Shown: positions 1-64,000 of the stretch, in pieces | How positions within the stretch are numbered: the stretch's first letter is position 1 | How the letters are laid out: each line of letters opens with the position of its first letter | Source: Pseudomonadota bacterium | GTDB lineage: Bacteria > Pseudomonadota > Alphaproteobacteria > Micropepsales > Micropepsaceae | NCBI GenBank assembly: GCA_016201105.1 | Contig: JACQDN010000036.1 | Span: 1 to 64,000, forward strand | Length of the DNA: 64,000 bases | Direction of reading: 5' to 3' | Made by a program: the position numbers and the translations under genes | The notes under the pieces: generated by a model | The model's input: the letters and a program-made list of their open reading frames with translations, nothing else | Database searches by the model: none | Told to the model about the DNA's origin: nothing

Positions 1-156
1 AAACTTCCTGCCTCTAAATTCTAAACTCTCTCCCTCTCCCTCGCGAAGCGGGGGAGAGGGCGGGGTGAGGGGGTGTCGAATTTTGAGTGCCGTTGTAAGG
101 CGTAGGACGCAGCTCAAAGGCAATGAGTTGTGATAACCGTCGATCATTGAGGGAAT

Positions 157-2037
<1,881 letters not shown>

Positions 2038-2102
2038 AAATTTTCTCGCGATGTTCTTTGATAGCTTCCGTCGCTGCCAATCGGATCGTCGCGAATGCGC
2101 GA

Positions 2103-3455
2103 TCAGGAAGCTTCGACTGCCCGCCGTTCCGCCAGATCCACGACAGTACCTGCGATACGCTCCAGGCTCATTTTCAACTCATAGCGAAAGCCGCTCTGGG
2201 AATATGTCGCTTCCACGGTATCGCAGAAGGATCGGGCGACATCCTGGAGGATTCTTTGTCCGAGCCCCTTGCGCTGCGGGGCGACGGCAGGTGGGCCGCC
2301 ATGTTCTTCCCACAGAAAGCTGAAGGCACCATCGTCATCAGTGCGTCCGGCAATGGCGATGCGGCCTTCGGGAACGGACAGCGCGCCGTGCTTCGCTGAA
2401 TTGGTGGTCAATTCGTGCATGATGAGTGCGAAATCCTGTCCCGCCCTGGGCGTGAGCAACACATCGCACCCGACGCTCGTCACGCGGTTGGAGAACGGCG
2501 TCAACTCCGCCTCGACGATCTTGGCAAGCGGCGCCGTACCGGTTTCCAGAAACAGATCCTGGGTGCGAGCGAGTCCGTCGAGTGCGCCGCTGAATTCCCG
2601 TCGTGCTTCGAGCGGGATGGTCTGCGCGGCGATCGCTTGCACCAGTGCGAGCAGATTGCGTCCGCGGTGGCGGATTTCGTTCGACAGGATCTGCTGGCGG
2701 CGTTCGGCCGCCTTGCGCTCGCTGATGTCGATGACCGTCGCCATCACGCCGCTGATTTCGCCTCGCGCCAGCGGATCGAGTCCAAGTTCGATCGGCACCA
2801 GCATTCCGTCCTTGCGGCGTCCGTTCAAATCGCGTCCGGCGCCCATCGCGCGCGACTCCGGGGCTGTCGTGAAGGCGCGCCTCACTGCGATGTGCGCGCC
2901 GCGGACATCGTCGGGAACCAGCATTTCAATCGATTGATGGAGCAGTTCGTCGTGCCGATATCCGAACAGGCGCTCCGTGGTGCGATTGACAAATTGAATG
3001 GCGCCGGCCGAATCGACGAGGATGACGCCGGCAGGCTCCCTGTCGAGAATGAACCTCACATTATCGGCCTGGCGCCACAGGCGATCCACCGCCTCGTTCA
3101 GAAACACCACAATGACAGCTAGTGTGGCGGCGACCGCCACATAGGTGGCCAACGTGATCAGGTCGATAGGCACCAGCGCGAAGCTGAGTGTGGGCGGGAT
3201 AAAAAAGTAGTCCGCCGCCAGCGCGGACAAGACGATGGCGAGGGCAGCGGGGCGCGCACCACCGACCAGCGCGGCCAGGATCACGGCTGGATAGAAGGTG
3301 ATGAAAGGTGCCGTTATGCCGGGTATGGCAGCCCGGATAGCCACGGCAGCCGCAACGCCCGCCACAGCCGCTGCATAACCGACCCAGGGCCGCTCGCGCC
3401 TCAACCACCGCAGCGATTCGAACCTGGCAAGAAACGGATCTGGCCGGAACGGCAT
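2103..3455 (-). CDS. PAS-domain sensor histidine kinase, HWE family, with DUF4118-like membrane region
   Basis: N-terminal multi-TM segment followed by PAS (ILVDSAGAIQFVNRTTERLFGY) and HWE-type H box (SNEIRHRGRNLLALVQAIAAQT). Confidence 0.85.
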   Translation of the reverse strand: MPFRPDPFLARFESLRWLRRERPWVGYAAAVAGVAAAVAIRAAIPGITAPFITFYPAVILAALVGGARPAALAIVLSALAADYFFIPPTLSFALVPIDLITLATYVAVAATLAVIVVFLNEAVDRLWRQADNVRFILDREPAGVILVDSAGAIQFVNRTTERLFGYRHDELLHQSIEMLVPDDVRGAHIAVRRAFTTAPESRAMGAGRDLNGRRKDGMLVPIELGLDPLARGEISGVMATVIDISERKAAERRQQILSNEIRHRGRNLLALVQAIAAQTIPLEARREFSGALDGLARTQDLFLETGTAPLAKIVEAELTPFSNRVTSVGCDVLLTPRAGQDFALIMHELTTNSAKHGALSVPEGRIAIAGRTDDDGAFSFLWEEHGGPPAVAPQRKGLGQRILQDVARSFCDTVEATYSQSGFRYELKMSLERIAGTVVDLAERRAVEAS

Positions 3456-3605
3456 TGCCCCCCGTCTTGAGCCGAGCGTTGGGCTCGCTCAATCGCGCCC
3501 TTCGTACAATCTGCCTGCACGATGGCACCATCCAGACGGCAAAGCCATCGGTATTTCCAAGGCTTTATGAACGAAATGGAGTCAGTATCGATTTTTCCGA
3601 CTCTC

Positions 3606-5309
3606 CTAGAAGTTCGGATCGCGGTGTACAACTTCCCCATCCAGCAACGTCAGCAATACGCGAGCGCTGTGAATAGCCGCAGCCTTCATCTTGAAGAGAT
3701 TGCGGTCGAGCACGACGAGATCGGCCGCCTTTCCGACTTCGATCGATCCGTCAATCGCCTCTTCGCGCGCGACCCAGGCGGCGTTCTTCGTGTATGCGAC
3801 GAGCATGAACGCAAGATCGACGCGCTCCTGCGCTTGCCGGGCTTGCTGGCTTGCATCGGCCGGTGGCCGCGTCAACGCAGCTTGGATCTCGTCGAGCGGA
3901 TTCATCGACGGCTGCGGCCAGTCGCTGCTGGCTACGATGCGCGCGCCGCAAGCGGCAATATCCGTCATGGGATACATCCAGCGCGCGCGTTTCGGTCCGA
4001 GTGCGCCCTTGCTCGGCGTATAGACGGGATCGTCGGCACTGGCGAACCGGGGTTGAAAATTCGCCGTCACCCCAAGTTTGCAAAAGCGCACGATGTCGGC
4101 GGGGTCGGCGACACCGATATGCGCAATCTGATGGCGCCGGTCGCGCGGTTCGTTCGCGTTCATCGCTTGTTCGATGGCGTCAAGCCCTGCGCGCACCGCG
4201 CGGTCGCCCATGGCGTGCATGTGAATCGAAAACCCTTCGGCATCGAGCCGGCGCACAATCGCGTTGAGCGCATCGGTTTGAATGAGCAGCTCACCGCGTG
4301 CGTTGGGCATATCGGCGTAGGGTTCGAGCATGGCTGCGGAATGGTCAGAGATTTCGACATCGAGAAATATCTTGGCGGCATCGGCGCGAAAGCGCGTCCC
4401 GCGCAGCCGATCGCGCAGCGCGATCATGGCATCGATCTGTTCCGGCCCCTTGCTGTTGTCGATGCGCTGGGCCGCGACGATCCGCACCGTCAGCTCGTTC
4501 TCCCGGTCGGCGTCGTGATAAGCCTCGAGCATCGGCGCTGTCGCGCTGGCATCGAAGATCGAGGTGATGCCGAACCGGTTCGCCGTCGTCGTCGAAAGCT
4601 TCAGGGCCTCGCGATATTCCGCTTCGGTGGGCTGGGGGATTTTCTGCCGCACCAGATTAGTGGCGTCGCTCTTGAGAATTCCCGTCGGCTTGTGCGTTGT
4701 GGGATCGCGCTCCACACCGTCGATCTGCGGTCCAGTGCTGTTGGGATCGATTCCGCCAAGTTGTAAAGCTTTTGAATTGACCCAGACAGTGAAGCCATCC
4801 TCGGTCGCGAGGAAGGCGGGGCGATCCGGAACCAGCGCGTCAAGTTTCTTGCGATTCAATTCCTTCGCTAACACAAGGTCAGGCGACAGGCCGTAACCGA
4901 TCAACCACGCATGGGTCGGATCGGCCAAGGCACAAGCGCTGACGCCTTAAAACAATTGCTGCGCCGATCCAAACGCGCCGAGCTTGCAGCGGATCAATCG
5001 GATCGCGCCGCTCATCGGATGGGCATGCGCGTCGTGAAATCCCGGAAGGACCATGCGGCCCTTGAGCGCGATCACGCGCGAACGTGGACCCTGAAATGCA
5101 CGGGCCCCCGCATCGTTGCCGACATAGACGATGCGCCCGTCTTCAATGACGAGGGCTGTCGCCCATGGCCGCGCGCTGTCGAGCGTATAGATCGCGCCGC
5201 CGCGCAAGATGAGCGTGCCCGATGCGGTTGCAAGCGCGAACGTTGGGAAAAGAAGAAACGTCAACAGACCCAGGGGCCAGACGAATCTTCCAAGGTGTTG
5301 CAGCCACAC
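3606..5309 (-). pseudogene. YtcJ-like amidohydrolase interrupted by an in-frame TAA
   Basis: ORFs 4947..5309 (signal peptide, LPGFHDAHAHP) and 3606..4928 (rest of amidohydrolase, VLLTLLDGEVVHRDPNF) lie in the same minus-strand frame. They are separated only by the TAA at 4947-4949: ...GSAQQLF*GVSACALADPTHAWLIGYG... Confidence 0.75.
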
Positions 5310-5312
5310 GCG

Positions 5313-6896
5313 TCAGTTCACTCTTCGCGTCTTGCCCGCCCAGAACGGCTCGCGCAGTTCGCGGCGCAGAATCTTTCCTGACGCATTGCGCGGCAGAGCC
5401 GGGATGAAATCCACCGATTTCGGCGATTTGTAGCCGGCGATGCGCTGGCGCGCCCAGGCGATGATGTCGTCCGGATCGGGCGTGGTGCCGGGCTTGGCGA
5501 CGACCATCGCCTTCACCGCCTCGCCCCACTTTTCGTCGGGCACGCCGATCACCGCCACGTCGGCCACATGGGGATGACCGAAGATCGCGTTCTCGACTTC
5601 CGCGGGATAGATGTTCTCGCCGCCGCTGATGATCATGTCCTTGACGCGGTCGTGGATGTAGACGTAACCGTCTTCATCCAGATAGCCGGCATCGCCGGTG
5701 CGCAGCCAGCCGTCCTTGTCGATGGTCTTCGCGGTCGCTTCCGCCAGATTCCAATAGCCCGCCATGTTGGCGATGGAACGCGTGGCGATCTCGCCGACTT
5801 CACCGGGCTTCAGTCTATTTCCCGCTTCATCGAGCACGCAGATCTCCACGCCCGGAAGCGCTTTGCCGGCGGAGCGCATGCGCGGTCCGCCTTCCACGGA
5901 ATGATCTTCCGGACCCAATGCCACGATGGCGCCGGTGGTCTCGGTCATGCCGTAGGTCTGCACGAAACCGCAGCCGAACACTTCCAAGCCTTCGCGCAAG
6001 AGTTCGAGCGGAATGGGCGAGGCCCCGTAGAGCAGATATTTGAGGCGCGAATAGTCCGTTGTCCGCGCCCGCGGATCGCGCAGCACGATCTGAATGGCGG
6101 CCGGCACGAGGAAGAGTTTGGTGACGCGGTCCTTCTCGATGAAATCGAGAACCTTGGTGGGATCGAATTCGCGCGCCACAATTCCCTTGGCGCCCCAATA
6201 GAGCCCCATCAAGCCGTAGCCGGTGCCGCCGATATGCGAAACGGGCATCGCGACGAGGCTGACGTCTTCCGCCGTCCACTTGTTCCACGGCAGCTCGTCG
6301 GATTGCGACATCGCCTTGCGCATGCCGGTCAGATTGTGATGCGTCAGCATCGCGCCTTTGGGCCGCCCGGTGGTGCCGGAGGTGTAAAGCTGCACGGCGA
6401 CATCTTTGCTGCTCAGCTTCACCATCGGGTCGCGTGCGGGCAGCGCATCACGCCATTTCTCGTAAGACGTCCATTCGCCGACGCCGCCCTCCAAGGCGAC
6501 GACCGTTCTCACCTTTGGCGTTTCAGCGAGAATCTGCTTTGCCGCGCCGGTGAATTCCGGCCCCACGAACAGAATGGGCGCCGCGGAATCGTTGACGATA
6601 TAGGCGAGCTCCGGCGGCGCCAGACGCCAGTTCAGCGGCGTCATCACCGCGCCCATTTTTATGGCGCCGAAGAAGAGTTCGAAATAGTGGTCTGAGTTCT
6701 TGCCGAGATAGCAGATGCGTTCGCCGTGTTTCACGCCCGCCGCGATCAGCGCATTGGCCACTTGGCTCGTATGCCGATCGAACGCGGCGTAGCTCGTGTC
6801 GCGCCCCTCGAAGTGCAGCGCGATCGCTTCAGGCTGCACGCCGGCGAAATGGCGCGGGATATCGGCCAGCGTCTCGAACTGGCGTGTGTCGCTCAT
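5313..6896 (-). CDS. AMP-dependent acyl-CoA synthetase/ligase
   Basis: YTSGTTGRPKGAMLTHHN, YGMTETTG, GWLRTGDAGYLDEDGYVYIHDRVKDMIISGGENIYPAEVE, NASGKILRREL. Start chosen at MSDTRQFETL. Confidence 0.93.
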   Translation of the reverse strand: MSDTRQFETLADIPRHFAGVQPEAIALHFEGRDTSYAAFDRHTSQVANALIAAGVKHGERICYLGKNSDHYFELFFGAIKMGAVMTPLNWRLAPPELAYIVNDSAAPILFVGPEFTGAAKQILAETPKVRTVVALEGGVGEWTSYEKWRDALPARDPMVKLSSKDVAVQLYTSGTTGRPKGAMLTHHNLTGMRKAMSQSDELPWNKWTAEDVSLVAMPVSHIGGTGYGLMGLYWGAKGIVAREFDPTKVLDFIEKDRVTKLFLVPAAIQIVLRDPRARTTDYSRLKYLLYGASPIPLELLREGLEVFGCGFVQTYGMTETTGAIVALGPEDHSVEGGPRMRSAGKALPGVEICVLDEAGNRLKPGEVGEIATRSIANMAGYWNLAEATAKTIDKDGWLRTGDAGYLDEDGYVYIHDRVKDMIISGGENIYPAEVENAIFGHPHVADVAVIGVPDEKWGEAVKAMVVAKPGTTPDPDDIIAWARQRIAGYKSPKSVDFIPALPRNASGKILRRELREPFWAGKTRRVN

Positions 6897-6910
6897 CGCA
6901 GAAAGTCCTC

Positions 6911-8083
6911 TTAGAGGCGCTCGACGATGGTCACGTTGGCTAGACCGCCGCCTTCGCACATCGTCTGCAAGCCGTATTTCTTGCCGCGCGCTTTTAAGGC
7001 GTGCAGCAGCGTCGCCATCAGCTTGGTGCCGGAGCAGCCGAGCGGATGGCCGAGCGCGATGGCGCCGCCGTTCACATTGAGGCGGTCGGCGCGGCCACCG
7101 GTTTCGCGCAGCCATGCCACGGGCACCGGTGCGAAGGCTTCGTTCACTTCATAGAGATCGATGTCGTCGATCTTCATGTCGGCTTTCTTGAGCGCGCGGA
7201 TGGTCGCTGGGATCGGTGCCTCCAGCATGATCACCGGATCGTGCCCGATCACCGTCATGTGGACGATGCGCGCCAATGGCTTCACGCCCAGACGCTTGAG
7301 GCCGTTCTCGTTCACCACCATGACGCCCGAAGCGCCGTCGCAGATCTGGCTCGAGGTCGCCGCGGTCACGCGGCCGCCTTCGGCCAGAAGTTTCACGCTT
7401 CTGATGCCGTCGAGGCTCGCATCGAAGCGAATGCCTTCATCGACCGTGTGCATGTCTTTGGAGCCATCGGCCAAGGTGACTTCCAGCGCAACGATCTCGT
7501 CCTTGAAGGCGCCGGCCTTGGTAGCGGCCGCTGCGCGTTGATGACTCTGGAAGGCAAATTCGTCGAGCTGGTCCCTGGAGATGTCGTATTTTTTCGCGAT
7601 CATCTCGGCGCCCATGAACTGGCTGAACTGGATTCCGGGATAGCGCTCTTCCAGTTTCGGGCTCTTGTAGGTGCCGAAGCCGTTCTTGGCCGGCAGCGCC
7701 GCGGAAAGTCCCATCGGCACGCGGCTCATACTTTCGACGCCGGCCGCGATCACCACATCCATGCTGCCGCTCATCACGGCCTGCGCCGCGAAGTGCAACG
7801 CTTGCTGCGAGGAACCGCATTGGCGGTCGACGCTGGTCGCCGGAACGCTTTCGGGAAGCTTCGAAGCCAACACCGCATTGCGCGCGATGTTGATCGCCTG
7901 TTCGCCGACCTGGCTGACGCAGCCCATGATGACGTCTTCGACGATCGCCGGATCGGCGCCGGTGCGATCGACGAGGGTGTCGAGAATGCGTCCTGCCATA
8001 TCGGCCGGATGCCAGCCGGATAGCCGGCCTGCTTTTTTGCCACCCGCCGTGCGCGCGGCCGCAACGATGTAAGCCTCACCCAT
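6911..8083 (-). CDS. Acetyl-CoA C-acyltransferase (thiolase)
   Basis: VDRQCGSSQQALHFAAQAV, NVNGGAIALGHPLGCSGTKLMATLLH, CEGGGLANVTIVERL. Confidence 0.95.
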   Translation of the reverse strand: MGEAYIVAAARTAGGKKAGRLSGWHPADMAGRILDTLVDRTGADPAIVEDVIMGCVSQVGEQAINIARNAVLASKLPESVPATSVDRQCGSSQQALHFAAQAVMSGSMDVVIAAGVESMSRVPMGLSAALPAKNGFGTYKSPKLEERYPGIQFSQFMGAEMIAKKYDISRDQLDEFAFQSHQRAAAATKAGAFKDEIVALEVTLADGSKDMHTVDEGIRFDASLDGIRSVKLLAEGGRVTAATSSQICDGASGVMVVNENGLKRLGVKPLARIVHMTVIGHDPVIMLEAPIPATIRALKKADMKIDDIDLYEVNEAFAPVPVAWLRETGGRADRLNVNGGAIALGHPLGCSGTKLMATLLHALKARGKKYGLQTMCEGGGLANVTIVERL

Positions 8084-8153
8084 ATTTTTCCTCCCAAGGA
8101 ATTGCGAAATCGCCCTCCGGTTAGCACGTTTCGGCGCTTCACGCATTGGTTCC

Positions 8154-8178
8154 GGAACCGCCGCAAAACGCCGCCGTT
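8154..8178 (+). promoter_or_regulatory. Candidate EcfG-type promoter (GGAAC-N16-CGTT), position far from the next gene
   Basis: Exact GGAAC at 8154-8158 and CGTT at 8175-8178. Confidence 0.35.
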
Positions 8179-8314
8179 TCCGCTGCGTCCGCTCTCCAAA
8201 TTGACGACCCTCCCAAGGAAGGGCGGTTCTTTAGAGTCGGTGGCGCCGCGGCCGGCGCTGGCAGCGCGCCCTCAAATTGCCCCAGTTCCACACGCTCCGC
8301 AGTCGCGGAACTCA

Positions 8315-8339
8315 GGAACGTGCACTGACGGCAAACGTT
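8315..8339 (+). promoter_or_regulatory. Candidate EcfG-type promoter upstream of PRC-barrel gene
   Basis: GGAAC (8315-8319) N16 CGTT (8336-8339), 62 nt before the ATG at 8402. Confidence 0.7.
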
Positions 8340-8401
8340 TGCACGCTGTCCCAGGGGCGGCTGGGCTGCGTGGATGCATGGATGAACAGGAGAATCCGCT
8401 C

Positions 8402-9097
8402 ATGAAGATCAAAATACTTGCTCTGGCCAGCGTCGCGGTCGTCGCGCTCTCTGGAACCGCGTTCGCGAAGGCGCATCATCACCATCAATCGGCGAACGCG
8501 AAAGCCGATGCGCAAGAGGCTGTAATCACGCAGCAGCTCAATCAGCAACAACTGAGTTCACCGGGCGTTGTGCCGACGGTGCAGGCGTCGAATGAGAGCT
8601 CCAGCCAGATGGCGATGAACTCGACCTCATCGAACGCGCCTGACGATCGAACGGCGAAGACCGACGCCATGGCCGCCAACGACACGTCGAAGTCTAGTGA
8701 CGCGATGCAGAAGGACAGCACCGCGCCCAAGACCGAACTGGGCAAGGCGACGACTGCGGCCGGAAACGAAATCGATCAGGCGTCAATGGCGAAGAATCCG
8801 GTGACCGAGGCCGAATTGAAAAGCGCTGTGCCGCTGAGCGATGTGTCCCAGGAAACGCTCAAGACGGCCGAGGTGAAGAATCGGAACGGTGAGGCTCTCG
8901 GCGAGGTCAATTCCGTCAAGGTGGACAAGTCCGGCAAGGTGGCTGCGGTGAACGCCGAAGTCGGCGGCTTCCTCGGCGTCGGCGAGCGTACCGTAGCGCT
9001 CAACGCGAACAACCTTGTGTATCTGAAGGACCGCAATCTCATTGTTACCAGCATGACGAAGGACCAAATCAAGAAGCTTCCCTCAATCGCCAAGTAA
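8402..9097 (+). CDS. Secreted PRC-barrel domain protein
   Basis: Signal peptide MKIKILALASVAVVALSGTAFA; C-terminal PRC-barrel-like segment (EVKNRNGEALGEVNSVKVDKSGKVAAVNAEVGGFLGVGERTVAL). Confidence 0.8.
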   Translation: MKIKILALASVAVVALSGTAFAKAHHHHQSANAKADAQEAVITQQLNQQQLSSPGVVPTVQASNESSSQMAMNSTSSNAPDDRTAKTDAMAANDTSKSSDAMQKDSTAPKTELGKATTAAGNEIDQASMAKNPVTEAELKSAVPLSDVSQETLKTAEVKNRNGEALGEVNSVKVDKSGKVAAVNAEVGGFLGVGERTVALNANNLVYLKDRNLIVTSMTKDQIKKLPSIAK

Positions 9098-9134
9098 GTC
9101 GGGCCCCGGCAGGGGCACCAGCGGCTTTTCGAAA

Positions 9135-9171
9135 AAAACGGGCCTGCGTCCCTCCGCGGGCCCGTTTTCTT
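9135..9171 (+). terminator. Rho-independent terminator
   Basis: AACGGGCC...GGCCCGTTTTCTTT stem with T-rich tail; A-run on the other side, so possibly bidirectional. Confidence 0.7.
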
Positions 9172-10940
9172 TACGCGGATTGCTCCAGAGGTTTCGCCTC
9201 GGGGTCCGGAAAGATCAATTCCACGTCGGTGCCTCTAACGCCATTGGACTTGACCACGACTCGTCCATCCACCTGCTGACCGAAGGTTTGAATGAGCCGC
9301 CCGCCAACACTCATGCCGGCTTGGTCGGTATCGAAGCCGATGCCGTCGTCCGAGATGGAGAGCTTCAACACGCCATCCGACGTGGGCTGCAGTGCCACGC
9401 GAATGGTGCCGCCTTTGTCCGCCGGATAAGCGTGTTTGAAAATGTTGGTCAACGCTTCCACCGCAAACAGCGCCAGAGGTACGGCAATGTCGCCCGGAAC
9501 ACGCCGGCGCACGACATCGGTGACGACGACGAGGTCGCTGCGCTCGCGGCCCAGGCCCTCAAGAGATTGCGCAGTGAGATCTTCCAGCAGGGCTTTGAGA
9601 TCGACGAAGGTTTGATCCTCCAGTTCGTGCAGGATCCGGTGCACGAGCGCGAGCGCATTGATGCGCAAGCGCGCCTGCTTGAGAGCGTCCTGGGCCGCCG
9701 GGTCCTGCAACTGCGCGGCCTGCAGACTGAGCAAGCTCATCACAACCTGCAGGTTGTTTTTCACCCGGTGATGAATTTCGCGGATCAGCAGGGATTTCTG
9801 CGCCAGCGCATCGCGGAGCTTCTGGTCCCGGTCTTGAATGGCCTGGGCCATGTCGGAAAGGCTGTTGCCGAGCGTGCGAAATTCGGGCGGCGCGTCGTCG
9901 AGCGTGGGCCTGAGCGCGTAGTGACCGCTGCGATAGGCATTGGACACGCGGCGCAGATAGAGAATCCAGCGCGTCACCTGGCGTTCGGTCGTCATCCAGA
10001 TCGCGGCCCATGCCAGCGCGATCATGAAGATGGGTGTGAGGAAGTCGGTGCCGACATGCACATAGGTTGCGCCGAACAAGCTCGACTCACGCATGGCAAA
10101 TCCGACGAAGATGGTGTCGCTGACCAGCGCCGACGTCGTATAGGTCCAGCTGTCGCCGTTGGCGTCAGTGCCGGAGTGCAAAGTATCTTGCTGTTTGAGG
10201 CGCTTGCCGGGGCGGCTGAAAATCCGCACGGCCAGATCGCGATTGTTGGCGGCGATGACGGCCCCGTTGCGGTCGAAAATGGCGATGACGGCGTCGGACG
10301 GCAGCCTCTTGGACTGCACCATATAGTCGAGCCAGCGCACATCGATGGCGATGGCGAGCGCGCCTTTGAAGCGATTGGTCTCGTCGCTCAGCGGTAGCAT
10401 CCCGGAGATGACAGGTCTTCCCGTGACACGGCTCGTCATCTCCTCGCTGACCTGAAACCCGATGCCGTTGACCGTCTTCTTCCAGATAGGATAGCCGCTC
10501 GCGTTGATGCCAATGGCCTTTGTGTTGGCCGCGCAAATCGCCGTGCCGTGTTCGTCCAGACGCGTGATGTTGGTGAAAAACGAAAGACCCTTCAGGGCCT
10601 CGCTCAGCGCATGATTGCAGTCTTCACTGGCGTTGCGAACTTCGGGCAGGTTGGCAAGCGCGCGAAGAATCTGCTCCGCGGATGCGAGCATATTGTCTTC
10701 GCCGGTGGAAGCGGCGCGCGCGCTCTGCACCAGCCTTTCGCGCACGTCGGCGACGTCGCGCTGGGCGCGGTCTATGCCTTGAACGATGCTTGCGATCGCG
10801 ATGGGCGCGAGGGCGAGACTGACGTAGAACAGAAGTCTAAGCCGAAGCGACCAGCCTCGTTCAGGGCTGCTTCTTACCGTGAGTTGCAGGCGCCTGTCCG
10901 GTCGGTCCTGCCAACCGATCAAGCTGCGCCATGATCTCAT
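9171..10940 (-). CDS. HisKA_2-type sensor histidine kinase, candidate PhyK of the general stress response
   Basis: H box LIREIHHRVKNNLQVVMSLLSLQA; periplasmic sensor domain between TM segments; adjacent to ecfG/nepR/phyR. Start at MRSWRSLIG with SD GGGGAGG upstream; MHRKG at 10964 is the alternative. Confidence 0.85.
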   Translation of the reverse strand: MRSWRSLIGWQDRPDRRLQLTVRSSPERGWSLRLRLLFYVSLALAPIAIASIVQGIDRAQRDVADVRERLVQSARAASTGEDNMLASAEQILRALANLPEVRNASEDCNHALSEALKGLSFFTNITRLDEHGTAICAANTKAIGINASGYPIWKKTVNGIGFQVSEEMTSRVTGRPVISGMLPLSDETNRFKGALAIAIDVRWLDYMVQSKRLPSDAVIAIFDRNGAVIAANNRDLAVRIFSRPGKRLKQQDTLHSGTDANGDSWTYTTSALVSDTIFVGFAMRESSLFGATYVHVGTDFLTPIFMIALAWAAIWMTTERQVTRWILYLRRVSNAYRSGHYALRPTLDDAPPEFRTLGNSLSDMAQAIQDRDQKLRDALAQKSLLIREIHHRVKNNLQVVMSLLSLQAAQLQDPAAQDALKQARLRINALALVHRILHELEDQTFVDLKALLEDLTAQSLEGLGRERSDLVVVTDVVRRRVPGDIAVPLALFAVEALTNIFKHAYPADKGGTIRVALQPTSDGVLKLSISDDGIGFDTDQAGMSVGGRLIQTFGQQVDGRVVVKSNGVRGTDVELIFPDPEAKPLEQSA

Positions 10941-11520
10941 CGGCGGCCTCCCCTTCCGATGCATGAGGCGCCGCTGGCAGGGCTTCCTCGCCGTCCAACA
11001 AAGCGATCAACGCCTTGCGTGCGCGCGCAACGCGGCTCTTCACGGTACCGACGGCACAATTGCAAATTCTGGCCGCGTCCTCGTAGGAAAAGCCGCCGGC
11101 GCCGACGAGGATCAGCGCTTCGCGCTGCTCGTCCGAAAGCGTGCGCAAGGCGCGCGACAGGTCCGATAAATCCGCCGCCCACGATTGTTCGCCCGCGGAT
11201 CCGGGAATCCGTTCGGCCGCTTCCTGATCCCAGGGCGCCTGACGCCATGCACGCCGCCTATCGGAGTAGAACTGGTTGCGGAGAATAGTGAACAGCCAAG
11301 CTTTCAGATTCGTGCCCGGCGCAAAAGTGCTGCGCGCCTGCCAGGCTTTGACGAGGGCCTCCTGGGCAAGATCGTCGGCCATGTCGTGGTTGCCGCAAAG
11401 CGAACGGGCAAAGGCGCGAAGGAATGGGATCAGCTCGAGCAGGTCGGACTTGAACGGCCCGTCCGTTGCCGCCGATGCGCCCGCTTTGGCCGCAGAATGG
11501 GTGTGATCGTGCGCCGTCAC
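10861..11520 (-). CDS. ecfG: EcfG-type RNA polymerase sigma factor
   Basis: ECF sigma regions: NHDMADDLAQEALVKAWQAR, LKAWLFTILRNQFYSDRRR, LSDEQREALILVGAGGFSYEDAARICNCAVGTVKSRVARAR; located between nepR and a PhyK-like kinase. Confidence 0.9.
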   Translation of the reverse strand: MTAHDHTHSAAKAGASAATDGPFKSDLLELIPFLRAFARSLCGNHDMADDLAQEALVKAWQARSTFAPGTNLKAWLFTILRNQFYSDRRRAWRQAPWDQEAAERIPGSAGEQSWAADLSDLSRALRTLSDEQREALILVGAGGFSYEDAARICNCAVGTVKSRVARARKALIALLDGEEALPAAPHASEGEAADEIMAQLDRLAGPTGQAPATHGKKQP

Positions 11521-11747
11521 GCGTCCTGCTTTCCGCTTCCGCGTTGCTCCTTGCCTTCGTCGATCTGTTTTAAGAGGTCGAGGAAGTCGTCCGGCACCGG
11601 CTCCCGAGCCACGTCGTCATACATGCGTCGCAGCTCACGGCCGATCGCCCGCTGTCGCGACCGGATGGTTCGGTTCCGTTCCCGGTCTGTTTTTTGTTCT
11701 TTTCTCACCAGGTCCCAGCCCCGACGTTTTTGTGTAATACTCGCCAC
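11517..11747 (-). CDS. nepR: Anti-sigma factor NepR
   Basis: NepR core IGRELRRMYDDVAREPVPDDFLDLLKQID; ATGA overlap with ecfG. Confidence 0.9.
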   Translation of the reverse strand: MASITQKRRGWDLVRKEQKTDRERNRTIRSRQRAIGRELRRMYDDVAREPVPDDFLDLLKQIDEGKEQRGSGKQDA

Positions 11748-11825
11748 GAGATCGCGCCTATTTTACCAGCTGTGACAAGGGGTTTTTGACCTCTCCTCAG
11801 GCAAAAACTCCGTCCGTCGAACAAA

Positions 11826-11850
11826 AACGCCGCCCTCAATATAAAGTTCC
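11826..11850 (-). promoter_or_regulatory. EcfG-type promoter for nepR-ecfG
   Basis: On the minus strand GGAAC (11850-11846) N16 CGTT (11829-11826), 78 nt before the nepR start. Confidence 0.75.
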
Positions 11851-11857
11851 CGAGACC

Positions 11858-11882
11858 GGAAACATTTTGGAGTTTCTGCGTT
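11858..11882 (+). promoter_or_regulatory. Weaker EcfG-like promoter for phyR
   Basis: GGAAA (11858-11862) N16 CGTT (11879-11882), one mismatch to GGAAC, 44 nt before the phyR ATG. Confidence 0.5.
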
Positions 11883-11926
11883 TTAACGATCGGGTTCCCA
11901 GTTCCCCTCGATCGAAGGAGCAACTC

Positions 11927-12721
11927 ATGAGCGCCACGGAAGCCTTTGCGCCGCACCTGCCGTATTTGCGCCGTTACGCCCGGGCCCTGACAGGTTCTCA
12001 GCAAAGCGGGGACAGCTATGTCCGCGCCGCTTTGACGGCCCTCTTGACCGGCGACAATAGCCTGACCCAGGGGCTGTCCCCCCGGGTAGGCCTCTATCAG
12101 CTGTTCAACGCGATCTGGTCGATATCGGCGAGCCAGCTCGATCGTGCCCAGCCGCCATCGATGACAGCCACGAGCCCGGAGGTGCGGCTCAGTGCGCTCT
12201 CGGCGGAGAGCCGGGCCGCCTTGCTGCTGACGGCGGTGGAATCCTTCACACTGGAAGAGGCTGCGATCATTCTCAGCCGCACGCCGGAGGAAGTGGAAAA
12301 CGCGATCGTCGATGCACAGCGCAAGATCGAAGGCGAACTGGTTTCCAAAGTCATGATCATCGAAGACGAGCCGATCATCGCACTCGATCTGGAAAATCTG
12401 GTCACCGAACTGGGTCACGAGGTGGTGGCCACGGCGGCCACGCACGATGAAGCGGTGAAGCAGGCCCATTTGAAAAAACCCGGCCTCATTCTCGCCGACA
12501 TCAATCTCGGCGAAGGCGGTTCGGGCATCGATGCCGTCGCCGATATTCTCGCCAGCTTCGACATCCCGGTGATTTTCGTGACGGCCTATCCCGAAAAACT
12601 GCTCACCGGCGAACGTCCCGAGCCCACGTACCTGATCGCCAAGCCATTCCTGCCGGAAACGGTGCAGGCGACTGTCGGTCAGGCTCTGTTCTTTCATCCC
12701 GTGAGGCGCAAGGCCGCTTAG
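11927..12721 (+). CDS. phyR: Response regulator PhyR (sigma-like domain plus receiver)
   Basis: N-terminal ECF-sigma-like domain (HLPYLRRYARALTGSQQSGDSYVRAALTALL) fused to receiver (VMIIEDEPIIALDLENLVTELGHEV...GLILADINLGEGGSG). Confidence 0.93.
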   Translation: MSATEAFAPHLPYLRRYARALTGSQQSGDSYVRAALTALLTGDNSLTQGLSPRVGLYQLFNAIWSISASQLDRAQPPSMTATSPEVRLSALSAESRAALLLTAVESFTLEEAAIILSRTPEEVENAIVDAQRKIEGELVSKVMIIEDEPIIALDLENLVTELGHEVVATAATHDEAVKQAHLKKPGLILADINLGEGGSGIDAVADILASFDIPVIFVTAYPEKLLTGERPEPTYLIAKPFLPETVQATVGQALFFHPVRRKAA

Positions 12722-12782
12722 ACACCGTGAGCGCCGTTTCGAATGCGGTGCGCGGCCACCACCCTCCGGTCGGAGGCTCCCC

Positions 12783-12953
12783 ATGCGCATGCCTTGGCTG
12801 ATTGAGATGAGCGTGGGAGCCTTGATGCTCCTTTTGCTGTTGGCGGCCTCTTATGATGGTGGCCCCTCGCCCGGAAAACTTGCGGTCTGCAGCCCTAAAA
12901 CCCCACATTTCGGCCAGATATCCTGCGGCAGCCTGACGCACCCTGCTTCTTAA
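12783..12953 (+). CDS. Small 56-aa membrane-like protein (not in ORF track)
   Basis: ATG..TAA read directly: MRMPWLIEMSVGALMLLLLLAASYDGGPSPGKLAVCSPKTPHFGQISCGSLTHPAS; SD GGAGG at 12772-12776. Confidence 0.45.
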   Translation: MRMPWLIEMSVGALMLLLLLAASYDGGPSPGKLAVCSPKTPHFGQISCGSLTHPAS

Positions 12954-12963
12954 TAAGAGAGAG

Positions 12964-12988
12964 GGAACCAGTTCGCCCATTCGACGTT
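12964..12988 (+). promoter_or_regulatory. EcfG-type promoter upstream of AI-2E family transporter
   Basis: GGAAC (12964-12968) N16 CGTT (12985-12988). Confidence 0.65.
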
Positions 12989-13132
12989 AATGACTGCGAG
13001 CGGATGTCCGGTCCGGTACGCCCCAGCCCCTTCGACACCCCGCATCGGGTGTCCGCTCGCTTCCCCCCTTGATCCCCATATTGATCCCCATAGCGCGCAG
13101 TCTCAGCCCAGCGGCACGGCCGGTGACATGCC

Positions 13133-14311
13133 ATGACCATTGCCGTGCTGCGTCGCCCCGGCCGGGGTATCTTGCAGACCACCATGTCGCAGTCTCCCGA
13201 CCGACAGCCGTTGTCTTCCATCAAGCGTGACTTGCGAGTCATCAGGGCTTGTCTCATCGCCTTGTTGACGGTCGCTCTCTTGACCGGTGGTGTCGCCGCA
13301 GGTGCCTTGCTTGCGCCGACAGCCATCGCCGTCATTTTGGCGTTGGTGCTCGCGCCTATCACCCATGCGCTGGAACGTATCAGTATTCCGCCTGCTATCG
13401 CGGCGCTGCTCACGGTGGGAGCGACGGTTTCGATTCTTGTCGTAGGAACAGCGACGTTCGCGCCTTCGCTCACAACCTGGGTCAAGCGCGCGCCGGAAAT
13501 CGTGACCTCCGTCGAGCGCAAACTGCGTCCGTTGCGCCGGCAGCTCGCGGCCTTCGAAAGCGCATCGCAGCAGTTCGCCCGTGCCACCACCGGTCAGCGC
13601 GGTGGCATCGGGGTGGCAAGTCCGCCTGAGCCGATTGTCGACGGGGGCAGGATTCTCACCTCGGTTGCCTCAACCGTACCGAGCGTGTTCGCGAGAATAC
13701 TTTATGTCGGCGTGCTGACAATTTTTCTGCTCTCCTTGCGAAGGCACTACACCGAGCAGCTCATTCTATTGCCGCGGCTGCCGGCTAACCGATTGCGGGT
13801 GGCGCGGATCTGCCGCGACGTCCGTCATCGTGTCTCCGGTTATCTTTTTACGCTCGCCAGTATCAATGCCGGCCTCGTCGTGGTGACGGCGCTGGCGTTC
13901 TGGATCGCGGGAATTCCCGATCCCCTTCTGTGGGGCATCGCCTACGGCATTCTCAACTTCGTTCCGATCATCGGGCCCACGACGATCATTGCCTTCGCGG
14001 CGCTGGTGGGTTTCGCCACCGCCGGCACCATGCTGGATGCGCTCCTTCCGCCCTTGATTCTGCTGGGGATCGATGTTGTGGAAGCCTATCTGGTGCAGCC
14101 CTGGCTTCTCTCCCGCCGCCTGGTGATCAGTCCCATCGCGATTTTCGTGACGGTGGCGACCTTGGTGTGGATGTGGGGCGCCCCGGCCGCGATCATCGCG
14201 GTTCCCGCCCTCATTCTCTTGCACACGGTTTTGCTGCACGTTCCCAGCACTCGGCCTTTTGCGGCGTTGCTGGCCACCGAAAAGGGCAATGACCGGATTC
14301 GGCTTCAATAG
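13133..14311 (+). CDS. AI-2E (PerM) family transporter
   Basis: Multi-TM; GIPDPLLWGIAYGILNFVPIIGP and YLVQPWLLSRRLVISP motifs. Internal start MSQSPDRQPL at 13184 possible. Confidence 0.85.
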   Translation: MTIAVLRRPGRGILQTTMSQSPDRQPLSSIKRDLRVIRACLIALLTVALLTGGVAAGALLAPTAIAVILALVLAPITHALERISIPPAIAALLTVGATVSILVVGTATFAPSLTTWVKRAPEIVTSVERKLRPLRRQLAAFESASQQFARATTGQRGGIGVASPPEPIVDGGRILTSVASTVPSVFARILYVGVLTIFLLSLRRHYTEQLILLPRLPANRLRVARICRDVRHRVSGYLFTLASINAGLVVVTALAFWIAGIPDPLLWGIAYGILNFVPIIGPTTIIAFAALVGFATAGTMLDALLPPLILLGIDVVEAYLVQPWLLSRRLVISPIAIFVTVATLVWMWGAPAAIIAVPALILLHTVLLHVPSTRPFAALLATEKGNDRIRLQ

Positions 14312-14362
14312 AGCATCGGCCGGTACCGCATCGTGCGGAACTTCGGCGCGCTGTTCGGCTAA

Positions 14363-14932
14363 TCAGTCTTTGGCGCGTTCGACATAAGCGCCGTCTTCGG
14401 TCTGCACCACGATGCGCGTGCCGATCGTAATGTGCGTCGGCACCATGGTGCGCACGCCGTTTTCGAGCTTCGCGGGCTTGAACGAACCCGACGCCGTCTG
14501 CCCCTTCATCGCGGGCTCGGTATCCACCACTTCCAGTGTCACACGCGCCGGCAATTCGATGGAGACAGGCACGCCGTTGAACGTGGCGAGACGCACTTCC
14601 ATGTTTTCCTGCAGGTAAGGCGCCATATCGCCGAGGATGTCGAGGCCGACATGGATCTGGTCGAAGGTCTCAGGCGCCATGAACACGTGGTGGTCACCGT
14701 CCTGATAGAGGTAATTGAACGTGCGGTATTCGATGAAGGCCTTTTCCAAAGAATCGGTGGTCTTGTAGCGCTCGTTGATCTTCACCCCGTCGCTGATGCG
14801 GCGCATCTCGAGCTGGGTCACCGGCGTGCCCTTGCCGGGGTGAATGTTTTCGGCCGTCAGGACGATATAAAGCTTGCCGTCCCTCTCGATGACGTTGCCT
14901 TTGCGCACGTTGCTCGCGATAACCGAAACCAT
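14363..14932 (-). CDS. efp: Translation elongation factor P
   Basis: [41 protein letters not shown]...; conserved loop Lys in HPGKG. Confidence 0.95.
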
Positions 14933-15015
14933 TACGGGCCCTTTGGAAATGTGGAGGGCGGGCATATAGCAGGCATGCGAGAGCCGGCCAAGCGGCCAAG
15001 AACCGGACAAAACCC

Positions 15016-16050
15016 ATGATATCGCCCTGGTGGGAACCGTTGCGGCATGCGGACCGGCGCGAGCGTCTGCGCGCGCGCAATCGCATCAAAGCCGCATTGC
15101 GCGACTGGTTCGAGAGCGAGGGCTTCACCGAAGTGGAGTGCGGGGCCCTGGTCGTTTCACCCGGCAACGAGGCGCATTTGCACGGCTTCGAAACCGAACT
15201 GCGCACGACCGCCGGCGATCCCACCACGCTCTATCTGCACACCTCGCCCGAGTTTGCGAGCAAGAAGCTTTTGGCGGCCGGCGAAGAGCGCATCTTCGAT
15301 TTCGCGCGCGTCTTCCGCAACCGCGAACGCGGGCCGCTGCACGCGCCGGAATTCACCATGCTGGAATGGTACCGGGCGCGCGAGGATTACGCAGCGATCA
15401 TCGCCGACTGCTTTGCAGTCCTGCGCATCGCGGCGGAGATCACGGAGGTCTCGCAATTCACTTTTCGCGATCGTGCCTGCGATCCGCGCGCTGAATCTGA
15501 ACGCCTGACACTGGCGCAGGCATTCGTGAAATTCGCCAATGTCGATCTGCTGGCGACGCTGAGCCGCGCCGGCGAGGGCGATCGCGAAGCGTTGGCCGCG
15601 GCCGCACAAAAGGCGGGACACGCCGTCGCAGACAACGACAATTGGGCCGACATCTTCAGCAAGATTCTCGTCGCCGCCATCGAGCCCAAACTCGGCATCG
15701 GCGCACCGACCATTCTTTGCGAATATCCGCGCTGTGAAGCGGCGCTGGCGCGCGCCACGGCGCACGATGCGCGCGTCGCCGAACGTTTCGAACTCTATGT
15801 CTGCGGGGTCGAACTGGCCAACGGCTTCGGCGAGCTCATCGATCCTTTCGAGCAGCGCCGCCGCTTCGAGCGCGAGATGGCGGAGAAACAGCGCATCTAT
15901 GGCGAACGCTATCCGATCGACGAAGATTTCCTGGCGGCGCTCGCCCACATGCCGCCGTCGAGCGGCGTGGCGCTCGGCTTCGATCGCCTGGTCATGCTGG
16001 CGACCGGCGCACGTACGATCGACGACGTGATCTGGACGCCGGCGCCTTAA
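15016..16050 (+). CDS. epmA: EF-P lysine aminoacylase EpmA (lysyl-tRNA synthetase-like, GenX/PoxA)
   Basis: Class II aaRS catalytic core without anticodon-binding domain: [48 protein letters not shown]; divergent from efp. Confidence 0.93.
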
Positions 16051-16054
16051 AACC

Positions 16055-16185
16055 CACCCTCCCTCGGGAGGGTCGAAATCGCGCAGCGATTTCGGGGAGG
16101 ATCAGGAAATTTGCTTTCCAAATCCTCCCCGAAATTTCTGCTCGCGTCGCTCGCAAAAATTTCGACCCTTCCAAGGGAGGGTGTG
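16055..16185. repeat. Intergenic palindromic repeat, copy A
   Basis: Nested inverted repeats ACCCTCCCTCGGGAGGGTCG, AAATCGCGCAGCGATTTC, GGGGAGGAT...ATCCTCCCC; related to 47814-47952. Confidence 0.8.
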
Positions 16186-16190
16186 TGGAG

Positions 16191-17243
16191 CTACCGATAG
16201 CCCGCGTTGATCGCGTCGAGCGCCTTCGAACCCGGACACAGTTCTTTTTCGTCCAGACGATTGAGAGGCGTCTTCACCGTGTTCAGGTGCGCGTGCAGAT
16301 CTTCGGAATCGTCTTCCAGATAGAGAAGACCGGTCACCACTTCACCGGCGGCATGGCGTGACTGCAGATAGGTCATCGCCGCAACGCGGTCACGCGGGTT
16401 GTAATCGGCCGCGATCTTGGAAAGCCGGATGGTCGAGCCGTCATGTTGGGTGACCGTCTCCACGGTTCCCGGCGCATAGTCGACGCGGATCTCTTCGCGC
16501 GGCGCGATGAAATCGATGCGGTTCACAGCTTCATTGTGCTCGCGCACGAAATCGTAGGATTTGGTCGAGGCCGGGCTGTTGTTGAACTGCACGCAGGGGC
16601 TGACCACGTCGATCACCGCCGAACCTTGATGAGCGATCGCGGCTTTGAGCAGCGGCACCAATTGCGTCTTGTCGCCGGAGAAGCTGCGCGCCACGAAGGT
16701 CGCGCCCAGGATCAATGCAAGACTGACCAGATCGATCGGCGAGTCGCTGTTCACGGCCGTCTTGCTCCTGGAGCCTTTGTCAGCGGTGGCGGAGAACTGG
16801 CCCTTGGTCAGGCCGTACACGCCGTTGTTCTCGCAGATGTAGACCATGTTCACGCCGCGTCGCACGCAATGGGCGAATTGCCCAAGCCCGATGGAGGCGG
16901 AATCGCCGTCGCCCGACACGCCCAAATAGATGAGATCGCGGTTGGCAAGATTGGCGCCGGTCAGAACGCTTGGCATGCGGCCGTGCACGGAATTGAAGCC
17001 GTGACTCTGGCCGAGGAAGTAATCCGGGGTCTTGGACGAACAGCCGATGCCCGAGAGTTTCGCCACGCGATGCGGTTCGATGGAAAGCTCGAAGCAGGCC
17101 TCGATCAGCGCCGCGCTGATGGAATCGTGTCCGCAGCCGGCGCACAGCGTGGAGATGCGGCCCTCATAGTCGCGCCGCGTGAAGCCGAGCGCGTTGTTCT
17201 TCAGCGCCGGATGATGGAATTTCGGCTTGGCAATGTAGGTCAT
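16191..17243 (-). CDS. korB: 2-oxoacid (2-oxoglutarate):ferredoxin oxidoreductase beta subunit
   Basis: TPP domain: CAGCGHDSISAALIEA, GIGCSSKTPDYFLGQSHGFNSVHGRMPSVLTGANLANRDLIYLGVSGDGDSASIGLGQF. Confidence 0.9.
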   Translation of the reverse strand: MTYIAKPKFHHPALKNNALGFTRRDYEGRISTLCAGCGHDSISAALIEACFELSIEPHRVAKLSGIGCSSKTPDYFLGQSHGFNSVHGRMPSVLTGANLANRDLIYLGVSGDGDSASIGLGQFAHCVRRGVNMVYICENNGVYGLTKGQFSATADKGSRSKTAVNSDSPIDLVSLALILGATFVARSFSGDKTQLVPLLKAAIAHQGSAVIDVVSPCVQFNNSPASTKSYDFVREHNEAVNRIDFIAPREEIRVDYAPGTVETVTQHDGSTIRLSKIAADYNPRDRVAAMTYLQSRHAAGEVVTGLLYLEDDSEDLHAHLNTVKTPLNRLDEKELCPGSKALDAINAGYR

Positions 17244-19072
17244 TCGGCGGCCTCTTTGCGCGTCACTTCCATGCGTTCGGCAATGGCGCCCGTGATGAAG
17301 CGGGCGGTGATGGGCGTTCCGTCATAGTGCAGGATGGAAATGAAGCGCGCCGGATCGATGGCGCATTCGTTGACGATGAGCTTCTGCAACTGCGCATCGC
17401 GGTTCTGCTCGACGAGGAACACCTGGTCATGCGCGTTGATGAAGTCGACGACGTCGTCGCTGAACGGGAAGGCGCGCACGCGCAACGTATCGAGATGCAG
17501 TCCGCGCGCCTCGAGCGCCGCCAGGGCTTCGTTCATCGCCGGCGCCGTTGAGCCGTAGTAGATCACGCCATACCGCGCCTTGGCCTTGGCGTCGCGGCGA
17601 ACGGGCTTGGGCACCATCGCCTTCGCGGTTTCGAATTTGCGCACCAGCCGCTGCATGTTGTCGACATAGACCGCGCCCTCTTCGCTGTAGCGGGCGTAGC
17701 GATCGCGGCTGGTGCCGCGCGTGAAATAGGCGCCGCGCGTGGGATGCACGCCGGGCAGCGTGCGATAGGGAATGGCATCGCCATCGACGTCGAGATAGCG
17801 GCCGAAATCCTTGCCCGCGTCCAGCATGTCGCGGGTCATGATCTTGCCGCGGTCGTAGGCGCGGCTGTCATCCCAGGTGAGCGGTTCGCACAGCCAATCG
17901 TTCATGCCGATGTCGAGATCCATCATCACGAAGATGGGCGTCTGCAGGCGTTCGGCGAGGTCGAAAGATTCGGCGGCGAATTCGAATGACTCCCGCGGGT
18001 CCTCGGGGAACAGCAGGACATGCTTGGTGTCGCCGTGGCTGGCATAGGCCGCCAGCAACAGATCGGATTGCTGGGTGCGCGTCGGCATGCCGGTCGACGG
18101 ACCGCCGCGCTGAATGTCGAACACAACGGCGGGGATCTCCGCGAAATAGGCAAGCCCGAAGAATTCCTGCATCAGCGAGATGCCGGGGCCGGACGTCGCG
18201 GTAAACGAACGCGCGCCGTTCCAGCCCGCGCCGATCGCGATGCCGATGGCGGCGATCTCGTCTTCCGCCTGGACGATGGCGAACTTGTTCTCTTTGCTGG
18301 CCGGATCGACGCGCAGTTTCTTGCAGTGCGCGGTGAAGGCTTCGGCCAGCGAGGTTGACGGAGTGATGGGATACCAGGCGCAGACGGTCGCGCCGCCATA
18401 GACCGCGCCCAATCCCGCCGCGTCGTTTCCCCCGATGAAGATGCGATTTCCCACTTTGTCCGAACGTTTCACGCTCAACCGGCATTTTCCCGCGAGATTC
18501 TTGGTCGCGTAGCTGTGGCCAAGCTCTACGGCCTTCATGTTGAGACCGATGAGCTTGTCCTTGCCTTTGAACTGTGCGGCGATCAGTTCTTCGACCACCT
18601 TCGGCTCGAACCCGAGCAAGGCGGAAAGCGCGCCCAGATAGATGACGTTTTTCAGAAGCTGGCGTTCGCGCGGGATGGTGCCTTCCAGCGTGTTGGAAAG
18701 TTGCGTCAGCGGCACGCCCAGAAGGGTGATGTCTTCGCGCGTCTTTTGCGTCGTCAGCGGCTTGGTGGAATCGTAGAACAGATAGCCGCCGGTATCGATT
18801 TCGGCGATGTCGCGATCCCAGGTCTGCGGGTTCATTGCCACCATCAGATCCACGCCGCCGCGCCGGCCGAGCCAGCCCTCGCCGGACACCCGCACTTCGT
18901 ACCAGGTCGGCAAGCCCTGGATGTTGGACGGGAAGATATTGCGCGAGGCGACCGGCACGCCCATGCGCAGGACGCAGCGGGCGAAGAGTTCGTTCGCGCT
19001 CGCGGAACCGGAGCCGTTCACGTTGGCGAACTTGACGACGAAGTCGTTGGTGGACGTTATCGCTTCGCGCAT
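17240..19072 (-). CDS. korA: 2-oxoacid:acceptor oxidoreductase alpha subunit (gamma-alpha fusion)
   Basis: N-terminal gamma domain then ATVCAWYPITPSTSLAEAFTAHCKK, FTATSGPGISLMQEFFGLAYFAEIPAVVFDIQRGGPSTGMPTRTQQSDLL. Confidence 0.9.
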   Translation of the reverse strand: MREAITSTNDFVVKFANVNGSGSASANELFARCVLRMGVPVASRNIFPSNIQGLPTWYEVRVSGEGWLGRRGGVDLMVAMNPQTWDRDIAEIDTGGYLFYDSTKPLTTQKTREDITLLGVPLTQLSNTLEGTIPRERQLLKNVIYLGALSALLGFEPKVVEELIAAQFKGKDKLIGLNMKAVELGHSYATKNLAGKCRLSVKRSDKVGNRIFIGGNDAAGLGAVYGGATVCAWYPITPSTSLAEAFTAHCKKLRVDPASKENKFAIVQAEDEIAAIGIAIGAGWNGARSFTATSGPGISLMQEFFGLAYFAEIPAVVFDIQRGGPSTGMPTRTQQSDLLLAAYASHGDTKHVLLFPEDPRESFEFAAESFDLAERLQTPIFVMMDLDIGMNDWLCEPLTWDDSRAYDRGKIMTRDMLDAGKDFGRYLDVDGDAIPYRTLPGVHPTRGAYFTRGTSRDRYARYSEEGAVYVDNMQRLVRKFETAKAMVPKPVRRDAKAKARYGVIYYGSTAPAMNEALAALEARGLHLDTLRVRAFPFSDDVVDFINAHDQVFLVEQNRDAQLQKLIVNECAIDPARFISILHYDGTPITARFITGAIAERMEVTRKEAAE

Positions 19073-20898
19073 GAGCTCGCCTGCGCGGTTTCGAGATAGA
19101 ACTTCTTCATGTCCCAGGCGCCTGTCGGGCAGCGTTCAGCGCACAGTCCGCAGTGCAGACAGACGTCTTCGTCCTTCACCATCACTCTCTTCGTTTTCAG
19201 GATATCCGACACATAGAGGTCCTGGGTCACGTCCGGCGCGGGCGCCGTCAGATGGGTGCGCAGCACCGGCTCGGGATCATTCTGCGTGAAGGTGATGCAG
19301 TCCATCGGACAGATGTCGACGCAAGCATCGCACTCGATGCAGAGATTGCGCTCGAACACGGTTTGAATGTCGCAATTGAGGCACCGTTGCGCCTCCTTGA
19401 AGCCGAGCTCCTTGTCGAAGCCCAGCTCCACTTCCACTTTCACGTTGCGCAACGTCACTTCGGTCGGCGCGTGCGGGACCTTGTAGCGAAGATCCTGCGA
19501 CACATCGTTGTCGTAGGACCATTCGTGAATGCCCATCTTCTGGCTCATGAGATTCACGAGCGGATCGGGCCGATTCGTCTTGGTGTCCTTGCCATTGCAG
19601 AAAAGTTCGATCGAAACGGCGGCTTCGTGACCGTGCGCCACCGCCCAGATGATGTTCTTGGGTCCGAACGCCGCGTCGCCACCGAAGAAGATTTTCGGAT
19701 TCGACGACTGCATGGTGAGCGGATCGACCTTGGGCATGTCCCATTTGTCGAATTCGATGCCGATATCGCGTTCGATCCAGGGAAACGCGTTTTCCTGGCC
19801 GACGGCGACAAGCACGTCGTCGCATTCGTAGTGCACCTCCGGCTCGCCGCTCGGCACCAGATTGCGCCGGCTCTTGGCGTCGTATTCGGCCTTCACCTTT
19901 TCGAAGGTGACGCCGGTCAGCTTGCCGTTCTTGTGCGTGAATTCCTTGGGCACGAGGAAATTGTGGATCGGAATGCCTTCGTGCATCGCGTCCTCTTTTT
20001 CCCAGGGAGACGCTTTCATCTCCTCGAAGCCCGAGCGCACGACGACTTTCACGTCTTCGCCGCCCAGACGCCGCGAGGTGCGGCAGCAGTCCATGGCGGT
20101 GTTGCCGCCGCCCAGCACGATGACGCGCTTGCCGATCTTCTCGATGTGGCCGAACGAGACGGAAGAGAGCCAGTCGATGCCGATGTGGATGTTCGCCTTG
20201 GCTTCGTCACGTCCGGGAATCTGCAGATCGCGTCCGCGCGGCGCGCCGCAGCCCACGAAGATCGCGTCGTAGTTTTCGGCAAGGAGTTTCTTCAGGCTGT
20301 CGATCTTCTCGCCAAAACGCGTTTCCGGTTTGAGATCGAGGATGTAGTTGCATTCCTCGTCGAGCACGCGTTCGGGCAGGCGGAATTTCGGAATCTGCGT
20401 GCGCATCATGCCGCCGGCAAACGGATCGGAATCGTAGATCGTCACGTGATAGCCGAGTGGCAGAAGATCGCGCGCCACGGTCAATGACGCGGGGCCTGCT
20501 CCGATAAGTGCAATGCGCTTGCCGTTCTTTTGCGCCGCGGGTTTGGGCAAACGCGCGCGGATGTCGGACTTGTTGTCGGCCGTGACGCGCTTCAAACGGC
20601 AGATCGCAACCGGTTCTTCCTCGACGCGGCCTCTGCGGCAGGCCGGCTCGCACGGACGATCGCAGGTGCGTCCCAGCACGCCGGGAAACACGTTTGACTT
20701 CCAGTTGATCATGTAGGCGTCGTCGTAACGCCCCTCCGCGATCAAGCGGATATATTCGGGCACGGGCGTGTGCGCAGGGCAGGCCCATTGGCAATCGACA
20801 ACCTTGTGGAAGTAGTTGGGATTGCTGATGTCGGTGGGCACCATGCCGGACGGGCGCTTGGGCTCGGCGAGCAGCCCTTCCGCCAAATCGGAACTCAT
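19057..20898 (-). CDS. GltD-like FAD/NAD(P) oxidoreductase fused to a 2x[4Fe-4S] ferredoxin domain
   Basis: RIALIGAGPASLTVARDLLPLGYHVTIYD; VIVLGGGNTAMDCCR; C-terminal CIECDACVDICPMDC and CLHCGLCAERCPTGA. Confidence 0.88.
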   Translation of the reverse strand: MSSDLAEGLLAEPKRPSGMVPTDISNPNYFHKVVDCQWACPAHTPVPEYIRLIAEGRYDDAYMINWKSNVFPGVLGRTCDRPCEPACRRGRVEEEPVAICRLKRVTADNKSDIRARLPKPAAQKNGKRIALIGAGPASLTVARDLLPLGYHVTIYDSDPFAGGMMRTQIPKFRLPERVLDEECNYILDLKPETRFGEKIDSLKKLLAENYDAIFVGCGAPRGRDLQIPGRDEAKANIHIGIDWLSSVSFGHIEKIGKRVIVLGGGNTAMDCCRTSRRLGGEDVKVVVRSGFEEMKASPWEKEDAMHEGIPIHNFLVPKEFTHKNGKLTGVTFEKVKAEYDAKSRRNLVPSGEPEVHYECDDVLVAVGQENAFPWIERDIGIEFDKWDMPKVDPLTMQSSNPKIFFGGDAAFGPKNIIWAVAHGHEAAVSIELFCNGKDTKTNRPDPLVNLMSQKMGIHEWSYDNDVSQDLRYKVPHAPTEVTLRNVKVEVELGFDKELGFKEAQRCLNCDIQTVFERNLCIECDACVDICPMDCITFTQNDPEPVLRTHLTAPAPDVTQDLYVSDILKTKRVMVKDEDVCLHCGLCAERCPTGAWDMKKFYLETAQASSCAKR

Positions 20899-21138
20899 CT
20901 TGCTTTTTGCGACTCCACGACCTTCTTGCGGCCAATCTGCGCGGCGAACTCACCCGCGCCTCTTAAACGCGGCGCACTTATAAGTCCGAACGGCGGCGTT
21001 TCCCCAGTGATTTTCATCTTAGTCGCGAGCGTCTTTCGCGCAACGGGTAAATGCCTGTAATCTCAAGGACATAGCCATAGGGGCGGCAGGGAAATTTTTC
21101 TTAAACCCTTGGAATAACTGAGGTTTCCGGAGCAAGCG

Positions 21139-22305
21139 GTGGACATCACCCTTTCAGCCGACCAGCGCGCCATCGAAGAAAGCGTCGCGAAGATTTGTGC
21201 GGGCTTCGGCGATGATTATTGGACGGCCTGCGATGAGCAGCCGCGCTTCCCTGAAGAATTCCACAGAGCGGTCGCTCAGGGCGGCTGGCTCGGCATCACC
21301 ATGCCGCCGGAATATGGCGGCGCCGGTCTCGGCGTCACCGAAGCCGCCGTCATGATGCATGCGGTGGGACGCGGCGGCGGCGGCTATGCGGCGGCCTCGT
21401 CCATCCATCTCAACATCTTTGGGCCGCACGCCATCGTCGTGCACGGCAGCGACGAGCAGAAGAAACGCATGTTGCCGCCGCTCATCAAGGGCGAACAGAA
21501 AGCCTGCTTTGGCGTCACCGAACCGAACGCCGGACTGGACACCTCCAGCATCGAAACCTTCGCGCGCCGCACCAACGAAGGCTATGTCGTGAAGGGGCGG
21601 AAGATCTGGACCACGACAGCGCAGGAAGCCGACAAGATTTTGCTGCTGACGCGCACGGCCAAGAAAGAAGACGGCAAGCGTCCCACCGACGGCATGACGC
21701 TGTTCTACACCACGCTCGATCGTTCAAAAGTCGAAGTGCGCCGCATTCCGAAAATGGGCCGCGCGGCGGTGGATTCCAACGCCGTCTTCATCGACGATCT
21801 CTTTGTGCCGGACGAAGATCGCATCGGCGAAGAAGGCAAGGGCTTTCGCTATCTGCTCGACAGTCTCAACCCCGAACGCATTCTGATCGGCGCCGAAGCG
21901 ATCGGTCTCGGCCGCGATGCGCTGTCGCGCGCGGCGGCTTACGCCAAAGACCGTGTCGTGTTCGGCCGGCCCATCGGGCAGAACCAGGGCGTGCAGCATC
22001 CGCTGGCCGAAAGCTGGGCCTATCTGGAAAGCGCTTGGTGGATGTGTCTGCGCGCTGCCGCGCTCTACGATTCCAGACAGCCCTGCGGCGCGGAAGCCAA
22101 TGCGGCGAAGTTCTTGGGTGCGCGCGCATCGTTCGATGCTTGTACCCGTGCGGTGATGACCCATGGCGGTATGGGCTATGCGAAGGAGTATCAAGTCGAA
22201 CGTCTGTTCCGCGAATCCATGTTGCCGCGCATCGCGCCGGTGACCGAGCAGCTCATTCTCTCTTTCATCGCGGAAAACGTTCTTGACTTGCCGAAATCCT
22301 ATTGA
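21139..22305 (+). CDS. Acyl-CoA dehydrogenase
   Basis: GVTEPNAGLDTSSIETFARR, YAKDRVVFGRPIGQNQGVQHPLAE, MTHGGMGYAKEYQVERLFRESMLPRIAPVTEQ. GTG start. Confidence 0.93.
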   Translation: MDITLSADQRAIEESVAKICAGFGDDYWTACDEQPRFPEEFHRAVAQGGWLGITMPPEYGGAGLGVTEAAVMMHAVGRGGGGYAAASSIHLNIFGPHAIVVHGSDEQKKRMLPPLIKGEQKACFGVTEPNAGLDTSSIETFARRTNEGYVVKGRKIWTTTAQEADKILLLTRTAKKEDGKRPTDGMTLFYTTLDRSKVEVRRIPKMGRAAVDSNAVFIDDLFVPDEDRIGEEGKGFRYLLDSLNPERILIGAEAIGLGRDALSRAAAYAKDRVVFGRPIGQNQGVQHPLAESWAYLESAWWMCLRAAALYDSRQPCGAEANAAKFLGARASFDACTRAVMTHGGMGYAKEYQVERLFRESMLPRIAPVTEQLILSFIAENVLDLPKSY

Positions 22306-22381
22306 AAAAAACGGCAATCGCGCGGCTTGACCTCGCGCTTTAGCCAAGGTGAATTCCCGCCAGGCAAGCGATGGGACACAT

Positions 22382-23038
22382 ATGGAACGGCTGATCAAGG
22401 GCTATCGGGAATTTCGCAAGAAACGCTGGCCCGTCGAGCGCGCCAATTATTTGGAACTCGCCGAAAAAGGCCAGAAGCCCGAATATCTCATTATCGCCTG
22501 CAGCGACTCCCGTTCCGATCCCGCCACCATCTTCAACGGCCGTCCCGGCGAGTTCTTCATCGTGCGCAACGTCGCCGCGATCGTGCCGCCCTACGATTCC
22601 GAACACGGCTTCTTCGGCACGCGCTCGGCCATCGCTTACGCCGTCGTCGCACTTGGAGTGAGAAACGTTGTCGTGATGGGTCACGCGCAATGCGCCGGCG
22701 TGGCGGCGGCGATGGACCCGCGCGCCGCAGAAGGCGTTCCGTATGTGCGCGAATGGGTCGAACTCTTGAAACCGGTCGTCGAAAATGCGGTGTGCGAGAA
22801 AGACGGGCTCGATCTCTGCCCCAATGTCGAGCGCGATACGGTCAAACTCTCCGTGGCGCGCCTGCTGGACTATCCCTTCATCGCTGAACGCGTGAAGGCA
22901 GGAACGCTGAGGGTCGACGGCGCGCGCTTCAATATCGCCGATGGTGTCTTGGAAGTGCTGAATCAAAAGGCTGGAAAGTTCATACCTGTCGAACGCAGAT
23001 TGTCCTCGCTGCCGTGGCGCCAAGCGGCGTCATACTAG
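22382..23038 (+). CDS. Beta-carbonic anhydrase
   Basis: IIACSDSRSDPATIFNGRPGEFFIVRNVAAIVPPY, GVRNVVVMGHAQCAGVAA. Confidence 0.92.
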   Translation: MERLIKGYREFRKKRWPVERANYLELAEKGQKPEYLIIACSDSRSDPATIFNGRPGEFFIVRNVAAIVPPYDSEHGFFGTRSAIAYAVVALGVRNVVVMGHAQCAGVAAAMDPRAAEGVPYVREWVELLKPVVENAVCEKDGLDLCPNVERDTVKLSVARLLDYPFIAERVKAGTLRVDGARFNIADGVLEVLNQKAGKFIPVERRLSSLPWRQAASY

Positions 23039-23101
23039 TGGCGCCGGGCTCATCGACAGGTTCATTGCACATCGCTGCCTAACATCAGCTATAAATTGGT
23101 T

Positions 23102-23629
23102 ATGGAAATTCCCACCCTCGAAACGTCGCGCCTCATCATTCGCGGTCCCACGCCAGCGGATTTTCCTGCTTTTGCCGCAATGTGGGCGGACCCCGTCGTC
23201 ACGCGCTTTATCGGTGGGGCGCCGCTGGGCGAAGAAGACGCTTTTGCGAAATTTCTGCGCCTCAACGGTCATTGGATGGTGTTGGGGTTCGGTTTCTGGT
23301 CGGTCATCGAGAAAGCGACGGGTACGCGCGTCGGCGAAGTCGGCTTTCTCGACGTGAAGCGTGCCATCGATCCGCCGTTTCACGGTACGCCCGAAGTGGG
23401 ATGGGCGTTCATCCCATCAGCGCATGGCAAAGGTTACGCGACCGAAGCGGTGCAGGCTGCGCTCGCTTGGGGCGAGAAACACTTTGGCCGGGTGAAGATG
23501 GTCTGCATTATCGCTCCGGACAACGGCTCGTCGATCCGCGTGGCCGAGAGGTGCGGTTTCCTCGAAAAAGTTCGGACCACTTATAAAGGCGAACCCACCG
23601 TCGTCTTCGAGCGTCCGGCGTCCCCGTAG
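23102..23629 (+). CDS. GNAT family N-acetyltransferase (RimJ/RimL-like)
   Basis: LETSRLIIRGPTPADFPAFAAMWADPVVTRFIGG; GWAFIPSAHGKGYATEAVQAALAWG. Confidence 0.9.
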   Translation: MEIPTLETSRLIIRGPTPADFPAFAAMWADPVVTRFIGGAPLGEEDAFAKFLRLNGHWMVLGFGFWSVIEKATGTRVGEVGFLDVKRAIDPPFHGTPEVGWAFIPSAHGKGYATEAVQAALAWGEKHFGRVKMVCIIAPDNGSSIRVAERCGFLEKVRTTYKGEPTVVFERPASP

Positions 23630-23649
23630 ATCAGCCCTTACGAGCCGCG

Positions 23650-23790
23650 CCTCAAAACTGCGTAGACTGAGGATGCGGCCGTCGGTTTCGAACACGATCG
23701 TGAAAGGATCCTCCGAAACGATTTTCAGCCCAAGATGTCGCCCTAAAACGCTTTGGCGCTTTCGCGGCTGGTGGTGGCGACGAAACTCAT
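23650..23790 (-). pseudogene. Remnant of a VOC/glyoxalase-family protein
   Basis: Minus-strand reading MSFVATTSRESAKAF*GDILG then (+frameshift) LGLKIVSEDPFTIVFETDGRILSL, resembling the VOC N-terminus AKAFYGDVLGLRLVSEDPFALVFDANG; TAG at 23743-23745 plus a frameshift. Confidence 0.55.
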
Positions 23791-23878
23791 GGCTTGGGCG
23801 GATGAGGGCAACGACATGGGCTAGCCTCACTGGCGCATCGTGCTCTACACAGTAGCGCGAAAAGCCTCGGTCTGCCCC

Positions 23879-24331
23879 ATGCCCGGTCTCTATTTCGAAG
23901 AGTTTTCCGTCGGACAGAAATTTGCCCATCCCATCCGGCGCACGGTGACCGAAGCCGACAATGTCTTCTTCACCGCGATGACGCACAACCCGGCGCAGCT
24001 GCATCTCGACGAGGAATACGGCAAGACCACGGAGTTCGGCGCGCGCATCGTCAACTCGCTGTTCACGCTCGGTCTGATGATCGGCATTTCCGTGGGCGAA
24101 ACCACGCTCGGCACCACGGTGGCCAACCTCGGCATGGATGAAGTGCGCTTTCCCAAACCGGTCTTTCACGGCGATACGCTGCACGTGGAAACCGAAGTCC
24201 TGGAATTGCGCGACAGCAAATCGCGCCCGCTAAACGGAATTGTTCTGTTTCTTCACACTGCCATCAATCAGCGCGGTGAAATCGTGGCATCGTGCAAGCG
24301 CTCGGCCCTGATGCTGCGCAAACCCAAATGA
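23879..24331 (+). CDS. MaoC-like hot-dog-fold dehydratase
   Basis: [48 protein letters not shown]. Confidence 0.88.
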
Positions 24332-25200
24332 TCCTGCGCTCGCTCCTGTTCGTGCCGGCCGACAGCGAGAAGAAGCTCGCCAAGGCAAAGTCGTCGTCGG
24401 CCGATGCGCTGATCCTCGATCTCGAAGACTCCGTGACCAAGGAAAATCGTCCCCGGGCCAGGGATCTGGCGCGCGAATTCCTGAAAGACAAACACGCTCA
24501 AACGATCTGGGTGCGCATCAATCCTTTGGGCAGCGACGACTTCATCCGCGACGTTGAGGCCATAGTTGCCTCGCGTCCGGCCGGCTTCGTCGTGCCCAAA
24601 GCCGATGGTCCGCAGACTTTGGCGACCATCGACGGCCATCTCAGCACCCGGGAGAACAAAGCGGACATTGTACACGGCACCATCAAACTTTTGCCCGTCG
24701 CCACCGAAACGCCGGCGGCCGTACTTTCGCTGCCGGAATATCGCATCCCGCCGCCGCGTCTGGCGGCCATGAGCTGGGGCGCGGAGGATCTCGCCGCCGC
24801 CTTGGGCGCTACCACGAACCGTGACGAGAGCGGCGAGTTCCTGTTCATCCACAAGATGGTGCGTGCGCTGGTGTTGATCGCGGCCAAGGCAGCCGGCGTC
24901 GACGCGATCGAAACCCTGCACGCGGATTTTCGCGATAGCGCCGGGCTGGAGCGCGCCGCGCGTCTGGCGCAGCGCGAAGGCTTCTGCGGCATGCTGGCCA
25001 TCCATCCCGATCAGGTAGGGATCATCAACGCGGCGTTCACGCCGTCGTCCGCCGACATCGAACACGCCAAGAAAGTCGTGGCAGCGTTTGCCTCCGGCGC
25101 AGGCGTCGCCTCACTCGACGGCAAGATGCTCGATCAGCCGCATCTCAAGCAGGCGAGGCACGTACTCGCCTTGGACGAAGCGATCCGTTTACGCCGTTAA
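24328..25200 (+). CDS. HpcH/HpaI (CitE-like) CoA ester lyase
   Basis: [62 protein letters not shown] overlap with the MaoC gene. Confidence 0.9.
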
Positions 25201-27150
25201 GCGCGCGCGTTTCATCATCCAGCCGTAGAGAATGACGATCAGCGCCAGGAAGGTGGCGATGGCGATGGGATTGGCCCACGCGAAATCGGCCGGCACGACA
25301 CCGAGCGGCGCGTCGTTCGAGAACCCGACGATCAATCCCGCCAGCACGACGCCAAACAGGCTTTCGCCCACGATCATGCCCGACGCGACGAGCACACCGA
25401 GCTGCTCGGAGTGGGCCGGATCGCGCGTGCGTTTCGTCCAGTTCTTGTAGCCATGGCCGATCACCGCGCCGATCACCACCGGCAGGGTCGCCGACATCGG
25501 CAAATAAATTCCGATGCCGACCGCAAGCGGCGGCAGGCGCAGCCATTTGACCAGACCCAGGACTTCGTCAAGCACGACCAAGGCGACGCCCAACAGCGCG
25601 CCGTATCCGATCATGTCCCAGGCGAGCTTGCCGCCGATCACGCCTTGCGCCAGCGCGGAGATCAGCGTCGCCTGCGGCGCCGCCAGCGGCTGCGCGGTGA
25701 TGGTGTGGACATTCGGCGCGCCGGCAAAGCCGAAGGCTTGCGCCAGGAGGTTCAACACCGGGGGGATGACGGCGGCGCCCGCGATGACGCCGATGATGAG
25801 CGCCCATTGCTGCGCGCGCGGCGTGGCGCCCACCAATTGTCCTGTTTTCAAATCTTGAAGGTTGTTGTTGGAGATTGTCGCGATGGCAAAAACGATGGCC
25901 GTCGCGAACAGCGCGAAAGCTACCAATGCGCTTTGTGCATTCTCAGCGGGATGAACGACTGCGACGAACAGCGTTGCGCAGATCACGATGGCAAGGATGC
26001 CGACGCCGGAGACGGGACTGTTGGAGGCACCGATCAAGCCCGCCATGTAGCCGGTGATCGCCGCCACCAGAAATCCAACGATGAAGACGAAGGGCAGCGC
26101 CGTCGCGACCAGCGTCGTTGTATTCGCCGCCAGAGGCGTCGGTTGCAGGAACTGGAAGAGCAGCCAGACGATCACAACGAGACAGATCAGGGTGATCAGC
26201 CCGATCCATCCCGGTGACATGTCGGTGTCGCGCAGGTCTGCGGATCCGGCGGCCCTTGCGCGCGACGCGCTCAAGGTGGACACGACGCCGCCGACAACCG
26301 GTCCCACCAGTTTGATCAATGTCCAGATCGACGCGACGCCGATGGCGCCGGCGCCGATGAAACGCACTTTGCTGCGCCAGATGTGGTCGGTGTGATCGGC
26401 CAGCGACAATGCGCTGCCCACATCCAACGACGTCAAAATCGGAACCGCGCCGGCCCAGCTGATGAGCAGACCGAGCAACATCGCCATGCCAACCGAGAGT
26501 CCGACGAGATAGCCGGCGCCGACGAGCGCCAGCGAATAACCCATGTCGAAGCCGCTGGAGGCCGTGCGCGTCACGGCAAAGAACTTTGTGTACTCGCCGG
26601 TGGCGATGCGCGTCGCCGCGAAGATCGCAAGGCCAGCCGAAGCGAGCGCGCCGTAGACGACTGCGAGCAATCCTTCGCGCGCTTCCTTGGAGGCTTCGCT
26701 GCGCGCGCGCTCGCCCACTTCGAGCACTTCGGCCGCCGCGACGCCTTCGGGATAGGGAAGATCGGAATTCGTCACCATCGCGCGGCGCAGCGGAATCGTA
26801 AACAGCACGCCCAGCACGCCGCCTGCCGCGCAGATCTGAAACGAGGTGAAGAACGGAAAGCCCACCCACCAGCCGACGATCACAAGGCCCGGCAGCACGA
26901 AGATGATGGCCGAGAGCGTGCCGGCGGCGGAGGCCACTGTCTGCACGATGTTGTTTTCCAGGATGGTGGAATTCTTGAACGCCGACAGCACCGCCATGGA
27001 AATGACGGCGGCGGGAATCGAGGTCGCGAAGGTGAGGCCGACCTTCAGTCCGAGATAAACATTCGCCGCGGTGAACAAGAGCGTGATGGCGATGCCCAGA
27101 ACCACCCCGCGAAAGGTGAGTTCCAGTATAGGTCTTGCCGGCGCGGACAT
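25189..27150 (-). CDS. OPT family oligopeptide transporter
   Basis: ELTFRGVVLGIAITLLFTAANVYLGLKVGLTFATSIPAAVISMAVL; multi-TM throughout. Confidence 0.92.
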   Translation of the reverse strand: MSAPARPILELTFRGVVLGIAITLLFTAANVYLGLKVGLTFATSIPAAVISMAVLSAFKNSTILENNIVQTVASAAGTLSAIIFVLPGLVIVGWWVGFPFFTSFQICAAGGVLGVLFTIPLRRAMVTNSDLPYPEGVAAAEVLEVGERARSEASKEAREGLLAVVYGALASAGLAIFAATRIATGEYTKFFAVTRTASSGFDMGYSLALVGAGYLVGLSVGMAMLLGLLISWAGAVPILTSLDVGSALSLADHTDHIWRSKVRFIGAGAIGVASIWTLIKLVGPVVGGVVSTLSASRARAAGSADLRDTDMSPGWIGLITLICLVVIVWLLFQFLQPTPLAANTTTLVATALPFVFIVGFLVAAITGYMAGLIGASNSPVSGVGILAIVICATLFVAVVHPAENAQSALVAFALFATAIVFAIATISNNNLQDLKTGQLVGATPRAQQWALIIGVIAGAAVIPPVLNLLAQAFGFAGAPNVHTITAQPLAAPQATLISALAQGVIGGKLAWDMIGYGALLGVALVVLDEVLGLVKWLRLPPLAVGIGIYLPMSATLPVVIGAVIGHGYKNWTKRTRDPAHSEQLGVLVASGMIVGESLFGVVLAGLIVGFSNDAPLGVVPADFAWANPIAIATFLALIVILYGWMMKRARLTA

Positions 27151-27219
27151 GCTCTATCTCCTTGTGAGTTGGCTCTGTTTCGAGTGCGACTTCAGCAGAG
27201 AGTTGTCTGTCAACGAATC

Positions 27220-28713
27220 CTAGTGGCTGGTCGCTTTACGCAAGAGTGGTAAGGCCGTTTGATATTTTGGCGACTTTGCCAGCGATAGAGCGGTATTGCC
27301 ATCCTTGTCTTGGATGGATGGGTCAGCTCCCGCGGCGAGCAATTCGGAGACGACATCTTCAAGGTCCGCATTGTAATCCCCCTCTGTTATATCGACCTTC
27401 CTCGCTCCCACTGCGTACATGAGCGCTGTTTGACCGTCATTGTTACGCGCATTGACATCGGGGTGAGCAGCCAGTAGCGCGGCGACCGTATCGCGATCGC
27501 CACCACCTTTAGCACCACTCATAAGTGCGGTTTCGCCGATCTCATTGCGTAGATCGACCTGCGCGCCATGGGCCAGAAGTGCCTTAACAACATCGGCATT
27601 TCCTTCCGCTGCTGCACGCATAAGCGGGCTATATCCATGCACTCTCACGACATTTGAATTTGCTCCGGCGACAAGCAAGATTTCCACTGATGGCGAATCT
27701 CCATTGACTGCGAGGTCGGTGAGCGGTGTGTCGCCCTCTTTGTTGCTTGGATTGGGATCGGCGCCGGAAGCCAGCAGAATTTCAAGTGTCCGCTTTCGCC
27801 GCAAGTGAATCTCCTCGAGTCGCGGAGCGAGCTCGCCGGCGCCCGGACTCGGAAATCCTCGGGACGCCAATATCTTCATGGTCGTACGAAAATCGGGGCG
27901 GTTGCCCGGACCGGAACCGAACGGCATCGACATGAGTGTCGCCATTCCGGTGACGAGGAGTTCCAACGACGAAGAATCGGTTGCCAGCTTGAGGGGAGTG
28001 TCTCCTATGATGTTCTGTTCGTTCACTTTTAATCCGCGCTTCAGAAGAAAAGAGACCATCTCAGGTTGGCGTGCATGTGCTGCCAAATGCAGGAGAGAGT
28101 CGCCACGGGAGTCCTTGAGATCGATCCGTGCCCCGCGTTGAATCAAATCCCCTGCAAGATTGGTGTCGATGTAAGGAGTGTCTTCACTCAATGCAGATAA
28201 TTTCAAATATGAATCGTCGAGTGCGAGAAGTAAGGCGCGTTCGCCCAAGGGGGTGGCAGTCAGTTTTGCACCGGCCGTTAACAGTGCGCGAGCGACGTTC
28301 CAGCGTTTTGAGATCAGTGCCGAGAGCAACGGTGTTTGTCCCGTCGCCGTCGTGGCGGCGTCTATGTCAGCCTTCGCTTGAATGAGCAGCATCACTGCTT
28401 CGACGCTTCCGCCGGCAGCCGCGTGATGCAGCGCCGTGATGGCCCCGGTTCGAGTCGCGCGGGGATCGGCTCCGGCAGCGAGCAGCACTTTTATGACATC
28501 GACATAGCCATGCTCCGCCGCCAGCATGAGAGCGGTGGCATCCTTTGTGCCGCGATCGTCGGGGGGTGCGCCGTCGGCGAGAAGAGTTTCGACCTGGGCA
28601 AGGTCGTCCTTGCTCGCGGCATCGGCCAAGACTCCCGGAGCCGGCGCAGCGCTCGCTACGGTGGGCATGAGCAGGAACATGGCGGCGAGCACCAGCCAAA
28701 TTAGTGATTTCAT
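27220..28713 (-). CDS. Secreted ankyrin-repeat protein
   Basis: Signal peptide MKSLIWLVLAAMFLLMPTVASA; repeated ankyrin units (GDTPLTDLAVNGDSPSVEILLVAGANSN, GYSPLMRAAAEGNADVVKALLAHGAQVD). Confidence 0.9.
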   Translation of the reverse strand: MKSLIWLVLAAMFLLMPTVASAAPAPGVLADAASKDDLAQVETLLADGAPPDDRGTKDATALMLAAEHGYVDVIKVLLAAGADPRATRTGAITALHHAAAGGSVEAVMLLIQAKADIDAATTATGQTPLLSALISKRWNVARALLTAGAKLTATPLGERALLLALDDSYLKLSALSEDTPYIDTNLAGDLIQRGARIDLKDSRGDSLLHLAAHARQPEMVSFLLKRGLKVNEQNIIGDTPLKLATDSSSLELLVTGMATLMSMPFGSGPGNRPDFRTTMKILASRGFPSPGAGELAPRLEEIHLRRKRTLEILLASGADPNPSNKEGDTPLTDLAVNGDSPSVEILLVAGANSNVVRVHGYSPLMRAAAEGNADVVKALLAHGAQVDLRNEIGETALMSGAKGGGDRDTVAALLAAHPDVNARNNDGQTALMYAVGARKVDITEGDYNADLEDVVSELLAAGADPSIQDKDGNTALSLAKSPKYQTALPLLRKATSH

Positions 28714-28797
28714 CAAACGCACCCCAATTGCAGAACGATTTCGAAACCTGCAGCGCGCGGGAAGATTGATGGATTTTCGATGAGAAGTGTAGAGCGC

Positions 28798-28831
28798 AAA
28801 AAAAAGAGGGAGGGTGTTTCCACCCTCCCTC
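28798..28831 (-). terminator. Strong rho-independent terminator for the hfa-like operon
   Basis: Perfect 11-bp stem GAGGGAGGGTG/CACCCTCCCTC, 4-nt loop, 8-T tail when read on the minus strand. Confidence 0.85.
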
Positions 28832-28902
28832 AAACATCTCCGTCGTTTAGCCCCCGGGAGATGCTCCTCGCGGATCGATGCCCCTCTGTTATTGGCCCCC
28901 GA

Positions 28903-29568
28903 TCAATTGCCCGTCGAATAGTGGACGATCTGGGCGTCGTTGCCGATCGCCGTCGAACTCACCACCGCTGTGCCGCCGATGTTGACGGCGCTGGCGTTGA
29001 CGGTCGAATTCAAGCTCGATTTGTTGAGCTGAAAGTTCTGCACCGGCGCGTTGGGCGCGTTGGTGTCTTCTTCGAAGGTGTTGCCAAGTGCGCTCGAGGC
29101 GATCGTCATGTCGCCGCCAACGTTTTGAACCGTCGCGTTGATCTTCGAGGATGGATCCTTCACTTCGCATTCCTGGTTGGAATAAACGTCGGTCGTCGTC
29201 GGATCGGTCGAAATGTTCGCCGAGTTGCACACCGCTTGCGAAACCAGGCTCACGTTTTTGCCCACGTTCTTCACGTTGGCGTTCAAGGCCGAACTGATGT
29301 TCACGCTGGTGGCGAACTGATTGTTGGTGACTTTGGTGTCCTGCATCGTCGTCACGTCGAGCACGTTGGCGGCCGCAACGGACTGCGCGACCGCGTTGTC
29401 CTGCACGTTCATCAACTCGGTGTTGACGGTGGAGACGACCGTGTGAAGGTTGACCTGGCCGTTCAGGATCTGGCTGCCGTTAGTTGTCGAGTCCCCGGCG
29501 TAGGCGAGGCTCAGCGGCAGGATCGTCAGAGCCGTAGTAGCGGTAAGGATTTTGATTAGACGGGTCAT
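28903..29568 (-). CDS. hfaD: HfaD-like holdfast anchor / secreted repeat protein
   Basis: Signal peptide MTRLIKILTATTALTILPLSLAYAG; Asn/Val-rich repeats (SALNANVKNVGKNVSLVSQAV, INATVQNVGGDMTIASSALG); follows hfaB-like gene with SD AGGAG. Confidence 0.55.
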   Translation of the reverse strand: MTRLIKILTATTALTILPLSLAYAGDSTTNGSQILNGQVNLHTVVSTVNTELMNVQDNAVAQSVAAANVLDVTTMQDTKVTNNQFATSVNISSALNANVKNVGKNVSLVSQAVCNSANISTDPTTTDVYSNQECEVKDPSSKINATVQNVGGDMTIASSALGNTFEEDTNAPNAPVQNFQLNKSSLNSTVNASAVNIGGTAVVSSTAIGNDAQIVHYSTGN

Positions 29569-30523
29569 TGGTATTCTCCTGGTTGATTGCGTTCTGAGCC
29601 GTGGTGATAGGCGTGGAATTCTGCTGCGCACGTTCGTTCGGATTGGCCAGCGGGTCGCTTTGCGTTTCGCAGGCGCTCTGCGGCATGCGATAGAGGTTGG
29701 ACATCATTTCGAGCACGGCGCGTTCGATGACCGAGCGCACGGCGAGCTGAATGGGCTCGAGAGCGCTTTCGCCGACGCTGGCGTCGAAGAAGGTATGACC
29801 GAGGAAATCGAAGGCGCCGACGGAAATCTGCCGGCCGATGATCTGCTTCTGCTCTGAGATCACTTTGACGACTTCGAGCGTGTTGGTGTCGACGAGACGA
29901 AGATCGAGGCCGACGTTCATCACATACATGCTACCGCCGGCCGTGCCTTTGAGGCCGTTGGTGGCGGCCTCGCCCGCATCCGCGTTGGCGCCCATCGAAC
30001 GGATATTGAAGTTCAGTTCGGTGATGCCGCCGACGAGGTAGTAGTCGGAGCCGGGAATCGAGCCTGCGAAGATCTTGCGGTAGTCCTGGGGACCGTCGGC
30101 GGTGCGCGGACTGTCGCCGATCAGTTTGTTGTTGGCATATTTCAGTTCGAGCTCGGCAACGGACGTATCGAAGCGCTCCACCAGGGGAACGCCGGCTTTG
30201 GCCAGCGCGCTCATCGCCATCAAGGCCGCGCCTTGCGTCAGCTTGCGCCCGCCATTGTCGGATTCGGTTTTGCCCGTGTAGTCGGCGATCTGGCCTACCG
30301 CCACGCGCAGCGGATGCTGGCTTGTGTACGCGGTCATGCAGCGAAGCGCGTCGGAATAGGGCGTCTCGTTGGCGATCACCGGCGCATCACCGATGGGCGT
30401 GGTGTAACGGCCCGAATCGTCGGCCGACGGGCTGATGCAGCCCGAAAGCGTGCCCGAAAGCGCAATCGCGGCGAGCGCGAAAACGAGCGGTTTGATGAAA
30501 TGACGGCGTCCGCGAGCGGTCAT
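29480..30523 (-). CDS. hfaB: HfaB-like holdfast anchoring lipoprotein (CsgG family)
   Basis: Lipobox LSGC; CsgG-like core (LRVAVGQIADYTGKTESDNGGRKLTQGAALMAMSALAKAG, YYLVGGITELNFNIRS, VGLDLRLVDTNTLEVVKVISEQKQIIGRQISVGAFDFLG). Confidence 0.75.
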   Translation of the reverse strand: MTARGRRHFIKPLVFALAAIALSGTLSGCISPSADDSGRYTTPIGDAPVIANETPYSDALRCMTAYTSQHPLRVAVGQIADYTGKTESDNGGRKLTQGAALMAMSALAKAGVPLVERFDTSVAELELKYANNKLIGDSPRTADGPQDYRKIFAGSIPGSDYYLVGGITELNFNIRSMGANADAGEAATNGLKGTAGGSMYVMNVGLDLRLVDTNTLEVVKVISEQKQIIGRQISVGAFDFLGHTFFDASVGESALEPIQLAVRSVIERAVLEMMSNLYRMPQSACETQSDPLANPNERAQQNSTPITTAQNAINQENTNDPSNQNPYRYYGSDDPAAEPRLRRGLDN

Positions 30524-30537
30524 GGGTGGGGGTCCCC

Positions 30538-30972
30538 TTACTTGCCTTTGAGTTTGACGGTGGCCTTCACGTCACCGGTATTCGTCTGATGCGAATTCAC
30601 GATGACCGTGTTCCAGGAACCGACGGTGATGACGTTGAGCGAATTGCCGATGGCGGTCGCGTCGCCGAACATGGAGCTGGTGTGGTTCTGAATGCCTACG
30701 CCCGAGCTGAAGGCGCTTGCAGACGCCGAAGCGCTGGAGCGGGCGAAGGAGGAACTGGTGAACTGTCCGTTCACGACGGTCAGGTTGCCGTTGGCATCGC
30801 GCAGCGAGGGATCGACAGCCGCGTTTTCCTGCCCGGCATTCATGCCGTAGGGGTGATTGTATTCCGCGGCATTGGAGTAATCGCCTGCTTGCGCCGCGCC
30901 CGCGATGAGCAGGCAAGCCAGAGCGGTAAGCCCGAACGTCTTCGACCCGAACGTCTTCGAAATGGTGCGCAT
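30538..30972 (-). CDS. hfaA: HfaA-like holdfast anchoring protein
   Basis: Small secreted protein immediately upstream of hfaB-like gene; GVGIQNHTSSMFGDATAIGNSLNVITVGSWNTVIVNSHQTNTGDV. Confidence 0.65.
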   Translation of the reverse strand: MRTISKTFGSKTFGLTALACLLIAGAAQAGDYSNAAEYNHPYGMNAGQENAAVDPSLRDANGNLTVVNGQFTSSSFARSSASASASAFSSGVGIQNHTSSMFGDATAIGNSLNVITVGSWNTVIVNSHQTNTGDVKATVKLKGK

Positions 30973-31103
30973 GGCTGTGTGCCCGGTTTATCTCCGCACC
31001 CATGGAGCAACCGCCGTGCCAACGCTTAACGGCCGTTAAGCGCTCGATCTGTTCCAAAGCGGGACGAACACGGCTAGTTTTGCGGCAAAGCGCGGAGAGC
31101 GGC

Positions 31104-31709
31104 GTGGCAACCCTGGAATTCTTCTTCGATTGTTCTTCGCCCTGGACCTATCTCGCGTTCACGCGCATTCACGGCGTGCTCGAAAGAACGCGCGCCAAGA
31201 TCGTCTGGCGTCCCATTTTGGTCGGCGGTGTGTTTAACGCGGTGAACCAGGATGTTTACCAGCGCCGCGCCAGCCCCGACCCGCGCAAGGCCGCTTATTC
31301 GGAAAAGGATCTGCAGGATTGGGCGCGGCTCGCCGGAATTCGCATCGGCAAGCCTGCGGTCTTTCCCGTGCGCGCGGTTTCGATGATGCGAAGTGCCGTT
31401 GCGGCGGCCGAGAAGGATGCACTCGTCCCCTACGCGCGCGCGGCGTTCGAAACCTATTGGGGGAAATTGAAGGACGTCAGTCAGCCGGGCGTGCTGGCCG
31501 AGGTCGCGGCCAAGGCCGGCCTTGATCCCGATTGGATTGCAATGCGCAGCGAAGAGCCCCAGATCAAGGAGCAGCTGCGCAAGAATACCGACGAGGTCAT
31601 CGCGCGCGGCGGCTTCGGATCGCCGACCATGTTCGTTAACGGCACCGACATGTATTTCGGAAACGATCGCCTGCCGCTGGTCGAAGCGGCGCTCTCCAGG
31701 GCCGGCTGA
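31104..31709 (+). CDS. DsbA-family 2-hydroxychromene-2-carboxylate isomerase-like protein
   Basis: LEFFFDCSSPWTYLAFTRI...IVWRPILVGGVFNAVN; GSPTMFVNGTDMYFGNDRLPLVEAAL. GTG start. Confidence 0.88.
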   Translation: MATLEFFFDCSSPWTYLAFTRIHGVLERTRAKIVWRPILVGGVFNAVNQDVYQRRASPDPRKAAYSEKDLQDWARLAGIRIGKPAVFPVRAVSMMRSAVAAAEKDALVPYARAAFETYWGKLKDVSQPGVLAEVAAKAGLDPDWIAMRSEEPQIKEQLRKNTDEVIARGGFGSPTMFVNGTDMYFGNDRLPLVEAALSRAG

Positions 31710-32419
31710 TGGTTCATTTTCAGGAAACGCGCCAGCCCTTCTTCCGCGTGCCGGGCGCGGTGCTCGTCCTCATCGGCGTTATCGTGGCGGCGCATTTGCT
31801 GCGCGTCTTCGTTTTTCCGGAATATTCGGACAAGCTGTTTGTCGAATACGGTTTCATTCCCGCGCGCTATTCCGCCGCCTATCTCGCCGCGCACCACTAC
31901 AATCCCGGCACATGGTTCGAGCGTGTCGTGCCTTTCGTCAGCCATCTGTTTCTGCACGGCAACTGGACGCATCTGGCCATCAACATGATCTGGCTGCTTC
32001 CGTTCGGGGCGGTCGTGGCGCGCCGTTTCGGGCCGTGGCTGTTCTTTCTCTTCTTTCTGGTCTGCGGCGTTGCGGGCGCGGTGACCCATATGGCGCTCAA
32101 CTGGGGCTCGGATATCCCCACTATCGGCGCTTCCGGCGCGATCTCGGGATTGATGGCGGCCGGCTTCAGGATGATGAGCTATCCGCCAGGGGCGCCTGAG
32201 CGCGAAGAGCTGCTCCCTCTTCTCTCGCGCCCGATTCTGGGGATTTCCGCGGTCTGGATCGCCCTCAATGCCGTGCTTGGGATGACGGGGTTTGGCGCGG
32301 GCCCCGACGTGGTCACCAACATCGCCTGGCAGGCGCATTTGGGCGGGTTTGTTGCTGGCCTCCTGCTTTCCGGCCTTTTCGACCGGTTTCGGCCGCGGGT
32401 TCCGACGGTAAGTGCTTGA
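31709..32419 (+). CDS. Rhomboid-family intramembrane serine protease
   Basis: FVSHLFLHGNWTHLAINMIWLLPFG, GASGAISGLM, WQAHLGGFVAGLLL. Confidence 0.9.
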   Translation: MVHFQETRQPFFRVPGAVLVLIGVIVAAHLLRVFVFPEYSDKLFVEYGFIPARYSAAYLAAHHYNPGTWFERVVPFVSHLFLHGNWTHLAINMIWLLPFGAVVARRFGPWLFFLFFLVCGVAGAVTHMALNWGSDIPTIGASGAISGLMAAGFRMMSYPPGAPEREELLPLLSRPILGISAVWIALNAVLGMTGFGAGPDVVTNIAWQAHLGGFVAGLLLSGLFDRFRPRVPTVSA

Positions 32420-32468
32420 ACCCGCTGGGACGCGTAATAGATAAAGCAGAGCGGCGCTTCGGCCGCGC

Positions 32469-32810
32469 ATGGAGATGAGCATGAGCGATCCTGCCAGCGG
32501 AACCGTACCCCCGGGCGACGGCACAGCCGCCCCCAAAACGGATCATCCGGCCGATCATCGCACGCCCTTTCCGGCCGTGCGGCTTCTTTATTCCCTCGGC
32601 TTCGGCATCATCGCCTGGTTCGTGTTCTGGATCACGATCCTGGTGGCGCTCGTCCAATTCGTCGTCGTTGCCGTCAACGGCAAGGTGAACGACGAACTTC
32701 GCAATTTCACCGTGAGCTTAATCCAGTATCTTTGGGAACTGCTGGCCTTCATCACCTTCGTGCGCGATGAACAACCGTTCCCCATCGGACAATTCCCCAA
32801 GCACCCTTAA
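32469..32810 (+). CDS. DUF4389-like small membrane protein
   Basis: RLLYSLGFGIIAWFVFWITILVALVQFVVVAVNGKVNDELRNF...YLWELLAFITFVRDEQPFP. Start uncertain (32469 or 32481). Confidence 0.7.
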   Translation: MEMSMSDPASGTVPPGDGTAAPKTDHPADHRTPFPAVRLLYSLGFGIIAWFVFWITILVALVQFVVVAVNGKVNDELRNFTVSLIQYLWELLAFITFVRDEQPFPIGQFPKHP

Positions 32811-33975
32811 GCGTTCAAACATCCTTGAGCGCGAAGGCCGCGAAGTTCTCGGCGCGTTTCAACTCGCGCCGGATTTGATTCATCTCAACCACGGTTCCTT
32901 CGGCGCCGTGCCGAAAAGCGTCGCCGCCGAACAGGACCGCTGGCGCGCATTGATCGAGCGCGACGCAACCGGGTTCTTCAAAGACGTTTTGCCCGATGAA
33001 TTGCGGCGCCAAGCGGGAAGCGTCGCTTCACGCTTTGGCGGCAAAGCGAACGATTGGGTGTTTGTCGAAAACGCGACGCAAGCGATAAATGGCGTGCTGT
33101 CTTCGTTTCCCTTGCGCCAGGGCGATGAAATCGTCACGACGTCCCACGCTTACGGCGCGGTGATGAAAGCGTTGCTGCACTGGTCCACGCGCCGCGATGC
33201 CAAACTTGTCGTTGCCGATCTGCCGTTCTTTCTGGAGTCCGATCAACAAGTGATCGAAATCGTGCGCAAGACATTCACCGCGCGCACCAAGCTCCTTGTC
33301 GTCGATCACATCACCTCTTCGACGGCGGCGATCTTTCCGGTCAAAGAGATTGTCGCGCAGGCGCGCGCCGCGGGCATTGCCGTTCTGGTCGATGGCGCCC
33401 ATGTGCCCGGGCACTTGCCGCTTGGCGTCGAAGAGATCGGCGCGGACTGGTACACCGGCAACGCCCATAAATGGCTGTTCGCGCCCAAGGGCTGCGGTCT
33501 GTTGTGGACGTCACCGGCCCGCCAGGCGGTTACCAGCCCGGCCGTGCTCTCCTGGGGCAGCGATCAGGGATACACCGCCGCCTTCGACTGGATCGGCACC
33601 CGCGATGTCACGCCCTGGCTCTGCTTCGAGGCGGCCGCAGCCGCGCATGATGGCTTTGGAGGTGCGGATCTGATGGTCCGCAATCGCCGGCTGGCCAACG
33701 ATGCTTGTCTCTATCTCATTGAAAATACTAATAGAAAGCCGAGTTCTGGGATGTCACAGCGCGGCGCGATGGCGGCGATCGCCATAGCCCCGGCCCCCAC
33801 CGATGCCGACGCTCCCGCGCAGCTGCGGCGCCGGCTGGCGCGAGACTATGGAATCGTCGCCCCGCTGACGGCTTTCGCCGACCGTTTGTGGCTCAGGATT
33901 TCGGTTCAGCTTTACAACGAATGGTCGGACTACGAAGCGCTTCGCGCCGCATTGGACGCTGTGATCGGCGGTTAA
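32767..33975 (+). CDS. Class V aminotransferase (isopenicillin-N epimerase-like)
   Basis: HLNHGSFGAVPKSV; LLVVDHITSSTAAIFPVKEI; VDGAHVPGHLPLGVEEIGADWYTGNAHKWLFAPKG (PLP Lys). Confidence 0.9.
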   Translation: MNNRSPSDNSPSTLKRSNILEREGREVLGAFQLAPDLIHLNHGSFGAVPKSVAAEQDRWRALIERDATGFFKDVLPDELRRQAGSVASRFGGKANDWVFVENATQAINGVLSSFPLRQGDEIVTTSHAYGAVMKALLHWSTRRDAKLVVADLPFFLESDQQVIEIVRKTFTARTKLLVVDHITSSTAAIFPVKEIVAQARAAGIAVLVDGAHVPGHLPLGVEEIGADWYTGNAHKWLFAPKGCGLLWTSPARQAVTSPAVLSWGSDQGYTAAFDWIGTRDVTPWLCFEAAAAAHDGFGGADLMVRNRRLANDACLYLIENTNRKPSSGMSQRGAMAAIAIAPAPTDADAPAQLRRRLARDYGIVAPLTAFADRLWLRISVQLYNEWSDYEALRAALDAVIGG

Positions 33976-34258
33976 CCAGTATCGCTGAACACCTTGTTAA
34001 GACTTGACGATTTGAAGTTGTAGGAATCTCTGGGTCTCTCATCGCCAGGTGGAGAATTTCAGTGTGGCATTGAAGGTACAAAGCGATAGGAAATGACCCG
34101 ATAGCGGTTGTTTAAAGCCATATCTGCTTGCCGCCTTCGAAATGTTCCTCCTATCCTCTCGTTGCGAAAATAGGCTGCACGTGACTCGTCCGGGGTAGGG
34201 CGGGGCGTGGTGTGCCAGATATTCCGCCGCAAGGCGGGGTTGCAACGGGGAGCCAGAA

Positions 34259-37200
34259 ATGCCTGCTACAATCCGGAACCGGAAATCCCGGTCCATTACG
34301 TTCACGAGCGCTTTGCTGCTGGGTTCATGCTTGGTAGCGCCGGTGTTTGCCGCTGAAATCGAAGTGGTCACGGTGACCGCCGAAAAGAAGGCGGAAGACA
34401 TTCAATCGGTGCCGATCGCGGTGTCCGCGTTCTCGGGTGAAGATCTCAGCAGGAAGCAGATTACCGGCTTCGCCGATTTGCAGTTCAACATTCCGTCCGT
34501 GTACTTCTCGCACGGCAACTTCGGCCCCTCCAACTTCTCGATCCGCGGCATCGGCTCGCTCGCGGTGACCACATCGGGCGACGCTGGCGTGTCGGTGAAC
34601 GTCAACGATATCTACCTGTCGTCCCCTCCATTGACGACAGCTACGTATTACGACGTTGAGCGTCTGGAAGTGCTGCGCGGTCCGCAGTCCACGCTGTACG
34701 GACGTAACGCGACGGGCGGTGCGATCAACACGATTACGGCCAAGCCCAATGTCGATGAATTCAAGAGCGATATCGAAGCGACCTACGGCAACTTCAACGG
34801 CAAAGAAGTCCGCGCCATGGTCAACGTCCCGTTGGTCGAGGGCCAACTCGGTCTGCGCCTCGCCGGCTTCTGGGAAAGCCGCGACGGCACGATCGATAAC
34901 GTCTTCGCCAGCACGCATGCAGGCGTTGCCAGCAAAATCGACAGCCGCCACGACTACTCGCTGCGCGGCTCGCTGCGCTGGCAGCCCAGCGACAAGACGA
35001 CGGTCGATCTGGTCTTGTCGGCTAGCAACGAAAGCGACTCGCGCGTTCGTGCGCAGAAACAGCTCTGTCATCGCGACAGTTCCGGTGTCCTGGGTTGCTT
35101 GCCCGACAAATTGGCCGACGAGGCGATCAACGGAAATGCGACCTTCGGCACGCTGTTCGCCAGTAACATAGGACCGCTGGGCAGCTTTGGGCCGGTATCC
35201 TTCCTTCCGATCTTTGACGTGGCAGACACGACCAACGGAGCTTTCCTGGGCCTTGGCGGTCCTGGCTTAGGCGCGACGGCCGTGGTGCCGCAGAGTCTTC
35301 GCAAAGTGAGCACGGATTTCACACCGTTCACGAGAGGCTACAACCAGTTCGGCAATTTCGAGTGGAAGCAGAATTGGTCCAGCTGGCTGACGATGAACGT
35401 GCTGTTCGGGTACGACCACAACTCGGGCCGGAGCCAGGAAAGCTACTCCAACGCCGTCGGTGACACTTTTGCCAGCATCGGGCCGACGCTGACGCAAACC
35501 TTGTTCGGTTTGACGCCGGCCTTTGGCACCAACAGCCTGCAGATCAGTCAGAACACGTTCTGCTTCTTCGGGCTGGCGCCGACCAATTGCTCGACCTACT
35601 ACGGCAGTGCGTTCGGTCCGAAGATCGGAACGCTCCCCGTCGACGCGGTCGGCAAGAACGGCACGACGGGTTTGAATATCCTGAAATATTCGAACCGCGT
35701 CTTCGCCTATGACCAGATTGACGGCGCCAACACCGAATGGACCGGCGAAGTTCGCTTTGCCTCGAATTTCGATGGCCCGCTCAACTTCCTGATCGCCGGA
35801 TACCATCTGTCGAACACCAACGATGCGCACTACTTCGTGAATGCGAATACGCTGGATTTGATGGGCATTGACCTAGGACCGCTTCTCGCGGGTAACGGTT
35901 TTGTGCTGTCGCCCATGCAGTACGACAACAACAACAACCGCTATGACCTGACGTCCAACGCGGTGTTCGGCGAACTGTACTGGGATGCGATCCCCGACAC
36001 GCTGAAGTTTACCGGCGGGTTGCGGTACAGCTCGGACCACAAGTTCTTTTCGTCAAAGCAGACGTTGTTCAACACGGTCCAGCCGATTGGCACCCAAACG
36101 GTACCCGGCGTCTTCGTGACACAGGCCGCGAACTTCCACGCCTGGACCGGCCGATTTGTAATGGACTGGACGCCGAAACTGGACTGGACGGACCAGACGA
36201 ACATCTACGCGTCCTATTCGCGTGGCTATAGGTCCGGCGGCTTCAACCCGCCGTCGTTTACGAATGCCTTCCCGCCGACGTTTGCGCCCGAAACGTTGGA
36301 CGCGATCGAAGTCGGAGCCAAGAACACGTTGCCGTTCCTTGGCGGTACGCTGCAGGCCAATCTCGATGCCTGGTACTACAACTACAAAGGCTTTCAGGTG
36401 TCGGCGATCATCGACCGCACTTCGGTCAATTCGAACATCAATTCGAAGCTTTGGGGCGTGGAAGGCGAATTCTTCTATGCACCGGATGACCGTTGGCAGT
36501 TCAACCTGAACACGGGCTTCACCAACTCGCGGATTGGAAACACTTCGCAAGTGGATCCGCGCGATCCGACACAGGATGCCGCCAATGCAACGTTGCTGAA
36601 GGACGACCTTGGCGCCAACTGTTCGATCTTCAACACGGCCGGCGCCGCGCCTTCTGCGGCGACATCGCCTGCGTTCAATGCCATGTTTGCGACGCCGCCG
36701 ACGGCGACCAGCGCAGCAAGTTCGCCGATCACGAATGTTGCGGCGCAGGCCTTCTTCCTGCAACGGGGCTTCAGTTGCTCAAACCTGTCGTCCGCCAACC
36801 AGCTGTTCAATTCTGTGGGCGGTGGTGCAGCCGGTGTTGCCGCGATTGCGGCAGTTGGCCCGCTGAATCCGAATCCTAACCGCCGTTTTCTTACTGTAGC
36901 GCAGGCAGGTGCTGTTGCATCAATCTACTCCGCCGGCTACCGCTACGAGTTCGGTGTTCCGGTTTCCCTCTCGGGCAACGAAATGCCGAATACTCCGAAG
37001 TGGACGGTGAGCGTCGGCGCCCAGTACACCATGCCGCTGGAGAACGATTTCAACATCGTCACCCGCGTCGACTACTACTGGAAGGATAGGTCGTTCGGCC
37101 GCATCTTCAATGCCGGGGCTGACCGCATCAAGGCTTGGGATGTTGCCAACGCCTCGATGCAGCTGAATGCGCCGGATGATCAGTGGTATGCGCGCGCATG

Positions 37201-37330
37201 GGTCAAAAATATCTTCGATAAGGCGAACATCACGGGCATGTACATCACCGACCCGTCGTCCGCTCTGTTCACCAACGTGTTCGTTGGCGAGCCGCGCACG
37301 TATGGTCTGACAGTCGGCGCGCACTTCTAA
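34259..37330 (+). CDS. TonB-dependent receptor
   Basis: VVTVTAEKKAEDIQSVPIAVSAFSGEDL; VLRGPQSTLYGRNATGGAINTITAKP; C-terminal AWVKNIFDKANITGMYI...EPRTYGLTVGAHF. Confidence 0.93.
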   Translation: MPATIRNRKSRSITFTSALLLGSCLVAPVFAAEIEVVTVTAEKKAEDIQSVPIAVSAFSGEDLSRKQITGFADLQFNIPSVYFSHGNFGPSNFSIRGIGSLAVTTSGDAGVSVNVNDIYLSSPPLTTATYYDVERLEVLRGPQSTLYGRNATGGAINTITAKPNVDEFKSDIEATYGNFNGKEVRAMVNVPLVEGQLGLRLAGFWESRDGTIDNVFASTHAGVASKIDSRHDYSLRGSLRWQPSDKTTVDLVLSASNESDSRVRAQKQLCHRDSSGVLGCLPDKLADEAINGNATFGTLFASNIGPLGSFGPVSFLPIFDVADTTNGAFLGLGGPGLGATAVVPQSLRKVSTDFTPFTRGYNQFGNFEWKQNWSSWLTMNVLFGYDHNSGRSQESYSNAVGDTFASIGPTLTQTLFGLTPAFGTNSLQISQNTFCFFGLAPTNCSTYYGSAFGPKIGTLPVDAVGKNGTTGLNILKYSNRVFAYDQIDGANTEWTGEVRFASNFDGPLNFLIAGYHLSNTNDAHYFVNANTLDLMGIDLGPLLAGNGFVLSPMQYDNNNNRYDLTSNAVFGELYWDAIPDTLKFTGGLRYSSDHKFFSSKQTLFNTVQPIGTQTVPGVFVTQAANFHAWTGRFVMDWTPKLDWTDQTNIYASYSRGYRSGGFNPPSFTNAFPPTFAPETLDAIEVGAKNTLPFLGGTLQANLDAWYYNYKGFQVSAIIDRTSVNSNINSKLWGVEGEFFYAPDDRWQFNLNTGFTNSRIGNTSQVDPRDPTQDAANATLLKDDLGANCSIFNTAGAAPSAATSPAFNAMFATPPTATSAASSPITNVAAQAFFLQRGFSCSNLSSANQLFNSVGGGAAGVAAIAAVGPLNPNPNRRFLTVAQAGAVASIYSAGYRYEFGVPVSLSGNEMPNTPKWTVSVGAQYTMPLENDFNIVTRVDYYWKDRSFGRIFNAGADRIKAWDVANASMQLNAPDDQWYARAWVKNIFDKANITGMYITDPSSALFTNVFVGEPRTYGLTVGAHF

Positions 37331-37352
37331 GCGAACCGGCAAACAGTCTGCG

Positions 37353-37383
37353 AAAGGGCGCCGGGAAACCGGCGCCCTTTTCG
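37353..37383 (+). terminator. Rho-independent terminator
   Basis: AAAGGGCGCCGG-GAAA-CCGGCGCCCTTTTCG. Confidence 0.85.
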
Positions 37384-37637
37384 TTGTTTATCGGTTACTA
37401 TCACCTTTCCCTCGTGGAGAGGTCGAAATTTGCGGAACGCAAATTTCGGGTGAGGGGAAGCCTCACCGCCGTGCTCTGCTCTTAACCCTCAACCGAAAAA
37501 TCCTTCGCTACGCTCAAGTTTTTTGACCTCCCCACCCGCCTACGCTTCGCTTCGGCGCGGCAGGAGCGTGCATATGGCACGCCGTAGCCTTGGCGAAGGC
37601 GGCGGCGAGGAGGTGAAAACTCAAACGGAGACTCCCC

Positions 37638-38579
37638 ATGGAACTTCGCAACGTTGGAAAATCGAGCCTCAAGGTCTCGCTGGTCGGCCTGGGCTGTAAC
37701 AATTTCGGGGTGCTGGATATCGAGACCTCACGAAAGGTCGTGCACCGCGCCCTCGATCTCGGGGTCACCTTGTTCGATACCGCCGATGTCTATGGCAACC
37801 GCGGCGGTTCGGAAGAGCAGCTGGGCGCTATTCTGGGCCCGCGCCGCAAGGATATCGTGCTGGCCACCAAGTTCGGCATGCCGATGGATGATGCCGGCCT
37901 CAAGCGCGGCGCTTCGCGCAGCTATATTCTCGAAGCGGTCGAAGCGAGCTTGAAGCGGCTCAAGACCGACCACATTGATCTCTATCAGCTGCATCAACCC
38001 GATCCGAAAACGCCGATCGAAGAGACGCTCGGCGCGCTGAACGACTTGGTGAAGCAAGGTAAGGTGCGCACCATCGGCTGCTCCAATATGCCCGCTTGGC
38101 AGATCGTCGAGGCTGAGTGGACCGCGCGCACCAAGAACTATGCCCCGTTCGTATCGGCACAGGACGAATACAGTCTCGTTTTCCGCGGGATCGAGCGGGA
38201 GCTGATCCCGGCATTGGACTCCTATGGTCTCGGACTGCTGCCCTATTTTCCGCTCGCCAGCGGCTTGCTCACCGGCAAATACAAGCACGGCGCCGAAATC
38301 CCGGCGGGCACGCGCATGTCCATCATGAAGCGCCTGGCCGATCGCTATATGACGGACGCGAACTGGGCGATTGTGCAGAAACTCGAAAAATTCTGTTCCG
38401 AACGCGGCCACACACTGCTGGAGCTGGCCTTCAGCTGGCTCGCCTCAAACAAAGTTCTCTCCAGTGTCATCGCCGGCGCCACCAAGCCCGAGCAGATCGA
38501 ACAGAATGTGAAAGCAGTGGACTGGAAACTCACGCCGGAGGATCTCGCCGAAGTCGACAGACTCACCCGGCGCGCGTGA
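37638..38579 (+). CDS. Aldo/keto reductase
   Basis: GLGCNNFGVLDIETSRKVVHRALDLGVTLFDTADVYGNRGGSEEQLG; HIDLYQLHQPDPKTPIEETL; RTIGCSNMPAWQI. Confidence 0.93.
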   Translation: MELRNVGKSSLKVSLVGLGCNNFGVLDIETSRKVVHRALDLGVTLFDTADVYGNRGGSEEQLGAILGPRRKDIVLATKFGMPMDDAGLKRGASRSYILEAVEASLKRLKTDHIDLYQLHQPDPKTPIEETLGALNDLVKQGKVRTIGCSNMPAWQIVEAEWTARTKNYAPFVSAQDEYSLVFRGIERELIPALDSYGLGLLPYFPLASGLLTGKYKHGAEIPAGTRMSIMKRLADRYMTDANWAIVQKLEKFCSERGHTLLELAFSWLASNKVLSSVIAGATKPEQIEQNVKAVDWKLTPEDLAEVDRLTRRA

Positions 38580-38603
38580 ACTGCGCCTTGCTCTCCCTGC
38601 AGT

Positions 38604-38811
38604 TTAAAACAAAGCTGTCATCCCCGGCGAGCATCGTCCGCGCAGCGGACGATGCGAGGTCAAGGAGATCCAGGTCGTGACGATTGCGAGATCTGAAAAG
38701 GATTGCACAAAGCAGCTTCTCTTGACACCGCGTGCTTGGCGGGCACCTGGATCCCCTTGACCTCGCATTCGCTTTGCGAATGCTCGCCGGGAAAGACAAC
38801 GTTGTTCAGTG
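38604..38811. repeat. About 200-nt imperfect intergenic palindrome
   Basis: Left TCATCCCCGGCGAGCATCGTCCGCGCAGCGGACGATGCGAGGTCAAGGAGATCCAGG pairs with right CCTGGATCCCCTTGACCTCGCATTCGCTTTGCGAATGCTCGCCGGGAAAGA. Confidence 0.7.
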
Positions 38812-38825
38812 TTCAATGATACCTT

Positions 38826-41800
38826 CTACCCCGTGTATCCCTGCGCGGGGCCATGGCGGCGCGCACGCCGGTCGCGCAGGCGCTGGGCCATGCCGTCGAG
38901 ATAGATATAAATCACCGGCGTGATGTAGAGCGTCAGAAGCTGCGACAGCAGCAGCCCGCCGACGACCGCCAATCCCAGGGGTCTGCGCGATTCCGAGCCG
39001 GAGCCGAAACCGATGGCGATCGGCAACGTGCCCATCACGGCGGCCATGGTGGTCATCATGATGGGGCGGAAGCGAATGATCGCAGCTTCGTAGATCGCGA
39101 CATCGGCGGGCACGTTTTCGCTGCGCTGCCGGCTCAGCGCAAAATCGATCATCATGATCGCGTTCTTCTTCACGATGCCGATCAACATGATCATGCCCAC
39201 AAAAGCATAGAGGCTGAGCGGAATGCCGAACAGAAACAGAGTCAAAAGCGCGCCCACCGCAGCGGACGGCAGGCCCGAGAGGATCGTCAGCGGATGGATG
39301 AAGCTTTCGTAGAGGATGCCCAGAACGATGTAGACGACGAGAATCGCCGCCACGAGAAGAATGCCCATATTGCTCGTGGAGCTCTGGAAAGCTTGGGCTG
39401 TGCCCTGAAAGCTCTCCTGCACCGAGGCCGGCATGCCAACCTGCCGCTGCACGCGGTTGATGGCCGAAACAGCGTCGCTCAAAGCGTAACCCTGCGCCAG
39501 GTCGAATGACAGCGTCACCGAAGGAAGCTGACACAGATGGTTGACGCTGAGCGGCATTGTGGAACGTTCGATCTTGGTGACCGCGGTGAGCGGCACCAAG
39601 GTGCCGTCGGCAGCCGTCACATAGAGATGCGAAAGCGCCGTCGCGTCGGTTTGATACTCGGGCAGCAGTTCGAGGATGACCTGGTAGGTATCGGACGGCG
39701 CGTAGATGCGCGAGATCTGTTGTCCGCCGAAAGCCGATCCCAGGGCGGTTTCAATCGCTGTCGGTGTCACGCCGAGCGAGGCGGCACGGTCGCGATCGAT
39801 GGCGATATCGATGGCCGGGGTCGAGAGCTGAAGATCGGTCGCCACGTCCAAGAAACCCGGCGTGGTGCTCAGCGCATTCATCAAATTCGTCGACGCCGCC
39901 TGCAGCTCGGAGAGATTCAGATCCTGCAGGGTGTATTGATATTGCGACTTCGTCAGCATGCCGCCGATGCGGATCGCGGGCGGGTTCTGCATGTGCACGA
40001 CGATACCTGCGATCCCGGCGAGCTTCGGACGCAGTTCGCGAATGATTTCGTCCGACGATTTGTTGCGCTGGGCAAACGGTTTGAGCGAGATGAACATGCG
40101 CCCGCTGTTGACGCCGCTGCTGGCGCCGCCGGAGCCAACGCTCGACATGAAACCGTGGACATCGGGATCTTGTGCGACGATCGCGGCCGCTTGCTGTTGA
40201 TAGCGCACCATCTGCTCGAAGGACGTGCCGTTGGCGGCTTCGGTCGGTGCGAAGATCTGGCCGGTATCCTCGCTGGGGAGAAAATCCTGCGGCATGAGCT
40301 CGATCAGCACGATCGTCGCGACAATGCTGCCGGCAAAGACGAAAACGATGATAGATCGATTGGCCAGGCTCCAGCGTAGCGTGGAATCGTAAAAATCTTG
40401 CATCGTATGGAATGTCCGCTCGCTCCACTCGTAGAAACGGTTGTGACGAGCGCCGCTTTCCTTGCGCAGAATCCTGCTGCACAACATCGGCGTCAGCGTG
40501 ACCGATACGATGCCGGAGAACACGATGGCCAGAACGATGGTGACGGCGAATTCATGCAGCAAGCGGCCCATGATGCCGCCCATGAAAATCAGCGGAATGA
40601 ACACCGCCACCAACGAAGCGGTCATGGAAACAATCGTGAAACTGACTTCGCGCGCGCCCTTGAGCGATGCCTCGTAAGGCGCTTCACCGGCTTCGACGTG
40701 GCGCACGATGTTTTCGAGCATCACGATGGCGTCGTCCACCACGAAGCCGACGGAGAGCGTAAGCGCCATCAACGAGAGATTGTCGAGGCTGTAACCCAGA
40801 TAGGCCATGCCGGCGAACGTGCCGATCACGGCAATGGGAAGGGCGATCGAAGGAATGAAGGTGGCGGACAGAGTTCGCAGAAATACGAAAATCACCGCGA
40901 CGACGAGAAACGCAGCCAGCAGCAGCGTGATCTGAACATCGGCAACCGACGCGCGGATTGTTTGGCTGCGGTCGTAAAGGACGTTAAGCGTGACGGAGGC
41001 CGGCAGTTGGGCCATGAATCGCGGCAGCACGTTCTTGATCTCGTCCACCACTTCGATGGCGTTCGAGCCGGGCTGGCGCTGAATGGCGAGCACGATGGCG
41101 CGATGCCCGTTGTACCAGCTCGCGACGTACTTGTTTTCGACGCCGTCCTGCACGCGCGCGACGTCGCCGACGCGAACCGGCGCGCCGTTCTTGTAGGCGA
41201 TCACTTGTTGCTGAAATTGCGCGGCATCGCTCAGTTGTCCGCTGCTGTGCAGGACAACGGCCTGTTTCGGCCCGTTCAGCACGCCGGTGGGAATGTTGGG
41301 ATTGGCGGCGTTTGCCGCCGCGGCGATCTGATCGATGCCGATTCCGCGTGTAGCGAGTGCAGCAGGATCGGCTTGAATGCGCACCGCGAACTTCTGTGAG
41401 CCGTATACATTGACTAACGCCACGCCCTTTAGAGTGGAAAGCTGGCGTTCCAGAAGCGTTTCGGCATATTTGTCGACCTCTCGCAGCGGCAGCGACGTCG
41501 AACCCATCGCCAGATACATGATGGGCTGGTCCGACGGATTGACTTTGCGCATCGTGGGCGGCGTCGGCATCTGCGGCGGCAATTGCCGCGTGGCCGCCGA
41601 AATGGCCGACTGCACGTCCTGGGCCGCGCCGTCGAGATTGCGGTCGAGATCGAATTGAATCGTGATTTGGGTAGAGCCCTGCGTGCTTGACGAACTCATC
41701 GAGCCGACACCGGCAATGGTGGAAAACTGGCTCTCGAGCGGTGTCGCCACCGCCGACGCCATGGTTTCCGGATCCGCGCCGGGCAGCGAGGCAGAGACGA

Positions 41801-41936
41801 CGATGGTCGGAAAATCGACGTTGGGAAGTTCGCTGACGGGCAGTCCCGCATAGCCGAACAGGCCGAAGATCACCAGCGCCGCCATGAGCAACGTCGTTGT
41901 CACCGGCCTGAGAATGAACAGTTGGGAAAAGTTCAT
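38826..41936 (-). CDS. RND efflux transporter permease (MdtB/AcrB-like)
   Basis: MNFSQLFILRPVTTTLLMAALVIFGLFGYAGLPVSELPNVDFPTI; VGFVVDDAIVMLENIVRHVE; full-length RND. Confidence 0.95.
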   Translation of the reverse strand: MNFSQLFILRPVTTTLLMAALVIFGLFGYAGLPVSELPNVDFPTIVVSASLPGADPETMASAVATPLESQFSTIAGVGSMSSSSTQGSTQITIQFDLDRNLDGAAQDVQSAISAATRQLPPQMPTPPTMRKVNPSDQPIMYLAMGSTSLPLREVDKYAETLLERQLSTLKGVALVNVYGSQKFAVRIQADPAALATRGIGIDQIAAAANAANPNIPTGVLNGPKQAVVLHSSGQLSDAAQFQQQVIAYKNGAPVRVGDVARVQDGVENKYVASWYNGHRAIVLAIQRQPGSNAIEVVDEIKNVLPRFMAQLPASVTLNVLYDRSQTIRASVADVQITLLLAAFLVVAVIFVFLRTLSATFIPSIALPIAVIGTFAGMAYLGYSLDNLSLMALTLSVGFVVDDAIVMLENIVRHVEAGEAPYEASLKGAREVSFTIVSMTASLVAVFIPLIFMGGIMGRLLHEFAVTIVLAIVFSGIVSVTLTPMLCSRILRKESGARHNRFYEWSERTFHTMQDFYDSTLRWSLANRSIIVFVFAGSIVATIVLIELMPQDFLPSEDTGQIFAPTEAANGTSFEQMVRYQQQAAAIVAQDPDVHGFMSSVGSGGASSGVNSGRMFISLKPFAQRNKSSDEIIRELRPKLAGIAGIVVHMQNPPAIRIGGMLTKSQYQYTLQDLNLSELQAASTNLMNALSTTPGFLDVATDLQLSTPAIDIAIDRDRAASLGVTPTAIETALGSAFGGQQISRIYAPSDTYQVILELLPEYQTDATALSHLYVTAADGTLVPLTAVTKIERSTMPLSVNHLCQLPSVTLSFDLAQGYALSDAVSAINRVQRQVGMPASVQESFQGTAQAFQSSTSNMGILLVAAILVVYIVLGILYESFIHPLTILSGLPSAAVGALLTLFLFGIPLSLYAFVGMIMLIGIVKKNAIMMIDFALSRQRSENVPADVAIYEAAIIRFRPIMMTTMAAVMGTLPIAIGFGSGSESRRPLGLAVVGGLLLSQLLTLYITPVIYIYLDGMAQRLRDRRARRHGPAQGYTG

Positions 41937-43159
41937 TGTTGCGCTGGGCGGTTGTTCCGGACGCGCGAGCCTTCGATGGCGACGGGCTTTCCGGGTTTCA
42001 CCAGAAGCTGGCCGTCGGTGATCACTTTGTCGTTGGGCCTCACTTCGCCTTCGATGGCTGTCGTCGCGCCGCTGTCGTAGAGAACGCTGACTGTCACCAT
42101 TTTCGCCGTGCCGTCGCGTGTGACGACATAGACGTAATTGCCGTTCGGTCCGACGTTGACGGCTTCGTGCGGCACGACGATGGCGTCGGCGATGCGTTCG
42201 AGTCCGACGGAAACGTCCAGCAGCTGACCGGGCACGAAGCGATTGTCGGCGTTGTCGAACGTCGCGCGCAATTCGATGGTGCCGGTCTTGGCGTCCACTG
42301 CGTTGCTGACGAAATCCACGGGCGTAAGCACGCGCGTCTGCGGCGCGCCGTGCGCTTCGATCGCTGCCTTGAGTTCGCCTGAGCGCTGCTGGTTTTGGAT
42401 GCGCGGCAGATCGGCTTGGGGCAGAAAGAACGAGACTTTGACGGGTTGTATCTGGGTGATGACGACGAGTGGATTGACGTCGTTCGCCTTCACCAGATTG
42501 CCCGGTTGAAGCAAGATCGGTCCGGTCTTGCCGTCGATCGGCGAACGGATTGTGGCGTATTGCAGATTGAGCTTCGCCAGATCGACGGCACCCTTGTCCG
42601 CGACAACCGCCGCTGCCAGGGCCTGAGCGTTGGCCTTGGTCTGATCTCGCTGGGAAGCCGACACCGCGCCCTGCTTGGCCAGCTGCGCATAGCGCACGGC
42701 ATCGCGCTGGGCGCTGACCAACAGCGCGCGGTCGCGCGCCAGCTGGCCTTGCGTTTGATCGAGCGCCGCCACGAAGGGCTTGGGATCTAGGACAAAGAGC
42801 ACATCGTCCTTGTGAACGACCTGGCCTTCCTGGAAGGCGGCTGAGAGGATCTGGCCTTCGACGCGCGCGGTGACCTGGACTGTCGCGTTGGCGAGGACAG
42901 TGCCAATGGTGTGCTCGAGGACTTCCACGCTCTTGGTCTGTGCCAGCGCGATTCTCACTGGCGCTGGCGGCGATTCGGGCTTACCGGAGCCGAAGAAAAG
43001 GACAGTGAAGCGCCAGCCAAGCAGCAGGGCCAGGACAATGCCCGCAATCGCCAGGCCCAGGCGCCAGGTAGGTTTTATTTCCCATACGGAGAACGAGGGC
43101 CGTTCGTCCAGCGCGATCCGTTCCTTGAAGGCTTGAGGGAGCCAATTCTGCATCGTCAA
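41933..43159 (-). CDS. RND efflux periplasmic adaptor subunit (MdtA-like)
   Basis: VTARVEGQILSAAFQEGQVVHKDDVLFVLDPKPF; IRSPIDGKTGPILLQPGNLVKAND; start/stop overlap with permease. Confidence 0.93.
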   Translation of the reverse strand: MTMQNWLPQAFKERIALDERPSFSVWEIKPTWRLGLAIAGIVLALLLGWRFTVLFFGSGKPESPPAPVRIALAQTKSVEVLEHTIGTVLANATVQVTARVEGQILSAAFQEGQVVHKDDVLFVLDPKPFVAALDQTQGQLARDRALLVSAQRDAVRYAQLAKQGAVSASQRDQTKANAQALAAAVVADKGAVDLAKLNLQYATIRSPIDGKTGPILLQPGNLVKANDVNPLVVITQIQPVKVSFFLPQADLPRIQNQQRSGELKAAIEAHGAPQTRVLTPVDFVSNAVDAKTGTIELRATFDNADNRFVPGQLLDVSVGLERIADAIVVPHEAVNVGPNGNYVYVVTRDGTAKMVTVSVLYDSGATTAIEGEVRPNDKVITDGQLLVKPGKPVAIEGSRVRNNRPAQQ

Positions 43160-43542
43160 CCTGGACGGTCCTTAAGTACCGCCACAGCCCAATCCGGTTG
43201 GCCGTGAACGTTTGAGCGGCGGGCCGGCGGATCCCCGCCTACGCCTGCCGATCTGGATGCTCCCGGCGGTTTTCCTAGCATGGTCATGGGAAAATGCGAG
43301 CCTCGGACGGACGACTGCGGCACCGCGTCTGTCACATAGAGCGCGATCCGGCGAAGTGGGGTCCGTAGCGACAGCGTGCGGACGTTCGCCCCAAGATCGC
43401 GCGCAATTCAAGGATCTCCGATGTTGCAACAAGGTTAATTAAGATCGTCCCACGCGGGTCTCTGTGGCCCTCCCGGGCAGTTTGCCGCCGTACCCTCGCC
43501 CGTCTATAAGCCCGCCTCCTCAAGCCCCCCGCGGACACAAGT

Positions 43543-45369
<1,827 letters not shown>

Positions 45370-45398
45370 GGAATTCGAACTGGACTTATCCGCTTTAC

Positions 45399-45476
45399 GT
45401 CATGGCCGCCCTTGTGGCGGCCACCCATGATCTCGATGTACACGGGTGTTCATGGGTGACCGGGACCATGACGATT
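45399..45476. repeat. Convergent intergenic palindromic repeat
   Basis: Outer CGTCATGG...CCATGACG, inner GGCCGCCCTTGTGGCGGCC and ACCCATGA...TCATGGGT. Confidence 0.65.
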
Positions 45477-45504
45477 GGATGCGGGTGACTCAATAAGATT
45501 CACT

Positions 45505-46353
45505 CTACGGTTTCCGCAACCCCAATCGCCCGGCTACGATGTTGTCGACCATGCGCTTGGGCAGGGTGTTGACCATCCAGTTTTGAAACGGGTCCGGCGT
45601 CACGGTGTAACGCGTCTTCGGCTTGGCGATTGTGAGCGCCTTGTGCACGGCTTCGCCCAATTTTTCCGGCGCAAATCCTTTGCGGCCGTTCGAGATCATG
45701 AACTCCTTCACCTTGTCGAGCGCGCCGGCATAGACGGTGTTGGCGTAGCGCGACACGTCCATCGAATCCGCCTTGTCCCAGATTGGCGTCGCTACCGCGC
45801 CCGGGGCCACGACGATCACATCGATCCCGAACACCATCAGTTCGCGCCGCAGGCTTTCGGAGAACCCTTCCAGTCCGAATTTCGATGTGTTGTAAGGTCC
45901 GACAAAGGGTGACGCATTCTTTCCGCCTACCGAAGAAATCATCACGATTCGCCCCGGCGCACCTTTGCGCGTGGTGTCCGAGCCAAGCAGCGGCGCGAAG
46001 GCTTGCGTGACGATGAGCTGGCCCGTGAGATTGACCTCGAGCTGATTCTTGAATTCGTCGACGTCGAGATAGAGCAGCGGACCGGGCACGGCGATGCCGG
46101 CGTTGTTGACGAGGCCCGCCAGCGTTTCGCTGCCGAGGGCCGCCGCCACCTGGCGGGCGCCCGCACCGACCGCCGCGGCATCGGTTACGTCGAACAGAAG
46201 CGGGACGAAATTCGCGCCGAATTCCTTGGAGAGCCGCTCGGCGTCCTGTTGCTTGCGGACGCTGCCGAACACGCGGAAACCTTTGGCGATCAAAACCTTC
46301 GCGCAGCCCCAGCCGATGCCGGAGGACGCTCCTGTCACGACGACGCTTTTCAT
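45505..46353 (-). CDS. SDR-family oxidoreductase
   Basis: VVVTGASSGIGWGCAKVLIAKGF; LVNNAGIAVPGP; YNTSKFGLEGFSESLRREL. Confidence 0.93.
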   Translation of the reverse strand: MKSVVVTGASSGIGWGCAKVLIAKGFRVFGSVRKQQDAERLSKEFGANFVPLLFDVTDAAAVGAGARQVAAALGSETLAGLVNNAGIAVPGPLLYLDVDEFKNQLEVNLTGQLIVTQAFAPLLGSDTTRKGAPGRIVMISSVGGKNASPFVGPYNTSKFGLEGFSESLRRELMVFGIDVIVVAPGAVATPIWDKADSMDVSRYANTVYAGALDKVKEFMISNGRKGFAPEKLGEAVHKALTIAKPKTRYTVTPDPFQNWMVNTLPKRMVDNIVAGRLGLRKP

Positions 46354-46403
46354 TCTTCATCCCTTCGCGTATTCCGTTTGACGATACCGGGGATGAGACC
46401 TGC

Positions 46404-47216
46404 GTGACCAGCCGCGAGATCGACGCCGCCACCATCGCCTTCGCGCATAGGCTTGCTGACACGGCGGGCGCCGTGATCCGCCCGTATTTCCGCCAGCGCA
46501 TCGATGTGGCCGACAAAAAGCCCGTCGTGGCAGGCAAGACGGTGTTTGACCCCGTGACCGCCGCCGACAGGGACGCAGAAGAAGCCATCCGCGCTCTCAT
46601 AGAGCGTGAGCGGCCCAACGACGGAATCCTGGGCGAGGAGTTCGGCGAGAAGAAAAGTGCGAGCGGCCGGCGCTGGGTGCTCGATCCGGTGGACGGCACG
46701 CGCAGCTTCATCGCTGGCCGTCACGAATGGGGCTCATTGATCGCCCTCGAAGAGGATGGACGCGCCGTTCTCGGGATCATCGATCAGCCCGTTCTGGGCG
46801 AGCGTTTCCTGGGTGTGAATGGCGAGTGCCGGTTTCGCGCGCGCGAGCGAGACGAGCTTGCCGTTCGTGTGCGCGAATGCTCGCGCCTTGAGGACGCGAT
46901 TCTTTGCGCCACGCATCCCGACGCGTTCTATGGCCCGGGCGAACGCGATGCCTTCCGCCGCGTGCAGAAGTGCGTGCGCATGACGCGCTGGGGTGGCGAT
47001 TGCTACATCTTCGGAGCCATGGCACTGGGCTTCGTCGATCTCATCGTGGAAACCGCGTTTCATCGTTGGGACGTCGCGGCCCTCATCCCCGTAATCGAAG
47101 GTGCCGGCGGTATCATCACCAATTGGCAGGGCGGCGATTGCAGCGAAGGCGGGCAGACGCTGGCTGCCGGAGATCGCAGGATCCATGCAGCGGCGCTGAA
47201 GGCTCTCGCAGGTTAG
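46404..47216 (+). CDS. Inositol-monophosphatase family / histidinol-phosphatase-like
   Basis: DPVTAADRDAEEAIRALIERERPNDGILGEEFGE; WVLDPVDGTRSFI; WDVAALIPVIEGAGGIITNWQGG. Confidence 0.9.
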   Translation: MTSREIDAATIAFAHRLADTAGAVIRPYFRQRIDVADKKPVVAGKTVFDPVTAADRDAEEAIRALIERERPNDGILGEEFGEKKSASGRRWVLDPVDGTRSFIAGRHEWGSLIALEEDGRAVLGIIDQPVLGERFLGVNGECRFRARERDELAVRVRECSRLEDAILCATHPDAFYGPGERDAFRRVQKCVRMTRWGGDCYIFGAMALGFVDLIVETAFHRWDVAALIPVIEGAGGIITNWQGGDCSEGGQTLAAGDRRIHAAALKALAG

Positions 47217-47362
47217 CGCAGGTGTTTTACTTCTCCCTCGTGGAGAGGTGATTTCTCTATCTTTGGTCCCTTTGGCCACTCCTTCGTGACACACGCGAGT
47301 GTGTATTGGTGCATCGCATTGTCCTGCCATCATCGTGCCTGCACATCACCTTGGGGGACGCG

Positions 47363-47812
47363 ATGGGTTGGGCAGGGAAGGCAATTCTGATCGGTGGCTT
47401 GGTGGCGGGCACGCTCGATGTGGGCGCGGCATGCCTCATCACCGGACGCGATCCGATCTTCATTCTGCAGGTGATTGCGAGCGGTCTGCTCGGGCACAAT
47501 TCCTATGATGGCGGGCTGCAGTCGGCTGGGGTCGGCTTGCTGGCGCAATGGTTCATCTCGTTCGGCGCCGCGGCCGTCTATGTACTGGCGGGAATGGTGC
47601 TCCCGATCCTTCTCCGTATGCCGCTGCCCAGCGGCTTGGTGTTCGGTGCGGGAACCTATTTCGTCATGAACGCAATCGTCGTGCCGCTCTCCGCGGCTGG
47701 TCGCGGGCCCTGGCATTTCGCGCTGAAGAGCTTCGTTCCGAACATGATCGCGATGCTGGTCTATGGCGTGATCATTTCCTACATCGCGGCCTACTACGCG
47801 AAGCGGCGATAA
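47363..47812 (+). CDS. Conserved hypothetical membrane protein
   Basis: Four predicted TM stretches; MGWAGKAILIGGLVAGTLDVGAACLITGRDPIFILQVIASGLLG. Confidence 0.7.
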   Translation: MGWAGKAILIGGLVAGTLDVGAACLITGRDPIFILQVIASGLLGHNSYDGGLQSAGVGLLAQWFISFGAAAVYVLAGMVLPILLRMPLPSGLVFGAGTYFVMNAIVVPLSAAGRGPWHFALKSFVPNMIAMLVYGVIISYIAAYYAKRR

Positions 47813-47813
47813 C

Positions 47814-47952
47814 TCACCCTCCCTTGGGAAGGTCGGAATTCGCGAAGCGAATTTCGGGGAGGATGTGGAAATAGATTCTCTTTCCTGATCCTCCCCGAAA
47901 AATTCACTCGCTCCGCTCCTGAATTTTTCGACCCTCCCAGGGGAGGGTCGAT
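47814..47952. repeat. Intergenic palindromic repeat, copy B
   Basis: Same architecture as 16055-16185; right half runs into the 3' end of the 47904 CDS. Confidence 0.8.
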
Positions 47953-48848
47953 GCGACGAATTCGTCAAACGCCTTCCAAAACTGCTGGCGGATGGCATCC
48001 GCTTCCATCAGGATTTCGTGTTCGCTTTCGCGCAATTCGAGATAGGTGCCATGCGGCAGGCGCTTGACGAATTCACGCTCGGCCTGCGTATCCACGATGC
48101 GGTCCTGGCCGGCGCCGCAGATGAGGACCGGCGTGGGGATCGCTTCGGCGTAGCCCGGGGCCATCACGCGGTTCATGGAGGAGTACCCGGCCTCCAACCA
48201 GCCCCAGGTGGGACCGGCCAGGCGCAATTCCGGATGGCCGGTCACGAGCGCTTTGGCTCGCGCATAGCGCGCGCGGTCCGACGTGACGAGTTGATCGGAG
48301 AATTCCATTGTCAGCGGATCGCGTTTATCCATGCCGAGCACCCAGGCCGACTTTCGTCCCGTGCGTGCTTGCACAAAAGTCAGCGCTCGCGCGAACCAGG
48401 CAGGATAGCCGCGCGTTTGCGCGCGCAGCATCGGCGCGCTCAAGACCGCGGCTGCGAATTGCATGGGGCGATCATGCAGCGCGCGCAGCAGAATGTGTGC
48501 GCCCATGGAATGGGCAAGGGCCAGTGGCGGTTTCGCGCTCAACGGTTGGACGATCTGTTGCATGAAGGAGGTGAGATCGTCGTCATACTGCGCGAAATCG
48601 TCGATATGGGCTTTGAGCGGATTGGGAAGCAGTCGCGCCGATCCCCCCTGTCCGCGCCAGTCAAGCGCCGCCACGCTAAAGCCGCGGGCGCAGAGCTCGC
48701 CGATGACTTCCTCATATTTTTCGATGAACTCGGTCTGCCCGGTCAGCAAAACGCAAACGCCGCGCCCCTGACCGCGAGAGCCATGCGTGAACACGGCTGT
48801 GCGCAGCCGAACTCCATCGGAAGCAATGATGTACCGCGACTCTTTCAT
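47904..48848 (-). CDS. Alpha/beta hydrolase (monoacylglycerol-lipase-like)
   Basis: GVCVLLTGQTEFIEKYEEVIGELCARGFSVAALDWRGQGGS; LALAHSMGAHILLRAL. Confidence 0.88.
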   Translation of the reverse strand: MKESRYIIASDGVRLRTAVFTHGSRGQGRGVCVLLTGQTEFIEKYEEVIGELCARGFSVAALDWRGQGGSARLLPNPLKAHIDDFAQYDDDLTSFMQQIVQPLSAKPPLALAHSMGAHILLRALHDRPMQFAAAVLSAPMLRAQTRGYPAWFARALTFVQARTGRKSAWVLGMDKRDPLTMEFSDQLVTSDRARYARAKALVTGHPELRLAGPTWGWLEAGYSSMNRVMAPGYAEAIPTPVLICGAGQDRIVDTQAEREFVKRLPHGTYLELRESEHEILMEADAIRQQFWKAFDEFVASTLPWEGRKIQERSE

Positions 48849-50068
48849 TGCTGGCTGCCTTTTAATTTTCCCGGCGCGGTTTCCGGAAACCAGAACATAG
48901 CTACGATGCCCACCACGCAGAAAAACCCCAGATCGACGACATCGCCGTTGGTCATCGAATGCCCGCCTCGCCCGATCAACAGCATGCCCGTCAGAATGGC
49001 AACCGTCTGCACTATTCCCATTCCGCGAGCGCGCCACGGCGTTGGAAAAACTTCAGTGAGCGCAACGAGAGTTGCCATGCCATATAGCGTACGCAGGATA
49101 ACCAGCACGAGCATTGCGATAAGATAGAGTTGAACGAATTTTGTCGTTACAACAAATAGAAAAATCGGAATAAAGAGAACGAGCAGCAATATGCCTGGAA
49201 CCAGAACCAAAGGTCTGCGGCCGAATATGTCGGAAAGCCAACCACCGACAGGTGCGAACAGGGCAGCGACAGTACTGCTAGCCAGGGCAATCTGCACAAA
49301 TGTGTTGGCTGTCCTGAATTCTGGTTTGACGTTTGTTTGTGCGATGAGTTGGGCGGAGCTAAGCACAGTTAGAGACATTACGGCCAAGAAGCTGGCGACT
49401 ACAGCACCCCATCGCAATCGATCGGGGCGTATCGGTGGATCAGATGCGCTTTCGCGCTCTCGCACATCTTCTAGATGCTTCCAAGTTATCAATGCCCATG
49501 GAACCAGCAGAGCGCTGAAAAGGAAGGATATTCGCAATATCGATTCACGTGGGTCGTTCGGATTTGACCATCTGGCGACAGCTACCAATCCAGCTAGGAC
49601 TGATCCCAAGCCTGCGGAAAATGCCTGAACAGATACATACAAACCCCGTCTGTCAGGCGGCGCAGCTTCCAACAATAAGACCGTAACGGAAACGATGCAG
49701 CCGCCGAAAGAAAAGCCCTGCAACAGGTGAAACAGAACAACCAGGATCGACGCTGTTGTGTGCAGGGTGTCATAGGGCGGCACGAGAGCCAAGGCGAGGG
49801 TGCTGAGACCGAATAGCAGAAAAGAAAATACGATCGCGAGCTTGCGACTTCGCCAATCCGAAACGGTGCCAAGGGCAGCGGCTCCGATCACTGGCGTGAG
49901 ACCCGATGAATAGAAACTGATCGTCAAGAGCAACTCGCTGGACGGATCGCTTGAAGGAAAATATCTGCCAACGCCTAGCGTAACGAGATTGGTATATGCT
50001 TCAGCCCCAAAGCTGACGAGCATCGTACCCACGGCAACGAGTGCAACACCGCGTGGACCACTATTCAT
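48845..50068 (-). CDS. MFS transporter
   Basis: 12-TM-like ORF; GWLSDIFGRRPLVLVPGILLL; ATGA overlap with downstream hydrolase. Confidence 0.88.
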   Translation of the reverse strand: MNSGPRGVALVAVGTMLVSFGAEAYTNLVTLGVGRYFPSSDPSSELLLTISFYSSGLTPVIGAAALGTVSDWRSRKLAIVFSFLLFGLSTLALALVPPYDTLHTTASILVVLFHLLQGFSFGGCIVSVTVLLLEAAPPDRRGLYVSVQAFSAGLGSVLAGLVAVARWSNPNDPRESILRISFLFSALLVPWALITWKHLEDVRERESASDPPIRPDRLRWGAVVASFLAVMSLTVLSSAQLIAQTNVKPEFRTANTFVQIALASSTVAALFAPVGGWLSDIFGRRPLVLVPGILLLVLFIPIFLFVVTTKFVQLYLIAMLVLVILRTLYGMATLVALTEVFPTPWRARGMGIVQTVAILTGMLLIGRGGHSMTNGDVVDLGFFCVVGIVAMFWFPETAPGKLKGSQQ

Positions 50069-50218
50069 TTCGACATTTGCAGTACCATTTCGGAACTACT
50101 ACAGCGTTGTCAAACGCAAACGCCGCGCGGGGTTGAAGCGGGCGCGGCGTCAAGCGTTGCGGTGCGAAGGCGCGTGCCATCGCGGGCGGTGATGAAGTGT
50201 GAGCTGAGATTCACTGAC

Positions 50219-50290
50219 AATGCGAATAGCGAATGGCGAGTAGCGAATAGGGACGTCTACTACTCGCTATTCACTACTCACGATTCGCCC
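50219..50290. repeat. Iterated/inverted GCGAATAG-type repeat
   Basis: gcgaatagcgaatggcgagtagcgaataggg ... ctactactcgctattcactactcacgattcgcc. Confidence 0.6.
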
Positions 50291-50295
50291 ATGAA

Positions 50296-50619
50296 CTAGC
50301 CGCGTGCCTTTTGCAGCACAGGGCCGAGCTTCATGGCTAGGCCCATATCGCCGGCGACGCGCAGCTTGCCCTGCATGAAGGCGGAGGTGCCGTCGAGTTC
50401 GCCCTTCACCATCTTCTGGAAGGTGTCGAGGCTGACGGTGATCGTGCAGTCGGCATTCTTGCCGGCGCCATCGGACACCGTGTTCGGCGTGGCCTTGCCG
50501 TCGATCAGGACGGAGCCGGAATCGCCGAAGTCGAATTTGAGGATGCCGCCAAGGCCCGAATTGGCGCCGATCGCTCCACCCATTTGCTTGATGATTTCCT
50601 GTACTTCTGGCGAGCTCAT
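50296..50619 (-). CDS. SCP2 sterol-binding domain protein
   Basis: FDFGDSGSVLIDGKATPNTVSDGAGKNADCTITVSLDTFQKMVKGELDGTSAFMQGKLRVAGDMGLAMKL. Confidence 0.88.
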   Translation of the reverse strand: MSSPEVQEIIKQMGGAIGANSGLGGILKFDFGDSGSVLIDGKATPNTVSDGAGKNADCTITVSLDTFQKMVKGELDGTSAFMQGKLRVAGDMGLAMKLGPVLQKARG

Positions 50620-50633
50620 GAAATTCGTTCCTT

Positions 50634-50708
50634 CCCTTGAGATTCTGGCCCTTGAGATTTTGGCCCTTGAGATTCAGGTCCCTGAGATTCAGGTCCCTGA
50701 GATTCAGC
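50634..50708. repeat. Five tandem 15-bp units
   Basis: cccttgagattctgg / cccttgagattttgg / cccttgagattcagg / tccctgagattcagg / tccctgagattcagc. Confidence 0.85.
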
Positions 50709-50952
50709 CTTGAAAAAGTGCGGCTCCCCGCTCACTTGCCGCCCCAGGACGGCGCGCGGATTTGAGCATTTGTCAGTGCGGCGCACAACTCCCGAAAGGC
50801 AGGAAAACCAAGGGAAAAGACCGTGAATGGGCCTCTGCCGCAGCGTATTGGCCTGTCTGAGAACTCGACCTAAGGTGGCCCGGATCGGTGGCTGAGGGGA
50901 ACGGGCCTGTCGAGCGCCAGCCACGGCAAAATAGAGCCACGAGGGAGATGTC

Positions 50953-51843
50953 ATGAGCGTGAAGGACCGCGCAAACGTGCTCGCATTCCTGTCGCAGAAT
51001 GCGGGCGGGGAAAACTTCGATATCGCCGCCCAGCGTGCGCGGCTTGAGACGCTCGCCGATTTCTTTCCCGTGCCGGAAGGAACCGAAGTCGAGTCCGCGA
51101 CGATCGGTGGTGTGAAAGGAGAATGGGTTCGCAGCAGACGTGCAGGGCGCGGCGCCGCACTCCTCTATCTGCATGGGGGCGGCTATGTGGTGGGTTCGCC
51201 GAAATCGCATCGTCATCTCGCGGGCGCATTCAGCGACATGAGCGGACTGCCGGTCTTTTCGGCCGACTATCGTCTGGCACCGGAGAATCCTTTTCCCGCC
51301 GCCGTCGACGATGCCGTCGCCGCTTACAAAGGATTGCTCGATTCCGGCCTACCCGCTTTCAAACTCGCGATCGCGGGCGACAGCGCCGGCGGTGGGCTCG
51401 CCATCGCGACACTCGTTGCGTTGCGCGACAAGGCGATTGCGCTTCCGGCTTGCGCCGTTGCGCTCTCCCCCTGGGTGGATTTGAGTCAGGGCGGCGAAGT
51501 TTATCGCGCGCGGGCCAAGCGCGATCCGATCGTGAGCAAAGAAAACCTCGATCAGATGGCGGCTGCCTATCTCGCCGGCAAGAATCCGGAGACGCCGCTG
51601 GCCTCGCCGCTGTTTGCCAATCTGAAAGGCTTGCCGCCGTTGCTGCTGCAGGTGGGCACTGAGGAAGCGCTCTATGACGATACGGTTGGGTTGAAGGCGC
51701 GCGCGGAGGAGGCCGGCGTCGAAGTCTCCGCCGAATCCTGGGGCGGTATGGTGCATGTCTGGCACATTTTTTATCCCATTCTTTCCGAAGGTCGCGACGC
51801 CATCGCCCGTGCGGCCTCGTTCCTCAAGGGTCATATCGAATGA
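50953..51843 (+). CDS. HSL-family alpha/beta hydrolase (esterase)
   Basis: LLYLHGGGYVVGSPKSHRHLAG; IAGDSAGGGLAIATL; GTEEALYDD; GGMVHVWHIF. Confidence 0.93.
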   Translation: MSVKDRANVLAFLSQNAGGENFDIAAQRARLETLADFFPVPEGTEVESATIGGVKGEWVRSRRAGRGAALLYLHGGGYVVGSPKSHRHLAGAFSDMSGLPVFSADYRLAPENPFPAAVDDAVAAYKGLLDSGLPAFKLAIAGDSAGGGLAIATLVALRDKAIALPACAVALSPWVDLSQGGEVYRARAKRDPIVSKENLDQMAAAYLAGKNPETPLASPLFANLKGLPPLLLQVGTEEALYDDTVGLKARAEEAGVEVSAESWGGMVHVWHIFYPILSEGRDAIARAASFLKGHIE

Positions 51844-52259
51844 CGTTGGGAGCGAGCGAAAATCCGCCGGAACTGGGCGGCGTCATTCCGGAACATCCGC
51901 AAAAGCGCGATTTGCTTGGAATTTTCTGCTTCTATTTTCACTTCGTGGTGATGCTCTACATCGTGCTCGGCTGGTTGGTACCGTTGCAAGCCGCGCTCGG
52001 TTTCTATCTCGTGTTTTTGCCGGGCGTATTCGCGCAATGGCAATTCAACAAGAATTCGTGCGTACTGAACAACATCGAAAGCTGGCTGCGGACGCGCCAA
52101 TGGCGCGATCCCAACAATCGCGAGGAAGGCGCCTGGCTTCAAACACTGATCAACGACCTCACTGGTTGGGGCATTACCGCGCGACAGATGGATCTTTTCA
52201 CCAACGGTGTGCTGGTGCTGTTGTGGGGGCTCGGGCTGTATCATCTGTTCTGGTGGTAA
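51840..52259 (+). CDS. Conserved hypothetical membrane protein
   Basis: TM segments FCFYFHFVVMLYIVLGWLVPLQAALGFYLVFLPGVFAQWQFN; ends VLVLLWGLGLYHLFWW; overlaps upstream stop. Confidence 0.7.
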   Translation: MTLGASENPPELGGVIPEHPQKRDLLGIFCFYFHFVVMLYIVLGWLVPLQAALGFYLVFLPGVFAQWQFNKNSCVLNNIESWLRTRQWRDPNNREEGAWLQTLINDLTGWGITARQMDLFTNGVLVLLWGLGLYHLFWW

Positions 52260-52260
52260 G

Positions 52261-54387
52261 CTATGCGCGCGTGGCGCGCCGAATGGCGATAGAGACGATC
52301 TCCTCTGTCAAAAGTTGCGGAAGCACGACCGGTCGATCGCCATTTGCACCGTACACGAGGTAGAGCGGTACGCCGGCGCGTCCCTGTTCGGCCAAGGCAT
52401 GAGCGATGGTAGCGTCACGGCGGGTCCAATCGGCCACCATATAAACCGCACCGGCGCGCGCGAATGCGCGTGCAATTGTCGGGCGCGAGAGAACGATGCG
52501 TTCGTTGACTTGGCAGGTGATGCACCAGGCGGCAGTGAAGTCGACGAATACGGGCTTTCCTCGGGCTCGCAGCTCGGCCAAGCGTTGTGGAGAAAAAGGT
52601 ACCTGCGGAAGACCCGCTGCGACTGTCGCGTCCCGCGGATTGAACGCATCCGTTTCCGCACCGCGCAACCCCATCATCGTAAGGATGACAGTCGCAATCA
52701 ACGCCGCGAGGCTCGCGATTTGGAATGCGCGTGCGCCGCGGCCGGAGCGTCGTTGGGCCTCGCCAAAGCTCCAGGCAGCGAACGCGAGGATAACGCCGGC
52801 ACCAAGCAATGAGGCTAGCGCGCTTGTCCCCGCTTGGAGCGTCAGCACCCAAGCCAACCAGCCTGCAGTCGCGAACATTGGAAACGCCAGGGCGGTCTTC
52901 ATCGTCACCATCCAGACACCTGGCCGCGGAAGGCGGCTCGCCAATTTGGGCGCGAAGGCGAACACCACATAAGGCGCGGCAAATCCAAAACCCAAGGCGG
53001 TAAAGATAGTGGCGATCGTCAAAGGGTTTTGCACGAGAGCATAGGCGACGGCGCTCGCCATAAAGGGCGCCGTGCAAGGGGCCGCAACCACCACCGCGAG
53101 CACGCCGGTCAGGAACGCGCTTGTAGCGCCGCTATGCGCGGCAACGTTTGCGCCGGCGCGCTGAAACAAGAGGCCCGCCTCAAAGGTGCCCACCAGATTG
53201 AGTCCCACAAGCAGCATGAGCAGCGCCAGTCCGGCGACCACGACGGGTGATTGCATCTGAAACCCCCAGCCGACCTCGGCTCCGGCCGCCTTGGCTGCGA
53301 GCAAGAGGCTGGCGAGCGCTAAAAAAGTCGCCAGGACGCCGGCCAGATACGACAAACTCTGCACGCGGATTTGTTGCGCTCCGCGCTTAGGTCCCGCAAA
53401 CGAAAGCACCTTCAGCGAGAGTATCGGCAGAACGCAAGGCATGAGGTTGAGGATGAGACCGCCAAGAAACGCAAACGCTATCGCACTCAATAAGCCCAGT
53501 GACAGGGCGGTATCGAGATTGTTGCCGTCTCGTGCTCCGCTTGAACCGCGAGCGTCACGAGGCAGCGGGCCTTCGTGTGCGACGATCTCGTAGGATTGTG
53601 TCCCCAAGGACAATACACCGCTTATGGAACGCGGATAGTGCGCGGCCGAAAACGCCAGCCCCGGTGCTATCGCCAAGGTCAGACCCTTTGAGCCGCGCTC
53701 CAAAATCTGAGGCCGGGCGTGGTCGATGAGACCTGTCTGGCTTGGAAAGAAGTAAGCATGAGAAAAATCGCCGCTTCGAACGGCTGGACCCGTCACCGCG
53801 ATCTTCAGAATGCCGTTTTCGCGATTCATCACCGCGGTCAACGCCGCCGTCTTCGGGGCGTGGGCGACTGTCTTGGAAACCTCGCTTCCCCATTTCGCAT
53901 CGGCGTGGGGTCGTGCGGTCACCGGCAGGCGCAGCGAGAGGTCTGCCTGTTCAGGGATGCAGATGTCGCTGCAAACCAGCAGTGAAACATGCGCCCGGAT
54001 CTCCGCTATCGAGCCTGGCATCGCGATTGCCGGCGGTGTCAGTGCGACCGGCAGCAACACCGATCCTTCGTAGCCGTAGTTCATGAGCGGGCCGACCGGC
54101 AGCTTCGAAGGAACCGGCCAGATGATCGATCCAGCGGTCCAGCCCTTTGGCAGGGACCAGGCGATCTGTGGCGGCTCGCCGGAATCGCCGGCGTTGCGCC
54201 AATACGTATGCCAATCCGGGGCGATGTGTTGGCTGAGCGCGACATAAACGGCGTGGCCCGGTGTAGCGGTGCCGGCGGGAGCAAGTTCCACCACATCGTG
54301 TCCCGTGTTGACGGGCCCCGTGGCTTGTGCGGGTCCCGTCAACATCAGAATCGTGGCGCTTGCGAATGCAGCGGCCATGAGTTTCAT
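52261..54387 (-). CDS. scsB: DsbD/ScsB-family thiol:disulfide interchange protein
   Basis: N-terminal VCSDICIPEQADLSL; TM DsbD domain (AFLGGLILNLMPCVLPILSLK); C-terminal Trx VDFTAAWCITCQVNE. Confidence 0.88.
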   Translation of the reverse strand: MKLMAAAFASATILMLTGPAQATGPVNTGHDVVELAPAGTATPGHAVYVALSQHIAPDWHTYWRNAGDSGEPPQIAWSLPKGWTAGSIIWPVPSKLPVGPLMNYGYEGSVLLPVALTPPAIAMPGSIAEIRAHVSLLVCSDICIPEQADLSLRLPVTARPHADAKWGSEVSKTVAHAPKTAALTAVMNRENGILKIAVTGPAVRSGDFSHAYFFPSQTGLIDHARPQILERGSKGLTLAIAPGLAFSAAHYPRSISGVLSLGTQSYEIVAHEGPLPRDARGSSGARDGNNLDTALSLGLLSAIAFAFLGGLILNLMPCVLPILSLKVLSFAGPKRGAQQIRVQSLSYLAGVLATFLALASLLLAAKAAGAEVGWGFQMQSPVVVAGLALLMLLVGLNLVGTFEAGLLFQRAGANVAAHSGATSAFLTGVLAVVVAAPCTAPFMASAVAYALVQNPLTIATIFTALGFGFAAPYVVFAFAPKLASRLPRPGVWMVTMKTALAFPMFATAGWLAWVLTLQAGTSALASLLGAGVILAFAAWSFGEAQRRSGRGARAFQIASLAALIATVILTMMGLRGAETDAFNPRDATVAAGLPQVPFSPQRLAELRARGKPVFVDFTAAWCITCQVNERIVLSRPTIARAFARAGAVYMVADWTRRDATIAHALAEQGRAGVPLYLVYGANGDRPVVLPQLLTEEIVSIAIRRATRA

Positions 54388-54418
54388 GGAAAATTCCTTC
54401 CCGCTTCGCCTGCGCGAT

Positions 54419-55051
54419 TCAGTACTCGACCGCGCATCCGTACGGCGTTGTCTCGGGTGTCGCGACTTGTCGTCCCGCGCTAAGATCGTTGATCGCATCG
54501 CGCACATACGGGCGCTTCACCGCATGGTCGGTTTCGGGGACGTCGTCGAGCGCGCCCTGATAGGCGAGGCGGCCCTGAGCGTCGACCACATACATTCCCG
54601 GCGTCGTGCGCGCGCCGTAACTGCGCCCGATGCTGCTATTGGTGTCGAACAAAAAGGCGCTGACAATTGCGCCGGTCTTGGCAATGCGCGCATTGGCGGC
54701 TTCGGGTGTCAAGAAACCCGGTTTGCTCGAATTCGCGGTATCGATCGAAAGCCAAACCACTTTCTTGTTGTGAGCGTAGCGCTGCAGTTTCTGCATCACT
54801 TGCGCGCCGTATTTGCGCGCGACATAGGGGCAAACGGGACTGGTCCACTCCAGCACCACCGAGGAGCCGCGATAGTCGGACAAATGATGCTGACGGCCGT
54901 CGCTTCCCATGGCTGTGAAGTCGGGTGCGAGGGCTCCGATCTGGATGTGCGAAAGCGGAGCGGAAGCAAGGGCTTCGGTTGGGGCAATCAGCGCTGTCGT
55001 GGTGAGGAAGAAAAAGGCGAGTTTCAGGACATGTGTGGCTGAAGAAATCAT
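54419..55051 (-). CDS. Secreted redoxin (AhpC/TSA-like) protein
   Basis: Signal peptide; GALAPDFTAMGSDGRQHHLSDYRGSSVVLEWTSPVCPYVARKY; TTPGMYVVDAQGRLAYQGALDD. Confidence 0.88.
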   Translation of the reverse strand: MISSATHVLKLAFFFLTTTALIAPTEALASAPLSHIQIGALAPDFTAMGSDGRQHHLSDYRGSSVVLEWTSPVCPYVARKYGAQVMQKLQRYAHNKKVVWLSIDTANSSKPGFLTPEAANARIAKTGAIVSAFLFDTNSSIGRSYGARTTPGMYVVDAQGRLAYQGALDDVPETDHAVKRPYVRDAINDLSAGRQVATPETTPYGCAVEY

Positions 55052-55241
55052 TGAGTGGTCTCCCTGGTTGTTGTCGGAAGGCAGACGCGTTGGAACATGG
55101 TGAACGTGTTCCATCTTGACTGCCGAACTGGCCGATCTCGTTCAGGATGGCGGGCTGCCTGAAAAGCCGGTAGTGCTGGAAGTCACTCCATGACTTTCGG
55201 CACGGGTCGCGCTTAAATCGAGCGCCTAGGATGGCCGTCTA

Positions 55242-56411
55242 ATGTCGACCCAATTTCACCGCTTGCTGCGAAATACCAGTTATCTGGTCTGGCTCAGCGT
55301 GCTGTTGCCGGTCATGATCGATGCGTTGCAAGTCCACCGATCGCAGGCGTTGAGCAAGTCCGGTCTGTGGATCGCGTTGTGGCTCATGTTCGGAGTGGCC
55401 CTTGTTGTGGGCGCGCGCGCCGCCGCCACGCCGTTGCGCACGCGGTTGACGATGTTCGGCCTTCAGACCGCGGCGGCCCTCGCCATGACGTGGTTGAGGC
55501 CGGATTTCTACGTCGGCTTCCTTCTGATCATCATTGCATGGCAACTGGCGATCTTTCTGCCCGTGCGGATCGCCGCTGGTTGGGTGTTGGCACAAGCGGC
55601 GCTTTTGTTCCTCGTGCTGTCACCGATCTGTGCCGACGGCTGCGGCTGGGTCGCTTCAACGGTCTATTTCGCCTTCCAAGTGTTCTTCGTTGTAACCGTA
55701 CTTTTGGTCAAGAAGGAATGGGAAGCGCGACTTGAGCAATCGCGCACCGCCGACGAACTTGGCGCGGCTCAGGCTCTACTCGTCGAGCGAAGTCGATCTC
55801 AGGAGCGGTTGCGGCTGTCGCAGGAGCTGCACGATGTCATGGGTCATCGGCTGACGGCACTTGCGATCAATTTGGAAATTGGACTTAACAGTCGGCAGGC
55901 CGAGGAGCGCGAAGACGCCATCGGCAAGGCCCGAAACGTCGCGCAGGACATGATCGCCGATGTGCGCGAGGTCGTGGGCGCGCTCAGGCGCACGGACGGC
56001 ACGCAGGGTCTTGATTTCGCCAAAGCGCTTGAAACCCTTGCGCACAACGCCCCCGAATTGGAGGTGCACGTATCTGCGCCCGCGGGTATTCGGCTGGAGG
56101 ATCCCGAACAGGCGCATGCATTCTTGCGTGGCGCCCAGGAAATCATAACAAACACGCTCAAGCATGCCCAAGCGCGGAACCTTTGGATCGACGTCACATT
56201 CGATTCCGGTCGTTTGATGATGCGCGCCGCAGACGATGGGAAGACGGCGCCTGCGAATCATTTCGATGCTGGAACTGCTGGTATTGGGCTTGCCGGTATG
56301 CGCGAACGCTTTCTGCGGCTGGGCGGAGGTGTCGAAGTCTCTTCGTTTGTCGGACAGGGTTTCACTGTACAGGCGTGGTTGCCGCTGATGTCGGCGGTTT
56401 CGACCTCATGA
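55242..56411 (+). CDS. NarL-type (HisKA_3) membrane sensor histidine kinase
   Basis: RLRLSQELHDVMGHRLTALAINLEIG; C-terminal ATPase GTAGIGLAGMRERFLRLGGGVEV. Confidence 0.9.
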   Translation: MSTQFHRLLRNTSYLVWLSVLLPVMIDALQVHRSQALSKSGLWIALWLMFGVALVVGARAAATPLRTRLTMFGLQTAAALAMTWLRPDFYVGFLLIIIAWQLAIFLPVRIAAGWVLAQAALLFLVLSPICADGCGWVASTVYFAFQVFFVVTVLLVKKEWEARLEQSRTADELGAAQALLVERSRSQERLRLSQELHDVMGHRLTALAINLEIGLNSRQAEEREDAIGKARNVAQDMIADVREVVGALRRTDGTQGLDFAKALETLAHNAPELEVHVSAPAGIRLEDPEQAHAFLRGAQEIITNTLKHAQARNLWIDVTFDSGRLMMRAADDGKTAPANHFDAGTAGIGLAGMRERFLRLGGGVEVSSFVGQGFTVQAWLPLMSAVSTS

Positions 56412-57049
56412 TTGAAGTCTGTCTTGTCGAGGATCAGGCGCTCGTACGCGAAGGTATCGAGACGCTATTGAATCTGACCGACGACATACGCGTGACGGCT
56501 TGCGCCACTGACGGAATTGAGGCGCTCGAAATCCTTCGTGCGACGAAACCGGATGTGGTCCTTCTGGATATCCGAATGCCGCGGCTTGACGGGCTGGGTG
56601 TTTTGAAAGTGCTGGCCCAGGACCCCTCATGCGCGGCAGCCGTGATCATTCTCACCACCTTCGACGACGATCATTCGGTCCTTGAGGGCCTTCGCCTTGG
56701 TGCCCGCGGTTACCTGCTCAAGGATGTGAGCTTTGCAAAGCTCACCGCGGCCATCCGAACTGTTGCGGCAGGCGGCACTCTCGTCAGCCCGGCGGTCACC
56801 GAACGACTGCTGCGCGGCCTGCACACGCGCCCGGTCAAGCCTTCGAACGTACAGCTTGAGGACTTGACCCCCCGCGAGTTGGAAGTATTGCGCCTGATGA
56901 GCGGTGGATTCAGCAATGCAGAAATTGCTTCGGCGCTGAACCTCACGGAAGGCACGGTTAAGAACCACGTCTCCAGCATACTCGCCAAGCTCAACACGCG
57001 TGATCGCGTGCGTGCGATACTAAAGGGGATAGAGTGTGGTCTCGTTTAG
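56408..57049 (+). CDS. LuxR/NarL-family response regulator
   Basis: VCLVEDQALVREGIETLL...VVLLDIRMPRLDGLGVL; HTH LTPRELEVLRLMSGGFSNAEIASALNLTEGTVKNHVSSILAKL. Confidence 0.95.
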   Translation: MIEVCLVEDQALVREGIETLLNLTDDIRVTACATDGIEALEILRATKPDVVLLDIRMPRLDGLGVLKVLAQDPSCAAAVIILTTFDDDHSVLEGLRLGARGYLLKDVSFAKLTAAIRTVAAGGTLVSPAVTERLLRGLHTRPVKPSNVQLEDLTPRELEVLRLMSGGFSNAEIASALNLTEGTVKNHVSSILAKLNTRDRVRAILKGIECGLV

Positions 57050-57140
57050 GCGACTTCAAACTCGATGGGCCCGATGCTCCAGGAAGAAATGTGCCGTTTG
57101 CGAAAGGCTTGCGCCGTCGGTGGTATCGCGGTGGATAACC

Positions 57141-57197
57141 ACCAAGGTGTTCGTGCTGTTGTGGGGGCTTGGATTTTATCATCTGTTGTGGTGGTGA
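57141..57197 (+). pseudogene. Duplicated 3' tail of the 51840-type membrane protein gene (or a tiny ORF)
   Basis: Reads TKVFVLLWGLGFYHLLWW* versus GVLVLLWGLGLYHLFWW* at 52205-52259. Confidence 0.5.
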
Positions 57198-58150
57198 ATT
57201 TGCGCAAGACACTGCTCGTATGCGCCATGGCACTGGCGGCCTGGCCGGCACACGCCCAGGATTCGTCCAATCTTCCGGGGTGGTCGTCCGGCATCGATAC
57301 GGTGACTGTCGTCGCCCATCCGAGCCCGCTGATGTGGCACGTGACCAAGGGCAATTCCGATGTCTGGCTGCTAGGCACGGTGCAACCCATTCCCGAAGAT
57401 CAAAAATGGGATTCCGCTCGCGTGGAAACCGTCCTTAAGGGCGCCAAGCGGTTGTTGCTGCAGCCGCGCGCCTCCGTCGGACTGCTCGAAGGCGCGTGGT
57501 TCATGCTGACCGGCACCGATGCGATCTATCTGCCCGATGGGCAGACATTCGAACAGCAGATTCCGGAAAATTTGCGCGTAAGGTTTGAGAAAGCGCGCAT
57601 ATCTATCGGCAAAGATGCGGATCACTATGAAGATTACCGCGTGCCGATCGCGGGCTTCGTTTTGGAAGGCGATGTGCTGAAGGCGCAGGGGTTCTCGCGC
57701 GATGAGCCGCAAGACCGCCTCAAGTCTATTGCTCAGCGCGACGGCGTCTCGGTTCATCCGATGGCGGAGTACGAGGCGCTCCCGCTGTTGCGAGAGGTCC
57801 CCTCGATGTCCAAGGCGGCCAATGAAGCCTGTCTCGAAGACGCGCTCGACGATATCGCGCAGCTCAGCACCCATGCCCGTTCCGCGGCAGAGGCCTGGGC
57901 GATCGGCGATCTTGAAGGCATCAAGGCGAACTATTCCGAAGTGCGTCTCGAACGCTGTCTGCAAGCGGTGCCATCGGCCGCGACGTTATGGAATCGCGCC
58001 GTGGCCGATTCCGTGAATGCAATCGTCGCAGCGTTGGACAAGCCCGGTACGACACTCGCCGTGGTGAATGTCGGTGCGCTCCTAAGAAAAAACGGTGTCC
58101 TCGACCGCTTGAAGGCGAGTGGCCTCACGATCGCGGATCCGGGTGAGTGA
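57194..58150 (+). CDS. TraB/GumN family protein
   Basis: MWHVTKGNSDVWLLGTVQPIPEDQKWDSARVETVLKGAKRLLLQ; C-terminal GTTLAVVNVGALLRKNGVLDRLKASGLTI. Confidence 0.82.
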   Translation: MNLRKTLLVCAMALAAWPAHAQDSSNLPGWSSGIDTVTVVAHPSPLMWHVTKGNSDVWLLGTVQPIPEDQKWDSARVETVLKGAKRLLLQPRASVGLLEGAWFMLTGTDAIYLPDGQTFEQQIPENLRVRFEKARISIGKDADHYEDYRVPIAGFVLEGDVLKAQGFSRDEPQDRLKSIAQRDGVSVHPMAEYEALPLLREVPSMSKAANEACLEDALDDIAQLSTHARSAAEAWAIGDLEGIKANYSEVRLERCLQAVPSAATLWNRAVADSVNAIVAALDKPGTTLAVVNVGALLRKNGVLDRLKASGLTIADPGE

Positions 58151-58317
58151 CTTCTGAAAATTGTTCGAAATCTCTTTTTGTTTCAGCTAGTTAAGTGGCG
58201 CGGCTTTCTGTCGACTGCTCTTGAAGCGCGCCAAAACCTTTCCCATCTTAAGTCCGTTCGGAAGGCCAAACGGCTTTCGGGCGCTAACCGGTCTCGGGCC
58301 CACAAGGGGCGAGGCCA

Positions 58318-58340
58318 AACCACATCGCTTCAAGGAGGTT
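58318..58340 (+). promoter_or_regulatory. Candidate ROSE-like RNA thermometer hairpin over hsp20 SD
   Basis: AACC-aca-UCGCU-uca-AGGA-GGUU: U(Y)GCU pairs AGGA with one bulged G, AACC pairs GGUU. Confidence 0.6.
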
Positions 58341-58347
58341 GTGAACC

Positions 58348-58806
58348 ATGCGTGCATTCGATTTTTCCCCCCTTTTTCGTTCCACCGTCGGTTTTGACCG
58401 TCTGTTCGACATGCTCGACCAAGGCGTCGCCGATACGCAGTCCTACCCGCCCTACAACATCGAGCGGACCGATGAGAACCACTACCGCATCACGGTGGCG
58501 GTCGCCGGCTTTGCCGAGAAGGATTTGAATGTGGAAGTGCGCGAGGGCGTGCTCAGCATTCTGGGCAAGCGCGAAGACGGCGAGAAAACAGACAAGCAGG
58601 GCTTTCTCTATCACGGCATAGCCGGCCGCGCGTTCGACCGTCGCTTTCAGCTGGCGGAGAACGTCGAAGTCCGCGGCGCCAAGCTCGAGAACGGCCTGCT
58701 TCACGTCGATCTGGAGCGCGTCGTGCCCGAGGAGAAGAAGCCGCGCCGCATCGCCATCAATGGTCCCGAATTGAGGACCATCGAAGGCAAGGCGAAGGCT
58801 GCTTAA
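58348..58806 (+). CDS. Hsp20/IbpA-family small heat shock protein
   Basis: YPPYNIERTDENHYRITVAVAGFAEKDLNVEVREGVLSILGKRED; FDRRFQLAENVEVRGAKLENGLLHVDLERVVPEEKKPRRIAI. Confidence 0.95.
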   Translation: MRAFDFSPLFRSTVGFDRLFDMLDQGVADTQSYPPYNIERTDENHYRITVAVAGFAEKDLNVEVREGVLSILGKREDGEKTDKQGFLYHGIAGRAFDRRFQLAENVEVRGAKLENGLLHVDLERVVPEEKKPRRIAINGPELRTIEGKAKAA

Positions 58807-58824
58807 TCAGGCAAATATCGAAAT

Positions 58825-58860
58825 GAAAGGGCGCCGGACGCTTCCGGCGCCCTTTCTGTT
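58825..58860 (+). terminator. Rho-independent terminator
   Basis: GAAAGGGCGCCGGA...TCCGGCGCCCTTTCTGTTTG. Confidence 0.8.
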
Positions 58861-58923
58861 TGTATGCGGAGAAGTGAAGCCCTATTCTGATTTGTGGGAT
58901 TTGACTTTCGACTTTCCGCACAC

Positions 58924-59886
58924 ATGCCCTCCTGGCAAAGCGCTCTCTTCGCCCGTTTCTCCCGTATCGCGCGCCCGCGCGCGAGCGGCGTGGAGACCGA
59001 CATCGAGGAGTTGCGCCGCCAATACGACTATCTGACGGATCGCTACGGCGCGATCCAGCCCGATGCGGTATTCGAGGCCGCAAGCGTCGGCCCCATCAAA
59101 GGGGAATGGGTGCGGGTCGATGTCTCCTCGGCGCACCGCATCATCCTTTATCTCCACGGCGGCGGTTACATCTCGGGATCGCCGGAGACCCATCGTCCGT
59201 TGATCGCGCGGCTCTGTCATGCCGGGCAAGCGATTGCTTTCGTGCCGAACTATCGCCTGGCGCCGGAATTCGCATTTCCGGCGGGGTTGCGCGACGCACT
59301 CGATGCCTATCGTCACCTTCTGTCGAGCAAGATTGCGGCGTCGTCTATCATTCTGGCGGGCGATGCTGCAGGCGGCGGTTTGGCCTTCGCCTGCCTGCTC
59401 GCCATCCGCAATGCGGGCCTGGCGATGCCCGCCGGCTGTTTGGCGATGTCACCCTGGGCGGATCTTTCGCTGACCGGCTGGTCGATGCTGCAGAACGCGA
59501 AAAACGATGCGGCTTTGTCCTGGGAACTGCTGTTCGTCAGCGCGCGGCACTATCTGAAGAAAACCAGCCCCGCCGATCCCTACGCTTCGCCGATTTACGC
59601 GAACTTCCGCGACTTCCCTCCGATCATGGTTCATGCCGGCAGCGAAGAGTTGCTGCGCGACGATGCCAGCCGCATCGGCGATCGCGCGGCGGAAGCGGGC
59701 GTACCTGTAAGCGTGGAAATCTATGACGGTATGCAGCACGTATTTCAGGCCAACGCTTATGTGCCCGAAGCCCGGGTCTCGCTGAACCGCTTGGGCGGCT
59801 TCATTCGCCAACGCGTTCCCGATCTCGCCCAGCCGGAAAAGCCGGAAGACGGCACGGATGCGGAGGTCAACCTCGCAACGGGGTGA
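58924..59886 (+). CDS. HSL-family alpha/beta hydrolase homologue with Ala at the nucleophile position
   Basis: LYLHGGGYISGSPETHRPLIA; ILAGDAAGGGLAFA (canonical GDSAGG); EELLRDDA; DGMQHVFQ. Start at MPSWQSALF. Confidence 0.88.
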   Translation: MPSWQSALFARFSRIARPRASGVETDIEELRRQYDYLTDRYGAIQPDAVFEAASVGPIKGEWVRVDVSSAHRIILYLHGGGYISGSPETHRPLIARLCHAGQAIAFVPNYRLAPEFAFPAGLRDALDAYRHLLSSKIAASSIILAGDAAGGGLAFACLLAIRNAGLAMPAGCLAMSPWADLSLTGWSMLQNAKNDAALSWELLFVSARHYLKKTSPADPYASPIYANFRDFPPIMVHAGSEELLRDDASRIGDRAAEAGVPVSVEIYDGMQHVFQANAYVPEARVSLNRLGGFIRQRVPDLAQPEKPEDGTDAEVNLATG

Positions 59887-59955
59887 TCGCGGGCGCTTGC
59901 CGCGACGAATTGCGACAAGTCCGACAAACTTCTTCGGCAATGATTCTTTAGTGTG

Positions 59956-59981
59956 CACGCGAAGCCGCGAAGACGCGGAGG
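59956..59981 (+). repeat. Left 26-bp inverted repeat of GxxExxY unit
   Basis: CACGCGAAGCCGCGAAGACGCGGAGG; perfect reverse complement at 60375-60400. Confidence 0.95.
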
Positions 59982-59986
59982 ACGTG

Positions 59987-60412
59987 ATGTCAGAACGCAC
60001 GGTTGAAGATATTACAGCAGAGATTGTGGACGCCGCTTATCACCTTCATTGTGAGATCGGACCCGGTCTCCTTGAAGCCGTCTATGATACGATCTTGGCT
60101 AAAGAGCTTGAGCGGCGCGGATTCCGCGCCGCTCGACAATTGCCGGTCTCACTGGACTACAAGGGGATGAGATTTCGTAATGTTGGCCGCGTCGATTTAT
60201 TGGTCGAAGGTCAAGTTGTTGTCGAAATCAAATCGGTAGAACACTTGGCCCCTGTACATCTCAAGCAACTATTGACCTATTTGCGTCTCCTGAAGCTACC
60301 CATCGGGCTCTTGATCAATTTTGGCGCTCCGACGCTGAAAGAGGGTTTGCGACGAGTGGTCAACGGGCTCGCGCCCTCCGCGTCTTCGCGGCTTCGCGTG
60401 AATCAGCGTTGA
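59987..60412 (+). CDS. GxxExxY protein (PD-(D/E)XK-like)
   Basis: CEIGPGLLEAVYDTILAKELERRGF; VGRVDLLVEGQVVVEIKSVEHLAPVHLKQLLTYLRLLKLPIGLLINFG. Confidence 0.92.
   Translation: MSERTVEDITAEIVDAAYHLHCEIGPGLLEAVYDTILAKELERRGFRAARQLPVSLDYKGMRFRNVGRVDLLVEGQVVVEIKSVEHLAPVHLKQLLTYLRLLKLPIGLLINFGAPTLKEGLRRVVNGLAPSASSRLRVNQR
60375..60400 (-). repeat. Right 26-bp inverted repeat of GxxExxY unit
   Basis: CCTCCGCGTCTTCGCGGCTTCGCGTG, 26/26 complementary to 59956-59981; inside the CDS 3' end. Confidence 0.95.
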
Positions 60413-60452
60413 CCTAACAGCTGGCTCGTCGGTTTCAGGGGTAGTGCAGGGT

Positions 60453-61748
60453 CTAGGCGCTGGCGGCCAAGGTTGGAGTGCTGAGGCTTTCGGCCAGAAT
60501 GGCAGGGAGCTTGGCGCCGAGGGTTGTTGCGCCCGTCAGTTCCGCATCGCGCAGATCGGCGTCGGAAAAATTGGAATAGCTCAAATCGGTTTCGCCGAAT
60601 TTTACGCGGCGCAAATCGGCGCCGCGAAAATCGGCATAGCGCGCTTCGGCCGCATCGAATCGGGCCGGCAGCAGTCGTGCGTCGGAAATCAGAAGGGGCC
60701 CGAGCTTGGCGTCGCGCAAGTCGGCATTGTTGAGTTTGGCGCCCATGAAATTCACACCGCGCAAATCGGCGCCGCAAAGTTTCGTCGCGCGCAGATCGGC
60801 GCCGGCGAGGTTGCTGCCCTGCAGCGAGGCGCCTTCGAGATTGACGCCATAGAGCATGGCGCCCGGAGCAATAAGAGCGGTAAGCGCGCGATGGGCAAGC
60901 GAACGGATGCCGCGCAAGTCGGTGTCGGTGAGATCGGCCGGCCGGCCTTCGCGGCCGTCGGTTTCCACCCAGCGCGAATGGGATTCCAGCATCTCTTCCA
61001 GCGGTGTCGAAAGCTTTTCGATCGCACGGCCGGTGGGCGCGTCGGTCAGCGCATTGGTGAGATTGGCGCCGTCGAGCACGACCCGCGACATGCGCGCACC
61101 GATGAGGATTGAGCCGGTCAGATCCGCGCCCGTCATGTTGCAGCCGGTGAGGTCGGCGTTTTCCAGATTGGCGCCCGTCAGCTTGGCATCGCGCAAATTC
61201 GCCCGCGTGAGCTTGCAATCGCGCATGATGGCGTCGGTGAAGTCGGCCTGGATTGCCATCGCGCCCGTCATCTTGGCGCGCTCGAGATTGGCGGAGTGCA
61301 GAAGCGCGGCCGGCATTTCCGACGGCCCCACATCGTGCTGCAGCACGCGAAGATTTCCATAGCGGTCTTTTTCCGCGATCGTGCCTTCGCGCAGGTCCGC
61401 TTCATACAAATCCGCGCCGATCAAATTGGCCCCGCGCAGACAGGCGCCGCGCATGTCGGCCCGGCGCATGCTCGCAGCGGTCAGATTCGCGCGACGCAGA
61501 TCGGCGCCGAAGAAGCTCGCCGAATCGAGCCGCGCTCCGGTGAGGTTGGTCTCTTCGAGAATGGCTCCGGTAAAATCTGCGTCAGCCAGATTTCGGCTCG
61601 AAAGATCCAACCCCGACAGATCGCAAAATGCGAAAACGGCGCGCGCCCCGCCCATTCTCCCGGCGTAAAGCATTTCATGGCGGGCGGCGGCGGCGGCGGC
61701 CTGCTTTTGCGTGAGCTTGGAGAAGCTGATGCGGCTTTCGGGCATCAT
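60453..61748 (-). CDS. Pentapeptide-repeat protein
   Basis: Many A(D/N)LXX units: ANLIGADLYEADLREG, ANLENADLTGCNMTGADLTGS, ADFRGADLRRVKFGETDLSYSNFSDADLRDAELTGA. Confidence 0.93.
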   Translation of the reverse strand: MMPESRISFSKLTQKQAAAAAARHEMLYAGRMGGARAVFAFCDLSGLDLSSRNLADADFTGAILEETNLTGARLDSASFFGADLRRANLTAASMRRADMRGACLRGANLIGADLYEADLREGTIAEKDRYGNLRVLQHDVGPSEMPAALLHSANLERAKMTGAMAIQADFTDAIMRDCKLTRANLRDAKLTGANLENADLTGCNMTGADLTGSILIGARMSRVVLDGANLTNALTDAPTGRAIEKLSTPLEEMLESHSRWVETDGREGRPADLTDTDLRGIRSLAHRALTALIAPGAMLYGVNLEGASLQGSNLAGADLRATKLCGADLRGVNFMGAKLNNADLRDAKLGPLLISDARLLPARFDAAEARYADFRGADLRRVKFGETDLSYSNFSDADLRDAELTGATTLGAKLPAILAESLSTPTLAASA

Positions 61749-61991
61749 CAGGATGAACGGCTTTCTTAACGAAATTGCCCCAGGCAGGAATAGTGCGCCG
61801 GACCCCGCTAACACCTGATTAAAAAAAGAAAAGCTGAGTTTTTTCCACCGCTTCCGGGCTAGCCTTGGGAGGTTGAATTTGGTTATGGTCCCCCTCCGCG
61901 GGAGCCACTGGGGTGTCGCCGCAGGCTCAAGACGGGTCCTTACCCGTCCCGGCATCAGTCCACAGGCCGAGACACAAAAAAGAGGTTCGTC

Positions 61992-64000
61992 TTGAACAAG
62001 CGTGCGTTGATGATGACAGCCGCTGCTGTCGCACTGTTGTCCGGAAATGCCCACGCGGACACCGATGTCACGACGGCCACCACGACGGCTTTGTCCACGA
62101 GCACGGCAGGCAATATCACCATCGAAGCGAACGGCTCGATTACCATCAAGGCCGCCAGCCCCGTCGTCACCATTAATTCGAGCAAGACGCTCCTCAACAA
62201 AGGCACGATCAGCAACAAGGACACGACTTCCGCCGTCGGCGTAAAGATCGATCTGTCGTCCGCGTCATTGACCGGATCGTTGGAGAATGACGACGTCATC
62301 GATCTGACGGGAACGGGCACCAACAAGATCGGTGTGCTGCTCGTCGGTGCGAACGCGTTCAACGGCAATCTGCTGTTTGTCGCCAATTCCAAAGTGACGG
62401 TGACGGGCGACAACAGCGTCGGCTTGGAGATCGCCAGCACGTCGATTTTGAACGGCAATCTTACGATCAACGGCAACATCACGGCATTATCCGCAACGAC
62501 AACCGCTGCGACCAACCCGACGGCCATTCGGATCGACGGCACTGTAAACGGCAACATCTCGGTTGGCGGCGCGGTCGGCGCGGTCGGCAGCAATGCCCAA
62601 GCCTTCATCATGACGGGAAACTTGCTGGGAAGTTTCACGAACAAGGGCTCGATCAATGCCAGCGGCACGACTACGCCGAGCAGCACGGCGACCAATCCGG
62701 AAGCCGGTATCGGCTTGGGCATCGGCGGGAATGTGACCGCAGGCATCCTGAACAGCGGACCCACCAGCCCCGGTGACACCACAGCGCGTGGCCTCATCAG
62801 CACCTCCGGTCAGGCGCAGACGATTCTGATTTCTCCCGGTGTCGGCGGCATTACGCCTTTGAGCGGCATCACGATCGGTCTTTACGCAGATGCGACGCTG
62901 GGGACGCAGTACAGCTTCATCAACCGCGGCACGATCAGCGCTTCTCCGCTGAGTCCGAATTTGAATGCCGAAGCGTTTAAAGTGGTCGGTTCGAGTAACA
63001 CGATCAATGTCACATTCAGTGGCGGCCTGTTCAACTCCGGATCGTTCGATGCGGTGACATCCAACGATGCGACGTTCACCGGCTCCAACCTCGCGGCGGC
63101 CGTCTGGATCGGCAACTACGCCACCGTTCCGAAGATCGTGAACGACAAGACCGAGTCCAATCAGGGCGTCATCGCTGCAACGGTGTCCGGCCCAAAGGGC
63201 GGAGCGGCGTATGCGATTCGCTTCGATCCGCTCGCCAATCAGTCCATCAACACGAGCATTACCAACAGCGGCATCATCAGCGCCGTGGCGGCGACGAGCG
63301 ATACCACGATCGGTACCTTGGCGGCCTACGGCATCCTCGATCAGTCGGGCACCATCAACTTCATCAACAATACGGGGACGATCAGCGCCCAGGCCACCAA
63401 GCTCGACGGCAATTCGCAAATAGCGGTTGCCGCCGATCTCTCTGCGAACACCACCGGCGTTACGTTTCTCAATGGCACTGGCTCGACTGTTGTCGGCGAC
63501 GTCGACTTTGGCAGCGGCAACGATACCTTCACCATTATCGGCGCCGCCGGCTCCGGGAATACGTCTCAAATGGTCGGCGATCTGAATTTCGGCGGCGGCG
63601 CCGGTACCGAGCAGCTGACGATCGGTAACTACGCCACTGTCACGGGCGCGCTTAATGAATTGCTGGGCAGTAGCCTGAATGTCGAAGTCATGGCGCAGGG
63701 TACCTTGAACCTGACCAATGGCATCAACGGCGCCTCAGGGAATAACTTCAATGTCAATTCCAACATTTTCACAGTCCATTCCGGCGGCACGCTGGGAATC
63801 GCGCTGTCGCAGGCGTTCGATAACAGTCCTTTCGCAATTATAGATGCCAGCTCTTCCGCCACGTTGGAAACCAATTCCACGATGAAATTGACCTTCGGGT
63901 CGTTCCTGACAGTTACGGGGAACACCGCAGAGTTCATCCTAATCGACACGCCACTAAACCAACTCAGCGTCGATCTCGCACAATTGCGCAGTCAAGTTTG
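61992..64000 (+). CDS. Autotransporter-like beta-helix passenger protein, 3' truncated by window end
   Basis: Signal peptide from TTG at 61992 (MNKRALMMTAAAVALLSGNAHAD); open to the window end; repeated N-x-G-x-I and 'GNISVGG/GSGNDTF' beta-helix type motifs. Absent from the ORF track because no stop lies in the window. Confidence 0.75.
   Translation, partial: MNKRALMMTAAAVALLSGNAHADTDVTTATTTALSTSTAGNITIEANGSITIKAASPVVTINSSKTLLNKGTISNKDTTSAVGVKIDLSSASLTGSLENDDVIDLTGTGTNKIGVLLVGANAFNGNLLFVANSKVTVTGDNSVGLEIASTSILNGNLTINGNITALSATTTAATNPTAIRIDGTVNGNISVGGAVGAVGSNAQAFIMTGNLLGSFTNKGSINASGTTTPSSTATNPEAGIGLGIGGNVTAGILNSGPTSPGDTTARGLISTSGQAQTILISPGVGGITPLSGITIGLYADATLGTQYSFINRGTISASPLSPNLNAEAFKVVGSSNTINVTFSGGLFNSGSFDAVTSNDATFTGSNLAAAVWIGNYATVPKIVNDKTESNQGVIAATVSGPKGGAAYAIRFDPLANQSINTSITNSGIISAVAATSDTTIGTLAAYGILDQSGTINFINNTGTISAQATKLDGNSQIAVAADLSANTTGVTFLNGTGSTVVGDVDFGSGNDTFTIIGAAGSGNTSQMVGDLNFGGGAGTEQLTIGNYATVTGALNELLGSSLNVEVMAQGTLNLTNGINGASGNNFNVNSNIFTVHSGGTLGIALSQAFDNSPFAIIDASSSATLETNSTMKLTFGSFLTVTGNTAEFILIDTPLNQLSVDLAQLRSQV

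Follow-up and report, generated by a model that had tools for sequence, protein, structure and literature searches.

The stretch of DNA that we analysed (the window, 64 kb in all) contains a 141-amino-acid GxxExxY gene at 59987..60412 on the forward strand, which has a predicted PD-(D/E)XK fold and matches the TIGR04256 and PF13366 profiles. It is enclosed by exact inverted repeats, or arms. The left arm, CACGCGAAGCCGCGAAGACGCGGAGG, lies at 59956..59981 on the forward strand and is of the CGCGAAG dialect; the right arm, its exact reverse complement, lies at 60375..60400 on the reverse strand. Even with 3 mismatches allowed, these are the only two matches to the 26-bp sequence in the window, and 100 shuffles give an expectation of 0 such matches. 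An ungapped alignment of the two arms can be lengthened to 32 nt, at 94% identity. Both arms reach into the workings of the gene. The left arm finishes, on its inner side (59977..59981, forward strand), with the Shine-Dalgarno sequence GGAGG, and the ATG at 59987 follows 5 nt past the arm; the right arm supplies the in-frame codons for P130-V138 (PSASSRLRV), and the stop codon ends at 60412. Relatives from the same genus have SASPRLRVN tails that are homologous to this arm-encoded tail. In the mRNA, the Shine-Dalgarno sequence is predicted to be buried in a stem formed by the two arms. The initial annotation had described the perfect repeats, the Shine-Dalgarno sequence within the left arm, and the C-terminal residues encoded by the right arm, and the sequence agrees on all three. 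It had also described a 445-bp unit: the arms do bound such a unit, but the interval between the neighboring genes is somewhat larger (566 bp). The gene also contains a 12-bp perfect palindrome with a 1-nt loop (GAGCGGCGCGGA/TCCGCGCCGCTC, at window positions 60110-60134).

The same annotation had identified the protein as a GxxExxY protein with a PD-(D/E)XK fold, and this is borne out. Its scores exceed the cut-offs of both profiles, at 127.9 bits for TIGR04256 (cut-off 35) and 127.6 bits for PF13366 (PDDEXK_3; cut-off 22), the latter being its sole match in Pfam, and none of the putative active-site residues (E30, D70, E80, and K82) varies across 61 relatives. The AlphaFold model, built from 61 sequences, has a mean pLDDT of 92.8, and its best fold matches in the PDB have low TM-scores throughout (Cas4, MGME1, and lambda exonuclease). 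Given the E...D...ExK residues and the confident model, this is a clear GxxExxY/PDDEXK_3 member of the PD-(D/E)XK superfamily and a predicted nuclease. The arm-encoded tail (about residues 127-141) has a pLDDT of only 51-54 and is predicted to be disordered, so it lies outside the modeled fold. To our knowledge, no function has been assigned to this widespread and annotated family (TIGR04256/PF13366). In the open-access literature, we found no report that links the family to repeats; subscription journals were outside our search and may hold an earlier description. We can also reject the idea that these genes are cargo of plasmids or phages, as relatives appear in just 7 of 72,556 plasmid records and 0 of 50,697 phage records.

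The neighbors of the cassette provide markers for synteny. To the left is an alpha/beta-hydrolase (esterase-like) gene (58894..59886, forward strand) and to the right is a pentapeptide-repeat-like gene (60453..62054, reverse strand); both names are based on sequence. The cassette lies in the interval between their stop codons (59887..60452). These two genes are convergent neighbors in many relatives. Both ends were located in 19 relatives, and in 13 of these the two genes are separated by -4 to 13 bp, as compared to 566 bp in the window. None of these 19 relatives has a GxxExxY gene between the two neighbors. The initial annotation had suggested looking for orthologous loci that lack the unit, and this conserved junction provides them. 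By synteny, the unit in the window was inserted between two convergent genes that adjoin each other in relatives. We could resolve no target-site duplication at the empty junctions that we found; because the relatives' spacers are too diverged and variable to be compared base by base, a duplication can be neither claimed nor excluded there. In one relative (G062), a GxxExxY gene that is 62% identical lies on the opposite side of the same esterase.

The window's own genome (G000) has two GxxExxY genes, which are 62% identical to each other, and both have arms. The exact core occurs only at the window's locus, as one of the variants in a larger family: the 21-nt core has 54 matches with up to 3 mismatches in 3.85 Mb, and nearly all of these occur as inverted pairs. 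The arms also occur in this genome as inverted pairs without the gene. The median length of the gene-less units that we examined (n = 34) is 158 bp, and a central GGCGCGCnnnGCGCGCC palindrome is present in 31 of them; the outer ends of arm units resemble AAGAATG(A/G)TTCACGC. They do not seem to be deletion derivatives of the gene, a possibility that we reject because their interiors match the gene only in short palindrome-like stretches. Copies of the GxxExxY gene do show short matches to the palindrome at the center of these units. Among the arm pairs that we examined, across phyla, we saw no gene other than GxxExxY. Some units in this genome (L027, L029, L038, L030, and L033) have a different central palindrome, of the CGTCATGGCCGGGCTTGTCCCGGCCA or GTCATTGCCCGG type, which resembles published CGTC-tagged repeats (PMC3733652). 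Another unit is nested (L009, at C47:159394-159626), with CGCGAAG arms, which is the dialect of the window's gene, outside and CACGGAG arms inside. Elsewhere in the same genome (L344, on C3), a Y1 transposase-like gene lies near a GTGATACGGGGACAG motif that resembles the published GGGGWSAS ends of TIRYT elements (PMC3733652).

Arms around GxxExxY genes are the rule across phyla and not a local oddity. We scored 77 GxxExxY loci from Alphaproteobacteria, Verrucomicrobia, Planctomycetes, Cyanobacteria, Chloroflexi, Acidobacteria, Bacteroidetes, Gemmatimonadetes, deltaproteobacterial groups, and others by the top-scoring ungapped inverted repeat up to 150 bp from the domain, and we used 231 equally spaced positions in the same loci as controls. 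The score was at least 14 at 66% of the loci and at 0 of the 231 controls, while about a quarter of the loci had no clear arms within 150 bp. The arms follow a common plan: an outer end of (T)TCRCGC and then head-to-tail RCRCNNAG octamers, where NN may be GG, GA, AG, AA, CA, or TA. This pattern is present in all 24 of the GxxExxY genomes that we checked across phyla, with 1 to 105 matches each. Nested units occur outside of the window's genome as well: in Novosphingobium colocasiae (G493; L235, L236, L239, L244, L249, and L251), CGCGGAG arms enclose a complete CGCAAAG unit. Several loci carry these composites, with almost the same spacing each time, which would fit amplification of the whole composite; their architecture is constant and no duplication was seen at their junctions.

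In two unrelated groups, genomes that have the gene also tend to have the arms, a co-occurrence that the initial annotation had proposed to test. Among 60 genomes from the genus, arms are present in 12 of 12 with a GxxExxY gene (4 to 105 matches) and in 11 of 48 without one (Fisher p = 1e-6, although these genomes are related, so their independence is overstated). The other 37 gene-less genomes have no arms, while those 11 keep 1 to 22 matches, which is what one would see if loss of the gene can precede loss of the arms. For Sphingomonas, in a chosen sample of 25 genomes whose site (described below) is occupied by the gene and 25 whose site is empty, arms are present in 25 of 25 occupied genomes (median 30 matches) and in 8 of 25 empty ones (median 0), and just 2 of the empty ones have 3 or more matches. 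We also note a frameshifted GxxExxY pseudogene at C5:28883-29661 of G002 (L052, L058, and L059), whose genome still has 16 arm matches.

The clearest view of gene and arms together comes from a single site in Sphingomonas, between two genes that we take, from their sequences and from prior knowledge, to be fabD and fabG. This site holds the cassette in about half of 201 genomes; the rest have a short junction, another insert, or decayed remnants. For example, L285, L295, and L301 retain decayed GxxExxY remnants along with traces of arms, as if loss were in progress, and a strain very close to S. albertensis (L283; G659 C4:391700-394300) has an unrelated 797-bp insert. Inverted arms are kept at 84 of 85 fabD-fabG cassettes. 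The view of gene and repeats as one unit would be in trouble if syntenic genes had diverged or absent repeats, or if the repeat were scattered without relation to GxxExxY; instead, nearly all of these syntenic genes have matching arms, and across genomes the arms follow the gene, so it withstands both challenges. Within a locus, the left and right arms are of the same dialect in 79 of 81 cases (GG in 30, AG in 26, GA in 19, and AA in 4), and arm identity is 0.91 within loci as compared to about 0.70 between loci.

The dialect also goes with the gene. Among pairs of loci whose fabG genes are at least 90% identical, gene identity is 0.886 if the dialects are the same and 0.695 if they differ (maximum 0.742, n = 128), even though fabD identity stays at 0.90 in the pairs that differ. 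On the gene tree, 8 changes of dialect suffice (the minimum with shuffling is 34), as compared to 35 on the tree of fabD and fabG (the mean with shuffling is 38.8). Similarly, a single clade of GA cassettes is rejected by the flanking genes (delta lnL 2233, p-AU 0.015) but not by the gene itself. That dialect tracks the gene tree and not the flanks shows that the gene is exchanged along with its two arms, as a cassette, and nearly regardless of the phylogeny of the flanks. Some residues correlate with dialect (e.g., 7-14, 88-89, 106, and 121-127), which is a lead only, as this is confounded by phylogeny.

The boundaries of these exchanges can be close to the arms. In several clades (L259/L263, L270/L271, L275/L311, L308/L312, and L317/L106), the flanks are shared up to some 1-5 bp from the arms and the cassettes differ. 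Identity over the first 30 nt of fabG is no lower in swapped pairs (0.979 vs. 0.977), and at the end of fabD it is only slightly lower. Other pairs differ in the spacer just outside the arms: the outer-left 12 nt are 0.27 identical in pairs of differing dialect and 0.73 identical in pairs of the same dialect. There, some of the exchanges may have been less precise, or the spacer may evolve quickly. Also, homologous recombination with a donor whose flanks were nearly identical would leave the same picture, so the swapping could be due to the host's recombination.

What do these observations imply about the element? The gene and its arms behave as a single unit, either wholly present or wholly absent, and they are exchanged as a cassette; arms of the same type are dispersed without the gene. 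The initial annotation had proposed a self-contained mobile or self-propagating unit. The first part of this stands, since the unit is absent from the relatives' junction, co-occurs with its repeats by genome, and is swapped whole, but that it drives its own movement is something that we infer. The gene-less dispersed units, the nested units, the generality across phyla, the arm dialects, and the cassette swapping all go beyond what that annotation described. We lean towards an autonomous element, made of the gene and its terminal repeats, that is accompanied by short non-autonomous units, with nuclease cutting and transposition as its presumed means of spread. In such an element, the GxxExxY nuclease would recognize arms in a dialect-matched way and would nick or cut them at their outer ends or close by. 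Repair or capture of the break would then lead the cassette, or the short arm-bounded units, to be copied or to spread in trans. The process would be akin to a RAYT/REPIN pair or a homing cassette, with a PD-(D/E)XK enzyme in place of the HUH tyrosine transposase. The window's unit would have landed between the two convergent genes. Once the cassette is transcribed, pairing of the arms might hide the Shine-Dalgarno sequence and could keep expression low. Several points count against an autonomous element. In places, the gene is stably inherited by vertical descent; the short units do not derive from the gene by deletion; neither a target-site duplication nor an empty site at the level of bases was resolved; in S. 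albertensis, most of the dispersed arms are GG while the resident cassette is of the AG dialect; and, as mentioned above, about a quarter of the cross-phylum loci have no clear arms. The swapping might also be the work of the host's homologous recombination.

The strongest alternative is that the cassette is an allele under diversifying selection: a chromosomal nuclease (for defense or repair, for example) whose armed allele classes are exchanged by ordinary recombination in the flanks, with arms that are regulatory and dispersed arms that have some other cause. This would fit with the constancy of the fabD-fabG site across the Sphingomonadales, with old allele classes that are about 70% identical on flanks that are over 90% identical, and with the spacers just beyond the arms, which differ in many pairs of differing dialect. 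But it does not explain why dispersed arms are found almost only in genomes that have the gene, why, in other phyla, arms surround the gene even though the sites are unrelated, or why exchange has left no trace at the start of fabG. We consider this alternative to be rather unlikely, but it deserves to be taken seriously.

It is also conceivable that the arms are moved by a known tyrosine transposase, of the RAYT or TIRYT type, and that GxxExxY genes are chance passengers. RAYTs with terminal inverted repeats and dispersed copies have been published (PMC3733652), and the window's genome does encode two weak Y1 transposase genes. However, four arm-rich genomes (G035, G013, G482, and G504) had no match to a Y1 transposase, the Y1 genes of the window's genome and a broken one in N. 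colocasiae are not bracketed by GxxExxY-type arms, and it is GxxExxY that is the sole gene inside the examined arm pairs, across phyla. So we reject a RAYT as the mover of the arms, and we would be quite surprised if it turned out otherwise.

We have even less faith in the idea that the arms are just an mRNA or terminator-like structure that buries the Shine-Dalgarno sequence and controls the expression of the GxxExxY gene, with no role in mobility. It is true that the window's transcript is predicted to fold with its arms fully paired and the Shine-Dalgarno sequence buried (z = -6.6, and 0 of 100 shuffles are as stable), and that the left and right arms co-vary. But perfect arms suffice by themselves for a low folding energy, and tens of gene-less units per genome, presence or absence at clean junctions, and the swapping of cassettes all require something more. 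There was also no match to any Rfam family, so we reject a known structured RNA. The predicted stem may instead be a regulatory side effect, and the dispersed units are not explained by it. Finally, the idea that an element happened by chance to adjoin a gene in a repeat-rich genome, for which only the abundance of the repeat in the window's genome speaks, is refuted by the cross-phylum scoring (66% vs. 0 of 231) and by the 84 of 85 fabD-fabG loci, as well as by the arms around both genes in the window's genome and around most loci elsewhere and by the expectation of 0 in shuffles, and we give it practically no credence.

Returning to the autonomous element, what would it mean? Many bacterial genomes contain scattered RCRCNNAG repeats, and a tie to GxxExxY would give these repeats a likely source and the family a testable role. 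That the gene and the repeats are inherited, lost, and swapped together points to a mobile or self-maintaining element that has been overlooked. Furthermore, arm dialects that track the phylogeny of the protein are a natural data set for the study of protein-DNA recognition.

Among known systems, a classical insertion sequence also has terminal inverted repeats, but the reading frame here has a nuclease-like fold without known transposase activity, and there are no near-identical multiple copies (the two copies in the window's genome are 62% identical). Miniature inverted-repeat elements (MITEs) are similar in that they have terminal inverted repeats, in the size of the gene-less intergenic units (about 130-315 bp), and in having a gene-bearing relative with the same ends. 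They differ in that no target-site duplication was resolved here, where spacers are too diverged for comparison at the level of bases, and in that the interiors of our units are not remnants of the gene but are centered on their own palindrome (31 of 34). I-Ssp6803I is a small single-domain homing endonuclease of the PD-(D/E)XK type. GxxExxY proteins are likewise small single-domain PD-(D/E)XK proteins, and they have a conserved site that may be occupied or empty (fabD-fabG, in 201 Sphingomonas genomes), but there is no intron or intein here, the site is intergenic, and the inverted arms are also dispersed. (PD-(D/E)XK homing endonucleases are reviewed in PMC3943268.) In TIRtrons, long terminal inverted repeats surround a TIRYT gene (Di Nocera 2013, PMC3733652). 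As in our units, the gene lies between the repeats, some of which overlap the ends of reading frames, and families of these repeats are dispersed in some genomes; however, those repeats have a GGGGWSAS motif and surround tyrosine transposases, while ours have another motif and surround GxxExxY.

The closest likeness is to RAYT/REPIN systems and REPtrons, in which a small gene is bracketed by repeats that are dispersed as inverted doublets (Bertels & Rainey 2011, PMC3116915; Nunvar 2010, PMC2817692). In both cases, a small, low-copy chromosomal gene has flanking repeats that are also found throughout the genome as extragenic inverted doublets, several flavors of repeat go with several genes, and units insert into or beside each other. 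But the RAYT enzyme is an HUH (Y1) tyrosine transposase and ours is a PD-(D/E)XK protein whose sole Pfam match is PF13366; the repeats there are 16-nt GTAG palindromes and ours are tandem arrays of 8 bp with a TTCRCGC end; and here the gene lies inside the inverted pair and cassettes are swapped at a fixed site. As our gene is not an HUH tyrosine transposase, the GxxExxY unit is not a member of the RAYT/REPIN systems or of the TIRtrons. We tentatively suggest that GxxExxY may be the enzyme of a new minimal mobile element that is found across phyla, in which a nuclease of about 140 amino acids with a PD-(D/E)XK fold would read dialect-specific octamer arms, move or home its own cassette, and drive short units in trans. 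It would then be a second, independently evolved system of the RAYT/REPIN kind, and if so, such symbioses between a nuclease and dispersed repeats have arisen on two or more occasions, each time with an unrelated enzyme.
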